This document shows, in pieces, positions 1 to 53,344 of a stretch of 53,344 nt of DNA. The stretch is from a virus. The notes beneath the pieces are model-generated. The model did no database searches. It had not been told where the DNA came from and worked only from the letters and a program-made list of their open reading frames with translations. Position 1 is the first letter of the stretch; every line of letters begins with the position of its first letter. The stretch covers positions 1 to 53,344 of the IMG/VR virus record IMGVR_UViG_3300030329_003045, one strand, 5' to 3'. The position numbers were made by a program, and so were the translations under genes.

Positions 1-328
1 GTGATATATATATACCCACTTATACCAAACAGTCCCATAAAGAATTGCTGTGTATGCTTAATATATGCAGGATAAATACTAGTAAGACCAAATAGATACG
101 TGTTATCATAATTAAGCTATGATAGATGCAATGGATGTGTTATATGTGTGAAATTTGCCGTAATGTTACACATATATAATATTAAGTTGTAGTTCACTGA
201 TTATGAGCGAATAACATTACTAGGTGTGACTGACACTTAAACTAAACAGTCAGGCTATGAAAGTCGTGGATGGTATTAGAGCTACCAACATCATGTAAGT
301 CCATATGTTATAATAGTATTGAGGTTCT
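1..328 (+). repeat. Terminal imperfect repeat, left copy
   Basis: Matches 52993-53344 in direct orientation. The first 77 bases and about the last 77 bases are essentially identical. The middle differs by many substitutions, plus one block where the left copy has about 22 unrelated bases (78-99) and the right copy about 47. An exact terminal redundancy of a packaged phage genome would be identical, so this is either two paralogous RNA genes or one circular locus assembled from two strains. Confidence 0.9.
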
Positions 329-505
329 ATGTCCTGTCACGGGATACTTGATATGATGTATAATAAGGTTTGTGCGTTCCTACCAAAAATGCACAAATTA
401 TTCTTCGAGGTAGTATAAATGTAAGGAAAGTGAAGTGTTATGTAAAACACTATGTCAGTAGTAAGGTTGACATCTTGCTGACACAGGATTAAATGGTCAA
501 CAGCA
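1..505 (+). ncRNA. Pseudoknot-rich structured RNA, copy A
   Basis: No credible ORF occurs here. Seen directly: hairpin 7-bp TATCATA/TATGATA near 104-124; a 14-bp helix 137-150/169-182 whose loop (160-168) pairs with 212-220, forming an H-type pseudoknot; helix 227-232/247-252; hairpin 269-275/283-292; helix 362-375/391-402 whose loop CTACC (380-384) pairs with GGTAG 409-413; hairpin 434-439/446-451; helix 454-465/474-482 whose loop GTTGAC (466-471) pairs with GTCAAC 496-501. That gives three consecutive loop-to-downstream pseudoknots. A diverged second copy of its first part lies at 52993-53344 and keeps the pairings. The exact ends are unknown. By size, pseudoknot content and location beside tRNA-like elements in a phage it resembles the GOLLD/ROOL class of large RNAs, but I cannot confirm membership. 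Confidence 0.8.
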
Positions 506-639
506 TAATTAAAAGCAAGTACTTACTATGTCTTTAAGACTTTGAAATAATACTCAGAGCTGAAATGCCTGCAATGTAGGTTTGAATCCTGCTCTCGTCA
601 TAAATTATAACTTGTAACTCTAACCAATAAGGAGACACT

Positions 640-837
640 ATGTCTATAAATAATGTAATACCCAATGATATTGTCTGTGAAGACAGTCTAGATAACCAAA
701 TGCAGGCTTTCTTAGCTGCTATGAGGGATATACTAGATACTCAATGTAGAATGATGGTAGATAAGGATAGTTATGTGGAGCGGAGAAGAGTAAAGAAGAT
801 ACGTGGGGCAAGATTTAAGGTTATCTCTAAAACCTAA
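640..837 (+). CDS. Small protein of unknown function (65 aa)
   Basis: Start is supported by AAGGAGAC 7-8 bases before ATG. The protein has an acidic, Asp-rich first half and a strongly basic C-terminus (residues 48-64, many Arg/Lys), which might contact nucleic acid. No family is recognised. It stands alone between two structured RNAs, with about 130 bases to the upstream RNA and only 8 bases to the tmRNA-like element downstream. A genuine small early gene is likely because of the clean ribosome binding site; function unknown. Confidence 0.65.
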   Translation: MSINNVIPNDIVCEDSLDNQMQAFLAAMRDILDTQCRMMVDKDSYVERRRVKKIRGARFKVISKT

Positions 838-844
838 GAATATA

Positions 845-922
845 GGGCATGATATGGTATTCGACTGCTTAAGGCTTCAAGGAGCTGGTAGTAGAACGTG
901 AGTTCGATTCTCACCATGTCCA
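845..922 (+). ncRNA. tmRNA-like tRNA domain without tag region
   Basis: Acceptor stem 845-851 (GGGCATG) pairs over 7 bp with 915-921 (CATGTCC). T arm 898-914 is perfect: GTGAG, loop TTCGATT, CTCAC. Discriminator is A922, followed by CTA rather than encoded CCA. The 5' part, ...TGATATGGTATTCGAC at 850-865, matches the hallmark 5' region of tmRNA (TGAT..TGG.TTCGAC). A 6-bp stem 864-869/887-892 sits where tmRNA helix H2 would be. There is no normal D stem or anticodon arm. At 78 nt there is no room for a tag reading frame or the tmRNA pseudoknots. It could be a highly aberrant tRNA; I favour a stand-alone tmRNA-type tRNA-like domain. Confidence 0.6.
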
Positions 923-925
923 CTA

Positions 926-1890
926 ACAGAGAAGTGTATCCAGGTAAGGTATAATGCGAATTATAACCCATGATCCCAAAAGCTTCTCTAAATTTTCTAT
1001 TGACGAATAGGAGACTTTTAGTTGATTGAACGATAACAACTATTAGTATCGCGGGGTGGAGCAGCCAGGAATAGGATAAGCTATCTTATATAGCTCACTG
1101 GAAGAAATATCCAGAGGTCAGGGGTTCAAATCCCCTCCCCGCTTAAGAATTTATGAACAACGAATAATAGGCCGCTTCGGGTCTTTGAGGATAGTATATG
1201 GTAACATATATAAAGTTAATAGCGCCAGTAATGGTCCAACGGAAGCAAGCAAGTATTGCTGCTGATCTCAATGGGGTAATCCCTGAGAGAATGGTAGTCT
1301 TTGCGATGGTAAGCGAGTGAGTCTGGTGACAGGCAATAAATAAACTTGTAAGGTACTTAAGCTGAGCATGTAGGGTGTTAAGCTGGGTATTATGAAGATA
1401 TGCTAATCTTGTAGTGATATAAGATATGTGCGTATAGAGATTTGATGTATCCTAAATACATTGGAAGAGTCTAGTAGAGTATTCACTGTCGTAAGATAGT
1501 GAGCTTTATCCACGAGCACTGGACTTGGATTGCCTAAAACTAACTTAATCGTTAAATAATATATAAAATAGAATATAAAAACGACAAAGTTCTTGTGGCG
1601 TTACAGAGCATAGGGCTCTAATCCCTTACACTTTTGTGAATAAGGGGCTGGATAGTTGGTCAACAACTTGAAGGTTTTGTGATGAAAGCGTCAGTCTTGG
1701 GTCTGCAGCCTGGGATGTCATTGTGACTTAATTGAGGTGAGTAGTTGCTGAAACAACTGTAACGTTAAGAGTGATAGTCTATAACTATTGAGCTTGCTGA
1801 TGTACTTCTGTCAAAGGGAGTGGATAAGAGGAGAATAAATAATACCTCGAAAGTGTCAGCGTATCAAGTGTAATCTCAACTTGTAATAAA
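926..1890 (+). ncRNA. Large structured RNA region around the tRNA-like element
   Basis: About 960 bases hold no convincing ORF but many stable hairpins: AGAGAAG/CTTCTCT closing 928-989, with an inner hairpin TATAAT-GCGA-ATTATA (950-965); TATATG-GTAA-CATATA (1195-1210); TCTCA..GGG/CCC..TGAGA (1266-1288); GTCTG-GTGA-CAGGC (1321-1334); CCCTTA-CAC-TTTT-GTG-TAAGGG (1623-1646); AGTTG/CAACT twice (1654-1668, 1743-1758). Three of the loops are GNRA tetraloops, common in large folded RNAs. Whether this is one RNA or several, and where it starts and stops, cannot be decided by eye. It may be co-transcribed with the RNA at 1-505. Confidence 0.55.
1050..1144 (+). tRNA. tRNA-like cloverleaf, probably non-decoding
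   Basis: Resembles an initiator-type tRNA: 5' C1050 then GCGGGG paired with CCCCGC (1137-1142), a C1 mismatch as in bacterial fMet tRNA, T8, D stem GAGC (1059-1062)/GCTC (1093-1096), variable loop AGGTC, T arm AGGGG-TTCAAAT-CCCCT (1120-1136). Two things are abnormal. The D loop is about 30 nt, because a small hairpin (ATAAG-CTAT-CTTAT, 1077-1089) is inserted after AGCCAGG. The anticodon loop between CTGGA (1098-1102) and TCCAG (1110-1114) is AGAAATA, so position 33 is G instead of the invariant U and no CAT anticodon exists. No CCA is encoded. It therefore looks like a tRNA mimic within a larger RNA rather than a decoding tRNA. Confidence 0.6.
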
Positions 1891-1927
1891 TACTCCAATA
1901 ATGGTAATTAACCAACAAGGAGTAATT

Positions 1928-2095
1928 ATGCCAAATAAACAAGCAAAAGAACGTAAACGTATTAAAGCTGAACTTAATAAATCTCTAAAACTGAATGGTA
2001 GGACTGCTAATCAGGTAAAAAAGATTAAAGCTAGAAATATTGAGAGAAAGAAGAAGCTTGAGAAACGTTTAAAGGAACGTGGGTTGCTTAGGTAG
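1928..2095 (+). CDS. Small basic helical protein (55 aa)
   Basis: Start chosen at 1928 because CAAGGAGTAATT precedes that ATG; an in-frame ATG at 1901 lacks a ribosome binding site. Nearly half the residues are Lys or Arg, with Glu interspersed (for example KERKRIKAELNKS and ERKKKLEKRL), predicting one long charged helix. No family recognised. Such proteins can bind RNA or DNA, and its place directly after the large RNA block makes RNA binding an attractive guess, nothing more. Confidence 0.7.
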   Translation: MPNKQAKERKRIKAELNKSLKLNGRTANQVKKIKARNIERKKKLEKRLKERGLLR

Positions 2096-2118
2096 CCCAC
2101 ATAAACTTAGGAGGTAAC

Positions 2119-2247
2119 ATGGATATTTGGATTTATGATTTATTTTGGTTAGTAGAAACAGCCATAACAATAGCTATTAAATATTATATATTAATTGCTG
2201 CCTATAGATTTGTAAGAGCACGAAGGTGGCCTAAATGGAACATATAG
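2119..2247 (+). CDS. Small single-span membrane protein (42 aa)
   Basis: ATG follows TAGGAGGTAAC, a strong ribosome binding site, 23 bases after the previous stop. Residues about 9-30 are hydrophobic or aromatic (FWLVETAITIAIKYYILIAA) and are followed by a positive tail RFVRARRWPKW, so a membrane anchor with the C-terminus in the cytoplasm is expected by the positive-inside rule. No family recognised; the next small ORF can begin inside its last codons. Confidence 0.6.
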   Translation: MDIWIYDLFWLVETAITIAIKYYILIAAYRFVRARRWPKWNI

Positions 2248-2255
2248 GTAGTATT

Positions 2256-2390
2256 ATGAAAAATATATTAAATAAATATCATCTATGTGAGATATGTAAT
2301 GAGTTTTATAATAAGAACAAAGAAATATGTGATGATTGTGAAACTGAAATTGATGAAATAATGGCTGAAGGTGAGAATTTTGAATATTAA
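2256..2390 (+). CDS. Small zinc-ribbon-like protein (44 aa)
   Basis: Contains two Cys pairs, CEIC and CDDC, 13 residues apart, the pattern of a single treble-clef or ribbon zinc site, followed by an acidic tail. An in-frame ATG at 2235 would add seven residues and overlap the preceding gene; the 2256 ATG has only a weak AGGTAG nearby, so the start is uncertain. The stop codon lies within the 5' strand of the first helix (2387-2394) of the downstream structured RNA. Function unknown; similar mini zinc proteins occur at 11635 and 11789. Confidence 0.6.
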   Translation: MKNILNKYHLCEICNEFYNKNKEICDDCETEIDEIMAEGENFEY

Positions 2391-2727
2391 CTGCGATAGA
2401 GTATAATCTCACTGCAGTTAACCAGAGTTTGTTAAGGAGTCGCTTGGGGTCGATAAGAACCCTTGCGATTAAAGAGTATAGTTTATGAGACTGGACTAGA
2501 AGGGTTGAGATCCTTTTAGTTAGCCATGAGCCGCAACGTGTGGTTGTTTGAGTGCTTGTGGTAAGTAGCAGACGTGTGAAACTAACTATTAATAAACTCA
2601 CCAAATTGGTAGGAGAGACAAGAGGTCTATAGAAGTGTGACAACAACCACTTAATAGCTATAGATCTTTAACACCCATCATCGATAGGAATACCTGAAGG
2701 CTTTAACAAGCTGTTGGTGGGTGTTAT
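2387..2727 (+). ncRNA. Structured intergenic RNA with long-range pairings
   Basis: This 369-base gap has no plus-strand gene. Helices seen: TTAACTGC/GCAGTTAA (2387-2394/2414-2421); TCGC..GGGT/ACCC..GCGA (2440-2468); CTAGAAGG/CCTTTTAG near 2496-2521; GGTCTATAG/CTATAGATC (2624-2632/2658-2666) enclosing AAGTG/CACTT; and TAACACCCA/TGGGTGTTA (2669-2677/2718-2726) closing two small hairpins. In addition GTGGTTGTT (2540-2548) is perfectly complementary to AACAACCAC (2642-2650) and TAGTTAG (near 2518) to CTAACTA (near 2582), suggesting a compact multi-domain RNA with tertiary pairing. No known RNA family is recognised. Confidence 0.6.
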
Positions 2728-2759
2728 AAAATTGATAATAACAATAACATGGAGGTCAC

Positions 2760-2918
2760 ATGGACAACAAAAAAACAATGTTAATAGTAGTTGGTTTAAT
2801 AGTAATTGCTTTATTTGGATGGGCAGTATCGGGAAGCTCAGATGATATTACTGAACCTGAAACTGTTGATACTGAAGCTGTTGACACTGAGTCTAACTCA
2901 GAAGAAACTACTGAGTAA
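2760..2918 (+). CDS. Small N-anchored membrane protein with acidic tail (52 aa)
   Basis: ATG follows GGAGGTCAC. Residues 1-5 (MDNKK) precede a hydrophobic span at about 6-24 (TMLIVVGLIVIALFGWAVS), then a tail of Asp, Glu, Thr and Ser (from residue 25) with near-repeats ETVDTEAVDTES. The topology suggests an N-terminal anchor with the tail outside the cytoplasm, or a signal peptide. Its stop is 7 bases before the next structured RNA. No family recognised. Confidence 0.65.
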   Translation: MDNKKTMLIVVGLIVIALFGWAVSGSSDDITEPETVDTEAVDTESNSEETTE

Positions 2919-2925
2919 TTTAAAA

Positions 2926-3077
2926 TAGGGCTGTAGTGACAGGCGAGTGATGGAGCGGTAATGCTTAATAAATGATATCCACACTAACGAGGGTCAATCA
3001 GCCCTAAAAAACTGACTGGCATACTCAGGGTAGGGAACTTAGCGAACCTGATAGGGAGTACATCTACAATGTATGCC
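2926..3077 (+). ncRNA. Paired intergenic RNA domains
   Basis: Two closed domains lie in the 185-base gap. The first is closed by TAGGGCTG/CAGCCCTA (2926-2933/2999-3006), all 8 pairs canonical. The second is closed by GGCATAC/GTATGCC (3018-3024/3071-3077) with an inner TCAGG/CCTGA stem (3025-3029/3047-3051). The second domain ends about 14 bases before the AGGAGG of the gene at 3104. This is the same arrangement, a closing stem just ahead of a ribosome binding site, as in four other early gaps. Confidence 0.55.
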
Positions 3078-3103
3078 AAAAATTTAAAAGGAGGATTAAA
3101 CTT

Positions 3104-3292
3104 ATGAAAAAAGTATACATATTATTTACAGATGCAAGATCACTTGGTAGAGTACCTATGGAAGATGAATGGGATAAGGAAATAGTAGGAATATATACTA
3201 ATAGAGCAAATGCTGAGAAAGATCTTCCTAGTAACACAGAAAATAATGTTTACTATATAGAAGAACATCAAATAGAAGATATTAAGGAGTAA
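3104..3292 (+). CDS. Hypothetical protein, possible DUF7336-like (62 aa)
   Basis: Preceded by AAAAGGAGG. The sequence reads as a short alpha/beta unit: an N-terminal strand (KKVYILFTDA), a central pattern IVGIYTNRANAEKDL, and a C-terminal strand YYIEEHQIED. This order of strand, then 'G-[IV]-[FY]-T/S-x-x-x-x-A-E', then strand is common in small phage proteins grouped as DUF7336 or similar, but I rest only on the pattern. It starts a run of closely packed small genes up to 3954. Confidence 0.7.
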   Translation: MKKVYILFTDARSLGRVPMEDEWDKEIVGIYTNRANAEKDLPSNTENNVYYIEEHQIEDIKE

Positions 3293-3294
3293 TA

Positions 3295-3558
3295 ATGGAT
3301 AAGCATAAATACAGACATAAAAAATATGATACAACTATTATGCAGACAGTAACTGTTGGAAATATTGTAGAATCATTAATTCTTGGTATTAAACACAGGA
3401 ATTTAAAAGAAGTGGTAAACTTTTTAGCAGAACAAAGAACTAAAGCATTATTAAAATGTGATAGAAGAAAAGTAAGTAGTACTGATAGAAAGATTAAACA
3501 CTTGAAGGAATTAGGGTATAATATACCAAAGGAGGTAGAAGATGGCCTTAATGTTTGA
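3295..3558 (+). CDS. Hypothetical basic protein (87 aa)
   Basis: Starts 2 bases after the previous stop, with AAGGAG inside the end of that gene. The N-terminus is His/Lys/Tyr-rich (residues 2-10); residues about 40-75 (FLAEQRTKALLKCDRRKV...DRKIKHLKEL) look like two amphipathic helices. The last 17 bases overlap the next gene, which starts at 3542 after GGAGG. No family recognised; translational coupling with its neighbours is likely. Confidence 0.65.
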   Translation: MDKHKYRHKKYDTTIMQTVTVGNIVESLILGIKHRNLKEVVNFLAEQRTKALLKCDRRKVSSTDRKIKHLKELGYNIPKEVEDGLNV

Positions 3559-3691
3559 ACCTGTTAGAACAGAAAATGACATAATAAAAGAACTTATTGA
3601 ACTTAAGAATAAACAGTCTGTCCTAAGAATTAAAGAAAATAAACTAATAGATGAATTAGTTCAAGTTAATAGGGAGGATAAAAATGAGTAG
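3542..3691 (+). CDS. Small coiled-coil protein (49 aa)
   Basis: ATG at 3542 follows AAGGAGGTAGAAG within the end of the preceding gene. From residue 10 the protein is one predicted charged helix (heptad-like ILE spacing: DIIKELIELKNKQSVLRIKE), suggesting a short coiled coil. The stop overlaps the start of the following membrane peptide (ATG at 3684). No family recognised. Confidence 0.6.
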   Translation: MALMFEPVRTENDIIKELIELKNKQSVLRIKENKLIDELVQVNREDKNE

Positions 3692-3773
3692 TTTAATAAG
3701 TATACTATTAATATTTATAGCATGTCTAACATGGGCTGTTATTTGGTATTATATAGTAAAGAAGTTGTTTTGA
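3684..3773 (+). CDS. Membrane peptide (29 aa)
   Basis: ATG lies 8 nt inside the previous gene after AGGGAGGATAAAA. Nearly the whole peptide is hydrophobic (SLISILLIFIACLTWAVIWY), ending with a KK motif and Phe. It would span the membrane once with a short cytoplasmic tail. Tiny phage membrane peptides can act in host take-over or lysis control, but nothing here specifies a role. Confidence 0.55.
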   Translation: MSSLISILLIFIACLTWAVIWYYIVKKLF

Positions 3774-3774
3774 T

Positions 3775-3954
3775 ATGGATATAGGTATGTTAGAAGCAAA
3801 CACTGTGATATTGAGAAAGACCGTGAAATACTTAGATGGTGAGATGAAAATTGTTGTTGAGAAGAGAATTAAAGATAATTATAAACTAATTGATGGATTC
3901 TTTGATGAATTAGCACAAGAATATAAATCAATACAATCGTACGAACAAGAATAG
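3775..3954 (+). CDS. Hypothetical protein (59 aa)
   Basis: The ORF from ATG 3775 starts one base after the preceding stop and has no clear ribosome binding site; an internal ATG at 3787 preceded by GGATATAGGT is an alternative. Mixed charge, with a C-terminal half (residues about 28-50) that reads as an amphipathic helix. It ends 8 bases before the ubiquitin-like gene, whose ribosome binding site overlaps this stop codon (AATAGGAGG). No family recognised. Confidence 0.55.
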   Translation: MDIGMLEANTVILRKTVKYLDGEMKIVVEKRIKDNYKLIDGFFDELAQEYKSIQSYEQE

Positions 3955-3962
3955 GAGGCCTT

Positions 3963-4181
3963 ATGGCAACTAAAACAATCAAATTTCTACAAGGTGGCGG
4001 CTTTGTGGAAAGACAAACTAACGCTGATACTGTTGAACAATTAAGAAATGAATTTCCAGATGACATAACTGCGAATTCATCTGTTGCTGTTAATGGAGTA
4101 TCTGTAACTAATACACACGAAGTAAATGAAGGTGATATTGTTGCAGCTGTTAATAACAATAAATCTGGTGGTGATCAGTAG
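3963..4181 (+). CDS. Ubiquitin-like beta-grasp protein (Ubl)
   Basis: 72 aa, the size of a stand-alone Ubl. Seen: an N-terminal beta hairpin (KTIKFLQGGGFVERQT), a helix (TVEQLRNEFP), a strand with the MoaD/ThiS-type phrase VAVNGVSV, then NEGDIVAAV and a Gly-Gly near the end (G69-G70) followed by D71-Q72. Ubls are activated through a C-terminal Gly-Gly. Here two residues would have to be removed first, a job the JAMM peptidase encoded 1.8 kb downstream could do. Context gives the strongest support: E1-like and JAMM genes follow in the same unit. ThiS/MoaD-type sulfur carriers are the alternative, but no thiamin or molybdopterin genes are present. The ribosome binding site is AGGAGG. Confidence 0.75.
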   Translation: MATKTIKFLQGGGFVERQTNADTVEQLRNEFPDDITANSSVAVNGVSVTNTHEVNEGDIVAAVNNNKSGGDQ

Positions 4182-4201
4182 ATAAGTAAATGAATAACTT
4201 T

Positions 4202-4284
4202 AAAGGGAGAGTTACGGCTAAAACCACCATCCGTTAATATACTAGACCACATCGGAGTGCTAGTTAAGCGTGGTCTCTCTCTTT
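4202..4284 (+). ncRNA. Multi-stem intergenic RNA before E2-like gene
   Basis: Closed by a 10-bp helix AAAGGGAGAG/CTCTCTCTTT (4202-4211/4275-4284, one G-U). Inside are ACGG/CCGT (4214-4217/4231-4234) and GACCAC/GTGGTC (4245-4250/4270-4275), giving a three-way junction. It ends 9 bases before the GGAGG of the next gene. It could be a processing or stability element, or a translational regulator. Confidence 0.6.
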
Positions 4285-4302
4285 ATTAACCTTGGAGGGT
4301 AT

Positions 4303-5670
4303 ATGAATAATTATGAAGTAGTATATGTCGACGAACAAGACATTGGACAAGCTATAGATTTTATAGATTTAGATGCTATGGCTGAACACATTTATTTTGG
4401 CCCACAAGCTGAAATAATGGAGAAATTAAATCTATTTAACCAAAGAAATGACTGTAATTTAAGTGTTACTAAAACATTTAGATGGTCACCTGGTACTTAT
4501 GATAAAGTAGCTGAAATGATGATGAGAAGAGTTGGGTTGAGAAGAAGAGCATCTGGTATGTATAGTTATTTATCTAGAGAAGAGTATTATTGGGGTCCAG
4601 GAAGACAGAACATACAAGAAGATCTAAGAGATATGGATAGAATAATTACTAATTTAAGATATCAAGGAGTACAATGGTTAGAAGATCCATCTATATTAAT
4701 TGAAAGAAAAGAGACATTTAAGAATTATATATGTGAAAAATTCGAAGGTCTTCTTGAATTAATAGGAAAAATGGATAAAATAACCGTATTAGGTGTATTA
4801 TTAGAGCAAGATGGTAGTGCTACAACTAGAAGTTCTAGATTAGTTATAAATTTATGCTTACATCCAGGTGAAGTACAAATATATAATGCTAATAATGGAG
4901 GCACTCCAACACATGTGCAGAATCTACCAGCAGAGATGGATTTATTAGTAAGGATAGAAATGTATCCATTACAAGAAATGATAAATGAAAGACTAACTAG
5001 ATTTAATGTTCATACTTATGGAAGAACAGAATCTTATGATGATAGAGGTGCATTATATTTTCCTTATATAGCTAGAACTGATAGACGAAATAGTTGGAAC
5101 TCGCCTGAAGGGTATGGAACTATTTGTTATGGTGATGACTCTACTGATATTAATCGAGCATTAAACAATTTTGAATTACCAGCATATGCTATGTTATTAG
5201 TTAATTGGATGGGTAGATATACTCAAAATACTAATCCATATAATAATATTAAGACATTATATCATGGTGAGCCTAAATGGTTAAATGATGATTATAGAGC
5301 TATATTTGGTACAAATAACTGGGATGCATGTAGATATAGACCATCTGGGCATGATGATTACTGTGATACTAATGAGTGTGCATTAAGACATACTTGTGAA
5401 ATATACAAAACAGCATATCCAGAACCAGTAACGCCAGAGCAAGCCGAACAAATGACCTTGCAATGGGCTACTAGAATGGGTGGAGTTGGATCTAATGCTA
5501 GTCAACCGACAGCTGATCAGACTTGGGTTAATCCAGAAGCTGTTAGAGAAGAGCGTATTAATGCTGAAATGGATGCTGAAGAAGCAGAATTAGAAGCATA
5601 TCAAAGAGCTATGGAAGCTAGTATCGAATCAGAACAAGCTGCTGATAACATTATAGAAGAGGAGGAATAA
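4303..5670 (+). CDS. Possible E2-like (Ubc-fold) conjugation protein
   Basis: Start set at ATG 4303 after TTGGAGGGTAT; a GTG at 4270 is in frame but lies within the RNA stem. 455 aa. I do not recognise the N-terminal 170 residues. The centre has YFPYIAR...N.W..PEGYGTICYGDD (from about residue 252, Cys275), followed by a helical stretch AYAMLLVNWMGRY. This recalls the conserved 'aPy.N....G.iClG' and following Trp-helix of the E2-like PRTRC protein B family, so Cys275 would be the thioester residue. A Cys/His cluster (C343, C354, C359, C365) may bind zinc. The C-terminal 60 residues are acidic and helical. The call leans on its position between the Ubl and the JAMM/E1 genes; sequence support is moderate. 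Confidence 0.45.
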   Translation: MNNYEVVYVDEQDIGQAIDFIDLDAMAEHIYFGPQAEIMEKLNLFNQRNDCNLSVTKTFRWSPGTYDKVAEMMMRRVGLRRRASGMYSYLSREEYYWGPGRQNIQEDLRDMDRIITNLRYQGVQWLEDPSILIERKETFKNYICEKFEGLLELIGKMDKITVLGVLLEQDGSATTRSSRLVINLCLHPGEVQIYNANNGGTPTHVQNLPAEMDLLVRIEMYPLQEMINERLTRFNVHTYGRTESYDDRGALYFPYIARTDRRNSWNSPEGYGTICYGDDSTDINRALNNFELPAYAMLLVNWMGRYTQNTNPYNNIKTLYHGEPKWLNDDYRAIFGTNNWDACRYRPSGHDDYCDTNECALRHTCEIYKTAYPEPVTPEQAEQMTLQWATRMGGVGSNASQPTADQTWVNPEAVREERINAEMDAEEAELEAYQRAMEASIESEQAADNIIEEEE

Positions 5671-5972
5671 TGAGTTTTGTAACAGAAAATAGTATGAAAG
5701 CACATTACAAGAGATTATCTTGTAGAACTATTAAAATAAATGGCGTTAGACTTGATCTTGAGGTTTATAAAACGCCTGATGGTATGACATTTGAGGTAGT
5801 AGAACATGTTCCTGATACAGTATTTGATGATAATTATGTATCAAGACATGAAACACATATCTCTTGGGATAAAATAGTAGACGCTCCAGAAGAGCCTTTA
5901 CCAGAAGAAGATAATGAACCTTTAACAGAAGAAGACGATAGTCTAGGAAGAATGTACGGAGGAGTAAAATAA
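5670..5972 (+). CDS. Unknown protein of the Ubl cassette (100 aa)
   Basis: Its ATG overlaps the stop of the E2-like gene (TAATG), and its stop likewise overlaps the JAMM start, so it is translationally coupled to both. Residues 18-45 look like beta strands (TIKINGVRLDLEVYKTPDG), and residues 70-92 are very acidic (EEPLPEEDNEPLTEEDD). It ends YGGVK, but those Gly codons are the ribosome binding site of the next gene, so the Gly-Gly should not be read as a Ubl tail. It may be a cassette accessory factor or a substrate; no family recognised. Confidence 0.65.
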   Translation: MSFVTENSMKAHYKRLSCRTIKINGVRLDLEVYKTPDGMTFEVVEHVPDTVFDDNYVSRHETHISWDKIVDAPEEPLPEEDNEPLTEEDDSLGRMYGGVK

Positions 5973-6919
5973 TGGAAGTTTATATAGATAAAGAATGTTG
6001 GGATAAGATAATAAATTATGCCAAAGCTGCTTATCATACTGAAAAGTGTGAAATAGGCGGTATGTCAGTAGTAACACAAGATAAAGATGGTGATTGGCTT
6101 ATTCAAGAGCCTGTAATACTAAAACAGGAGATAGGGAGCACTACTTGTGACCTAGATAAAGAGGAATTAGCTAAATATTACACTAAAATGGCTGTAAAAT
6201 ACAATGAAACCAACTTTAGATTCTGTTGGTGGCATAGTCATCACACAATGGGAGCATTTTGGAGTGGTACAGACATATCAAGTATAGATGAATATGGTGA
6301 AGGAGAGTCAGATTTAAGCTTTGCTCTTGTAGTAAACCTTAAAGAAGAGTATAAATGCAGAGTTTCTGTATGGAAACCAGTAGAAATTCATCAAGATGTT
6401 GAACTAAAGATACTTAGTGATAAGCCTGATGTAGAAATACCACTTGATATAGTTACTGAAGTTAAAGAAAAGTGTGAAACTAGATCAATAGTTAATACTG
6501 GATACTCTAAAACTCAAAATGGCAACACAACTTTGCCTTTATGGGACAATACTCGTAATAATTGGGCTAGTTATAAGATGCTAGAAGATGATTTAACCAA
6601 TGTATATGTCCCTAGTCAGCAAGAAATAGCTAATTTTGAGGCTAAATATGAGTATGCATGTATGAAAGCTCAAGAATTTCTACATCAAGTAACAGTTGGT
6701 GGCTGGTCTATGCATAAATTCAAGAAAGCAATCAGAGAAACTAACAAACAAATAGCAAAATATGGTGTTCAAATAGAAGAATTGAACAAAAGAGAGCTAA
6801 AAGAGTTCGTAGAAATGGAGTCAGCTCCATATGAACTTGTAGCTTCTGATGCTAAATTCGCTGATATTGCTGATGCAATGATGGAAATGCACAGTTATAA
6901 TGGAGGATACATGATATGA
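5972..6919 (+). CDS. JAB/MPN-domain (JAMM) isopeptidase
   Basis: 315 aa with a complete JAMM zinc site: Glu27 in CEIGGM, then H88-S-H90, seven residues, S98 and D101 (HxHx7SxxD). JAMM enzymes cleave after the C-terminal Gly-Gly of ubiquitin-like proteins, either maturing the Ubl or removing it from targets. The catalytic domain covers about residues 1-150. The rest (Lys-rich helices at 215-290) is not recognised and could bind the Ubl or E2-like partner. It overlaps the E1 start by 4 bases (ATGA). PRTRC protein A and BilC-type proteins are the closest functional analogues. Phage-tail JAMM peptidases (lambda K) are excluded by the early-gene context. Confidence 0.85.
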   Translation: MEVYIDKECWDKIINYAKAAYHTEKCEIGGMSVVTQDKDGDWLIQEPVILKQEIGSTTCDLDKEELAKYYTKMAVKYNETNFRFCWWHSHHTMGAFWSGTDISSIDEYGEGESDLSFALVVNLKEEYKCRVSVWKPVEIHQDVELKILSDKPDVEIPLDIVTEVKEKCETRSIVNTGYSKTQNGNTTLPLWDNTRNNWASYKMLEDDLTNVYVPSQQEIANFEAKYEYACMKAQEFLHQVTVGGWSMHKFKKAIRETNKQIAKYGVQIEELNKRELKEFVEMESAPYELVASDAKFADIADAMMEMHSYNGGYMI

Positions 6920-7569
6920 TTAACTTAAGAAGTCAAGACATTGCAAATTTAGATAATGTTGAATTCCATATTGTAGGTTGCGGGGCTATTGGAAGCTCCG
7001 TGGCCATGCAATTAGTAAGATTGGGAGCAAATAACTTCTATTTGTATGATTTTGATAAAGTAGAAATACAAAATGTAGGTGTAAGCCAATACAATGAACA
7101 AGATGTAGGGCTGCCTAAAGTAGGTGCTTTAATAAATCATATGAAAAGAATAAATGTGTTGATAAAAGTTCAAGGATATATGTCTAAATTTACAAATTAT
7201 AGAGGTAGTAAAGAAGGTATATTGATTCTAGGTTTAGATAGTATGAAAGCTAGAAAAGATATAGTTGAATTGCTAGTAAATTGCCCTGATAAGCCTAAAA
7301 TAGTAATTGATGGCAGGATGGGAGCTGAACATTATCAGCAATACATATATGATAACATAACTATGGCTAAATATGAGAAAAATTGGTATTCTGATGAGGA
7401 ATCTGATCAAGAACCATGTACTCGTAAAGCTACAAGTTACTGTTCAAATATGAGTGGTAGTTTTATAGCAAACGCTGCAAAGAATATCGTTATGAAACAG
7501 CCATATTTTAAAGAAATTAGTTTCAACTTTTCAACATTAATACTTGATAAAAAGAAATTAGTTTCGTAA
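6916..7569 (+). CDS. ThiF/E1-like Ubl-activating enzyme
   Basis: 217 aa, a minimal Rossmann-type adenylating domain: nucleotide loop G21-C-G-A-I-G26, acidic YDFDKVE (D45, D47), N53, K68 in LPKVGAL and D108 in LGLDSMKAR. These match the ThiF/MoeB/E1 family, which adenylates a Ubl C-terminus. The usual Arg of the N-L-x-R-Q segment is replaced (N53-V-G-V-S-Q), so ATP contacts may differ. Candidate thioester cysteines are C168 and C176 in EPCTRKATSYCSNMSG. The CxxC zinc pairs of MoeB are absent. Length and residues fit the ThiF protein of PRTRC-type cassettes. Last gene of the cassette, followed by a structured gap. Confidence 0.85.
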   Translation: MINLRSQDIANLDNVEFHIVGCGAIGSSVAMQLVRLGANNFYLYDFDKVEIQNVGVSQYNEQDVGLPKVGALINHMKRINVLIKVQGYMSKFTNYRGSKEGILILGLDSMKARKDIVELLVNCPDKPKIVIDGRMGAEHYQQYIYDNITMAKYEKNWYSDEESDQEPCTRKATSYCSNMSGSFIANAAKNIVMKQPYFKEISFNFSTLILDKKKLVS

Positions 7570-7575
7570 GTTCTA

Positions 7576-7639
7576 AGCCCTTCAATCGAGGGGTTCATTC
7601 GCACACAGAAAGAGGTGGAAATTCCCCTCTGCCTCTTTC
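7576..7639 (+). ncRNA. Two-stem intergenic RNA before ERF gene
   Basis: First hairpin AGCCCTTC/GAGGGGTT (7576-7583/7588-7595, 8 bp with G-U pairs, 4-nt loop). Second stem GAAAGAGG/CCTCTTTC (7608-7615/7632-7639), 8 perfect pairs, with an alternative inner pairing AGAGG/CCTCT. It ends 8 bases before TAGGAG of the ERF gene. There is no U-run, so not a standard terminator. Confidence 0.55.
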
Positions 7640-7659
7640 ATTAATATAGGAGAAAATCA

Positions 7660-8163
7660 ATGGATAATATTGATATTTCAAAACAAAATGGTATTGCTAA
7701 GTCTGTATTAGAAGATAAAGCAAAACGTGAAGAAAAAGAGAAATCTTTTGATCAAGCACAAGATAGAAGATCTGATGAATGGAAATCACCTGAAATAGAC
7801 AAATTAGCCGAAGCATTAGCTAAAGCTCAATCTGAAATGGAAGGTGCTAAAAAAGAGAGTGTTAATCCATTCTTTAAGTCTAATTACGCAGATTTACATG
7901 CAGTAATCACATCAGCATTCCCACATTTAAGTAAACACGGACTATCTGTTAGTCAAGGTAACGAAATGATTATGGGTGCTGTGTGTGTAACAACAACATT
8001 AATGCATTCTTCTGGACAATGGTTACGTTCTAAAGTGAAACTTCCATTATCTAAGAAAGATGCTCAAGGCGTAGGAGCTGCTATTACATATGGCAGAAGA
8101 TACGGTTTATCCGCAATTGTAGGCATTGCTCAATATGATGATGATGCTCAATCAATTAGTTAA
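7660..8163 (+). CDS. erf: ERF-family single-strand annealing protein
   Basis: 167 aa. Residues about 45-162 carry the ERF signature: LAEALAKAQSEM, NPFFKSNYADLHAV (contact loop), a central GLSVSQG and VTTTLMHSSGQW, and the C-terminal hallmark AITYGRRYGLSAIVGI followed by DDDAQS. ERF (P22 Erf family) anneals complementary single strands, driving recombination-dependent replication or circularisation. ATG follows TAGGAGAAAATCA. The SSB-like gene lies 17 bases downstream, a pairing often seen in phages and consistent with the two working together on single-stranded DNA. Confidence 0.92.
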   Translation: MDNIDISKQNGIAKSVLEDKAKREEKEKSFDQAQDRRSDEWKSPEIDKLAEALAKAQSEMEGAKKESVNPFFKSNYADLHAVITSAFPHLSKHGLSVSQGNEMIMGAVCVTTTLMHSSGQWLRSKVKLPLSKKDAQGVGAAITYGRRYGLSAIVGIAQYDDDAQSIS

Positions 8164-8180
8164 CTAAAAGGAGAACACAA

Positions 8181-8717
8181 ATGGTTAGAACATTAACTGT
8201 TAAAACAGGTGGTGGATCTAGTTTTTCAACTGGATGGCACACCAAGCTTATATCAAAAGCTGAATATGGTGACTTCAATGGTACTAAATATCTAGACGTA
8301 TGGTTTGATGACTTTCCTGAGTCGTTAAATATGCGAGTATATGAGAAAAAGAATGCTAATGGCGAAGAATTTGCTATTGGTAATCTATTTAGATATGCTA
8401 ATGCAGGTATTACTAGTGCTTTAGAAGGTGCAAATAACACTAAAGTTATTAAACTGGATGATAGTCCCGAAGCATTAATAGGTAAAAATGTTAATGTGTA
8501 TGTACACAAAGATGGTAAATATTCAAGAGTATTAAATCAATGTGCTCCAACTGAATTTGAAAACGTAGTAGAGAAATTCTCTGCTGATGATGTTCAGTAT
8601 TGGAAGGACAGAGCTGAGAAATACTTTAAAGAATATGTACAGCCTAAATTAGAAAAGAAATTAGATGATGTCGTTGACACTTCTGATTCCTCCGAGAGTG
8701 ACGATATACCATTCTAG
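8181..8717 (+). CDS. Single-stranded DNA-binding protein, SSB-like
   Basis: 178 aa; ATG after AAGGAGAACACAA. The N-terminal 120 residues look beta-rich (KYLDVWFDDF, GKNVNVYVHKDGKYSRVLN). The C-terminus is acidic (DVVDTSDSSESDD) and ends DDIPF, the typical SSB tip that recruits replication and repair partners. I cannot see a clear OB-fold signature by eye. The acidic tip and position next to ERF make the SSB role likely. The alternative is a related phage replication protein with the same tail. Confidence 0.75.
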   Translation: MVRTLTVKTGGGSSFSTGWHTKLISKAEYGDFNGTKYLDVWFDDFPESLNMRVYEKKNANGEEFAIGNLFRYANAGITSALEGANNTKVIKLDDSPEALIGKNVNVYVHKDGKYSRVLNQCAPTEFENVVEKFSADDVQYWKDRAEKYFKEYVQPKLEKKLDDVVDTSDSSESDDIPF

Positions 8718-8737
8718 TGAGTAGGTAATCGTTAAAT

Positions 8738-8835
8738 TATAGGGAGGCAACAACTGGTCCTATAAGTCCTAGTGGATACAGGTGGTGTTCACCGAACACA
8801 GAAACTAGGCAAAGGAATATGTGAGTCTCCCTATA
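8738..8835 (+). ncRNA. Multi-stem intergenic RNA before primase operon
   Basis: Closing helix TATAGGGAG/CTCCCTATA (8738-8746/8827-8835), 9 perfect pairs. Inside, CCTAGT/ACTAGG (8768-8773/8804-8809) encloses mutually exclusive stems GGTG/CACC and GTGTT/AACAC, so it could switch. It ends 9 bases before AGGAGG of the gene at 8853. Same architecture as at 4202-4284. Confidence 0.6.
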
Positions 8836-8852
8836 TAATCAAAGGAGGATAT

Positions 8853-9068
8853 ATGAGAGCAACAGAATTTATGCATTTTATTAATATAAGTCCTAAAGAG
8901 CTAAAATTAGGACAAAACTTGAGAGGAGATGATTATACCCATATGACTATAAGAATGAGAGTAAAAAGAGCAAGGTATGAGCATCAAACTGATCTTAGAA
9001 AACGAGAAAAAGAAGCTGAAAAAGCTGCTGAAGAAATTAGAAAGTATTTTAGGAGGAAAAAGAAATGA
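8853..9068 (+). CDS. Hypothetical basic helical protein (71 aa)
   Basis: ATG at 8853 has AAAGGAGGATAT ahead of it; a longer in-frame GTG start at 8772 would run through the RNA stem and is rejected. The N-terminal 30 residues are mixed; residues about 30-71 are one charged helix ending RKYFRRKKK. It overlaps the primase start by 4 bases (ATGA), so translation is coupled. It might be a small partner of the primase-helicase or a DNA-binding peptide; no family recognised. Confidence 0.65.
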   Translation: MRATEFMHFINISPKELKLGQNLRGDDYTHMTIRMRVKRARYEHQTDLRKREKEAEKAAEEIRKYFRRKKK

Positions 9069-10822
9069 CAGAGCTATATAAAGAGTTCGCATTAGGAGTA
9101 AATAATAGACATAACTTCCAAGCAGTAAATAAAGTTTCTGACTGGATGGGTACAGATAGCGATACCTTTATGTCTTTATATGATTATGATGAGTATGTAG
9201 TAGAATTTTATGCTAAGAATAAGTCTTTATCAGGATATGATGGATTAATATATATGCCTGATGAGTTTATATTAGATGTAGATGGTGAAAGTGTATGGGA
9301 GGCATCTCAAAAGACTGCAGCATTACTTATACGTTTAGATGAACTATTTGTTCCATACTATGTATACTTTAGTGGTAGAGGATTCCATATACATATATCA
9401 GAAACAGCATTTAAATGGAGACCTAGTAAGAACTTACACATAAGAGTGAAAGAAGAACTTACTAAACATGGTATATTTGAATATGCTGATCCATCTGTTA
9501 CTGATAAATCTAGATTAATAAGGATACCTAATACTTTAAATACTAAATCTGGACTATGGAAGGTACCATTTCCTCAAAAAGCATTATATGAGAATAGTGT
9601 GTTAGAGAGAACTATTAACAAATGGTGTACAAAGCCTAGAGAACTAGAATTAGAACATGCATTAGAATGTAATGAAGTATTTGATGTATTTGATAAAGAA
9701 GAAGTTAAGGAACAAACGCCAGTTAAGATTAAAAGCACTAGAGACCCTGTAAATACTACATGTATACAGAAAATGATGGATGGTGCACCTCATGGTAAGC
9801 GTCATATGGTAGCTCTTAGAATAGCATCTTACTTAAGATGGAACTTTCCAGAGAATATTGTACGTTTAATCATGGAAGATTGGCGTATAAAGGTCAGTAA
9901 TGAAGCACAAAGTGAGTTTAAAGCTGAAGAAATGGAAGGTATAATAGAAGGTTGTTATACTGGACATGATGGACAAGGCTACAGATATGGTGCTGATGAC
10001 CCTGTTATAAAGTTTTATTGCAATTCTAGATGTACATTACATAGAGGGGCTAAAGCTGAAAATATGATGGATTCTAGTAGTATGGAGAACGAACTTATCA
10101 ATTTCTATGCTCAAGATCTTAAACCTATCAACTTAGGTGAAGCTTATGGGCAAGATTTCCCTGTATATCCAGGTGAAACAGTTATAATCCAGGCTCCACC
10201 AGCTAGTATGAAGACTATGTTACTACAAAATTGGGCTAATTACTTCAAGAAACAGACATATTTTGTTGAAATGGAGATGTCACCAAGACAAATATGGTCT
10301 AGATTTGTACAAATTGAGATGGGTTGGGATGAAAAACAACTAGCAGAACACTATAAGCAAATGAAAAATGGTATGGACAAGCGTTTTGAGTGGTTAACTG
10401 TTGATTATTCAGCGCCATATGCGCAGGAATTAGAGACAAGAATCACTAGCCTACCCATTAAGCCAGAAATAGTAATTGTTGACCATTTGGGGCTATTTAA
10501 GAGCAAACAGAAGGATAACAATATGAAAGTTGAGGAAGCATCCCAAGCCATTATGGAACTAGCAGTAAGACAAAACGTGATCGTCTTTGCTGTTAGTGAG
10601 GTAAGTAAATCAGCCTTTAAAGAAGGTATGGATATATCTTCGTCTAGAGGTTCATTCAGAATAGCTTATAATGCTAATAAAGTGATTTCAATTAACCCGT
10701 TCAAGAATAAAGAAACAGGTTTAGTAGAGATGTTAGATATTAAATCTGATAAGAATAGAGAGAAAGAACACTTATATGCAAGATTAAGCGTAAATAATGT
10801 TAGGATAGAAAAATGCGAATAA
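9065..10822 (+). CDS. AEP primase fused to RecA/DnaB-type helicase
   Basis: 585 aa, a phage replication fusion. N-terminal half: archaeo-eukaryotic primase signs FILDVDG (D71, D73), YFSGRGFHIHIS (S103, H108, H110), and SRLIRIPNTLNTKSG (150-163) with nearby acidic D142/D147 as third metal ligand. Residues 240-330 look like a PriCT-type helical linker plus FYCNSRCTLH, a possible zinc site. C-terminal half: P-loop APPASMKT (377-384), keeping Lys383-Thr384 but lacking both usual glycines, and Walker B EIVIVDHLGLF (D473), as in replicative helicases. It would prime and unwind the fork. ATG after AGGAGGAAAAAGAA. Confidence 0.85.
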   Translation: MTELYKEFALGVNNRHNFQAVNKVSDWMGTDSDTFMSLYDYDEYVVEFYAKNKSLSGYDGLIYMPDEFILDVDGESVWEASQKTAALLIRLDELFVPYYVYFSGRGFHIHISETAFKWRPSKNLHIRVKEELTKHGIFEYADPSVTDKSRLIRIPNTLNTKSGLWKVPFPQKALYENSVLERTINKWCTKPRELELEHALECNEVFDVFDKEEVKEQTPVKIKSTRDPVNTTCIQKMMDGAPHGKRHMVALRIASYLRWNFPENIVRLIMEDWRIKVSNEAQSEFKAEEMEGIIEGCYTGHDGQGYRYGADDPVIKFYCNSRCTLHRGAKAENMMDSSSMENELINFYAQDLKPINLGEAYGQDFPVYPGETVIIQAPPASMKTMLLQNWANYFKKQTYFVEMEMSPRQIWSRFVQIEMGWDEKQLAEHYKQMKNGMDKRFEWLTVDYSAPYAQELETRITSLPIKPEIVIVDHLGLFKSKQKDNNMKVEEASQAIMELAVRQNVIVFAVSEVSKSAFKEGMDISSSRGSFRIAYNANKVISINPFKNKETGLVEMLDIKSDKNREKEHLYARLSVNNVRIEKCE

Positions 10823-11142
10823 ACATGCAAAATAGAGTAAAAGAAGTACTTGAAGATAGTATTCATTGTAGAGATAGTGATGTGTATTTAGTTTATGAGA
10901 TATGGAGTCAGGAAATAATAGATAATCCTAGAACACCATACCTGGATCAGGTCCTTGTAAATGAAATAGACATGATAGATATGTTTAAAATGTGGAAAGA
11001 TAAATTGGTTTCACATCCATCTGCTATAATGAGAGCTAGGAGAAAAGTACAGGAAGAACACCCTCATACTAGAGGTAAAGTATGGGAAGAAAGACATAAT
11101 CAACAACAACAAGTACAAGAAGATTTAGGGTACAATAGTTAG
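10813..11142 (+). CDS. Hypothetical protein (109 aa)
   Basis: Overlaps the end of the primase-helicase by 10 bases; ATG 10813 (after TAGGATAG) or ATG 10825 are both possible. The centre (EIWSQEIIDNPRTPYLDQVL, then HPSAIMRARRKVQEEHP) resembles a short conserved protein found in replication regions of many phages, of unknown function, often next to the helicase. C-terminal Gln-rich tail. Strongly helical and charged; a DNA-binding or helicase-accessory role is a guess from context only. Confidence 0.7.
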   Translation: MRINMQNRVKEVLEDSIHCRDSDVYLVYEIWSQEIIDNPRTPYLDQVLVNEIDMIDMFKMWKDKLVSHPSAIMRARRKVQEEHPHTRGKVWEERHNQQQQVQEDLGYNS

Positions 11143-11213
11143 TCGAGGAAGGTATAGTAATAAGCAACTAAACTGAAATTGGCTACGTACCCTATTAATT
11201 TAAGGAGGCTATA

Positions 11214-11435
11214 ATGGCTAAGAAAACTGAAGTAAAAGAAGGTAAAACTTATATTTCTGAAAAAGAATTTAAAGCAATTAAATCAGAACCAAAAGTTGAC
11301 CCATTTGATGAGAGATTAAAAGATATTGAAAGTGATTTAAAGATGGCAGGTAAAACTGTTGATGAATTAAATCAAAGTATCAATGCTATAAGTGATTTAC
11401 TTAATAGAGTCGCAGATAGAATGGGGATGAAATAA
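11214..11435 (+). CDS. Hypothetical coiled-coil protein (73 aa)
   Basis: ATG after AAGGAGGCTATA. Lys/Glu-rich first half; residues 36-72 show heptads (LKDIESDLKMAGKTVDELNQSINAISDLLNRV), suggesting a dimeric coiled coil. Its stop overlaps the next ATG (TAATG), and the next protein has a similar heptad stretch, so they may form a complex. The 71-base gap before it has only weak pairing (GGTA/TACC). No family recognised. Confidence 0.7.
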   Translation: MAKKTEVKEGKTYISEKEFKAIKSEPKVDPFDERLKDIESDLKMAGKTVDELNQSINAISDLLNRVADRMGMK

Positions 11436-11638
11436 TGAATGCTCCTAATAAAAAACCAACTATGATGCAAGTGAAAAATGCAATCTCAAATCTAATATCT
11501 GAAATGGCTTATTTGAAAGAACATGTTTCAAAAATAGACAATATATTTTCTGATTATATAATGTATAGAAAACAAGGTGATAATTTTAAAGCATATTTAG
11601 AAAAGAAATACACACCTAAGGAAGAAGATAAAAAATGA
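11435..11638 (+). CDS. Hypothetical coiled-coil protein (67 aa)
   Basis: Coupled to the preceding gene by TAATG overlap. Residues 10-45 (MMQVKNAISNLISEMAYLKEHVSKIDNIF) are predicted helical with hydrophobic heptads; the C-terminus is Lys-rich. Its stop overlaps the next gene's ATG at 11635. Possibly a partner of the 73-aa protein; function unknown. Confidence 0.7.
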   Translation: MNAPNKKPTMMQVKNAISNLISEMAYLKEHVSKIDNIFSDYIMYRKQGDNFKAYLEKKYTPKEEDKK

Positions 11639-11808
11639 ACATGTATAAAGAAGCAACAGAACATCTTGAAAAATGTGATGGTTGTGAATACTGCGTTGCA
11701 TATGAGGAGAGTGCATATAACATCTCTAAATACTATAAACCAGTAGAAAAAGAACACCCATTATTAAAAGATATTATAGAGAAATTCGATGGTATCGAAA
11801 TTAGTTAA
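11635..11808 (+). CDS. Small Cys-motif protein (57 aa)
   Basis: Overlaps the previous stop (ATGA). Contains CDGCEYC (C14, C17, C20), which could hold a metal with His or another ligand (H10). The rest is charged and helical. The next ORF starts 20 bases before its end in another frame. No family recognised; the frame is supported by tight packing rather than by a strong ribosome binding site. Confidence 0.5.
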   Translation: MNMYKEATEHLEKCDGCEYCVAYEESAYNISKYYKPVEKEHPLLKDIIEKFDGIEIS

Positions 11809-11956
11809 TTGTAACAAATGTAATTTAGATTGCGCTCCTGTATATTCTACAAGTTTATCTCCAAATATAACTAAATATATATGCAGGAGTTGCGCTCTAA
11901 AAACAATGGAGAAGGATAATGATAGAAGATCTAATGAAATTAAAAAGTCAGATTGA
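11789..11956 (+). CDS. Small zinc-ribbon protein (55 aa)
   Basis: ATG lies in the end of the preceding gene. C8-x2-C11 (CNKC) and C32-x2-C35 (CRSC), with a further C15, form a classic four-Cys zinc ribbon about 28 residues long, followed by a basic and polar tail. It overlaps the next gene by 38 bases in another frame; the overlap region encodes the tail. Zinc-ribbon mini proteins often bind nucleic acid or RNA polymerase; role unknown here. Confidence 0.5.
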   Translation: MVSKLVNCNKCNLDCAPVYSTSLSPNITKYICRSCALKTMEKDNDRRSNEIKKSD

Positions 11957-12191
11957 TACTATGATAGAAACATATAAAGATCTGCATCCTGATACATATT
12001 TTGAATATGAACCTCATATACAGAATGAAATTATTATGGATAAAGAAGACCATGAAGAGTATGAAAAACAAGAAGCTTTAAAAAAAATAAGAGAGGGGAC
12101 TTATGAAAGCACGTTCCGCAAAAAACAAAGGCAGGAAACTACAGAACTTGGTGAGGGATCGATTACGCTCTGTGTTTATGGAGACACTTGA
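11919..12191 (+). CDS. Hypothetical acidic protein (90 aa)
   Basis: ATG after GGAGAAGGATA. Charged, helical; Glu/Asp/His-rich middle (residues 30-55). The last 89 bases overlap the nuclease gene in another frame, an unusually long overlap; the C-terminal 29 residues therefore may be low-constraint. No family recognised. Confidence 0.55.
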   Translation: MIEDLMKLKSQIDTMIETYKDLHPDTYFEYEPHIQNEIIMDKEDHEEYEKQEALKKIREGTYESTFRKKQRQETTELGEGSITLCVYGDT

Positions 12192-12456
12192 GAAGAATGA
12201 TATAGAGTCCCAGGTCATGGGAATGAGCGGTGAAGATATAGTATTATCACCAGCAGCTAAAAGGGTTATTAGATACAGTTTTGAATGTAAAAATCAAGAA
12301 AGATTAAACCTCTGGAGTTCTTTAGAGCAAGCTGAATCTAACTGTGAAGATAGAAATCCTGTTCTGGTATTTAAACGTAACAGATCAAAAATCTATGTAG
12401 CCATGGAATTTGATCATTTTATAGAATTAATTGATGAAAAGTTAAAGGAGATTTAA
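12103..12456 (+). CDS. PD-(D/E)XK nuclease, resolvase-like
   Basis: 117 aa; ATG after GAGAGGGGACTT. Core residues are present: N-terminal helix KGRKLQNLVRDRL, MSGEDIVLS with D45 after a strand turn, and F60-E61-C-K63 (ExK), followed by NLWSSLEQAESN and a strand LVFKRNRSK. This matches small PD-(D/E)XK nucleases of the Holliday-junction-resolvase/VRR-like type used by phages to resolve branched replication and recombination DNA. It sits at the end of the replication block, in keeping with ERF-mediated recombination. A restriction-like role is possible but less likely. Confidence 0.8.
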   Translation: MKARSAKNKGRKLQNLVRDRLRSVFMETLEKNDIESQVMGMSGEDIVLSPAAKRVIRYSFECKNQERLNLWSSLEQAESNCEDRNPVLVFKRNRSKIYVAMEFDHFIELIDEKLKEI

Positions 12457-12674
12457 TGAAAAGAGGGTTTACTCTAAGTAAAGATTATATGTGTGCATTC
12501 CTGTACCCATTTGGAATAGAAATTTTAATAGAAGATGGTATTACAATAGCGATACTATTTTATAAATTTGAATTTAGTATGTATATAGGTAAAAATTTCA
12601 CTATATTTGGTGACATTATAGAAAAGGCTTTAAAAGCAAGAGCCAAAATAAAATCAAACGAAATTAAAAATTAA
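12456..12674 (+). CDS. Hypothetical protein (72 aa), last early gene
   Basis: ATG after AAAGGAGATT, sharing one base with the nuclease stop. Hydrophobic and aromatic first 45 residues (YPFGIEILIEDGITIAILFYKF) read as beta strands rather than a membrane span; basic C-terminus. Its stop overlaps the stop of the leftward 909-aa gene by three bases, so the two transcription units collide here with no visible terminator. Confidence 0.65.
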   Translation: MKRGFTLSKDYMCAFLYPFGIEILIEDGITIAILFYKFEFSMYIGKNFTIFGDIIEKALKARAKIKSNEIKN

Positions 12675-15400
12675 CGCTTTTGGGATAAGCCTTGTAGTAA
12701 ATTAAGTGAAGCTTCAAGGCTTGTATCCATGTATTTACCACCAGTTTTCTTCTTTTTCTTACTTTCAGGTTTTCCAAATATCATCTCATGATAATGTTTA
12801 GTAGTTTTAGTTGGGTAGAATTTAAACCAATGAGTTAATAGATCTCTACCTCTACCATCTCTTATTGCTGGATATAATTTATTTGACCATTGTCCCCAAA
12901 ATGTAGAATATTGATAAGCACTATACATTTCTGTATGCCTATCATCTTCATCTGCAAAGTTTACATTACCAAATAAGACTTTATTTAAATCATTATTTTC
13001 TATATCAATAACTCCACCTGCTACCATAAGATGCTTTAAAGTACCAAGGTTAGTACCACTTATCTGAGATAACAACCCAAATGTACCTTTATCTGGATTA
13101 TCATATTCAGTTAAATCATCTATAGTTCTTTGTACCCTTTCTACTGTATCATGTTCAAATATATTGAATAGATCTGTGTTAGTTAAGATACTCACTAAAG
13201 AAACTATACCAGCTATACCAGCATATCTTGTAAGATGCATTATTTCTTGAGACTCGAAACCTTCACCTGCTAAAAAGGCTTTATGAGCACCTTTTAACGT
13301 GGAATAAGTAGATTCAGCAAGAGACATAGGGTAATGCATTAAGTGCATCATCATTTCAGATGTTGCTCCTGCTGCCGATGTTCTTCTGTAATTAATTGAA
13401 CCTTGGTCCATCTCATCTATTGTACGCCATTCTCCTCTAACTGCTTTCGCCTTTCCATGAGCAGCATACTCATAAGCCCAAGAGTTAACTGTTTGTAGTG
13501 CAAATCTTTTAGCAAATTCACCAGCTTTATCTTGAGAGTAACCTCTATTTACAAGATATTTATACTTCTGATGTAAAGCAACACGATACATCCACTTACG
13601 TTGGTTGTTTTCAGTTAATCTATGAAAAAATAAAAGCTTATCTAGTGTGAACTGTCCTTTATCAATCAACCATTGTTTTAGTTTACCATTACCTTTCATA
13701 AACTCACCAGTTTCAGGATTATACCTTACTTCACCACTTTCAAGTTCAGTTCTACCAATTAATCCTTCAGAATATAATTCTCTAGCAGCATCAGTAAATA
13801 AGAAACCAGCTTCTTTTTCTGTCCTTCTAACTAAATCCTTAAATTCTACATCATGAGCAAAATCATGTAAAGTATTTTTTAATGCACCTAATCCTACCCT
13901 ACTATAAAAGTGTAGAGCACTAGCAGCATTTTTTACTGCACCAGTTATATTTAAACCCATAGTTCTTGCTGTTTGCAATGCGTTCATAGTCATAACTACA
14001 TTATTAGCCCAATCTCCTCTTGCACCAGTACCTCTAGTAAATACTGCAAACTCTTCATCAATAAATCTTCTTAATCCTTTTTGAAATTCCATAGTAGAAT
14101 TTGGTAAATGTTTTAAAGCCTCTAAGTAATTCTTCTGAGTGTGAACCATTTTATTAAAGTTAGTAGCTTGATGCCCATATTCTGATATAACTAAGAATGG
14201 ATCCTTTTCCCATATACGACCAAGTTCTATACCTCTCTTTTTCACAGAATCTGGAAGTTTACTAGGAGATATTTCAGAAAGAATATTATCTACTAAATCA
14301 CCAACAGCAAGATCTTTGTTTCCAGAAAAAGAGTTTGCTGCTTCATTTAATTTACCTTTAATTGTGGCTATAGTAGCAAAAGAAAGATGAGGAAAGTATC
14401 CACCTTCTTTCATTCCCATTTTGATATCTTTAATTGTATCATCTAAAGTTTTAATAAACTTACCAGCCTCACTACTTAGTCTTGATGCAACTTTTGGATC
14501 TGACGTACCAGCATACTTCAGTCCAACAATATCCTTTAATGTTGTTATACCTTGAACATATACTTGCCCCATATCATCTAATATAATTCTAGCTTTTTTA
14601 ACAGCTTCTACTACATTACTATTATAAGTTACTTTCTGATTATAGTTAGGATTTTCTGTTGTACCATCTACAAGAAATTTATTAGGGTCTCTAAAGTCTT
14701 TATCGTATATTTTACCGAAAGTCTTTTTATCCATATGAATTAAATCTATAAATTGCTTTATTGTTATACCTTCTGCATCTCTTTCAATAAATTTCTCCAT
14801 TGCTGAAATAAAATCACTCGTAGCTAATTCATTCTCAGGATTCTCTAACATTTGTTTTCTTAAATCTTTTATATGTCTTATTGCTTTATTTCCAGCTCTT
14901 CTGTCTCCATAAGTTCCAGCTGTGTTTTCACTTATGTAAGCTTCTAACATGTGATTTGCAATTTCAGCATTTCTGGTTGATATATTATTTACATTAACAC
15001 GCTCAACATTAAGTATATCATTTAATCTTGTATAAAATTTTCTAGCAATAGGGTCTTGTTTCGAGATTCCCTCAGGCACAACCCATGCTAAATTAGAAAA
15101 CTTACCACTTAGTGCCTTATCAAAAGCATCAATTTCAACCTTTATTCTGTTAATGTTCTTTTTAGTGAAAACATTATAAGCATCCTGATTATAAGGAAGT
15201 TCTAATCTTTGTTCTATAAACCATCTTAAATTCTGTTTAGCAGATTCAGCATCAAAACCATTATACTTATCAGAAAATCTCTCTACTATACCTACTCTTT
15301 CTTGACCATGCTTATTAAATAGCCAGTAGTTCCAGATATCATCTTGAGTTCTCATCCATTCATCTTTGGTTCTGCCTACAGTATTACATAAAACAGCCAT
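12671..15400 (-). CDS. Large ejection-type virion protein (909 aa)
   Basis: Last gene of the leftward unit, 9 bases after the giant gene. Mostly helical and charged, with no enzymatic motif I recognise. Gly/Ala-rich hydrophobic stretches occur at about residues 455-500 and 690-720 (for example YAGIAGIVSLVSIL), which could insert into a membrane. Position after the nozzle and with the other large proteins matches the internal (ejected) virion proteins of T7, N4 and crAss-like phages. Inferred role: forms part of the DNA ejection channel or accompanies the polymerase into the cell. Confidence 0.6.
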   Translation of the reverse strand: MAVLCNTVGRTKDEWMRTQDDIWNYWLFNKHGQERVGIVERFSDKYNGFDAESAKQNLRWFIEQRLELPYNQDAYNVFTKKNINRIKVEIDAFDKALSGKFSNLAWVVPEGISKQDPIARKFYTRLNDILNVERVNVNNISTRNAEIANHMLEAYISENTAGTYGDRRAGNKAIRHIKDLRKQMLENPENELATSDFISAMEKFIERDAEGITIKQFIDLIHMDKKTFGKIYDKDFRDPNKFLVDGTTENPNYNQKVTYNSNVVEAVKKARIILDDMGQVYVQGITTLKDIVGLKYAGTSDPKVASRLSSEAGKFIKTLDDTIKDIKMGMKEGGYFPHLSFATIATIKGKLNEAANSFSGNKDLAVGDLVDNILSEISPSKLPDSVKKRGIELGRIWEKDPFLVISEYGHQATNFNKMVHTQKNYLEALKHLPNSTMEFQKGLRRFIDEEFAVFTRGTGARGDWANNVVMTMNALQTARTMGLNITGAVKNAASALHFYSRVGLGALKNTLHDFAHDVEFKDLVRRTEKEAGFLFTDAARELYSEGLIGRTELESGEVRYNPETGEFMKGNGKLKQWLIDKGQFTLDKLLFFHRLTENNQRKWMYRVALHQKYKYLVNRGYSQDKAGEFAKRFALQTVNSWAYEYAAHGKAKAVRGEWRTIDEMDQGSINYRRTSAAGATSEMMMHLMHYPMSLAESTYSTLKGAHKAFLAGEGFESQEIMHLTRYAGIAGIVSLVSILTNTDLFNIFEHDTVERVQRTIDDLTEYDNPDKGTFGLLSQISGTNLGTLKHLMVAGGVIDIENNDLNKVLFGNVNFADEDDRHTEMYSAYQYSTFWGQWSNKLYPAIRDGRGRDLLTHWFKFYPTKTTKHYHEMIFGKPESKKKKKTGGKYMDTSLEASLNLLQGLSQKR

Positions 15401-15409
15401 ATAATTCTC

Positions 15410-18400
15410 CTAACAAATTTTTCCTCCTGATTCAATATCATGATACCTATCTCTTAAATCAGCAGGTTTTGTATGTCTATTAATAACCCTACCTTTGACC
15501 GTTGGAACGGACGTATTATCTGGGCCTTTCTCTAAAACAACTCTATTTCTAGTAGTATTTGTCCTTTTATCTAATTGCATATCCAATAAAGTAGATGAAT
15601 AGAATATATCTAAATATCTAGATAAGGATTTTACTGGATTAGCAAGTTCTCCTAAATTTTTATAATCAATACCAATAGTTTGTGAACTTTCCCATTCAGG
15701 AACATTAGGTTTCTTCTTGCCAGTAAAGGCAAGTTGAACTTGTTTCATCAATCTTTTAGCAAACCCAGCATCACCTCCATAATCAGTCTCAATAATTCTT
15801 TCATTATTTAAAGTCCAATTCAAAATAGTCTTCTGCAAATGTAAATCAGTTTTAAATGTAGGAATATATTGATTGTCTTTACCTATAGCATAACTCTCTA
15901 CTAATTGAGGTTGTAGTAAATATCTTAAAATCAAATCAACAGGATCAATATTTGTGTGTACTTGTGGGACCCATTTATCTAAGAAGTTCTTAATATCTAT
16001 ACCTTCTCTTAAAGCCTGCATCTCATAAATATCTTTACTTAAAACCCTATTAGTTAGAGACTCTTTTATTGCGCCTCTATACCCTGTACTTATTTTGAAT
16101 CTTAAGGCTCTTGCATCAGCTGTAAATTGTACCCAATTATCCATATGAGCGCTCGGAGACATAACCTCATCTCTGGTTACTTCAAATAAAGCTCTACTCC
16201 ATCTCATTTCATTTTCACTAAGATTAACCATTTTTTTAGGTCTAGTATCTATAATATAAGTCATCCCTTTATGTGTACGAATATTATCCCTTATATTACT
16301 CTTAGTATAATAACCTAAGAACTTAAGTTGATTATGCGATATATAATTCTCATCAGTTTTTCCGTGATTTAGATTACCTTCTTTACCTTCTTTATTAAGT
16401 TTGTTTATCTCAGTAACATCTACATCGCCTTTTATTGCATATATTGCAACCCTATCTCTCTTTGCTGCCTTTAAAACATTTTTAATTTTAATCTGACCAT
16501 TCTTCTTTCCAACAATAATTTGATTTTTAGGGTCTCTGATAACCATATCTCTAGCTAGCTGAACATCCATTATATCCATAGCTTGTTTTAAATTGGCTAA
16601 TCTATGTTGAAGTTTTTGTATCTTATTAGGATTTGCAAATGGTTCATTCATAAAATAATCAAATGAATTAATAACGTCATCGTGCTGTTTTTCGAGCAAG
16701 TTTCTTAATATACCATTATTCATTTGTTTCCTATACCTTTTTGGATCTGTCTGGCCAAAAGATTTTAAATTCAAAGCAAATTCATATTCTCCAGTAGCTG
16801 TTCTTCCTGTTAATATTTCAACAGGATCTTGTCCAAAGGCTCTAATAACTTCTACAAAATTCTCAATTCTATCAACAAAAATTCCAGCCTTTTGAAAATT
16901 CTTACCATTATCTAAACTTCTTAATCCTTCAAAATTAGTAGTAAACCAAGCTTTATTTTGATTTAAATCATAAATAGTTCTACCGCCTATAGACATAAAG
17001 AAAGGATTATTATCTGTTTTATCAGATAAAGCATCAATAGTAGGGACATTTTCAAATCTAAATCTTATTTTACCTAAAGTAACTGGTTCTCCAGTATATA
17101 TTTTTCTATATATCTGCTTTCTTGTAGCCTCATTTTTTACAAAATCCATATAATCTTTACCATAAAACATATCAACATACTCACTAAGCATCAAATCAGC
17201 TTCAGCTTTCTTACCTATGGTTCTATAGTAACTAATTCTATTCATCATTCTTTTACTTAAATATCTTGTAGGATTTAAAAAGAACTCAGACATCCTTCCA
17301 TATATATCTTTTATCTCTCTAGCTTCAGGATTTCTACTACCTGCTTCATCATATACGTCATTTTGGACCATATTTGCCTTTTTTAGCAACCTTACTACCT
17401 CAAAGAACATCTCCTTCTCTAATGTATTATTCTTTCCAAAATTAGGGTGATCTTTACCAAAAACGTTTACATCATCTACCGCATATTTATTAAATATATC
17501 GTCAGTTTCTCCTCTTTTCTTTAATTGCTGAGCTTTGTCTTTGTAATTTTTAGGGGTTCCAAAGAATAAAAAGTCCATTAAATCTGCCTGAGCTCTCATT
17601 ATTCTATGAATACCGCCATGAATATCTACAGAATTCTGCATAGTATCATAAAATTTACTTAACCATTTCCATTCAGGACTATCCAAGGACAATTTATCCT
17701 CATTAGAAAATTTCTTTAAAAGGTCCTTACCATCTAATTGCATTCCTAACTTATCAAGCCAAGATAATGCGTTCCTTATACCAACAACTTGACCTATAGC
17801 CATTTTTGCTTGAGATAATTTACTAGCATAACTGTGAAAACCAACATCAGTAGCTATTTCACCAGCTTTTCCACCATCTCCTATACCAAATATATTTATA
17901 TAATTTTCTTGACCAATAACATCTTGAACATCAAACATTCTGAAATCATCTTTCTTTCCATTCTGTCTAGCAAAAGCTTTTAATATTCCTTCTGGAAGTT
18001 TTTGATGCATATAAAAATGGTCACCATCATTATCACGTTGTAAAACAGTACGTAAATCATGCACATTTATTTCAGCTAAACCATTCATTTGTTTTAATAC
18101 TTTTCCTACTCTTAATATAACCTTATCATGTCCTAGAGCTGGTATAGCATGTCCTAACATACCAAAAGCTAACTTTAATTCTTGAGCATCTGTTATAGCC
18201 CTTTTTGTTAATTTTACTACTTTACCATTTTTTGTTATTGTATTTCCATCCATCAATCGAATAACATCAGAGTAATTTAATCCGTGTTTTTGTACCTTTT
18301 TATTAATCTCATTTAAAGTAACCTCAATACGTTTCTGCCTAGACTTGAAAGATTTAGAATCCATATTATAACCTTTTTTAAATAAATCACCCTCATATTT

Positions 18401-21400
18401 CTTACTACCAGTTGCACCATCCCAAGTCTCTATATCATGCCCTTTGTGCATTTTTATATGGTCATAAAATGGACTTTCATAAATAAACTTATTACCGTTC
18501 CATCTAACGATAACATCAATTCCATTATGGTCTCTAAATATAAAGGTCTCATCAACAATATTAGATACTCCATCATGTTTACCTAAAAGTCTTCTACTTT
18601 GATTTCTATTTATAGATGTCTCTCCATACTGTATAGTAGTTCTATTTTTATTAAATCTATCAATATGCCCTGCACGCATTTCTGTAAACTTAGCAAAAAT
18701 TGGAACAGCAAGATCAGAATTTACATTAGGAACTATAAAATTATCCTCTCCACCACGAACATGAGCTTGTTTTAAATCCTTATAATTCTGACTTCTCATT
18801 AATCTCTTTATTGCAGGCATTATTATAGGACTAGAAGGGCTAACACCGTACTCAAATACAAGCCTAGCTAAACCTTGATCTCCTAAGTTAAGTGGATTTC
18901 CTTCTGCTTCATTTATCCCATACAACCACTTAGTATAACCTCCAGGATCTTGTTCTATACCGCCCCATTCATTAGCTATTTGAAGAAACTTGTCTTGAAA
19001 TTTCATCCATTGCATTGCTTCTTTCATAACTGTTGGACTTTGAAAATCAAATATAGAAGGAGATATTACTCCTCCTTTAGCATTTTTAGATACAAATGAT
19101 ATGCCTATAGATTTAATAGGTATAATCATTCTATTTTGATCTTGAGCCATATGTAGTCTATCAAGACCTTTAGAAACATCGGTAGGTTTTAAATCTCTAT
19201 TAGTTATAGGTGTTTTACCAGTAAATGATTTAGCAGATTCAGAACCAATAATAATATCAGCTCCTTTAGGCATATATTGCGCTATATCTGGATGGTATAT
19301 TAGAAAACCTTTACCTAACATTTGATTATCTCCAGTAGCAAATATAATAGTTTTTGCACCATTAGGTTTATTTAAGAAATTATCAATATTTTCACCCTTA
19401 TGAGCCATAACAAGCCTCATAAAGTCTAAAGAAGCAAATTTAGCGCCATCAAATAATGAATTATCTAAGCTTTTTAAATTCTGTAAGTTTTCTTGATTTT
19501 GTAATAAAACACCTTGTAATATTTTATTCTGAACTTTATTTACATTTTTTGCAATCTGCGCATTTACATCGCTAATTTTTGACTCAATTTGTCTTTGAGT
19601 TATACCTTGAATATTTAATGGATGATTAATATCTCCCTTAACAGTTGACTCATCAAACACAACAGTGTCATGACCATCTTGTTTTAAAGCCTTTAAAGCA
19701 GCATCTCTAACCTTTTTATTGGGATGGCCCATAACACGTGCAAGTTTAGTTCCTGGAATATTTTCTGTAGATACTATCCAATTTAGAACTCTTTTACTCA
19801 TAGGTTGAGTAGTACCACCATCTGTTAGGTTTCCTCTTTTAAATATATTCATCTGTATTTTCTGAAGATTAGCTTTATCTCCAGCAGTCCAATCGCCTAG
19901 AAATTGATCAAACCCTTGTCTACCACCTTGAATATCAATATAAGGTAACATTAATTTTAGTTCAACTAAATGTCTAGCCCCAACATCTTCTGGTTTAGTC
20001 TTATCTCTTAATTGTCCAAATATATTCCTAAAGTTATCAAGCTCTTTATTTTTATTAGCATCTTTCAATCTTTTCTCAGTAGCTACAAACCAACTCTCAA
20101 AATCATTATTTAAATTCTCAATATTTTCTTTGGTTCTCGCAAATAAAACTCTATTTTTAGGTGATACTCTAACATAATAAAAGAAATCTTTAATATTTTC
20201 TTGCTTCAATAAAGAGGCAACTTCACTTTCAGATAACTCATAAGTCTCTGCTAATTTTCTTAATACCTCTTTATTAGCAGCAGATTCTCTTATAGAATTA
20301 TTTATAATCTTTTGAACTTCAACAGGATTTGATATTAACTGATCAAGACTTCCTGATCTTAATTTGCCTGCTATCTCAACATTAATACCATCGTCTAAAT
20401 AAATTACTTTTAATTTCTTATCACCAAAATAAGTTCTACCTGGATAAGTCACTGATGGAGTATCGTTATTAAATAAAGTTATAGCTCTTTTACCTTCACC
20501 ATAACCTATTATTTTAACTGTAGGTACAGATTGTTGATTCTCTATATAACTTAATATTTCTATTGCATGTCTCTCTTTGAACTGTCTATATAGTGCTACT
20601 CTTTCACTAGATGAAAGTGGTTGACCATTGCTATCGGTTCTCTGATTAATATGGTTAAGTATATAATCATTAAATGCTTTTACATCATCAGCTAATAAGG
20701 CTGCTTTGAACCCTTCATCTATTTTATTCTTTTTATCAACTAATCCGTACTCTCTTAAAACCTCAATAGGAGTCTTATGTCTTTCATGCATAGCCCTACC
20801 TTCATCTTGAGATTTTCTAATTAAAGACATTTCCTCATTTAATACATGGTCAGGATTATTTAATATAACTCTTTTATTAATTTCTTTATTTATTTCCTTA
20901 AATAATTCAACTGCCTCTCCAAATAATCCTCTTTCATTAACTTGTTCTATAACCTCAGATAACGATCTTTTTTGCTTATTAACGTCCTTAGTAAATAAAA
21001 CATTCCAATTATTTACAAGTTTATCCATAACAGCCTGAAAATCATTCTCTCCTAACCCATAACCTGCTTTACCCTCTAAAGCTAGATTTTCTATTTTTAC
21101 AATCAAATTATTTAGATGATTTAATCCTTGATATTCTCTTTTAAATATATCTGCAACTCTATTTTGTAGTGGCTCTAATATAGCTTCACGAACTCCCCAT
21201 CTATCTCCTTCTTGATCAAATTTATCCCTTTGTTCTTGAGTTAGGAGCTTCTTAATAGGATAAGTCCATTTAGATGTTTGTTTGCTAATATTACTCTTTA
21301 ATTCATTTAAAGTAATAATCATTTCATCAACATCTTTTTCAGTAGCGGTTCTATCTTTACCTTCAGCATTTGGTCTTTTAGCAGCTTTAGAAAAAGCATC

Positions 21401-24400
21401 TAATTCAGCAATTATAGATTCTATCTCCTTTATAGGATCTTTAACAGTTACCTCTTTTTCAGGATCTAATGAGTCTATAATATTGGTTATTTTAGCTTGA
21501 ATTGAGTTTAACTTAGCAGGAGCACCTCCATCAAGATTATATGCCTTTTCTAGTGCCGTTTTAGCCTTTCCCATAAGGTCCATAAGAGCATCATTACCTA
21601 AAAATTTATATACTCTCGCATAATCTTGTATATCAATACCTTCTGTAAGTAATGTTCCATCATCATGAACAGGTATTATATCAGTCTCTTTAACAGTATC
21701 TCCAAGAACATCTTTTAAAGATTTTCTACCTTTTAACATAAGTTGTATTTCTCCTTGAGAAAATCCTTCATCTAAAAGATATTGCTTTAAAGCTTCTTCT
21801 GATGGAATCTGAAACTTTCCATCTCTAAGAACACCTAATCTTTTACTTTGCGCATAATGAGCAGCTTTAAGGGCTCTTGAATCTAACCCTATATTATGAT
21901 ATATTCTATCTAAGTAAGCTTCACCTACTTTACCTTTAAAGTCAGCTTGAAATTCACGTGGCAATGCTTTAAATAAAGATATAAAAGAATCATTAGCAAC
22001 CTGAAGATCTGCTCTTTCAATCTTTCTATTAGGAGATTTTGTAGTTTGTCCTCCTAAATGTACTTTTCTTAAGTCAAATAGAGGCTTTAAAGTATGCAAT
22101 ATTAAGTCAGCTTCTTCTTTTACTTTACTTTCAGGAGTACCTTCTTTTGCGTCTCTAACATATTCTTCGATAACTCTTTTATATTCATTTATATCAGCAT
22201 GATACTTACCATCTATCATAAATATTTTATCAAGAAGTGTAGTTAAATCTTTATCTTTTACATTCTTTGATTTACCAGTAATAATATCAAACAATCTTTC
22301 ATTAGTAGCTACAGCCTTAGCTCCAGTATAAAACTTCATAAATTGATTACTATCAGGCATAATAAACTTACCTTTATTAGCAAAAGTTAATGAAAGTTCG
22401 CTCATATTTTTCTCTATAACTTCAGACACTCTAGCTTTTAACTGCTCAACATCCATATTATTTGCCTTAGCAATCCATTCCATAGTTCTTTCTGCCTTTA
22501 CTCCTGGCTGTATACGTGAAGCATCACCGTTGTTACGAAAAATATCTAAAACTCTATTTATATTATGTATCATGCCAAGATCAACACCATCTTCACCAAC
22601 AGATCTTGTTTCTGCATAAGTAATTTTACCATCTGAAGATACACTAATGTCAAATCCTAATTCATTTAATTCTGCAAACATCCTTTTATAAAGATTCATA
22701 GCTTTATTTAAAGGTTCTCCAGTCATTCTAATCATAGCATGAAACCATGCATCTGTACCTTTTTGACCTAAGGTCTGAATTTCCCCTGTACCCTTATCAA
22801 CACCTATAGATATTTCTCTAATATTGTTAGCAATTTTATTTATAGTTCCCTCAGATAGGAATAAAATACGGTCACTTAAAGATTTCGCATCTGGATTCTT
22901 TGTGATATTCATAATATCATACATATCAGCAAATTGTTGAACTAGTTTTAAATCAGGATTGTCAGCGCTATGCTTTCCAGTTGGATTTTTCTCTCCACCC
23001 TCTAAACCCTTATCAAAAGCGGTTAGTATTTTTTGACCTGTTTCAGAACCTGCTAGATGTTCACCTGTAGCAAATCCCTCTCCGTCCTTCCATTGCTTGA
23101 ATCTGAACAACATTTTTGCTCCATCGGCATCTACCCCTAGAATACGCATTGCCTCTGTATATGGCTTAAAATCAGCGAAATACTGCCTTTTATTCTTATG
23201 CCCCCATGCACCTCTACCTTTAACCATCATAAATGACATCATCATATGTGCACCAAGTTCTGAACTATCCATGTCACTCCAGGCATTTTTATCTAATACC
23301 CAAGGATTCATTACAAGAGTACCTGCAGCCATTCTTGGAAGAGACTTTCCTAAATCTGCTAAGTACTTTGGACCCCATTTACCAAGCATTTCACTAGAAA
23401 CTTGCTTATTTATCTTATTTAAAAGAACTTTAGTATGTTCAACATTCATTGTTCCGTTCTTTATTCTAGCTAATATATCATCAGCACCTTTATAAATTTC
23501 TTTTGTTTTACCTTTTCCTACAGTCCACCATGCTGTTCCTAGTTTATTTGAATTCCATACTGATCTTTTGCCTGAAGGAGATACCATTAATCTTAATAGG
23601 TTATTAACAACATCATCTCCATGTTCTGCTTGAATCTTACCATAATCTATATTTTTATATCTACCAAAATAAGCTTTAAATCCTGTAGTTAGATTATCAT
23701 TACCACCTCCAGGAAGAAGTCTAATTAAAGGAAAAGCTAAAGCCATTTTACCTGAATGGCTTAATGTCTCCATAGGGTCAAAATGTTCTCCATAAGCGTG
23801 AGATTTTACAGCACCAGAAATCAATCCATGAGCAGTCATCATAGCCATATCTTGAGTAGCCATACCTAGATATTTTGTTACACCACTTCTAACTCTACCA
23901 GGAGCAGCGCCACCTAACGCTCTTGCAGTCCACTCAGCAATATCATCTACATAATGTCCTGCAGCTAAATCATCAACCCATCTTCCAGCTAAATTAGTAG
24001 CATCTAGTTTAGTTAATTCAATTCCATGCTCTTTGAAAGCTCTAGAGATTGCACTTCCACCAGTACCTACTAAATTTTCTTTAGCCTCATCTAAAGCTCT
24101 ACCTTGGCTACGTAAATTCTTAATCCAACCAACGGTTAAATCATTTTTTGAAGTTTTTTGTATAGCAGCATAAACATCATCTCCAAACCCTTTAATTGCA
24201 TCATCTACAGATATACCTTTTGCTTTAGCAATTTCTTCTGCTTTTTCGATAATTCTATTAGCGGTTGGAGCGTCAAAGTTTTTAGTTATAGATTTTCTAG
24301 TTATATTATCAGCAACATCTTTAGCAGCTTTACCAACAAATTTATTCGCACCTAATCTAGTAACAGCTCTTCCAGCTCTAGCCATTTGACCAAATGCACC

Positions 24401-24703
24401 AAAGGGTAGAAATAACCCTAAACCTTCACCCATGATCATTCCAGCTCTCTCAGCGCCAGACTTCTCTTCCCAAGGAGTATCAGCATAAGGATTAATAAAA
24501 TCAGAAACTCCCCAAGTAACAGCAGAAGCTGCGCCCCAAAGAGTTGAACCTAGAAAGTCTAGTAAAGACCCAGAATCTCTCTCAATAGTATCAAAACTAA
24601 AAGCCCCTTCAGGAACATAACTGCCTGCATAGGGGTTAGTGTATAAATTAGGTCTTGTACTATTTGGAGAGGCTATATTATAGAAATCTCTTGATATTGC
24701 CAT
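15410..24703 (-). CDS. Giant virion protein with DxDGD RNA polymerase
   Basis: 3097 aa, 17% of the window. Residues 2224-2228 are D-N-D-G-D in LQRDNDGDHFYMHQKLPEGI, the metal-binding DxDGD of two-barrel RNA polymerases (compare the beta-prime NADFDGD..VH). About 350 residues upstream is IPIKSIGISFVSKNAKGGVI, then Ser (K1864, K1873, K1876), like the basic GRHGNKGVIS barrel of the beta subunit; the spacing fits single-chain polymerases such as YonO and QDE-1. A segment ILRVGKVLK...GLAEINVHDL precedes the DxDGD. The N-terminus (about 50-110) is Gly/Ala-rich and hydrophobic, as in ejected proteins. By analogy with crAss-like and P23-45 phages, it would be packaged and injected to transcribe early genes. 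I do not recognise other domains. Confidence 0.7.
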   Translation of the reverse strand: MAISRDFYNIASPNSTRPNLYTNPYAGSYVPEGAFSFDTIERDSGSLLDFLGSTLWGAASAVTWGVSDFINPYADTPWEEKSGAERAGMIMGEGLGLFLPFGAFGQMARAGRAVTRLGANKFVGKAAKDVADNITRKSITKNFDAPTANRIIEKAEEIAKAKGISVDDAIKGFGDDVYAAIQKTSKNDLTVGWIKNLRSQGRALDEAKENLVGTGGSAISRAFKEHGIELTKLDATNLAGRWVDDLAAGHYVDDIAEWTARALGGAAPGRVRSGVTKYLGMATQDMAMMTAHGLISGAVKSHAYGEHFDPMETLSHSGKMALAFPLIRLLPGGGNDNLTTGFKAYFGRYKNIDYGKIQAEHGDDVVNNLLRLMVSPSGKRSVWNSNKLGTAWWTVGKGKTKEIYKGADDILARIKNGTMNVEHTKVLLNKINKQVSSEMLGKWGPKYLADLGKSLPRMAAGTLVMNPWVLDKNAWSDMDSSELGAHMMMSFMMVKGRGAWGHKNKRQYFADFKPYTEAMRILGVDADGAKMLFRFKQWKDGEGFATGEHLAGSETGQKILTAFDKGLEGGEKNPTGKHSADNPDLKLVQQFADMYDIMNITKNPDAKSLSDRILFLSEGTINKIANNIREISIGVDKGTGEIQTLGQKGTDAWFHAMIRMTGEPLNKAMNLYKRMFAELNELGFDISVSSDGKITYAETRSVGEDGVDLGMIHNINRVLDIFRNNGDASRIQPGVKAERTMEWIAKANNMDVEQLKARVSEVIEKNMSELSLTFANKGKFIMPDSNQFMKFYTGAKAVATNERLFDIITGKSKNVKDKDLTTLLDKIFMIDGKYHADINEYKRVIEEYVRDAKEGTPESKVKEEADLILHTLKPLFDLRKVHLGGQTTKSPNRKIERADLQVANDSFISLFKALPREFQADFKGKVGEAYLDRIYHNIGLDSRALKAAHYAQSKRLGVLRDGKFQIPSEEALKQYLLDEGFSQGEIQLMLKGRKSLKDVLGDTVKETDIIPVHDDGTLLTEGIDIQDYARVYKFLGNDALMDLMGKAKTALEKAYNLDGGAPAKLNSIQAKITNIIDSLDPEKEVTVKDPIKEIESIIAELDAFSKAAKRPNAEGKDRTATEKDVDEMIITLNELKSNISKQTSKWTYPIKKLLTQEQRDKFDQEGDRWGVREAILEPLQNRVADIFKREYQGLNHLNNLIVKIENLALEGKAGYGLGENDFQAVMDKLVNNWNVLFTKDVNKQKRSLSEVIEQVNERGLFGEAVELFKEINKEINKRVILNNPDHVLNEEMSLIRKSQDEGRAMHERHKTPIEVLREYGLVDKKNKIDEGFKAALLADDVKAFNDYILNHINQRTDSNGQPLSSSERVALYRQFKERHAIEILSYIENQQSVPTVKIIGYGEGKRAITLFNNDTPSVTYPGRTYFGDKKLKVIYLDDGINVEIAGKLRSGSLDQLISNPVEVQKIINNSIRESAANKEVLRKLAETYELSESEVASLLKQENIKDFFYYVRVSPKNRVLFARTKENIENLNNDFESWFVATEKRLKDANKNKELDNFRNIFGQLRDKTKPEDVGARHLVELKLMLPYIDIQGGRQGFDQFLGDWTAGDKANLQKIQMNIFKRGNLTDGGTTQPMSKRVLNWIVSTENIPGTKLARVMGHPNKKVRDAALKALKQDGHDTVVFDESTVKGDINHPLNIQGITQRQIESKISDVNAQIAKNVNKVQNKILQGVLLQNQENLQNLKSLDNSLFDGAKFASLDFMRLVMAHKGENIDNFLNKPNGAKTIIFATGDNQMLGKGFLIYHPDIAQYMPKGADIIIGSESAKSFTGKTPITNRDLKPTDVSKGLDRLHMAQDQNRMIIPIKSIGISFVSKNAKGGVISPSIFDFQSPTVMKEAMQWMKFQDKFLQIANEWGGIEQDPGGYTKWLYGINEAEGNPLNLGDQGLARLVFEYGVSPSSPIIMPAIKRLMRSQNYKDLKQAHVRGGEDNFIVPNVNSDLAVPIFAKFTEMRAGHIDRFNKNRTTIQYGETSINRNQSRRLLGKHDGVSNIVDETFIFRDHNGIDVIVRWNGNKFIYESPFYDHIKMHKGHDIETWDGATGSKKYEGDLFKKGYNMDSKSFKSRQKRIEVTLNEINKKVQKHGLNYSDVIRLMDGNTITKNGKVVKLTKRAITDAQELKLAFGMLGHAIPALGHDKVILRVGKVLKQMNGLAEINVHDLRTVLQRDNDGDHFYMHQKLPEGILKAFARQNGKKDDFRMFDVQDVIGQENYINIFGIGDGGKAGEIATDVGFHSYASKLSQAKMAIGQVVGIRNALSWLDKLGMQLDGKDLLKKFSNEDKLSLDSPEWKWLSKFYDTMQNSVDIHGGIHRIMRAQADLMDFLFFGTPKNYKDKAQQLKKRGETDDIFNKYAVDDVNVFGKDHPNFGKNNTLEKEMFFEVVRLLKKANMVQNDVYDEAGSRNPEAREIKDIYGRMSEFFLNPTRYLSKRMMNRISYYRTIGKKAEADLMLSEYVDMFYGKDYMDFVKNEATRKQIYRKIYTGEPVTLGKIRFRFENVPTIDALSDKTDNNPFFMSIGGRTIYDLNQNKAWFTTNFEGLRSLDNGKNFQKAGIFVDRIENFVEVIRAFGQDPVEILTGRTATGEYEFALNLKSFGQTDPKRYRKQMNNGILRNLLEKQHDDVINSFDYFMNEPFANPNKIQKLQHRLANLKQAMDIMDVQLARDMVIRDPKNQIIVGKKNGQIKIKNVLKAAKRDRVAIYAIKGDVDVTEINKLNKEGKEGNLNHGKTDENYISHNQLKFLGYYTKSNIRDNIRTHKGMTYIIDTRPKKMVNLSENEMRWSRALFEVTRDEVMSPSAHMDNWVQFTADARALRFKISTGYRGAIKESLTNRVLSKDIYEMQALREGIDIKNFLDKWVPQVHTNIDPVDLILRYLLQPQLVESYAIGKDNQYIPTFKTDLHLQKTILNWTLNNERIIETDYGGDAGFAKRLMKQVQLAFTGKKKPNVPEWESSQTIGIDYKNLGELANPVKSLSRYLDIFYSSTLLDMQLDKRTNTTRNRVVLEKGPDNTSVPTVKGRVINRHTKPADLRDRYHDIESGGKIC

Positions 24704-24721
24704 TTATATTTACCTATTTAA

Positions 24722-27097
24722 TTATTTTGTAAACCCATGAATAAAGGGTGGTTCATCACCTTCAAAACTTTGAATATGTAAAGTAGCATTAGGGTCATGA
24801 AAGCCACTAACACTGTTTCTCCCTATCCCTCTATAAACATTTAATTCATTAGTACCTTGATTTGCGTTTGGAATAAAATCAGTCCCATGCTCTATATTAG
24901 CATTTTCAATTATATCTAACGAATTTAATAATGCTCTAAACTTATGTGGATTATCATCACTATTTTCAATAATCTCTTTCATGTATTCAATTTGAGCAGC
25001 TTTTGCTTTACCATCAGCTATTCTATGAGCGTTTTCATAATAACCAGGAGCATCATATTTTACTTCATACCATTGTAACAATCCACCAACTCTTTGTTCA
25101 TCAATATTTTGAGAACCCTTTCCTGCTTTTATTGCATGGTTTGCATCTAATAATGCATCCATTTGAAGTTCCATCTCTTCATTATAAACGTCCCAATATT
25201 CGCTTTCGCCCGTTTTATTATAATAGCTAACACCATATGCATTTGCAGCGCTCCATCCAGGTATTTTACTATGGTCATAATGGATACCTTCAACAAGCCC
25301 CATCCAATGACTTGCATTAAAGGCTGATTCTAACTCCCTTTGGTATCGCGCAGGATCTGTATCCTTTAAGTATGAATATTGAAGAACCCAATCTCGCATA
25401 ACCGTGTCATCACTATTCAACATATAATCCTCTAAGGTTTCATAACCTCCTGGAGGAGTATTACCCCATCCTTTAACACCATAGATACCTTTATGATTCA
25501 TACTAGGAGTATCATTAAAATACATAAAATTCCCTGTATCATATATATCAGTAGCTATTTGGTAATATGGGTCATCGCCAAATTCATTTATCTGATCAGT
25601 CATTACTTCATGAGCGTCATCCCATTGCCAATAAATAGATTCTTGAGGAACAACAAAATCATCGCCATGTATTTTAATCTGATCTAAACTTTCATAAATT
25701 TTATTTACATCAATATAAACTGTTTCTCCATCATCTGTTTTATAAGATGCTACTACATCTATAGAATCTGCACCTGGAAATTTTACATTATCAGAAATAC
25801 TATCTGATGTATAAAGAGCAAAAGGACCGTCATATGGATTTATAGAACTCGCAAGAATTTTTTCAACCTTATTACTACCAGTAACTCCAAGATTAGCAAC
25901 ACCTGAATAAATATCCTGTGCTTCTTCAATAGTAATATTGTATTGATTAGCAATAAATTCCATCATTTCGTCAGCTTGAGTATAGCCTATACCTTGGTCA
26001 AATTTAGTTTTCATAACATACATAGCATCTTCTATAGTTTTATCTGAACTATTAGCATAATCTCTTATTGTATCTTTAAATGCTGCAGATTCATCAGTTA
26101 AGGAAAGTCCTTCAGCTTCAGCTTTTAGTTTAAATATCTTATCATAATTAATTTCCATAGTATTAAACAAATTATATGTAAACTGATTCTCTCTAAGCAT
26201 TTTTAATAACTGTTCACCTTGATCACCAGGAAGGCTATAAAGTTTTTTTAATGCACTCTCAGGGTCATTAACTAAGAATAAGGTTGACATTTGACTAAAT
26301 ACATTTTCTGGAATTCCATAAGCTTCTGATTTCTCTGATAAGCTTTGACCATCTGTGTCTTCATCAGTTGTAAACATTGTTTTTAATGTAGTAAAATCTG
26401 CTTTAAAGTTTACATCAAGTCTAGCTACCTGTTTATCAATAGCAGACATCTCAAGAGTTCTAAGCTCAACATCTGAACCTTCCTCTCTATAAGCTGCCTC
26501 AATACCTGCAGTTCCAATGCCAGGATATTTTTCATCCCAACCTAATCCTTCTACTTCTGCAGTCTTAGGGTCATCAGCTGTCATAGCATATTCTTTTAAT
26601 CTTTCAAATTCATCAGGATTTAAATATTGGCTTAAACCAAAGAAAGGTTGGCCTGTTATAGGGTCAATCATTGTTTTCATTTTATTTAATTGAATTTCTT
26701 GACCTTGAAGATCTCTATATAATTTATCAGCAGCCTTTCGTCTATCATCGTACACCTGTGTGCTTTGATTTATTTTATCTATATCAAATTTTTTACCTTC
26801 ATATAAGTCTGTAACGAGTGCTTGACCTGTACTAGTTAACTCTTCTGCGTTTATACCCTTATATCTTGAACTCACTTTTTCTAAACTTGTTTGATACTCT
26901 TGTTTTGCCTCTCTATTTAAAGCCCATAATATCTCTGCATGCTTCTGTGCTTCTGCAGATGCAATTCTTGCATCATCTTGTTTTGCTTGTAATTCTGCTA
27001 TTCTGAATTGAACATCTGTAGCATGTGCTTGGGAAAGCCCTTCTGATATAATTGATAATGCACCTAATGCTATTTGAACATCGTCTGATTTAGCCAC
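24722..27097 (-). CDS. Ejection-type virion protein (791 aa)
   Basis: Directly upstream of the giant gene (18-base gap) and overlapping the 266-aa gene by 8 bases. The first 150 residues are long Ala/Gln/Glu-rich helices (RIAELQAKQDDARIASAEAQ), typical of coiled coil; the middle and end are acidic and mixed. No catalytic motif seen; no lysozyme signature found. Inferred from position to be an internal or ejected protein. Confidence in a virion role is moderate. Confidence 0.6.
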   Translation of the reverse strand: MAKSDDVQIALGALSIISEGLSQAHATDVQFRIAELQAKQDDARIASAEAQKHAEILWALNREAKQEYQTSLEKVSSRYKGINAEELTSTGQALVTDLYEGKKFDIDKINQSTQVYDDRRKAADKLYRDLQGQEIQLNKMKTMIDPITGQPFFGLSQYLNPDEFERLKEYAMTADDPKTAEVEGLGWDEKYPGIGTAGIEAAYREEGSDVELRTLEMSAIDKQVARLDVNFKADFTTLKTMFTTDEDTDGQSLSEKSEAYGIPENVFSQMSTLFLVNDPESALKKLYSLPGDQGEQLLKMLRENQFTYNLFNTMEINYDKIFKLKAEAEGLSLTDESAAFKDTIRDYANSSDKTIEDAMYVMKTKFDQGIGYTQADEMMEFIANQYNITIEEAQDIYSGVANLGVTGSNKVEKILASSINPYDGPFALYTSDSISDNVKFPGADSIDVVASYKTDDGETVYIDVNKIYESLDQIKIHGDDFVVPQESIYWQWDDAHEVMTDQINEFGDDPYYQIATDIYDTGNFMYFNDTPSMNHKGIYGVKGWGNTPPGGYETLEDYMLNSDDTVMRDWVLQYSYLKDTDPARYQRELESAFNASHWMGLVEGIHYDHSKIPGWSAANAYGVSYYNKTGESEYWDVYNEEMELQMDALLDANHAIKAGKGSQNIDEQRVGGLLQWYEVKYDAPGYYENAHRIADGKAKAAQIEYMKEIIENSDDNPHKFRALLNSLDIIENANIEHGTDFIPNANQGTNELNVYRGIGRNSVSGFHDPNATLHIQSFEGDEPPFIHGFTK

Positions 27098-27890
27098 CTG
27101 TTCCTCCTATAGAAAGATCTAACTCATTGTATAATTCTTGTGGACGTTCATAAGGTTCGCCTGCTGCTGTCCCATATGTAGAAAGAAGATCATTTACTTG
27201 GTTTCTTAAACTCATTGCAAGGTCTGCTTTATCCTTATTTAATTGAGTTGTTTTAGCCATAGCATCTTGTATTAATTGATTCTGTTGTAAAGATTGAACT
27301 CTTCCAGATGCGCCAGAAGTGGCCATACCCACCTGTTTTTGTAAATTCTGTGAAGTTTGCTGAAAGTTCATTTGAGAGCCTAAAGTTTGATTTATATTTA
27401 AATCTCTTGTTTTATCAAAATATCCGCCTGGAGAAAAAGCTGCTTGAGCAGTTTCTGTAATTCCTTCCATACCTAATTCTAAAGCCTCTGAAGCACGATT
27501 TATATTAGCATACTCTGTTCCTTTACCAAATAGAGATCCAACAATTCCATGTTTACCAAAATGGGTATCCCAAAATCTCGCAGGATCTATTTCTGGGCCT
27601 CCAGCCCATTCCGAAATATCCGATAATATATCTATAGGCCCAGGTGCATTACCTGCAAGAGTATCTTCTAACCATGATGAAAATAAACTATATTCTCTCA
27701 TTCCTGTATTAGGATTAATTGTTCCTGAACCAATGTTTTGAACAACATTTTCACCTTTTGTACCATAGTTATCTATTAAATATGCTTCAAAAACATTAAC
27801 ATGAGAAGGTTCGCCTTTAACTGTCCTAACAGCAGTATCTTCGTATCTACCTTTACTACTTATATTCTCTGTATTATAAAAATTATTCAT
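27090..27890 (-). CDS. Ejection-type virion protein (266 aa)
   Basis: Residues 140-235 are Gln/Ala/Ser-rich helices (QNLQKQVGMATSGASGRVQS, QQNQLIQDAMAKTTQLNKDK), resembling the small internal core proteins of podoviruses (size class of T7 gp14). Start overlaps the stop of the 223-aa gene (TAATG type). No enzymatic motif. Likely a membrane-interacting ejection protein by position and composition. Confidence 0.55.
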   Translation of the reverse strand: MNNFYNTENISSKGRYEDTAVRTVKGEPSHVNVFEAYLIDNYGTKGENVVQNIGSGTINPNTGMREYSLFSSWLEDTLAGNAPGPIDILSDISEWAGGPEIDPARFWDTHFGKHGIVGSLFGKGTEYANINRASEALELGMEGITETAQAAFSPGGYFDKTRDLNINQTLGSQMNFQQTSQNLQKQVGMATSGASGRVQSLQQNQLIQDAMAKTTQLNKDKADLAMSLRNQVNDLLSTYGTAAGEPYERPQELYNELDLSIGGTGG

Positions 27891-28561
27891 TATCTAAAAA
27901 GATTCTTCCCTAAACCAATCCCAGCTGACCATAAAGCCCAGGCTGGATTTAAAAGTGAACCAATACCTAAAGCTGTTTGAGCCATAGTAGCTGCTTTATA
28001 TGCATCTGATTTTTTAGCGAAGCTTTTTTTATCTCCCAACATTTCGTAGCCTCCTGAAATACCTGAAAGTGCTCCTGATAATGGAGAACTTAAACCTTCT
28101 TTTACTCCACCCAATAAATCTTTCATTTTTGCACCCATTCCAACAGCTGGGTCTGGAGTTGTATATGATTTATATTTTGTTAATAATTCCATTTCAGGCT
28201 GAGTAATCGTTCCAGCTTTCTGTAATTCTTCTAATCTCGTTACTTCACTAAGCATCCCTTGAGTAGGTTCAACCATATCTCTACTTTTAGCAAAAAATTT
28301 CCCAGGATCATGCCAAGGTTTATCTATATGCTCAGCACTAGTTTGAAAAACCTTCTCACCATCAGCACCAAATTCTAAGTCTTTTAATTCTTTAGCACCT
28401 ATTTGCTGTTCAGATTTATAACTTTTTATACCTGTAGGAACAAGCTGAGCTGCATATCCTATAGTTTCAGATCTTTGTTGAGCTCTTTCTTGTCTTTCCC
28501 TTGCTATCTCTTCCATTATACGCTTGGCATCTGAATAGCCGTACATTTTATCAATATCCAT
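27890..28561 (-). CDS. Ejection-type virion protein (223 aa)
   Basis: Charged N-terminal helix (RIMEEIARERQERAQQRSET), a Gly/Ser-rich centre and a C-terminal hydrophobic run (AQTALGIGSLLNPAWALWSA) that could insert in a membrane. First of the 5-gene block 223-266-791-3097-909 following the tail genes, all overlapping or nearly so, as expected for proteins assembled together in the virion. No family recognised. Confidence 0.55.
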   Translation of the reverse strand: MDIDKMYGYSDAKRIMEEIARERQERAQQRSETIGYAAQLVPTGIKSYKSEQQIGAKELKDLEFGADGEKVFQTSAEHIDKPWHDPGKFFAKSRDMVEPTQGMLSEVTRLEELQKAGTITQPEMELLTKYKSYTTPDPAVGMGAKMKDLLGGVKEGLSSPLSGALSGISGGYEMLGDKKSFAKKSDAYKAATMAQTALGIGSLLNPAWALWSAGIGLGKNLFR

Positions 28562-28563
28562 AC

Positions 28564-28602
28564 CTAAAAACCCCTATAATTTGCCAATTTAATATAACTC
28601 AT
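28564..28602 (-). CDS. Possible 12-residue leader peptide
   Basis: ATG preceded by GGAGTAAA, then 12 sense codons (MSYIKLANYRGF) and TAG, ending 2 bases before the ATG of the 223-aa gene. It occupies most of the only sizeable gap (65 bases) in this block. It could serve translational coupling; equally it may be chance. Confidence 0.2.
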   Translation of the reverse strand: MSYIKLANYRGF

Positions 28603-28626
28603 TTTACTCCATTATTCCAATACTTT

Positions 28627-29703
28627 TTATCTCGTTATAAATTTTAATGTTAAACTTCCTGTAAATGTCCTTGTCGCAGTAGCATCATTATGAAAAATAG
28701 TTGGCATAACAATATCTCCAGCAGCTAAATCAACACTAAAATCTTCTTTACTAAATTTATATGGGACTCTCGAAGTTGAAACACTCACAGTTACTGCTCC
28801 AGCGTCTGCAAGAGTAGTGTCTCCTGTTCCTTCAGTTATTGAACCGTGCCATATTTTTACAGTCGGATTATTTGTCCCATTTTGATTTGCTATTACTCCA
28901 TGCATAGCAACTAATTTACAATCTTCAGGAACTACAAAATTTCCTGTAACACTTCTATAATTAAGTCCTGCAGGGGTTGCATCAGAGCTATCCCATTTCC
29001 TAGCTGAATCTGTATATCCATCATTATCAAGATAATAATACAGTCCATTTGTACCTGATAAGATATGAAAAGGGAAATATTGCCAAACAACTGCTCCTGA
29101 CGTTATTTCTGAACAACTTAATGTACTAGCTGCAACTAATGCGCCTGTATCATCAACAGTAAATTTAGAAGTTGTATCAGCAGAAACTCCAGAATCATCA
29201 TCAGTATGAGCATATATAAAGTAACTACCACCATTCCAAGAAGCATCATCAACTTGCTTTAATTGTAATTCATTTAATACAAAATACTTGTTTTCTACTG
29301 GATCTGTATAAGCAGAATCTTGTTGAGCAGTAAGTCTTAATACGCTAACATTTTCAGCCTTATCTGAGTATTCTTTTGGACTTATCCAAATAGTATCCTT
29401 TCCTCGAGCTGGCTGTAATGTAACATTTTTTCCTAAAGGATCGGCTACAAGAGCATCGCCAATTGAAGGGCCACCTAGAGTAGAGCCTTCTTCAGATTCT
29501 GAATTAGCAGATTCTCCTGAGGAAACCGCATATAACTTATTATTATGTAGTATATATTGAATTACCTTGCCTAGAACTTTTCTAAAAACAGGAACACCTT
29601 CTCTAAGATCAGAAATTAAAGGAACACCTTCTTTTACTGAAAATCTCTCTTGTTTTGTATGACCTAAAACTCTTACTTTTCTATCTACTCTAGTATTCGC
29701 CAT
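28627..29703 (-). CDS. Tail or fibre-type virion protein (358 aa)
   Basis: The N-terminus (residues 10-60: VRVLGHTKQERFSVKEGVP, LREGVPVFRKVLGKVIQYIL) resembles the anchor region of short tail fibres found in marine podoviruses ('gvP...dLr.Gvpvfr'). Residues about 60-358 are beta-rich and Thr/Ser/Asp/Gly-rich, ending with a strand series (TRTFTGSLTLKFITR) like a trimeric receptor-binding head. Overlaps the stop of the nozzle gene. Probably a host-recognition protein; substrate unknown. Confidence 0.55.
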   Translation of the reverse strand: MANTRVDRKVRVLGHTKQERFSVKEGVPLISDLREGVPVFRKVLGKVIQYILHNNKLYAVSSGESANSESEEGSTLGGPSIGDALVADPLGKNVTLQPARGKDTIWISPKEYSDKAENVSVLRLTAQQDSAYTDPVENKYFVLNELQLKQVDDASWNGGSYFIYAHTDDDSGVSADTTSKFTVDDTGALVAASTLSCSEITSGAVVWQYFPFHILSGTNGLYYYLDNDGYTDSARKWDSSDATPAGLNYRSVTGNFVVPEDCKLVAMHGVIANQNGTNNPTVKIWHGSITEGTGDTTLADAGAVTVSVSTSRVPYKFSKEDFSVDLAAGDIVMPTIFHNDATATRTFTGSLTLKFITR

Positions 29704-32462
29704 TATTTTATACTCTTCGCTCTAAATACTACATTTATATCGTATAATTCAAAATTATAATCAGTAGCTAATCCATCTATCTGAAACCAAATTCTCTTTA
29801 CCTTTTTTGCTGTATTATTATAAACTTTAAAACCTTCAGTATTGTCAGTAGTTAAAGAATCAGATAAAGGAGTAGCATCTACATTACCAGAAGAATCAGC
29901 AAATCTATGTAATTCTCCAGAATCTCCTGATATATCGCTATACATAACAATTGAAACTAAACTACCCTGTCCTTTATAATGAAAATAAACTTTATGAATC
30001 TTTTTATCAACTCCAGGCATACCAAAATCATAAGCTTTTGTAGTTATAGAGAAATTTCTATCAACTATTGTTTGATTATTTTTATCTTTAAAAAGTACAA
30101 GTTCTCCTTGTCCTACACCATATTGATGCGTTTTAGAAAGAGCTACAAGTAAATCTCCATTTTTATCATTAATAAAATTACTTAAATAACGACCAGCAGT
30201 ATTAAACTCATCAGCAATACTTGGTGTTATTTGTAAACCAGTTTGCCCTTGATCACTTTTAGCCCAAGACTGAGTTAAAAGATTACACATATAAAAAACT
30301 TTAGTATCCTCTTTTGTTAAACAATCAGCATTAGCTATAATTAATCTTCTATCTTTTGGAATATATCCAATAACAGGAGAAACATCTATATCTGAATTAT
30401 CATAACTATCACTATCACCATCCTTACCAAATCTAATAAAATCTTTCCATTCTTTTGCATCTATTAATCTAACATTTTGTCTTTCTAATAAATTTGTAAT
30501 TTGTGTTCCATCAAACAAATAACACCCATCCTCATTAACCCAAGCAACACCATAATCTGTTTTACATACTGCTCCTGGCCCTCTTATACCTTTATAAGGA
30601 AAAGATTCTTCTAAAATATCCAATTCTCCAGATATATTTATAATATCTAATCTATCACTTTTAAATTGAAGTAATCTATCAGCATATTCTTCAAGTCTAA
30701 CTATTTCTGAACCATCTAATCTTGTTGTTTCAAGTCTATTAGAAAAAGGAAAAGTATCAAATTGATTTGTATTTGACTGTAAAATTAAATCCTCATAATT
30801 AACACCATCATAAGTAATATTACCAATATATACTCTTCTATTTGCTATAACTGAAGTTTGGAATCTAACATCAGTAATTATATCTGATCTAAAGTGTCCT
30901 GTTTCAGCTTCCCAAGAAGAAATTAAAGGAGGGTCTTTGAATTCAAACATTTTAGATTTTAATCCACGTCTTTCAGGACTCAAATAATTAACGCGTACTA
31001 ACCTATCAAAAGTCGTATCATTAGCAGATTGAAATCCCTTCTCTAAATTAAATTCACATAAAAACATATAATTTTTAGAAGAAGCTCCTGACCATGAAGC
31101 TGTACCAGCTTTTTGCCAATATAACTTAATACCAACTATTCTTCTGTCACTTAAAAAATCTGAATCATTTACAGCAATTTCAATTACCATATTAGCATTT
31201 TCATGTTCTCCATATACAGACCCTAATGAAGATAAGGCACTTTCACCACCACCTAGATATACATAAGAAACATAATAATTATATTTCCATTCCTCTTGAT
31301 TGCTCGGAATTTGTGACCATGTTCCTGTTCCGTCAAAACCAAAAGTATCAATACCATAAGAAATAGCAACTACAAATTCACCTTTTTGAGCAGGGAGATA
31401 CACCGATGCTCCTTGTGAAGCAAATAAGACAGCGCTAAGGCTGACTTTATATTGATTACTATCATTTAATGGTATACCTATTTCTGGTGGTGATAAAAAA
31501 GCATCGCCTTGCCACCATCCGTTAACCTCCAAAGCATGAGCTCTATAATCTGAAGTCTCTCCATCATCATTTATATTATCCTCATGAACTATACTAGTTT
31601 TTAAATAACCTAAAAATTGATTACTTTTTTCATCATTCGCTGAAAAATTAGCAGATTCTCCATCAGACCATCTTAATGCACCATCAACATAATAGAAAGA
31701 AGTTTTTGGTCTAGTGTTTAATCTTGTTCCTAATGGATAACCATACTCTAAAGGCCCCCAAATTTTCCCACCTTCTTTTTGATGGCTATACAATTGAACA
31801 CCTGATCTGATAAATGGATGAAAAGAACTCTTTGCAAAATACTCAACTTCTTCATTTTTAGCTGAAAAAGAAACACGATTTCCTGTCCAAAGTACATTCA
31901 CTTCTCCATTACCACCTACACTTCCGTCTAATGAAACTTCATAATCTTCAGATGTAATCTCCATGTTTATAAGTGTCCCTAAAGATTGTGAGCTAGAAAG
32001 TATTTTACTTCCAAATATACGCCCTTCATTAAATTGTCCTGTTAAATAAGGATGGTCTCTCACAAAAATTTCACAATCTTTAAAAGCATTTGCTGGTATT
32101 ATTATATCTTGAGGGTTTTCAAAACGTACAGTTACCATTGCTATCGGGTTTGTATCCGATACTGGAATAATAGCCTCAACCTCCCCATGCTGAAATTCAT
32201 AGTGAATATGTCCATTTACTTTATCTGATTTAAACTGAAAAAGTCCAGTACCAGGATAACAATCAAAATCCTTTATTCCCTCACCAGAAATAGGATTTTC
32301 ATAAGTTTGCTCTTCAAACTGACCAATAAGATTTATTCGCCCCTTATCAAATGTTTCAACACCATCAGATAATGCGAGTTCTACATCTTCAATTGCTTGC
32401 TTATCAGTAGCAGTATTAAGACCACCTACAAAAGAATCTATTTTAAATATTTGTTTTGGCAT
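29703..32462 (-). CDS. Tail nozzle / stabilisation-type protein (919 aa)
   Basis: Begins FKIDSFVGGLNTATDK, the 'F.GG.nt..d' opening common to podoviral nozzle proteins (P22 gp10, T7 gp12-like). Later phrases RLLQFKSDRLDIINI and YGVAWVNEDGCYLFDGTQIT are beta-propeller-like and typical of this group, in which the protein closes the tail tip and blocks DNA release until adsorption. Length 919 aa is near T7-type gp12 (about 800). Located between connector/accessory genes and the ejection block. Family call is from pattern memory. Confidence 0.65.
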   Translation of the reverse strand: MPKQIFKIDSFVGGLNTATDKQAIEDVELALSDGVETFDKGRINLIGQFEEQTYENPISGEGIKDFDCYPGTGLFQFKSDKVNGHIHYEFQHGEVEAIIPVSDTNPIAMVTVRFENPQDIIIPANAFKDCEIFVRDHPYLTGQFNEGRIFGSKILSSSQSLGTLINMEITSEDYEVSLDGSVGGNGEVNVLWTGNRVSFSAKNEEVEYFAKSSFHPFIRSGVQLYSHQKEGGKIWGPLEYGYPLGTRLNTRPKTSFYYVDGALRWSDGESANFSANDEKSNQFLGYLKTSIVHEDNINDDGETSDYRAHALEVNGWWQGDAFLSPPEIGIPLNDSNQYKVSLSAVLFASQGASVYLPAQKGEFVVAISYGIDTFGFDGTGTWSQIPSNQEEWKYNYYVSYVYLGGGESALSSLGSVYGEHENANMVIEIAVNDSDFLSDRRIVGIKLYWQKAGTASWSGASSKNYMFLCEFNLEKGFQSANDTTFDRLVRVNYLSPERRGLKSKMFEFKDPPLISSWEAETGHFRSDIITDVRFQTSVIANRRVYIGNITYDGVNYEDLILQSNTNQFDTFPFSNRLETTRLDGSEIVRLEEYADRLLQFKSDRLDIINISGELDILEESFPYKGIRGPGAVCKTDYGVAWVNEDGCYLFDGTQITNLLERQNVRLIDAKEWKDFIRFGKDGDSDSYDNSDIDVSPVIGYIPKDRRLIIANADCLTKEDTKVFYMCNLLTQSWAKSDQGQTGLQITPSIADEFNTAGRYLSNFINDKNGDLLVALSKTHQYGVGQGELVLFKDKNNQTIVDRNFSITTKAYDFGMPGVDKKIHKVYFHYKGQGSLVSIVMYSDISGDSGELHRFADSSGNVDATPLSDSLTTDNTEGFKVYNNTAKKVKRIWFQIDGLATDYNFELYDINVVFRAKSIK

Positions 32463-32468
32463 AGCAAT

Positions 32469-32537
32469 TTAGTTGAGAGAGGATCGTCATGATAAACCAG
32501 TATAACAACGCAAGAGGAATACACCTCCCTCAACTAA
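32469..32537 (-). ncRNA. Intergenic stem-closed RNA in late unit
   Basis: TTAGTTGAG (32469-32477) pairs with CTCAACTAA (32529-32537), 9 perfect pairs, plus a nested AGG/CCT; loop about 50 bases with little internal pairing. It fills the whole gap between the 61-aa gene stop and the nozzle start. No U-run follows on the minus strand, so a processing or stability element is more likely than a terminator. Confidence 0.5.
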
Positions 32538-32541
32538 TCTC

Positions 32542-32727
32542 CTAGTCTTTTATTAAAGCTTCTTTAACTACATCTTCAACACTATCCCAAATAGCATCTA
32601 AGATTTTAGCTTCAGTTTTTTCAGAAATAAATGGAATATCTACATTCTCATTCATTCTTTTTATCATTTTCTCTTTCATTTCGTCATTGAATATATATCC
32701 AGCGACTATTTTACCAAATCCAGACAT
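32542..32727 (-). CDS. Hypothetical protein (61 aa)
   Basis: Coupled to the 23-aa gene upstream by TAATG, ribosome binding site AAGGAG inside that gene. Helical and amphipathic (DEMKEKMIKRMNENVDIPFI, AKILDAIWDSVEDVVKEALI). Small helical proteins of this form are frequent in marine podovirus structural regions. No function recognised. Confidence 0.65.
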   Translation of the reverse strand: MSGFGKIVAGYIFNDEMKEKMIKRMNENVDIPFISEKTEAKILDAIWDSVEDVVKEALIKD

Positions 32728-32798
32728 TAGTATTTTCTCCTTTTTTTAGGTTTTGTTTTTTTAGGTTTACTCGGTTTTCTTGGATTTTTATAAGCCAT
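32727..32798 (-). CDS. Very basic 23-residue peptide
   Basis: ATG after AAAGGAGGTTAA, followed by 23 codons with 13 Lys/Arg and 5 Pro (NPRKPSKPKKTKPKKRRKY). Stop overlaps the next ATG. The composition is protamine-like: it could coat packaged DNA or bind RNA, or be a spacer ORF for coupling. Too short for homology inference. Confidence 0.5.
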   Translation of the reverse strand: MAYKNPRKPSKPKKTKPKKRRKY

Positions 32799-32811
32799 TT
32801 AACCTCCTTTA

Positions 32812-33258
32812 TTATGCACTTGCTATAAACAGTTCTACAGAAACAGCATTGCCAGCAGGATTAACCTGTAGCGTTACTATATCAGCCATAGTTCCAAAAC
32901 TTGGACTTGTATCAGCTTGAGCTAACATTAAATCGTCAGCACTTCCAAGTACATGACTATGACCAGCAGCTAACGTAACTTGATACAATGTTGCTGCACC
33001 TACCACAGCTAACTCAACAGGATTAGTGCTATCAAGATTTGTTACCCTAATATATTTGCTAAGTTGTGCATCTACAGCTCCTGCAGCACCAGTTACTGCA
33101 TCATTAAAAGTTAAAACTGTTGTAGTTGCACTAGCTGGGCAAGAAACAATTCTTTTATAGACATCATTTATTCCAGTAATACTTAATGTATTTGAGCTAC
33201 CTTGATTTGAACCATTTAAAACAACACTTTCAGTAACTGTTGTTGTCAAAGTTGCCAT
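32812..33258 (-). CDS. Small beta-rich virion protein (148 aa)
   Basis: Ser/Thr/Ala-rich, alternating hydrophobic pattern, few charges (ITGINDVYKRIVSCPASATT, NPVELAVVGAATLYQVTLAA, GHSHVLGS). This composition is typical of capsid decoration or tail-surface proteins. The ATG overlaps the stop of the 67-aa gene. No specific family recognised. Confidence 0.55.
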   Translation of the reverse strand: MATLTTTVTESVVLNGSNQGSSNTLSITGINDVYKRIVSCPASATTTVLTFNDAVTGAAGAVDAQLSKYIRVTNLDSTNPVELAVVGAATLYQVTLAAGHSHVLGSADDLMLAQADTSPSFGTMADIVTLQVNPAGNAVSVELFIASA

Positions 33259-33461
33259 TATTTTTCTCCTTTTTTATAATTACACTTAAATTCTTTAGGT
33301 GGATGAGACACTTTTTCTAATAAATTAAGGCGCTCCTCCAAATTCTTTACTTTTTCATCTAACTCATTATCATCAAAAACATAACTCATAATCTTATCTA
33401 ACTTAAAGTGTTTAGTTAGAGAGTTAGCAACTTGATTTATTAACATTTTAGGAATTATCAT
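33258..33461 (-). CDS. Hypothetical coiled-coil protein (67 aa)
   Basis: Helical; residues 32-52 (ELDEKVKNLEERLNLLEKVS) are a clear short coiled coil, tail basic (KEFKCNYKKGEK). Overlaps the 460-aa gene by 4 bases (ATGA). Function unknown; perhaps an oligomerising virion accessory. Confidence 0.65.
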   Translation of the reverse strand: MIIPKMLINQVANSLTKHFKLDKIMSYVFDDNELDEKVKNLEERLNLLEKVSHPPKEFKCNYKKGEK

Positions 33462-34840
33462 TCTTCATCCAAAATATATGTATCATATCGATTAATCATA
33501 TCTGTACCATAAGTAGTACTCTCTCTAAGATTCTCAATTATCTGTTTATACTCATTAAAATCAAGCGCACCACTTTGATAGTCTCTTTTAAAAGTTAGAA
33601 ACATAGATTCCATAAGGTCATCTATAATTGGCTGCTGAATACCATATCCATGAAAATCACTATATCCTATATCCCCTCTTTCTGCCCAATATTCAGGATG
33701 TTTTAATGTGGTGTCTGTATAAAATTTAGAATGACCATGAAAAGGGCCTTCTTCACCCAAAACATCTAATGCACCTTTTAAACCAGTATATCCCTGTATT
33801 TGACTCATAGAGCCTGAAGGTAATTCATCACCAATAGCCTCTCCTCCCCCATATCCTTTAGTAGCATAATACTGATACCCTTGATCAAGAAATTCATCAA
33901 GATCAAATTCTTTACCTTGTAATTGAGCTACATGAGCTAATTCAACACCAAGAATTCGTAATGTTTGTCCTAATGATTCATCCTTCCCAGTTCTTATAAG
34001 TACCGTCCTCTGCAGAGCTGGAATAAGATCATAAAGGACTTCATTTGCTCCAGTTTCAAGTATTGCATCAGTAGTTAATCCATGAAGTAATGAAAGACCT
34101 CCAGCCCAATCTTCTGATCTCTCCTCCCATACTTCTTCCGCATTTCCCATTGGACCATAGACTACAGGCTCTCCATATTTGTCTCCAAAAAGAATACTTA
34201 AAGGATTTTGAACAAGCCAATCAGCAAGCACGTTATCAAAAGTATAAGCTGCAGCCCCTGTCACTTCTTGAAGTGATTCTGGTATAGTCTTTCTTAAAGC
34301 AGCTCTGCTTCCTGTATGAGTTGGATCAAATTCCCAACCAAACCGATACGCATCATTTTTCAATGAATCTAACACATTATATATTGGAGTAAGCTTCCAA
34401 GCTTCATCACTAATACCTTTAAAATCATCGCCTAAAACTTTCATAAGTTCTTGTTCATATTGCCACTTAAAAGTGTGTTGAAGAGATTCGCTTTCAGGAG
34501 ATTCACCAATATATTTATAACGTTCATCTTCATTTTCAAAGGTATCTAAGAAACCTTGTTGTGCTTCTTTTAATTTTTTTAACTCTTCTTCTGATGGTAA
34601 GTCAACTATTTTATTTCCATATTGATCATAGGGAATATATGAAGTTGCACCACCATACCTAGTAGATATATTTTTATTAATATTAGAACTTGTATCTTCT
34701 TTATAAGTTACATCACCAGCAGGTGGCAAATCATTATATTGACCAGATATATGCTTAACACTACCAATAGTATTTTCATCTATTATCTCAACTTCATATA
34801 GATGACCATCTCTTTCCATTAATTCTTTTCTAATAGCCAT
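33458..34840 (-). CDS. Virion-region protein with degenerate zincin motif
   Basis: 460 aa, acidic and Tyr/Gly-rich. Residues near 295-305 read ILGVELAHVAQLQG, which aligns with the HELAHVVQ-type HExxHxxQ of zinc peptidases except that the first His is Val. So it may be an inactive relative of a metallopeptidase, or the likeness may be fortuitous. Its upstream neighbour but one (35102-36457) has an intact HELLH. Lies among small membrane and coiled-coil genes between lysis-type genes and decoration proteins. Otherwise unknown. Confidence 0.5.
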   Translation of the reverse strand: MAIRKELMERDGHLYEVEIIDENTIGSVKHISGQYNDLPPAGDVTYKEDTSSNINKNISTRYGGATSYIPYDQYGNKIVDLPSEEELKKLKEAQQGFLDTFENEDERYKYIGESPESESLQHTFKWQYEQELMKVLGDDFKGISDEAWKLTPIYNVLDSLKNDAYRFGWEFDPTHTGSRAALRKTIPESLQEVTGAAAYTFDNVLADWLVQNPLSILFGDKYGEPVVYGPMGNAEEVWEERSEDWAGGLSLLHGLTTDAILETGANEVLYDLIPALQRTVLIRTGKDESLGQTLRILGVELAHVAQLQGKEFDLDEFLDQGYQYYATKGYGGGEAIGDELPSGSMSQIQGYTGLKGALDVLGEEGPFHGHSKFYTDTTLKHPEYWAERGDIGYSDFHGYGIQQPIIDDLMESMFLTFKRDYQSGALDFNEYKQIIENLRESTTYGTDMINRYDTYILDEE

Positions 34841-34844
34841 TTTA

Positions 34845-35093
34845 TTACTCTATATCCATTATTAATTCTTCTAATCTATTAAATCTATCATCTAATTTAG
34901 TTTCAATCTTTGCTTGCCCTATTTTTAAATTAACTATAGCACTAGAATTATTATCTACTCTTTTAACAACTTTAGTTTGTTCTTTTTCAACACTATCTAT
35001 TTTTGTAGTTGTTGAGCCTTGAGTAAATATAAAGGTACCTATTATAGTAGCTCCTGTTAATATTGTTCCTAGTGAAATCTTCTTATCAATCAT
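34845..35093 (-). CDS. Small membrane protein with coiled coil (82 aa)
   Basis: Residues 7-24 (SLGTILTGATIIGTFIFT) form one membrane span after a KK start; residues 30-80 are a predicted coiled coil (SVEKEQTKVVKRVDNNSSAI, DDRFNRLEELIMDIE). This topology occurs in spanin/holin-accessory and tail-anchored phage proteins. With the holin-like gene at 36450 it may belong to a lysis group; uncertain. Confidence 0.55.
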   Translation of the reverse strand: MIDKKISLGTILTGATIIGTFIFTQGSTTTKIDSVEKEQTKVVKRVDNNSSAIVNLKIGQAKIETKLDDRFNRLEELIMDIE

Positions 35094-35101
35094 TATAACT
35101 C

Positions 35102-36457
35102 CTATTCAAACCAACTTCTTATTAATTTCATTGTTTTATTTTCTTCGGCCTTATCTTCTTCTTTAAATCCGAATTTACGGCCTCTTAATTCAAGTTCAAT
35201 TAGCCTTTTATCTCTAATTTCTTTTAATCTTCGACTTTCTTCTTCATACTCTTCAGTACCTTTATCATACGGAATATTATCCAAATTATGCCAATATTCT
35301 TGAGCTGCACCTAATTGTTCTCCTCTTAAAAAATCAACTTCATCTTTTATAAACTCAGCTTCAGTATGTGTCGTATCACGTGGTAAATACCAATCAAATC
35401 CTCTCGTACCACCTTCTGTCCATTCATTCATCATATTTTCTAAATATCTATATCCTTTAGGATTTTGTTTATATAACTGTTGGATTGCGTAATCTACTTC
35501 TCTATCATAATCCATTGAATGTTCCTGGCCAGAGAAATGAGATACTCCTGCTGGAGAATGAAGTAATTCATGTATAAATACATCTAATGTTTCTCTTGTA
35601 TCTGGAAATAAAGGAAGATTTAAAGTATCTTTTGTATCTTCCACACGCTCATAAAATCCTCCTATAGCTCCAGTATCCCCAAAAAGAGTCCTTTGTCTAA
35701 AAGGGTCTATTCCTTGAAAATGTATACCCTCATCTAATAACTTATTTCTAATTTCTTTGCTATATAAGCTATCAGTAGGAAGGCCAAACATAGGTCCGTG
35801 TTTTTTTTCAAGGTGAGTATGACCATGACTAGCGTCATCATTCTGATCCTTTAAACTTAATTCTGCCAATAAAGAATCTAAAGTAGGCGCTATAGAATCT
35901 AATATATTTACAAGCTCTTCAGAATCTGGCTGTTCTAAATCATAATAAGTGCCCGCTTTAGTGCCATGTTTTGTAGAAGCAAAAGGTATTTGAGCGAATT
36001 TATCTTTATATTCTTCATACTCTTCCAATAAACGCTTTCTCTCACGTCTATCATCTTTAGTTACAGTTCCGCTTACATACTTCTTAGCAAAATCTTGCAT
36101 AAAATCAGGATAAAATTCACTAAACCATTCCAATTGAGGATCTTTTCCTCTAATCATCTCAGGAGCTTTCATAAATCCTTTTATAGGTGTAGCTTCAGCA
36201 CTAACATAAGGCCCATCAGTAGGGCTATATAAAACATCATATCTAGGGACATTAAAATCTAAACCTTCGTTCCAATTAGCAAAACGACCTTGTACTTTTG
36301 ACGGAAACAATCTATGAGTATCTTTTCTCATTATATTACCTGATTCAGAAGGTCTAATAGAACTGACTTCAGGAGTATCTTTAGCTAATTCTTCTTCAAG
36401 AATGCTAGTATCAACATCTTTAAAATAATCCCATACATATTTACTAGCTTCACTCAT
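35102..36457 (-). CDS. Zinc metallopeptidase-like protein (HELLH)
   Basis: 451 aa. H296-E-L-L-H300 lies in LDVFIHELLHSPAGVSHF, an HExxH zinc-binding helix preceded by hydrophobic residues as in zincins. A third ligand could be in GQEHSMDYDREVDYAI (H or E). The rest is acidic and hydrophilic with no recognised domain or signal peptide. As a late gene it could be a virion-borne protease acting on host surface or on capsid proteins during maturation. Overlaps the holin-like gene by 8 bases. Confidence 0.6.
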   Translation of the reverse strand: MSEASKYVWDYFKDVDTSILEEELAKDTPEVSSIRPSESGNIMRKDTHRLFPSKVQGRFANWNEGLDFNVPRYDVLYSPTDGPYVSAEATPIKGFMKAPEMIRGKDPQLEWFSEFYPDFMQDFAKKYVSGTVTKDDRRERKRLLEEYEEYKDKFAQIPFASTKHGTKAGTYYDLEQPDSEELVNILDSIAPTLDSLLAELSLKDQNDDASHGHTHLEKKHGPMFGLPTDSLYSKEIRNKLLDEGIHFQGIDPFRQRTLFGDTGAIGGFYERVEDTKDTLNLPLFPDTRETLDVFIHELLHSPAGVSHFSGQEHSMDYDREVDYAIQQLYKQNPKGYRYLENMMNEWTEGGTRGFDWYLPRDTTHTEAEFIKDEVDFLRGEQLGAAQEYWHNLDNIPYDKGTEEYEEESRRLKEIRDKRLIELELRGRKFGFKEEDKAEENKTMKLIRSWFE

Positions 36458-36749
36458 TATTCTTTTCCATTATCCTTAAAAATTTATCCTTCAACCCATT
36501 TCCACTTAATCTAGCCATTATTTCTACCTGTGCTTTAAATATACCATTTAACTTCTTTTGTTCCATTTGTACCATTTTTTGCTGATCTATCAACTTAATA
36601 ATAATACCTTCCAACCTCTTGAAGTCTTGGTCTAGCTCTGTCATAAGAGTAGATTGGATGAACTTGTTTTGTCTCCAAATAAAAAACCCGAACGCCATCG
36701 CTACCGCTACTGGTATTCCAAATTGTTCCAATATTGTAAGTATGTCCAT
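36450..36749 (-). CDS. Holin-like membrane protein (99 aa)
   Basis: One hydrophobic span at residues 10-27 (FGIPVAVAMAFGFFIWRQ) followed by a charged coiled coil (FKRLEGIIIKLIDQQKMVQM), the XhlA/hemolysin-like or class III holin layout. 3 bases downstream of the phosphoesterase stop. An endolysin (M15) is encoded 10 kb away in the same unit. Could also be a membrane accessory without pore function. Confidence 0.55.
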   Translation of the reverse strand: MDILTILEQFGIPVAVAMAFGFFIWRQNKFIQSTLMTELDQDFKRLEGIIIKLIDQQKMVQMEQKKLNGIFKAQVEIMARLSGNGLKDKFLRIMEKNNE

Positions 36750-36752
36750 CCA

Positions 36753-37523
36753 TCACCCTTCTATCAATTCTCCCCATAATGAGGTTTTTCCGTTAATAAT
36801 TTGGATAATATGTACCGTAAACAACCCTCTAGCGTAAAAATCAACGATGGCAAAAGCATGAGCCCAGTTAATTCTTCTATTAGCAAGCCACTCATTTGAT
36901 TTTGGTCCCATATCCTTTAAGCAACCTATACTCCATGCACTTTTTGGTCCATCCATATGAGTTGCGCTCATTTGCTGTAAATCGTGCCAATGTCCGTACA
37001 TTACGTTGCATCCTAACTTCCTAATGTGGTTAGCAGTATGGTATTGACCACCATATTGATGCCCATGATAGAAGTAAAGTTTTCCCATTTTAAGATGCTT
37101 CCCGAATTGATAGTATTTGTAGCCGCGATCACTAAGATTAACAGCATTAGCAAATCTATAATGAGGTATATAGGGGTACTTTTCAACTGCCATATTAAGC
37201 CAATTATCATGATTACCCTCAGTAATATACTTCTCTTTACAACCCGCTTTATCCAGGGACTCATCAATTTGGTCCATTCCATCGTTAACATCCTTTATGT
37301 CCTTATCAAAATCTTTTATTAAATATTCTAGTGGTGGTGCTTTCCTCCTTTTAAATTTCCAAGCTGAAAAACCTTCCCACTCTCCAACATCTCCCAAATC
37401 TATATAAGCATCTGGTTTAACTATTTCTATAGTTTTCTTCAGGCAATTAATAGCCTTCTGATCATGTAATGGAAAGTGTTTGTCTGGAGTAACAATTACT
37501 CTCTTAACAACACCTTTATCCAT
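36753..37523 (-). CDS. Calcineurin-like metallophosphoesterase
   Basis: 256 aa with all family motifs: D14-x-H16 (TPDKHFP), GD(45)VGEWE, G103-N-H-D106, YHGH (152-155) and GHWH (177-180). These bind two metals and hydrolyse phosphoesters (proteins, nucleotides or nucleic acid ends). Such genes are scattered in phage genomes; being in the late structural unit suggests either action late in infection or mere hitch-hiking. Substrate cannot be told from sequence. Confidence 0.9.
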   Translation of the reverse strand: MDKGVVKRVIVTPDKHFPLHDQKAINCLKKTIEIVKPDAYIDLGDVGEWEGFSAWKFKRRKAPPLEYLIKDFDKDIKDVNDGMDQIDESLDKAGCKEKYITEGNHDNWLNMAVEKYPYIPHYRFANAVNLSDRGYKYYQFGKHLKMGKLYFYHGHQYGGQYHTANHIRKLGCNVMYGHWHDLQQMSATHMDGPKSAWSIGCLKDMGPKSNEWLANRRINWAHAFAIVDFYARGLFTVHIIQIINGKTSLWGELIEG

Positions 37524-37541
37524 AGTATATTCCTCTCTTTA

Positions 37542-38063
37542 TTATATATCATCAATTATTGCATATACTTGTGCCTGTATATCTCCTTGAGGAGAACTAG
37601 CTCCCCTATCTTTTTGGTCAGAAATAGCATGTATTCCAGCAATAGGAGCATTCAATTTTGCAAACCAACATTCTCCAGGCCCTATTTCTATAGTGTCTGA
37701 TAAATTATAAGCTGCTGTATCAGCATCTAGACACAAATATATACTATCAGCAGTATTTGCTGTTCCGTCACCTTGAACACTCATATGTCTAATAAATAAA
37801 AATTTTACATTATCACTAGCAGGGGCTACGCTATCAATGCTACTACCAACATCTACACCACCTTGAGTAGCAGAGCTACCTTTTTGAATAAAAGATTTAG
37901 CTGCTATTAAATCAGTAGAAGTCGTTGTAATATCAGTTAATTGATAATACCAACCTTCAGTAGCGTTCGCTGGTGTATATGAAACACTTAAATTACTAAA
38001 TGTCTTAGCTATTTCATCAGGTAATAAAGTTATAGATAATTTTATACTTGCGCTATTCGCCAT
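37542..38063 (-). CDS. Beta-rich virion protein (173 aa)
   Basis: Ser/Thr/Asp-rich with strand-like repeats (YTPANATEGWYYQLTDI, DNVKFLFIRHMSVQGDGTAN, DTIEIGPGECWFAKLNAPIAG). This pattern is common in small virion proteins that coat capsid or tail of marine podoviruses. 8 bases separate it from the upstream 356-aa gene. Exact role unknown. Confidence 0.55.
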   Translation of the reverse strand: MANSASIKLSITLLPDEIAKTFSNLSVSYTPANATEGWYYQLTDITTTSTDLIAAKSFIQKGSSATQGGVDVGSSIDSVAPASDNVKFLFIRHMSVQGDGTANTADSIYLCLDADTAAYNLSDTIEIGPGECWFAKLNAPIAGIHAISDQKDRGASSPQGDIQAQVYAIIDDI

Positions 38064-38071
38064 TTAATCTC

Positions 38072-39142
38072 CTAGTAGTTTCTCATTCCAGAATACCCTT
38101 GAACCATATAAGGGCCTCTCTTTCTAGAACTTGAAGCCTTTTCAATTTGTTTTCTAAATAATCTCATAAAGTATTCTCTGCCCTCAACATCTCTTAAATC
38201 TTCAGCTATTTTAGCTTTTACATAATAAACTACAGCTTGCGCTTGATAATCTGATAAATCAAGTTTAAATGATTCATCTTCTAATACTTCAACACTCTCA
38301 TAAACAGATATATTCTCTTGAAAAACATTATATATACTTACAGTATCATTCCCACTATCTGCACAAGCAGCGGCAGTTTCAGTATAATCTCCATCACTAT
38401 CTATACTAAATTTTTTATTTAAAGTTATCTTACCTGAGGTTTCATTAGTTGTTAAAGAAAATAACCCATGATTATTACCATTAGCTGCAAGATCTATAAA
38501 TATGTAAGGTGAAACTCTATTTGAATTTATAACATCTTTAAATGTTTCTATATCAACTATAGCTGCTGCATTATCTCCTATAAAAGTTTCATCGTCTGCT
38601 TCAAATGTTCCAACCACACTTATATGTGAAGGTTTTAAATTGCATCTAGTTTTTAATGTTAATACTCCAGAAGCGCTTCCAGTAGATTTTACTTGATGAA
38701 GTCCAGACCATCTTCCAGAACCTTCTATATATATCCAATCATCAGCAGCAAATAAAGACGATAAGTCAACTACAGATGAAGCTCCTGAAAATGTAAACAA
38801 TAATAAATTAGTTCCATCTGAACCCCAACCTAAAAACCTATGAAAATCACTTCCTTCTGTTCCTGTAGACTGAATATTAAAAGTTGGAGCATATGAATAC
38901 TCTATTTCTATACCATCTGCTACAGATTCTTTAGGACTTATATATTTTTCCCAAATTCCAGAGCTACTAGCACTAGAACTAGGAATCCATTGCCCTCCAG
39001 CTGCTTCACAAGTATCCTTTGTACTATATCCACTTAAAGTACAATGAGCAACAGCAAGATTACCACTACCACCACTCATCTCAGACTCAACTATTGAAAA
39101 CTTATTACCTTTATTATAATATGCATATTTTTTAAACGCCAT
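38072..39142 (-). CDS. Virion structural protein (356 aa)
   Basis: Start set at 39142 (AAGGATTCTG before ATG), which reduces the overlap with the upstream gene to 11 bases; an ATG 63 bases earlier lacks a ribosome binding site. The body is beta-rich. Residues 30-51 carry a Cys pair motif HCTLSGYSTKDTCEAAGGQW, a short loop seen in repeated form in marine phage structural proteins. The C-terminus (EYFMRLFRKQIEKASSSRKR) is basic. Position between connector-type genes suggests a head-tail or tail accessory protein. Confidence 0.6.
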   Translation of the reverse strand: MAFKKYAYYNKGNKFSIVESEMSGGSGNLAVAHCTLSGYSTKDTCEAAGGQWIPSSSASSSGIWEKYISPKESVADGIEIEYSYAPTFNIQSTGTEGSDFHRFLGWGSDGTNLLLFTFSGASSVVDLSSLFAADDWIYIEGSGRWSGLHQVKSTGSASGVLTLKTRCNLKPSHISVVGTFEADDETFIGDNAAAIVDIETFKDVINSNRVSPYIFIDLAANGNNHGLFSLTTNETSGKITLNKKFSIDSDGDYTETAAACADSGNDTVSIYNVFQENISVYESVEVLEDESFKLDLSDYQAQAVVYYVKAKIAEDLRDVEGREYFMRLFRKQIEKASSSRKRGPYMVQGYSGMRNY

Positions 39143-39413
39143 CAGAATCCTTTGTATATGGTTCAGAAATAGATCTTGGTATACTTCTATATTCTCCACT
39201 TCCATTTTCGTGATTTTTACATCGTATATCTAATATTTTAGCTGCATTGTTAGGAAACTCATAAAATCTTTGTCCAGAAACTATATCAATACGATCAATT
39301 TTTGTGTGTGTTTCATGCTCTGTTGCAATCTCCTGTAAAGCCTCTTTTATATATACTATAGCTCTACCAGTTTGATTTATACCTGCTCTTTCCATTATTT
39401 CTTGTACTGTCAT
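39132..39413 (-). CDS. Head-tail adaptor-like protein (93 aa)
   Basis: Order of elements fits small connector proteins of short-tailed phages: helix with INQTGRAIVYIKEALQEIA, then strand IDRIDIVSGQRFYEFP followed by NNAAKILDIRC and a YRSIPRSI strand. Stop overlaps the next gene. ATG overlaps the stop of the 438-aa gene (sharing 39413). Call is from pattern and place. Confidence 0.5.
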   Translation of the reverse strand: MTVQEIMERAGINQTGRAIVYIKEALQEIATEHETHTKIDRIDIVSGQRFYEFPNNAAKILDIRCKNHENGSGEYRSIPRSISEPYTKDSDGV

Positions 39414-40729
39414 TATCTGCCTCCTGCTGGCTGCTGTTTTGGAGCTTCAATCATAAAAGCTTCAGCATATTGTTGTCTAAAATTTTGTATTAATTGGCTT
39501 TGTTGTTGAAATTGAGCAGCTAATTCTTGTCTTCTAGCTTGCGCTTCTGCAGTATAAGTTTGAGCTGATTGTAAATAAGATTGCGCTGTACTAACATATG
39601 CTTGAACAGCTTGAGTTTTAGCAGATGTAAATCCAGCTCTAGCTTGAACTTCTGCGCTCCATCCAGCTATCTCAGAAGATAAGGTTTGTGCTACAGCGTT
39701 CCATTCAGCTAAATGAGCTTGAGCTCTTTGAATCTCTGTTTGAGCAGTTTGTAAAGTAGCCGCTACCATTTCAGTATCTTCATCATTCAACCAAAATCCA
39801 ACACTTTTAGGTTTAGCATCATCACCAGATCCAGAATCTTCATCTGTTTCAAAACCAGTATCAATAGCATCTCTAGCTAATTCTAATGCATCTTGTACAT
39901 GAGCCAACCCTATACCTGATTTATATTGAGTTTCATCACCAAATAAAGCAGGACCATCTGCACTTTCATTTGCTCTAAAGTTATTTATAGCATTTCTCAT
40001 TCCAGTAAATGCTGCAGGAAAATCACTACTACCACTAGCAGAATCAACCTGTGCTGCAATTTCTGCTGCTTCATACTTCGCTAACAAAACTTCAGCAACA
40101 GCAAGATCAATATTAGTCTTAATTGCACCTAAAGCTGCAGTTATATCACTATTAGCGCCACTTGTATTAGCAATTGCAGCTTCTAATGATCTTATTGAAG
40201 CAAATAATACTACTAAATATACTTTATCTTTAGGGAAATAATTAAGATCATTATGATTATATGCTAAAGTAGAATCGCTACTATTAACAGGAGTTTCATT
40301 TACATAATAAATCTTATAAGAATCTGCTCCGCCTGATGAAGGTTCTGGATAAACTGAAACAGCCCCATCACCAGCTCTTAAAAAGGCTGGATTAAATTTA
40401 GACGCATAATGTATACTACTTGCATCTTCAACTCTTGACTGAACATCTAAAGTTATTTCTCTACAACCCCTCCAATCATCATTAGTTCCAGACTCTCTTA
40501 CAACAGAAATTAACTTACCTATATTAGCTCCTAATCCACCCTGACTATCAGAAGGATCTGTTAATCTAGCAAATAATGATGCATCTTGAGGTTTCATAGC
40601 GAGATGTTTTTGTGTAACATCAATAACTCCGTCAGTTAACATCTGTGTTAATTGAGTTTCAGTCGGAACAGTACCAGAACTACTAATAGTTATTCCAGTT
40701 AACATCCTTACTTGATCATCAAAATTCAT
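39413..40729 (-). CDS. Virion/connector-region protein (438 aa)
   Basis: N-terminal 150 residues are mixed alpha/beta (FNPAFLRAGDGAVSVYPEPS); residues 270-430 are long Ala/Gln-rich helices (AATLQTAQTEIQRAQAHLAE, VQAYVSTAQSYLQSAQTYTA), predicting an extended coiled coil. It follows the capsid and decoration genes, where adaptor or tail-tube genes are expected. No family recognised. Confidence 0.55.
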   Translation of the reverse strand: MNFDDQVRMLTGITISSSGTVPTETQLTQMLTDGVIDVTQKHLAMKPQDASLFARLTDPSDSQGGLGANIGKLISVVRESGTNDDWRGCREITLDVQSRVEDASSIHYASKFNPAFLRAGDGAVSVYPEPSSGGADSYKIYYVNETPVNSSDSTLAYNHNDLNYFPKDKVYLVVLFASIRSLEAAIANTSGANSDITAALGAIKTNIDLAVAEVLLAKYEAAEIAAQVDSASGSSDFPAAFTGMRNAINNFRANESADGPALFGDETQYKSGIGLAHVQDALELARDAIDTGFETDEDSGSGDDAKPKSVGFWLNDEDTEMVAATLQTAQTEIQRAQAHLAEWNAVAQTLSSEIAGWSAEVQARAGFTSAKTQAVQAYVSTAQSYLQSAQTYTAEAQARRQELAAQFQQQSQLIQNFRQQYAEAFMIEAPKQQPAGGR

Positions 40730-40750
40730 TTATTTCCTTTAGTTTAACCC

Positions 40751-40781
40751 ACCCCCCTGAGAGAACACACTATCAGGAGGG
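40751..40781 (-). terminator. Stem-loop between capsid-region genes
   Basis: CCCCCCTGA (40752-40760) pairs with TCAGGAGGG (40773-40781) with one mismatch; loop 12 bases. It fills the 73-base gap after the 138-aa decoration gene on the minus strand. No clear U-run downstream on that strand, so partial terminator or processing hairpin are both possible. Confidence 0.4.
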
Positions 40782-40802
40782 CGAGTCATTATTTATTTAT
40801 TG

Positions 40803-41219
40803 TTATGTCAGTGACATATGGTTCGCATCATGTTCCTGTCCAGAAACGTAGAAGTTACTCCCATCGCAGATTAGCTCAGCCCATTCTCCTGGCTCACAAG
40901 CCGCTAAGAATTTAAGCTCATCTACTCCACTTTCAGCAGATTCTGCAGCAGCACCATCGGCTGACACAATCATACCTATTAAAGTATCTTCACTAGAATC
41001 TGGAGCAATAGTAACATCTGAACTACCACCAGTAGTTACAATAAACTTACAATTCCAACCAACACCAGCATCTGCTGCTTTAGGCAGAGATATAGTGTAA
41101 GCTGAAGCAGCATTTATTGTAAATACTTTTCCAGAATCAGAAGGATCCAATGTCTTTGCAGCTGTAATTTCTTCAACTACAGTACCGCCATAACTAGCTC
41201 TTGAACCTAGTTTAGCCAT
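40803..41219 (-). CDS. Capsid decoration-type protein, paralogue 2
   Basis: 138 aa; ATG after AAGGAGGTAACTA. Beta-rich: DSGKVFTINAASAYTISLP, then GWNCKFIVTTGGSSDVTIAP, then GEWAELICDGSNFYVSGQ. The same order (DxG...tisLP...f....d-tI...G.W..L.c...wYv.gq) is found in the gene just upstream, so the two are tandem paralogues. Position next to the major capsid gene suggests head decoration or head fibre. Confidence 0.6.
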   Translation of the reverse strand: MAKLGSRASYGGTVVEEITAAKTLDPSDSGKVFTINAASAYTISLPKAADAGVGWNCKFIVTTGGSSDVTIAPDSSEDTLIGMIVSADGAAAESAESGVDELKFLAACEPGEWAELICDGSNFYVSGQEHDANHMSLT

Positions 41220-41230
41220 TAGTTACCTCC

Positions 41231-41704
41231 TTACGATTGATCAGCATAAACTACTGCTGTTGCTGTTGCAGAACATATTTGACCATATGTATACCAAAGA
41301 TTGTTATAACATACAAGTCTAAACCATGTTCCATTATCAACCGTTTTTAATGCTACAACAGAGTTACTATTCCCATCAGGTAAGATAGGAACTAACGCTT
41401 CTGCTCCATCTGTAGTTGCATCAGTATCTAAGATACTTAATCCACCTACAAAATATCTATCATCAGATTGAGTATCTATAGTAATATCATGAGCTTCAGC
41501 AGCACCAGCTATGTAAGCGAAATCAAACGTCATACCGTTTTTTACATCACTAGGAAGTTTAATGGTTTTTGCAGCGCCATCACCCATAATGATTGTACCA
41601 CCAGCATCAGATGATTTTAATGTAACGCTTGAGTTTACAAAAACACAAGACCCTACATCTATAGCATCATCAGCTTTATTTTGTCCATATAAAGGATTTG
41701 CCAT
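41231..41704 (-). CDS. Capsid decoration-type protein, paralogue 1
   Basis: 157 aa, 14 bases after the major capsid gene. Pattern DAGGTIIMGDGAAKTIKLP, then HDITIDTQSDDRYFVGG, then NGTWFRLVCYNNLWYTYGQ parallels its downstream neighbour, though residue identity is low. Few charged residues and high Thr/Ala/Ser content fit a secreted-like capsid-surface protein. Likely decorates the head; whether both paralogues are in the virion is unknown. Confidence 0.6.
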   Translation of the reverse strand: MANPLYGQNKADDAIDVGSCVFVNSSVTLKSSDAGGTIIMGDGAAKTIKLPSDVKNGMTFDFAYIAGAAEAHDITIDTQSDDRYFVGGLSILDTDATTDGAEALVPILPDGNSNSVVALKTVDNGTWFRLVCYNNLWYTYGQICSATATAVVYADQS

Positions 41705-41718
41705 TATTCATATCCTCC

Positions 41719-43278
41719 TTATGTCCACAGAGCGTGAGTCTCAGGACAACACCACTCCATGCCAGCTTCAGTTAAGATTTGATCTACTCTACGATCGACT
41801 CCTGAGTTCTCTAATGTCTGAACTCCTACGTAGACTGAAGTATCTCTGTTAATACCATTACCAACTAATGGTCTGTATGCACAGTATTTCATGTTAATAC
41901 CAATCATTTTAACATTAGTACCATCTAAGTGCACATTTCGTGCTACATTCATATCACCATATACAGTTGATATAGTTGTTATATCTATGCCAAACACTTT
42001 TTTCTTACCTGATATTGAGAAATCTGCTCTGTAGTTAGGCGAAATTTCAATATTGTTAGCAAAGTAACCAGATAATTTATGTAGCCAATTGTATGTTGCT
42101 GTATCACAGAAAAATACAGTTGAACCAGCATTATTATATCTAGGATCTAGCATTGCTGACAAGTCATCTAAGAAAGAGTCTTGTGTTTTAGTAGCATGTG
42201 TTAAGCTAAACTTATTACCATATGTTGAAATAAAGTTAACCGCACCTTCTGTTGTTCCATAAGTAGAACTATATGAACCAAACAATAATGCGTTTTCAAT
42301 ATCCCATTTATGTTCAATTAGTTTTTCTTTCCAGATTCGAGCCCATTCGTTACCTTCATATTTTAAAACTGTAGCTCTATCAGTATTATTCATAACTGCT
42401 GAAGTTTTGAAAATCTGAGTTTGACCATAGTTTGTAGAATATGGTTGGTCTGCCCAAGTTTCTGGATAACCAGTACCTGCGCCAAAAGCTGAACCTACAA
42501 CATAGCATTTAAAGTTTTCCATAAACTCTGTAGACTTTGTTGTTGTTGTATATGTAGAAGAATCATATGCTAATCCAGCACCAGATTCATCTGTTACATC
42601 AGTGCCAGCAGTTGCGTCTGTAAAGAATACAGCTGATCCAGAACCTTTAACACAAGTTGCATTAACGATCGCTTTATTAACTGTTGCACTAGGTGTTCCG
42701 CTTTCACCTTGAGTATCAAGATCTACACTATTAACTTTCCATAATGTATATCCTGAAACTGTACCAGCATCTGCATTAGCTTCACTAGAAGCATGAGGTA
42801 TTTTGATTATTTGACCAGGTATAAAGAACTTTGGTTGAGTTCCATCAATACCTTCCGCATAATCAACTACTTGACCATATACATTCTGCATGTTACCGTC
42901 ATTATTATAATCGGTAAAAAATCCAAAACTATATACATTTCCAGCTGCAGGAGTTCCAGTTGTTGCTGGATCTGTTGCAGGCTCTGTTATAGCTGCAGTA
43001 CTAAAATCAGCCATATATGCATATCGTTTTGTATAAGATGATCGCTTTTCAGTAAATTTGAATGCAGGATCATCTGTTGGTTTTTTGGAAACCATACTTA
43101 AAAATCTAAAGAATGGATCTTGTGATAAAGCTAACTCTGATACATAATCACCAAAGTTATACTTTCTACGTAACGCACCAGTATCTAACGTGGCGTTACC
43201 ACTCGCAGAACCATCTAAAGTATTAAGACCGCCTCCACTATATAGGCTATTACCGCCTATAGTATTGCTATCTGCCAT
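41719..43278 (-). CDS. Major capsid protein
   Basis: 519 aa, directly after the scaffold gene and before the decoration genes, the expected place. N-terminus LRRKYNFGDYVSELALSQDP with FFRFLSMV resembles the start of large HK97-fold capsid proteins of marine podoviruses and T4-like relatives. Later KLIEHKWDIENALLFGSYSS and IEISPNYRADFSISGKKKVFG are conserved-looking in that group. No cleavage site can be assigned. ATG after AAGGAGATAAG. Confidence 0.75.
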   Translation of the reverse strand: MADSNTIGGNSLYSGGGLNTLDGSASGNATLDTGALRRKYNFGDYVSELALSQDPFFRFLSMVSKKPTDDPAFKFTEKRSSYTKRYAYMADFSTAAITEPATDPATTGTPAAGNVYSFGFFTDYNNDGNMQNVYGQVVDYAEGIDGTQPKFFIPGQIIKIPHASSEANADAGTVSGYTLWKVNSVDLDTQGESGTPSATVNKAIVNATCVKGSGSAVFFTDATAGTDVTDESGAGLAYDSSTYTTTTKSTEFMENFKCYVVGSAFGAGTGYPETWADQPYSTNYGQTQIFKTSAVMNNTDRATVLKYEGNEWARIWKEKLIEHKWDIENALLFGSYSSTYGTTEGAVNFISTYGNKFSLTHATKTQDSFLDDLSAMLDPRYNNAGSTVFFCDTATYNWLHKLSGYFANNIEISPNYRADFSISGKKKVFGIDITTISTVYGDMNVARNVHLDGTNVKMIGINMKYCAYRPLVGNGINRDTSVYVGVQTLENSGVDRRVDQILTEAGMEWCCPETHALWT

Positions 43279-43329
43279 CTTATCTCCTTAAAAGATTAAA
43301 AATTAAGCTTGGACAGATTAAAAATTTAT

Positions 43330-44238
43330 CTACCCAAACAAGTTATCTACGCTATTATCATTGCCGAGAATTGAATCAAAGACACCTCTGTCTTCACTCG
43401 TTATTCCGCCTTGACTATTAGCTCCACTAGCAGATGTAGGCATATTTCGTACATTTTTCATTTGAGAAAGCATCTCTTGCTTCGTATTTGTAGCAACATT
43501 TTGAGCTGTTTGATTCTTATTTAACAAATAATGAACATCATCTAAAGTCATAGTATGCTTTGAAGCTTGCTCTTTAAAAGCAGCATATTGCTCATCAGTC
43601 ATTCCATGTTTAGCTTTAAAATCTATTTCATCTTTTTGCAATTTCTGAGCTTGATACATTTGCATGGATCTTTGTCGCTCAGATTGAGCAATTTGCCCGA
43701 CTCTTTGACTAACTAATGTATCTACATGAGCATTCATTAATTTAGCACTATCAGATTCAGGGTCTGTCATTGCTTCTTGTTGATCAAACACAAAATCTTC
43801 ATCAAGCCCTAATTTCTCTTGAAGAGATTTTGCTGGTGCTCCACCTTCTTTGAAATAATTACGAACATGTTCTACAAGTCCGCTATCTTTTTTCATAGCA
43901 TTGAGAACAGGTACAAATTGTTCAACTTGTTTGTACTGATCTCTCCACTTAACGGCCTCTCGACTACTATCTGTATATCGTTTTTGCCAGTCCGTGCCGT
44001 CATTGGACTGTTCAGCCACTCTATTGGAGCCATTGTCATAATTAGCGTGGGTTACCTGTTCGGGGCCACTTGATTGACTTTGGGTTGCCTCAGCGTCTAC
44101 TATACCACCATTTACTTGGTTTTCAAGATCATTAAAAAAAGCACTGGAGCCTGAATCGGTTGCTTCTTGGACTGACCCAGCTTCTTCAAGCGAGTCACCT
44201 TGCATACCAATTTCAGGGTTACCTTTAGTTTCTTCCAT
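43330..44238 (-). CDS. Capsid scaffold-type protein (302 aa)
   Basis: Acidic, low-complexity N-terminus (residues 1-85), then helices (YKQVEQFVPVLNAMKKDSGL, SERQRSMQMYQAQKLQKDEI) and a Gly/Ser/Asn-rich end. Composition and position between portal and capsid match phage scaffolding proteins, which shape the prohead and leave before DNA entry. Confident by synteny rather than sequence. Confidence 0.7.
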   Translation of the reverse strand: MEETKGNPEIGMQGDSLEEAGSVQEATDSGSSAFFNDLENQVNGGIVDAEATQSQSSGPEQVTHANYDNGSNRVAEQSNDGTDWQKRYTDSSREAVKWRDQYKQVEQFVPVLNAMKKDSGLVEHVRNYFKEGGAPAKSLQEKLGLDEDFVFDQQEAMTDPESDSAKLMNAHVDTLVSQRVGQIAQSERQRSMQMYQAQKLQKDEIDFKAKHGMTDEQYAAFKEQASKHTMTLDDVHYLLNKNQTAQNVATNTKQEMLSQMKNVRNMPTSASGANSQGGITSEDRGVFDSILGNDNSVDNLFG

Positions 44239-44268
44239 GATTTCTCCTTTTTTACTAGTTATAGTTTA

Positions 44269-46569
44269 TTAATTTTCAGTTGTATTTTCCAAATCTTTTT
44301 TAAAGTTTTGAACTACATCGCCCATTCTAGCCTTTTGAAGGTTCGCATTACCACCCATAAGACCTCTTAATAACTTTTGTTCACCTTCTGTTTGAATCAA
44401 CTCTTCTTTCATCCCAGTTTTTATCTGTTCTTTTTGTTTATTGATTTCAACATCAGCTTGCATAACTTTTTGTTTTATACCTGCCTGAACAAGTTGTCTT
44501 TCAAGAGTTTCAATGGTTCCTTCTTTATCTTTTAATACTTCAGATAACTGTTGAACTTGGCCTTGCAATTGAGCATAAAGAGATTTACGTTGAACAATCT
44601 TATCTTTGTTCCTGATATCTGTTTCAGCAAGAACTGCTACATCATCAACAACTCCCATTTGCATTAACTGTTTTAATTCTTCTAAATACGCCCATCTATT
44701 TATTGGTAAAGTAGAACCAGATATAATTCTGATGTCATACTTTTGAGCAGCTATATCCATAGACTTACCAATAGCTTCTCCTAAATCATTATAAACAGGA
44801 ATATTAATTTCTTGATCTTTACCTTCTTGGATGGCGCTAGGTTGAATTATTCTAAATCTTTTATTTGCTGTATAAGTTGCTTGAGCAAACTGAATAACAA
44901 TTTGACCTAACTGCTTCAAAGCTGGTTCTATTGAAGTATTCATCCATTGTTTAATTCTTCGTGTTCCATATTCATCTAATGCTAACATACCTCTATATGT
45001 TTCAGCAGCACCAGATTGATCACCCATCATAGAACTATATATTCCAGCTAAGTACTCCATATCACTTTTGCCTTGTTGTACTATCTGGAAGAATGCACTT
45101 GATAATGGAGCAGGTTGAACAGGTGTGGGAGGAGTTACTCCTGGTCTAATAGGAAGTAACGCTCCAGGAGCACTTGAGTATTTTTCCCAAGTCTCTGCAT
45201 CTATAGAACCTTCTTCATACATCCATCTTAAAGACGAACCTAATGAAGCATTATGCACCATAATTTGATGAGCTTTATTTATTTCTTGCTGTTTGCCTAT
45301 AAGAGGTGAAACAGCACTTATTGGAAATGGAGTTCCAGTCCATTTAAAATGGAAAGGTATTACTGGATATTCTACTACAGATTCTGGTAATACATATTCA
45401 TATAAAACTTTATCTCCTACTACACAAGTTTGTTTTATTCTTGTGCTATAAAATTGTACTGCATCAACCACATTTTTAGCAAACTCTTTATCTTGAGATA
45501 TTGCTTTAAATTCTTTTTCAGAAATAACAGTATTTTCAATTTTAGATGCTTCAGCTTGTAATTGACTCATACATTCTTGATAAAAAGTCTGTAATTGTTG
45601 CTCCATCATTTCTGTAGCTTTTTTCATTTCAAGTTCAAACCTTTGTGGTAACATCTCGCCCTTTTGAACAGCTTCTTGCATTTGGTTTTGCTGTTCTAAT
45701 AATTGAACTTCCATTTCAGCTTGTTGCTCTTGTAGCATAACATCACATTGTTCTTTAATAGCTTTTAATTTTTCCTCATCTGGTGGTATTCTATAGAAAA
45801 CATTAACATAAGATATTTTGACTTTTTCATAAAGTTCAAAGTATTCTGCTAACTGATCATTTTCCCCAGAAGCTGTTATTCCTACACCAGATTGTTCAGT
45901 AGCATCATTATAAGAAAATAACTTCTGGTCATCATCTCCCATAAATCTTCCACTATAAGACCTTTGCTGCTGTTCATTACTACTAGAAGCATTTATCTTT
46001 CTTTTTTGACCTGGAAATAATTTGATTAAATGGTTTTTAGGAAGTACTTTTCTTATCATTATAAATGCAGCATCTTTAAACAACATATCTCTAGATTTAG
46101 GATCTACATAAATATCAAACGGTTCAGGTTGTTGAATTACAACTTCACCCATTCCATTATCAGCATCCTTATCTACAGTAACAAGTAAATATCCTACACC
46201 CTTTGTAACAGAGTCATTAATAGCATTTGTATATAAAGTAGAACCATTAGAACCATTCCATATATAGTCTGATAAGTCTGATATTGCTGCTGCAACATCT
46301 GTATCGCTACCTTCTGTTCCAACTGCTTGCCATCTAGGACTATTTGCAGTAGCATAAAAATTAAGCATTTCAACAACAGGAAGAATTCTATTTATTGTAA
46401 AAGTAGGCATCCCTTGTTCTTCAAGAGAATTTTTTTCAATACTAGTCAATTGTTCATCATGAGCAAAATCATACCCTTTCTGATTAACATTTTCCCATTG
46501 TTTTCTACTCCAGTTATTTGCTAAATCATATAACTGTCTAATTTCATGTGCTTTATTTTTTTTAGCCAT
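44269..46569 (-). CDS. Portal protein (P22-like)
   Basis: 766 aa, in the size range of P22-type portals (725). Features: N-terminal wing FTINRILPVVEMLNFYATAN with NSPRWQAVG, IYVDPKSRDMLFKDAAFIMI (typical 'dp.s...d..da.f'), RGMLALDEYGTRRIKQWMNT in the crown-proximal helix, and a Gln-rich coiled C-terminal barrel (residues about 650-760). The portal forms the ring where DNA enters and leaves the head. Lies between the M15 endolysin and scaffold. Confidence 0.85.
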   Translation of the reverse strand: MAKKNKAHEIRQLYDLANNWSRKQWENVNQKGYDFAHDEQLTSIEKNSLEEQGMPTFTINRILPVVEMLNFYATANSPRWQAVGTEGSDTDVAAAISDLSDYIWNGSNGSTLYTNAINDSVTKGVGYLLVTVDKDADNGMGEVVIQQPEPFDIYVDPKSRDMLFKDAAFIMIRKVLPKNHLIKLFPGQKRKINASSSNEQQQRSYSGRFMGDDDQKLFSYNDATEQSGVGITASGENDQLAEYFELYEKVKISYVNVFYRIPPDEEKLKAIKEQCDVMLQEQQAEMEVQLLEQQNQMQEAVQKGEMLPQRFELEMKKATEMMEQQLQTFYQECMSQLQAEASKIENTVISEKEFKAISQDKEFAKNVVDAVQFYSTRIKQTCVVGDKVLYEYVLPESVVEYPVIPFHFKWTGTPFPISAVSPLIGKQQEINKAHQIMVHNASLGSSLRWMYEEGSIDAETWEKYSSAPGALLPIRPGVTPPTPVQPAPLSSAFFQIVQQGKSDMEYLAGIYSSMMGDQSGAAETYRGMLALDEYGTRRIKQWMNTSIEPALKQLGQIVIQFAQATYTANKRFRIIQPSAIQEGKDQEINIPVYNDLGEAIGKSMDIAAQKYDIRIISGSTLPINRWAYLEELKQLMQMGVVDDVAVLAETDIRNKDKIVQRKSLYAQLQGQVQQLSEVLKDKEGTIETLERQLVQAGIKQKVMQADVEINKQKEQIKTGMKEELIQTEGEQKLLRGLMGGNANLQKARMGDVVQNFKKDLENTTEN

Positions 46570-46571
46570 TA

Positions 46572-46964
46572 TTACTCCTTAATTTCAAAATGAGGAAAGT
46601 CATCAAAATTATTATCATCTACTTCAAAGTTTTGATTCCAATCCCCTCCCCAACGAAGGTTTATACCCATTGATCTAGCTGTTCCTAAAACAAAACCAGC
46701 GAAGAGGTGGAAACGTTCTCTATCAGACCAATCAATAGGATAAGGAACCACATCGACAGCCCTGCTAGGATTATGATTATGACGACCATTGGGGAACATA
46801 ACTTTTGTTTTACCTTCTGCATAAAGTTTATTTTGTCTTGCTTCATTTCTATTGCCCTCTATTACTGAACAGTCAACATGTTTTATTACTTCATTAAAAA
46901 CTTTTCTTAACCTTTCATCACAGGTTGCTAAATTAGTTCTACTTCTTTTTCCAAAATAAGGCAT
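46572..46964 (-). CDS. M15 family L-Ala-D-Glu peptidase endolysin
   Basis: 130 aa, all of it the catalytic domain. Family pattern: EGNRNEARQNKLYAEGKTKV (G.R....Q..L...G.Sk), H62 and D71 in HNHNPSRAVDVVP, and H125 in DFPHFEI, the zinc ligands and C-terminal catalytic part of VanY/endolysin-type M15 peptidases. It would cut peptidoglycan stem peptides to lyse the cell. No signal peptide, so it needs a holin. Unusually placed between portal and large terminase genes. Confidence 0.9.
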   Translation of the reverse strand: MPYFGKRSRTNLATCDERLRKVFNEVIKHVDCSVIEGNRNEARQNKLYAEGKTKVMFPNGRHNHNPSRAVDVVPYPIDWSDRERFHLFAGFVLGTARSMGINLRWGGDWNQNFEVDDNNFDDFPHFEIKE

Positions 46965-46972
46965 TTGTTCTC

Positions 46973-48526
46973 CTACGCTGTTACCCAGCTTTTAGCTTGA
47001 GGTTTATTTTTATGCCACCCATCTTTATTCTCTTTCATACCTTGGGGTGGATAGGCATATTTACAAGCATATGCTAATGCATCAATAGTATCATCATGAG
47101 CCATTCTAGGACCAAAAGTTGATATCTCTCTATGCAAATCATAATGCTCTTTCTTTATATGTATCTGCCCAACAGAAAATCTTTGAGCAAGTATTTCTTG
47201 TATTCTATCTCTTTTAGACATACGAGTACCTGGTTTCTCTTCTTTGAAAGGAACATTAAATTGATTCCTTCTTCTCATTTCAGCACGAATAGCTTGAAAC
47301 ACTGGTCTACTCATAGTCGTATCCTCGATAGTAAATAATACTGGTTTGTAAAAGTTAGCATAATCAAATATATAATCAACTATACCTTTTTTATCCATAC
47401 CTGGAATTCCTAGTACTGGTAAAGATCTATTTCTTACATAATCCAGTATATATATATTGTTATCTGGCGTTACCGCAAGAGCCAATATAACGCTGAAATC
47501 AGAATCCCTGCGAGCAGAATCTGTAGCGGGATCGACACCCACATAGATTGAACACGGTTTCGGATCATCTCCATCGGGTATAACAAAAGTGAGACCAGTT
47601 TCTTGATCAGTCGTAAACTGCCCGTCCCAAAATTTGATATGATCCCTAGTAAATATTGCATCTTCTTCACTTTGTACCTCCATCATATATTCTTGATAAA
47701 ATTTCTGTGGCGTTCCACTATCTTGGTAGAACTTTTTCTTTCTTGCCATTTCTTTATGACCAAACCACGAAGGCCATAAAGGTGTTCCATCATCTTGTAA
47801 GGCTTTGTATGTTATCACTTTCCAGCTATAATCCTCTTCTTGTTTCTTAGCCTGTTCATGCCCAACAAGAATCTTTTGTATAAATGCATCATAATGCACT
47901 GGTGTTCCATTAATTCTTAATCTTCCTGTCTTCGGTTCGAGTGCAGGAAAGACGACAGCAGTAACGAGGTTGGATATTTTGCTCCTGCTTTCTGGTGTAA
48001 TTGTATTATTCTCATCCTCAAAATCATCGAGAACAATAAGATCATAACGTTTATGAAGCTTAGCCCCACCACGAATACCAGATAGATTGGACTTAGAAAT
48101 AAGTTTACAATTGTTTTTAAGTTCAATGTCATCTTCTGTCCATTTCCTTCCTTTTAAATCTCCGAAATAATACTTAATTTTTTCATTAAATTCCAAATGA
48201 TATTTTATATAATCTAAATTAGGTACTGATATTTTGCTTGAAGCGGCCACCCAACCATAGAATAAAGGTTCATCTGTAAAACAAAAATCATGCAATATAT
48301 TACATTTAGTCAATACTGTCTTACCATGACCTCTAGGTAATATAACAGCTAATTGTCTAACTGATAAATCAGATAAAGAATCTGCTACCTCATAATGAAA
48401 AAAAGGAGTTTCACTTCTCATAAAATCCTCATGTAAAAACAACTTACCAAACGCAATTAAGTCCTTATGAGCTAATTGCAGTTCCTCTTCTGCTTTACTT
48501 ACATTTCGTGAATTTATGTTAGCCAT
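46973..48526 (-). CDS. terL: Terminase large subunit
   Basis: 517 aa with both domains. ATPase: P64-R-G-H-G-K-T70 (Walker A) and LIVLDDFEDE (D167-D168 then E170, Walker B and catalytic carboxylate). Nuclease: VGVDPATDSARRDSDFS (D332), TIEDTT (E401-D402), and HDDTIDALAYA near residue 485, the three acidic metal ligands. It pumps DNA into the prohead and cuts it. Small terminase is 2.7 kb upstream in the same unit, separated by six unrelated genes. Confidence 0.95.
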   Translation of the reverse strand: MANINSRNVSKAEEELQLAHKDLIAFGKLFLHEDFMRSETPFFHYEVADSLSDLSVRQLAVILPRGHGKTVLTKCNILHDFCFTDEPLFYGWVAASSKISVPNLDYIKYHLEFNEKIKYYFGDLKGRKWTEDDIELKNNCKLISKSNLSGIRGGAKLHKRYDLIVLDDFEDENNTITPESRSKISNLVTAVVFPALEPKTGRLRINGTPVHYDAFIQKILVGHEQAKKQEEDYSWKVITYKALQDDGTPLWPSWFGHKEMARKKKFYQDSGTPQKFYQEYMMEVQSEEDAIFTRDHIKFWDGQFTTDQETGLTFVIPDGDDPKPCSIYVGVDPATDSARRDSDFSVILALAVTPDNNIYILDYVRNRSLPVLGIPGMDKKGIVDYIFDYANFYKPVLFTIEDTTMSRPVFQAIRAEMRRRNQFNVPFKEEKPGTRMSKRDRIQEILAQRFSVGQIHIKKEHYDLHREISTFGPRMAHDDTIDALAYACKYAYPPQGMKENKDGWHKNKPQAKSWVTA

Positions 48527-48538
48527 CTTCTCCCAACT

Positions 48539-49249
48539 TTAACTTGGCACGTCCCCTTCATAATCTGTAGCATCCATATTAGTCATGGTTCCATCTAACG
48601 AACCCACTAAATCATAAACTGTTGTACCAGCTCCATTTTCTGTCCCATCACCCATTCTCCACCAGTGGATTAAATTTCCAGAAGCTGACCCTGATTTATG
48701 GTCAAAAGGTTCTCTACTATTGTATAATTCTTTTACTTGAATCTCAGTTAATGCAGTATTATATATAGCTACATCAGAAATATTTCCATTAAATGTATTT
48801 CCAGAACTTCCACCTATAGTATCAAACTTTATGTCTCTATTCATAGTAAGGTCATCAGAAACAGGATCTAATTCAACCCCATCTTGATACATTAAATGAC
48901 TATTATCTCCATTTGAAACAACTACAAAATGATACCATGTATTTGCAACTGTTGAACAAGCTGCTGTAGCTGTATTGCCATCCTGAAGCCCTTCAAGCAT
49001 AAGCCTATCCCCATCAGTATCAAAAATAATAAAATCATAATTAGCATGAGCATCATTACCAAAAATTATATCAAAATTAGAAATTGCATCTCTTTTACAC
49101 CAAAACGAAAAAGAATAAGCTGTATCATGTACACTAAAAAGTGTTTCAGTAAATGATATAAAATCTCCATTATCATCATCAAAATGTATAGAGTATTCAT
49201 CTCTAAATTTATCACCACCTAATGTTGTTACTAATCTACTCGTAAGCAT
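48539..49249 (-). CDS. LamG/concanavalin-like domain protein
   Basis: 236 aa. Residues 35-175 follow the LamG-type jelly roll: YSFSFWCKRD, then WYHFVVVSNGDNSHLMYQDG (the 'W.hvv.v.dg....y.dG' core), then FNGNISDVAIYNTALTEIQV and ELYNSREP, typical for phage and bacterial glycan-binding modules. Likely a surface-exposed virion protein that binds sugars; which part of the virion cannot be told. ATG shares a base with the stop of the 176-aa gene. Confidence 0.75.
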   Translation of the reverse strand: MLTSRLVTTLGGDKFRDEYSIHFDDDNGDFISFTETLFSVHDTAYSFSFWCKRDAISNFDIIFGNDAHANYDFIIFDTDGDRLMLEGLQDGNTATAACSTVANTWYHFVVVSNGDNSHLMYQDGVELDPVSDDLTMNRDIKFDTIGGSSGNTFNGNISDVAIYNTALTEIQVKELYNSREPFDHKSGSASGNLIHWWRMGDGTENGAGTTVYDLVGSLDGTMTNMDATDYEGDVPS

Positions 49250-49779
49250 TAATCTTTAACTATACCAAGTCTTAAAGTAATAGTAGCACTATTATAATCA
49301 TTAGTTGAATTAGTAATTCCATAAGCATATAAACTTTTAGAACCTGAAACCGCTTTAATAATAGCCCCTACATTTTCTTTACTAAATACACCAAAATATC
49401 CGTGGTCAGTTACTGAAGTCATATTTACAATACAACAAATACCATCTAATACTGCTCTTGTAGATGTATCTGCTCCTACAGCATCACTAACAGTACCTAT
49501 ACTTGTAGAGTCTGATGTAATAACTAACTTCCATGCACCTGTAATATTTGCACCATCTCCTGATGCATCTGTTGCATTATCTGTAACAATCGCAACAACT
49601 GATTGTAGAATTCCTGAACCACCATTAACTGCTACTGCATTTTCAATCTCAGTTGTATCAAACATTAAATCGCCTGATGTTCCATCACCTGAGAGTGTCG
49701 CTGATATATCAATAATATCAACATCCATTTTATTAAGTTTTTCTTGTACACTATAATTGTGTAATTTTGTCTCTGCCAT
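49249..49779 (-). CDS. Beta-rich virion protein (176 aa)
   Basis: Gly/Ser/Thr/Asp-rich with alternating hydrophobics (ISATLSGDGTSGDLMFDTTE, GAWKLVITSDSTSIGTVSDA). Ends in IVKD-type strand (TLRLGIVKD). Resembles small decoration/virion proteins at 32812 and 37542 in composition only. ATG after GGAGGTAAAC. No family recognised. Confidence 0.55.
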   Translation of the reverse strand: MAETKLHNYSVQEKLNKMDVDIIDISATLSGDGTSGDLMFDTTEIENAVAVNGGSGILQSVVAIVTDNATDASGDGANITGAWKLVITSDSTSIGTVSDAVGADTSTRAVLDGICCIVNMTSVTDHGYFGVFSKENVGAIIKAVSGSKSLYAYGITNSTNDYNSATITLRLGIVKD

Positions 49780-49790
49780 GTTTACCTCCT

Positions 49791-49820
49791 GCCCTAAGCA
49801 CTGGCTGTGCGTGAATGGGC
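49791..49820 (-). terminator. Stem-loop in late intergenic gap
   Basis: GCCC (49791-49794) pairs with GGGC (49817-49820) and, nested, GCAC (49798-49801) with GTGC (49807-49810). Located 11 bases upstream of the 176-aa gene and overlapping its ribosome binding site region on the minus strand. No U-run; could modulate translation or be an RNase site. Confidence 0.4.
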
Positions 49821-49834
49821 TTGTTTATTTGTTA

Positions 49835-50320
49835 TTAAAATTCTTTTTCTGATTCTCTAAAACTTCTTATAAGATCCCCCAGAGAAAATCTTTTACCTTG
49901 TTGCATAGGAACCATTTCTCCTTCTTCACCTGGTTTTACAGGGGGTAAAGGAGCATAATTTCCCCCTTCACCTGGCCTTGAAATAGGTATAGGAACCATA
50001 TTTCTCTGTTGTGGTGGAGGGCCTCCTAATTCACTACCTATTTCTGTTCGTCTCCAAAATTCTTGAAACATTCTACGTTTCTCATCTGGACTATAATATT
50101 GATCCATCTGTTCTTCTTCACTTTGTACTTTAGGTCTATTTGGGAAATGTGTTCCAAGAGGATACTGCCATGGATTAAAATTTTCATCAAACTTATTTTC
50201 TATCGAATCTAACACAGTAGATGTTCTAGTATTCTTCCAACTGCCTGGCCCCATCAATGCATCCATTAAGGTTTTCCTAATTTCTGCTCCCATTATTTGT
50301 TCTTCTTCTGTCATCGCCAT
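49835..50320 (-). CDS. Hypothetical proline-rich protein (161 aa)
   Basis: Charged helical N-terminal half (EEEQIMGAEIRKTLMDAL, SPDEKRRMFQEFWRRTEI); residues 97-140 are Pro/Gly-rich and disordered-looking (GGPPPQQRNMVPIPISRPGE). One of three consecutive small acidic proteins (with 50322 and 50756) between the terminase genes. No family recognised. Confidence 0.6.
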   Translation of the reverse strand: MAMTEEEQIMGAEIRKTLMDALMGPGSWKNTRTSTVLDSIENKFDENFNPWQYPLGTHFPNRPKVQSEEEQMDQYYSPDEKRRMFQEFWRRTEIGSELGGPPPQQRNMVPIPISRPGEGGNYAPLPPVKPGEEGEMVPMQQGKRFSLGDLIRSFRESEKEF

Positions 50321-50321
50321 T

Positions 50322-50756
50322 TTAGGCCTCCCTTACATTTTCTATATTATTCTGATATCTAGCTCTTTCATCCGCTGTCATAAAATACATATCAGAGTCT
50401 ACAATTAATTTTCCTTCTGGACTCATAGGTGGTCTAAAATCAGGATCTGAATCAGGAAAATAATTACCTTCTTCATTTACCTTGTACCACTCATCTTCAT
50501 TAATTGGAAGATTGTTCTCTCTCATCCAATTCATAGCATCTATCTCTGAGCCTCCATATTGACTCATCCAAGAATTCATAACTTGACTAGGTGGCAGACC
50601 TGTAGGAACAACAGTATTACCTGTATCTGCAGCTTCCATCATATTCATAATCTTCCTTATACCTGACTCTCTAGTTCTTGGATCTCTTACCATACCTGCT
50701 ATTTTTAAAGGTTCACTTACTACCGCATTAAAATCTTCTGCTTTATCTCTTTTCAT
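50322..50756 (-). CDS. Hypothetical protein (144 aa)
   Basis: Mixed helical, with Pro/Asp-rich centre (YFPDSDPDFRPPMSPEGKL). ATG shares a base with the stop of the 158-aa gene; 1 base to the 161-aa gene. Tight coupling suggests the three products act together or in the same amounts, but no role is recognised. Confidence 0.6.
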   Translation of the reverse strand: MKRDKAEDFNAVVSEPLKIAGMVRDPRTRESGIRKIMNMMEAADTGNTVVPTGLPPSQVMNSWMSQYGGSEIDAMNWMRENNLPINEDEWYKVNEEGNYFPDSDPDFRPPMSPEGKLIVDSDMYFMTADERARYQNNIENVREA

Positions 50757-51232
50757 TATTTACCTCTTCTTGGCGGTCTAATCATTTTTTTTCTACCTTG
50801 ACCTCTACCAAAATTATTATAATGCCACATCATATACTCCTCTTCACTCATACCCATTATCATTCTAGTAACAGGTCCAGTAACATATTCTTCTAAGGTT
50901 GCAGCAGTCCATGGAATTATCTTCTCTTCATTCAAATCTAATCCTCCCAAATACTCATCTAAAGTAAAAGGCACACCTGTACTTTCCTCCACTTTTTTAA
51001 GCGACCTATATCGCTCAGGTGAACTTCTTTTTAATCCTCCCAATACTGCCTGTGCTAGAGCTGATGTATCGTTGTTCTTTAAAAACTCTCCTAATGATTC
51101 ACTATATAAATCCATTTCTTCTTCTTCTTCTTTTAAATAATTCATAACATTAGCCATTGCGGCATCTCTTTTTGTAGTAGAATCCTCCCCTGGCTTTGGA
51201 GTATGTCCATATTTTATATCTATATCATCCAT
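50756..51232 (-). CDS. Hypothetical protein (158 aa)
   Basis: Acidic helical N-terminal half (MNYLKEEEEEMDLYSESLGE) and a basic C-terminus (FGRGQGRKKMIRPPRRGK). Overlaps the small terminase gene by 8 bases. The opposed charges might suit binding DNA and a protein partner; unknown. Confidence 0.6.
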   Translation of the reverse strand: MDDIDIKYGHTPKPGEDSTTKRDAAMANVMNYLKEEEEEMDLYSESLGEFLKNNDTSALAQAVLGGLKRSSPERYRSLKKVEESTGVPFTLDEYLGGLDLNEEKIIPWTAATLEEYVTGPVTRMIMGMSEEEYMMWHYNNFGRGQGRKKMIRPPRRGK

Positions 51233-51956
51233 TAGTAATTTCCTTTGGTCTTTCAGCTTCTGCTAACTTCTTATCTGAAAATCCTTGAAAAACTGCTCCA
51301 GTAAGCTGTGTAACCTGTGTTTTGTTCTTATCTTCCATATCCATAATATCAGCTAGCTTAAATAAGGCTTTTAGTTTAGTATCATCCTTTTGAGCAGAAT
51401 CAACTACACTTTTTATATTTTTTAAAATATAGGTCTCATCTATGCCTAGTTCTTCCATATAAGGTTTTAATTCTTCTTTCATAGCTGTCTTTATCCTTGT
51501 TGTTTTAACTAATTGTCCAGCACGCAATCCAGCATAGTGCGGGTCATCCGTAGGGAACGCCTTTAGATACGCCTTGCGTGGATCCATTCCTGAAACCAAA
51601 TACTGGACAAAAGTATGCTCTCTACTAGATAAATTGTCCTTATTTTCAACTCTTTCGTTTCTCTCCCTACCACCAAGACTATAGATATCCTCCCTTTTAG
51701 AGGTATCCATCTTAGTGCTATCTGAAACTACAAAAGTACCTGTACATGTGCCTATATAGGATTTATCCCTATTAACCCCTTTAGGCCTTTTCATTTTACC
51801 TTCTCGTATAATCTGGATAATACACCCATCATCAGCTATAACCCAGTCACCTAGATGACCATGCCTCCAGTTATACAGATAGTCTATATCTCCAGGTACT
51901 TCATCAGCATCATCAAAAACTACGTGCTCTATCTTATTTACTATATAGTGTCTCAT
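51225..51956 (-). CDS. terS: Terminase small subunit
   Basis: 243 aa. Residues about 108-160 match the helix-turn-helix region of Terminase_2-type small subunits: LSSREHTFVQYLVSGMDPRK, then AYLKAFP, RAGQLVKTTRIKTAMKEEL; followed by an oligomerisation-type helix pair (ETYILKNIKSVVDSAQKDDT, KLKALFKLADIMDMEDK). It recognises the packaging site and regulates TerL. The first 85 residues (MRHYIVNKIEHVVFDD, YLYNWRHGHLGDWVIADDGC) are an extra domain not usual in the family. A palindromic hairpin sits just before its start. Confidence 0.75.
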   Translation of the reverse strand: MRHYIVNKIEHVVFDDADEVPGDIDYLYNWRHGHLGDWVIADDGCIIQIIREGKMKRPKGVNRDKSYIGTCTGTFVVSDSTKMDTSKREDIYSLGGRERNERVENKDNLSSREHTFVQYLVSGMDPRKAYLKAFPTDDPHYAGLRAGQLVKTTRIKTAMKEELKPYMEELGIDETYILKNIKSVVDSAQKDDTKLKALFKLADIMDMEDKNKTQVTQLTGAVFQGFSDKKLAEAERPKEITNG

Positions 51957-51963
51957 TATATCC

Positions 51964-51983
51964 CTAAACCCGCCAGGGTTTAG
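51964..51983 (-). promoter_or_regulatory. Perfect 8-bp hairpin before terS
   Basis: CTAAACCC (51964-51971) and GGGTTTAG (51976-51983), loop GCCA; read on the minus strand it lies between the 62-aa stop and the terS ATG, immediately before GGATATA. It would sit against the ribosome binding site and could lower terS translation or mark a processing site. Palindromic, so a protein operator is another possibility. Confidence 0.5.
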
Positions 51984-51984
51984 A

Positions 51985-52173
51985 TTAGCTTATCCCTAAA
52001 TCTATACCATCTACATATTTCATCATATATTCTCCCATCTCATTTGTTATGGGTACATCATAACCATCAACCTCAATAACAAAATTAATATTCTCATCAA
52101 AAGCTTCTGATAAATGCTCTATCTCATCAGTCTTTGGATCATAAACTATTTTAAGTACATATTCTTTTTTCAT
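51985..52173 (-). CDS. First late gene, hypothetical protein (62 aa)
   Basis: Acidic alpha/beta mini protein: strand KKEYVLKIVYDPKTDEIEHL, helix SEAFDENI, strand NFVIEVDGYDVPITNEMG, helix YMMKYVDGIDLG. Upstream AGGAG about 11 bases before ATG. It opens the leftward unit next to the divergent region, a place where phages often put regulatory or host-takeover genes. No family recognised. Confidence 0.65.
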   Translation of the reverse strand: MKKEYVLKIVYDPKTDEIEHLSEAFDENINFVIEVDGYDVPITNEMGEYMMKYVDGIDLGIS

Positions 52174-52588
52174 ATTAGATACTCCTAACCCTGATAGTTT
52201 GAAAATTTTAAAAAAATTTTATTTTAACTTTAAATTTCGCTTTTGAGCCAGTTATATTCTCCCATACTCAAACTTATATTAAAGCACTTTATATCAGTTA
52301 TCGGGGACAATCTAGACTTCTATATGAACTAGCAACCCAACGTCTGACCCTCTACTTGTTTGTTAGACCTTCAAGGGTGATAATTGAAATCAATCAATTA
52401 CTGATGGGTATAATATAATATATAAAATATTAATAATGCAAAGGTTTTAAAAATTGTGGCATTTTGGTGCTTGGCCTTTTATATATACCCGTACCCCATA
52501 AATGGGTTTTTTACATTCGTAATTACGTTATTTTTGATTTTATATTATTTGTTGATTTTTAGTTATAATAATTATGGAGGTATAACTA
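52174..52588. promoter_or_regulatory. Divergent intergenic region, presumed promoters
   Basis: 415 bases with no gene, very AT-rich, between the first leftward gene (52173) and the first rightward gene (52589), so promoters for both units are expected here. TATAAT-like runs are frequent (52410-52440 and 52564-52569), but I could not find a convincing -35/-10 pair, and a phage polymerase promoter would not look bacterial. Some parts are less AT-rich (52300-52390, with AGACCTTCAAGGGTGAT) and could bind a regulator. Confidence 0.5.
52495..52512 (+). terminator. Weak intrinsic terminator or attenuator
   Basis: CCCA-TAAA-TGGG (52495-52506) followed by six T. The stem is only 4 bp, so weak. It lies on the plus strand upstream of the first rightward gene, where it could end leader transcripts or block read-through when the genome ends are joined. 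Confidence 0.35.
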
Positions 52589-52849
52589 ATGTTCTTTGAT
52601 CTAGATGAGATCACTACAGAGCAGGTAGCATTGACTGTTGCGGATGAGCTTGTTAAAGAAGCCATTCAATCAGCGGGAGCTACTAGGCGTAAGCGTGCTA
52701 AGATTAGAAGCTGTCAAGCTAAGCTTAAGATGTTTATGTCTTGGTGTCGTACTCAAAGATGGAAAGCCCCTATACTTAAGGTAAAGAAATCCTTTATCTT
52801 ACTAGAGGAAGCCATTGGAGAAGACGATGTACAACTCTGGGGTATCTAA
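52589..52849 (+). CDS. First rightward gene, hypothetical protein (86 aa)
   Basis: ATG after ATGGAGGTATAACTA. Acidic helical start (FDLDEITTEQVALTVADELV), basic middle (ATRRKRAKIRSCQAKLKMFM), and an acidic end. It is the gene nearest the divergent region on the rightward side and hence probably among the first expressed after infection. The helical-basic layout could suit nucleic acid or host protein binding. No family recognised. Confidence 0.6.
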   Translation: MFFDLDEITTEQVALTVADELVKEAIQSAGATRRKRAKIRSCQAKLKMFMSWCRTQRWKAPILKVKKSFILLEEAIGEDDVQLWGI

Positions 52850-52863
52850 GGATTAAATTCCGC

Positions 52864-52901
52864 GGGAGAGGCTTGAACACATTCGGAGATCGGCCTCTCT
52901 C
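52864..52901 (+). ncRNA. Stem-loop after first early gene
   Basis: GGGAGAGGC (52864-52872) pairs with GCCTCTCTC (52893-52901), 9 pairs including one G-U; inner GAA/TTC. No U-run. Same purine-rich 5' strand as the early intergenic stems at 4202, 7608 and 8738, so probably the same kind of element, here without a gene directly downstream. Confidence 0.5.
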
Positions 52902-52992
52902 ACTAACTTTATCATGTATTAGAGTGTTGTAGTGTGTAAAGATAGATGATAAGATGAGGACATAAGATGAGATGATATACGTGAGCGTGTGT

Positions 52993-53344
52993 GTGATATA
53001 TATATACCCACTTATACCAAACAGTCCCATAAAGAATTGCTGTGTATGCTTAATATATGCAGGATAAATGACTATGCTATTTATATAGCACAGAGTAATA
53101 ACCTAAGAACGATAGGCGTTATCATAATTAAGCTATGATAGATACAATGGACGTATTGTGTATGTGTTACAAAGTGTAATGCCGCATGTATATGATGCTA
53201 GATTGTAGTAAGCCGAATTAGCGATAGAGGCATTACTAGGTGTAACTGACACTGAAGATAAACAGTTAGGCTATGAAAGTCGTGGATGGTATTAGAGCTA
53301 CCAACATCATGTAAGTCCATATGTTATAATAGTATTGAGGTTCT
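52993..53344 (+). ncRNA. Pseudoknot-rich structured RNA, copy B (to window end)
   Basis: Direct, diverged copy of 1-328. The 14-bp helix is kept as 53153-53166/53185-53198, with 9 of 14 pairs changed yet all still pairing. The pseudoknot is kept as 53176-53183/53229-53236, with two U-A pairs changed to C-G. Helix 53243-53248/53263-53268 has one G-C changed to A-U. An extra hairpin TGCTAT/ATAGCA sits in the longer variable segment (53074-53090). The copy runs off the window. The 90 bases upstream (52902-52992) contain GAT-rich repeats and no visible gene. Confidence 0.8.
52993..53344 (+). repeat. Terminal imperfect repeat, right copy
   Basis: Partner of 1-328 (see that entry): flanks identical, centre diverged, 24 bases longer. 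If the molecule is circular or terminally redundant, this would be the join; the divergence would then be strain variation in the RNA gene. Confidence 0.9.

Follow-up and report, generated by a model that had tools for sequence, protein, structure and literature searches.

Gene content of the locus

The window analysed here, the full length (53,344 nt) of an IMG/VR virus record, carries five open reading frames at positions 3963-7569, all of them found at the place and on the strand (plus) given by the initial annotation. The first (3963..4181) encodes a 72-aa ubiquitin-like (Ubl) protein with a predicted beta-grasp and the C-terminus ...NNNKSGG-DQ; the codons for the invariant G69-G70 and for a putatively removable D-Q tail occupy 4167..4178. 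The second (4303..5670) encodes a 455-aa E2-like protein and starts with an ATG after GGAGG, the longer mechanical ORF beginning with GTG at 4270. Its putative E2 active site, F253-P254-Y-I ... T-I-C275, is located at 5059..5127, and a cluster of four cysteines (C343, C354, C359 and C365) is located at 5329..5397. These genes are followed by a 100-aa accessory ORF (5670..5972), a 315-aa JAMM/JAB metallopeptidase (5972..6919) with its zinc/catalytic motif H88-S-H90-x7-S98-G-T-D101 at 6233..6274, and a 217-aa activating enzyme of the E1/ThiF type (6916..7569), which is stand-alone, lacks a rhodanese domain and has a candidate acyl-acceptor cysteine, C168, in P-C-T-x-K-x-T (7417..7419). Four of the five genes had been described as overlapping or abutting, and this holds for the last four, which are joined by overlaps of 1, 1 and 4 nt, while the Ubl gene is separated from the 455-aa gene by 121 nt.

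Directly downstream and on the same strand are genes for an ERF annealing protein (7660-8163; Pfam ERF, E 3e-24; PHROG Erf-like), a probable SSB identified by a weak PHROG match only (8181-8717; E 0.04) and a primase-helicase (9065-10822; Pfam DnaB_C, E 2e-10; PHROG helicase and primase). No integrase was detected among the window proteins scanned, which represent part of its ORFs. Elsewhere in the window, ARAGORN identified a tRNA with a TTA anticodon, which reads the stop codon TAA, and an apparently long variable arm (1050-1144); this is possibly an ochre suppressor tRNA. The sequence just 5' of it (~900-925) resembles the 3' part of another tRNA. A late protein of 3097 aa (15410-24703) has no Pfam or PHROG match.

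An AlphaFold2 model of the 72-aa protein, built with 14 relatives (pLDDT 81.6), has a beta-grasp with the element order E-E-H-E-E-E. The best PDB match of this model using Foldseek was an archaeal protein, Caldiarchaeum subterraneum ubiquitin (E 5.4e-4, prob 1.0), followed by Mth1743 and then by many ubiquitin, NEDD8, SUMO and MoaD-type proteins; the best Pfam match was ThiS (E 0.0011, below the curated cut-off). K-x-G-G is invariant near the C-terminus of all distinct Ubl sequences listed, and the tail that follows the GG varies from 0 to 60 residues. Such constancy of the GG next to a variable tail would be expected of a precursor that is trimmed at the GG, here by the JAMM peptidase. The modelled fold and the C-terminal Gly-Gly would together place the protein among the ubiquitin-like beta-grasp proteins.

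The 315-aa protein matches PADLOC JAB (E 3e-8) and falls just under the cut-off for Pfam Prok-JAB (E 4e-5). Residue E27, in C-E-I-G-G, corresponds to the usual JAMM glutamate, and the intact HxHx7SxxD reported initially can be read as H88-S-H90-x7-S98-x2-D101 and is kept in 98 of 100 window-type relatives. The glutamate and the motif predict a JAMM/MPN+ peptidase. The 217-aa protein matches Pfam ThiF above the cut-off (E 8e-19), with PDB profile matches to UBA6, UBA5, MccB, MoeB, ThiF and Cap2, and its nucleotide-site residues are invariant; on these sequence features it is assigned to the E1/ThiF superfamily. C168 is kept in every E1 sequence that covers the position (81/81 window-type and 26/26 crAss-type). 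Neither C22 nor C176 is a shared feature of the crAss-type E1s, conservation of C176 being confined to the window type.

Conservation across phage lineages

Searching IMG/VR with the JAMM protein recovered 43 loci, and a search with an E1 alignment recovered 371 relatives, 80 of which were kept. The genes for the Ubl, the 455-aa protein, the JAMM peptidase and the E1 have the same order in all 52 distinct viral contigs spanning this part of the genome. The 83 distinct window-type E1 sequences comprise 52 from loci complete for the four core genes and 31 from stored contigs that begin close upstream of E1, with genes cut off or missing accordingly. Where at least 7 kb of upstream sequence was available, the complete set was present in 47/47 window-type and 4/4 crAss-type loci, a tally that contains some overlapping fetches from the same contigs. 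Since the order is shared by 52/52 contigs and dN/dS is below 1 for each gene tested, the cassette is conserved beyond chance. The downstream ERF, SSB-like and primase-helicase neighbours also recur in relatives. The proposal that the phage carries a set of Ubl, E2-like, JAMM and E1 genes in its replication region is therefore upheld, the set being kept as a unit in 52/52 loci.

Of the proteins that are widely present, conservation is highest for the Ubl (median identity 92%, dN/dS about 0.08-0.24) and lowest for the 455-aa protein (median identity 45%, dN/dS 0.27-0.64). The 100-aa ORF is accessory: it is restricted to close relatives, is often absent, is 79-98% identical where present, and had no meaningful match in scans of Pfam, PHROGs, NCBIfam and PADLOC. 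A radical-SAM-like gene (CxxxCxxC) separates the E2-like and JAMM genes of several phages related to that of the window (L011, 2699-3574; L013, 3477-4346; L015, 7044-7919; L018, 2023-2898).

The window E1 matches 76 phage records with up to 34% identity, mostly from crAss-like and Flavobacterium phages, and the best plasmid-borne ThiF matches are weaker (59 bits vs 94 bits for phage). In a phylogenetic tree, the phage E1s group together on one side of a branch that separates them from seven bacterial E1-like proteins (SH-aLRT 96), with long branches. Bacterial genomes scanned with the E1 profile yielded no confirmed relative, under strict patterns that make this no proof of absence.

In crAss001 (Steigviridae) the order is gp79 (Ubl), gp78 (E2-like), gp77 (JAMM) and gp76 (E1), and Flavobacterium phage Fpv1 (ANB40300-40295) has all four genes, with an interrupted JAMM. 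The crAss counterpart had escaped the initial annotation. The E1s of crAss001 and Fpv1 are ~31-34% identical to that of the window. Existing annotations of these crAss and Fpv1 genes are hypothetical protein, metalloprotease and thiamine biosynthesis protein. The JAMM gene is split or interrupted in L049 (Fpv1; 5653-7945), L075 and L077, which suggests a mobile element inside the JAMM gene; the Fpv1 insert is an inverted 249-aa ORF. While the window cassette is adjacent to genes for ERF and a primase-helicase, those of crAss phages and Fpv1 have a primase and a uracil-DNA glycosylase as neighbours. The crAss loci further differ in an extra downstream gene (gp75) and in their virion genes. In crAss001, gp75 is located directly 3' of E1 (L048, 8642-9454); it is conserved in crAss loci and possibly in Fpv1, and its product may be another component of the system in crAss phages. 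We rejected the possibility that the window itself is a crAss phage, as its best terminase, capsid and portal matches included no crAss record.

The Ubls of the two types differ at their C-termini. In contrast to the GG of the window Ubl, crAss Ubls have ...K-S-G with a single Gly, in most cases with Ala and then a C-terminal domain after it; the first domain of gp79, for example, ends K-K-I-K-S-G-A and is followed by another domain. In cr106_1 (L053, 2695-3898) a stand-alone Ubl ends I-K-S-G-K-F, and an HNH endonuclease gene and then the C-terminal domain come after it, an arrangement consistent with cleavage after SG. Between Ubls of the window and crAss types, hhalign gave no significant alignment.

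The 455-aa protein and competing readings

The active site of E2 enzymes reads HPN-[IV]...[IV]-C-L. P254 and C275 of the 455-aa protein are invariant in its family (62/62 sequences), within [HFY]-P-[YF]-[IVL] ... [IV]-C, so that every member has a candidate active-site cysteine after an HPN-like motif. Many relatives read H-P-Y-I/V...V-C-L-D or V-C-M-G-D, as in L141 (HPYI...GTVCLD) and L121 (HPYV...GNVCMGD). Relative to HPN, the Asn is replaced by Tyr or Phe throughout the family and the His by Phe or Tyr in the clade of the window, and P and C are ~10-40 residues apart, a spacing that exceeds that of typical E2s and varies more. The family also has an extra conserved N-terminal region, and C343, C354, C359 and C365 are conserved in 90-97% of the 62 sequences and probably form a zinc site.

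The AlphaFold2 model of the 455-aa protein (pLDDT 78, moderate confidence) consists of a helix, a strand meander, a loop bearing the P...C motif and helices after the Cys, with about six strands before the Cys compared with four for UBC. Foldseek searches of this model against the PDB gave no significant match and no UBC or RWD structure. When the PDB was searched with profiles of the E2-like families, including a domain profile, nothing relevant and no E2 chain was returned, and Pfam, PHROGs, NCBIfam and PADLOC gave no meaningful match to the 455-aa protein. Known E2 families gave no match in any of 14 control genomes, which thus supplied no yardstick for an E2. The initial annotation had staked its reading on a beta-grasp in the 72-aa protein and a UBC fold in the 455-aa protein; the former is supported by the predicted fold and the invariant GG, but Foldseek and profile searches did not confirm the latter.

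In a Foldseek comparison with viral models, the 455-aa model resembles a 435-aa protein of crAss cr128_1 (prob 0.99), a 420-aa protein that its equal length suggests is that of Fpv1 (prob 1.0) and a protein of a crAss-like virus (prob 1.0). The gp78-type proteins have an invariant Y-M-H-S-H-[VIL] ... C-x-G (32/32 sequences) and no counterpart of the window-type cysteine cluster. When E2-like proteins of the window and crAss types were compared using hhalign, the result was not significant; when the alignments were enlarged, the best local match coincided with the Cys motif. We favour an E2-like role for the 455-aa protein, assigned by motif and context and not by fold, because of its invariant P...C motif, its position among the cassette genes and the structural similarity that connects it with its crAss/Flavobacterium phage equivalent.

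Instead of acting as an E2, the 455-aa protein could itself be modified directly by the E1, as in E2-less systems of the SAMP type, and would then be the dedicated acceptor or substrate for the Ubl, or else a replication factor of the phage. Its fast evolution, its additional conserved N-terminal region and cysteine cluster, and the failure of the Foldseek and profile searches to find a UBC fold would all agree with this, but an acceptor does not readily account for a Pro and a Cys that are invariant in an HPN/Cys-like context across the whole family, nor for the invariant H-S-H-[VIL]...C-x-G of the crAss-type proteins, and we consider this reading improbable.

We also give little credence to a sulfur-carrier pathway, in which the E1 would adenylate the Ubl and load it with a thiocarboxylate, the 455-aa protein would use the sulfur on RNA, DNA or a small molecule, and the JAMM peptidase would only mature or recycle the carrier. 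The post-GG tail is variable in length, although some Ubls stop right at the GG in the manner of ThiS and MoaD. The ThiS match of the Ubl is echoed by the best NCBIfam matches of the E1, which are ThiF models (under their cut-offs), but the E1 has no rhodanese domain and no rhodanese, desulfurase or sulfur-assimilation gene was recognised among the neighbours scanned or annotated. JAMM genes adjoining sulfur carriers are already known in bacteria (PMC1779556); here, however, the partner protein has an invariant P...C motif and the cassette is surrounded by replication genes.

A counter-defence role, with JAMM cleavage or decoy Ubl or enzymes disturbing a Bil- or CBASS-type Ubl defence of the host, is very unlikely: the cassette is phage-borne and placed with early genes, and Ubl-type conjugation does occur in bacterial anti-phage defence (PMC10097602), but a decoy or protease alone needs no E1 or E2-like partner, yet both are always present in complete loci, the site is a replication module and not a variable accessory region, and the Ubl, far from evolving fast, is strongly conserved.

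Proposed mechanism and relation to known systems

Taken as a whole, the cassette is probably a self-contained, phage-encoded ubiquitin-like conjugation system. This reading draws directly on the genes and their motifs, the predicted beta-grasp fold, the invariant residues, the obligate co-occurrence and the recurrence in other phages, and from these we infer each of its catalytic steps, the E2 role and the targets. The JAMM peptidase would cut the precursor of the Ubl behind its invariant Gly-Gly (-KSGG|DQ in the window). The stand-alone E1 would adenylate the exposed Gly and then carry the Ubl in thioester linkage at C168, from which the 455-aa protein would receive it on C275, in the HPN-like Pro...Cys site, and pass it to targets. 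The extra domains and cysteine cluster of the 455-aa protein may help target choice, and the JAMM peptidase may also be able to remove the tag. The most likely targets would be phage replication or recombination proteins, or host DNA-handling proteins; replication and recombination targets appear likely because the cassette is constantly found inside the replication module in three phage lineages, a location that points more to replication proteins than to counter-defence. We identified no E3, protease partner or target. It is a bolder proposition, and one that we advance only tentatively, that phages of several lineages, among them the abundant crAss phages of the human gut, perform Ubl conjugation of their own by means of a new E2-like family and tag DNA-replication proteins.

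Viruses that rank among the most abundant in the human gut contain a series of unknown genes that such a system would explain, and the divergent E2-like family would provide material for the study of E2 enzyme origins. Cultured carriers exist (crAss001, DAC15 and Fpv1), which makes the cassette testable at once. The literature searched contained no description of this cassette; most subscription papers lay outside the search and priority is uncertain.

The closest bacterial arrangement is the type 6d operon of Iyer et al. 2006, in which Ubl, E2-like, JAB and E1 are likewise encoded by separate genes and the Ubl is small and stand-alone with a C-terminal Gly (PMC1779556). The window cassette differs from it in its E2-like family and its phage replication context. 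We take the type 6d operon to be the PRTRC set, and the kinship with PRTRC cassettes suggested in the initial annotation did not hold, the scores being far from the curated cut-offs (12.3 vs 101.8 bits for PRTRC_A and 30.6 vs 144.75 bits for PRTRC_ThiF). Among phages, the lambda tail-assembly proteins TAPI and TAPK are a pair of Ubl-like and JAB proteins (PMC1779556). Unlike the window cassette, this pair is without E1 or E2 and belongs to a tail-assembly context.

The antiviral ubiquitination operons known as Bil (BilA-D) combine a Ubl, an E2, a JAB and an E1; by description, the window cassette is set apart from them in being phage-borne and having a single-domain Ubl of 72 aa, and no match under a Bil name appeared in the PADLOC and NCBIfam results. 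In type II CBASS, Cap2 is an E2-E1 fusion and there is no separate Ubl. Cap2/Cap3 and the window have E1 and JAB enzymes in common, and the E1 profile matches Cap2 structures, but we rejected a type II CBASS assignment: the window E1 is stand-alone (217 aa), a Ubl is present and no CD-NTase was found among the neighbours scanned. Prokaryotic ubiquitin-like conjugation has been described in archaea and bacteria and in antiviral operons, and a complete, conserved set within phage replication modules would be its viral version.
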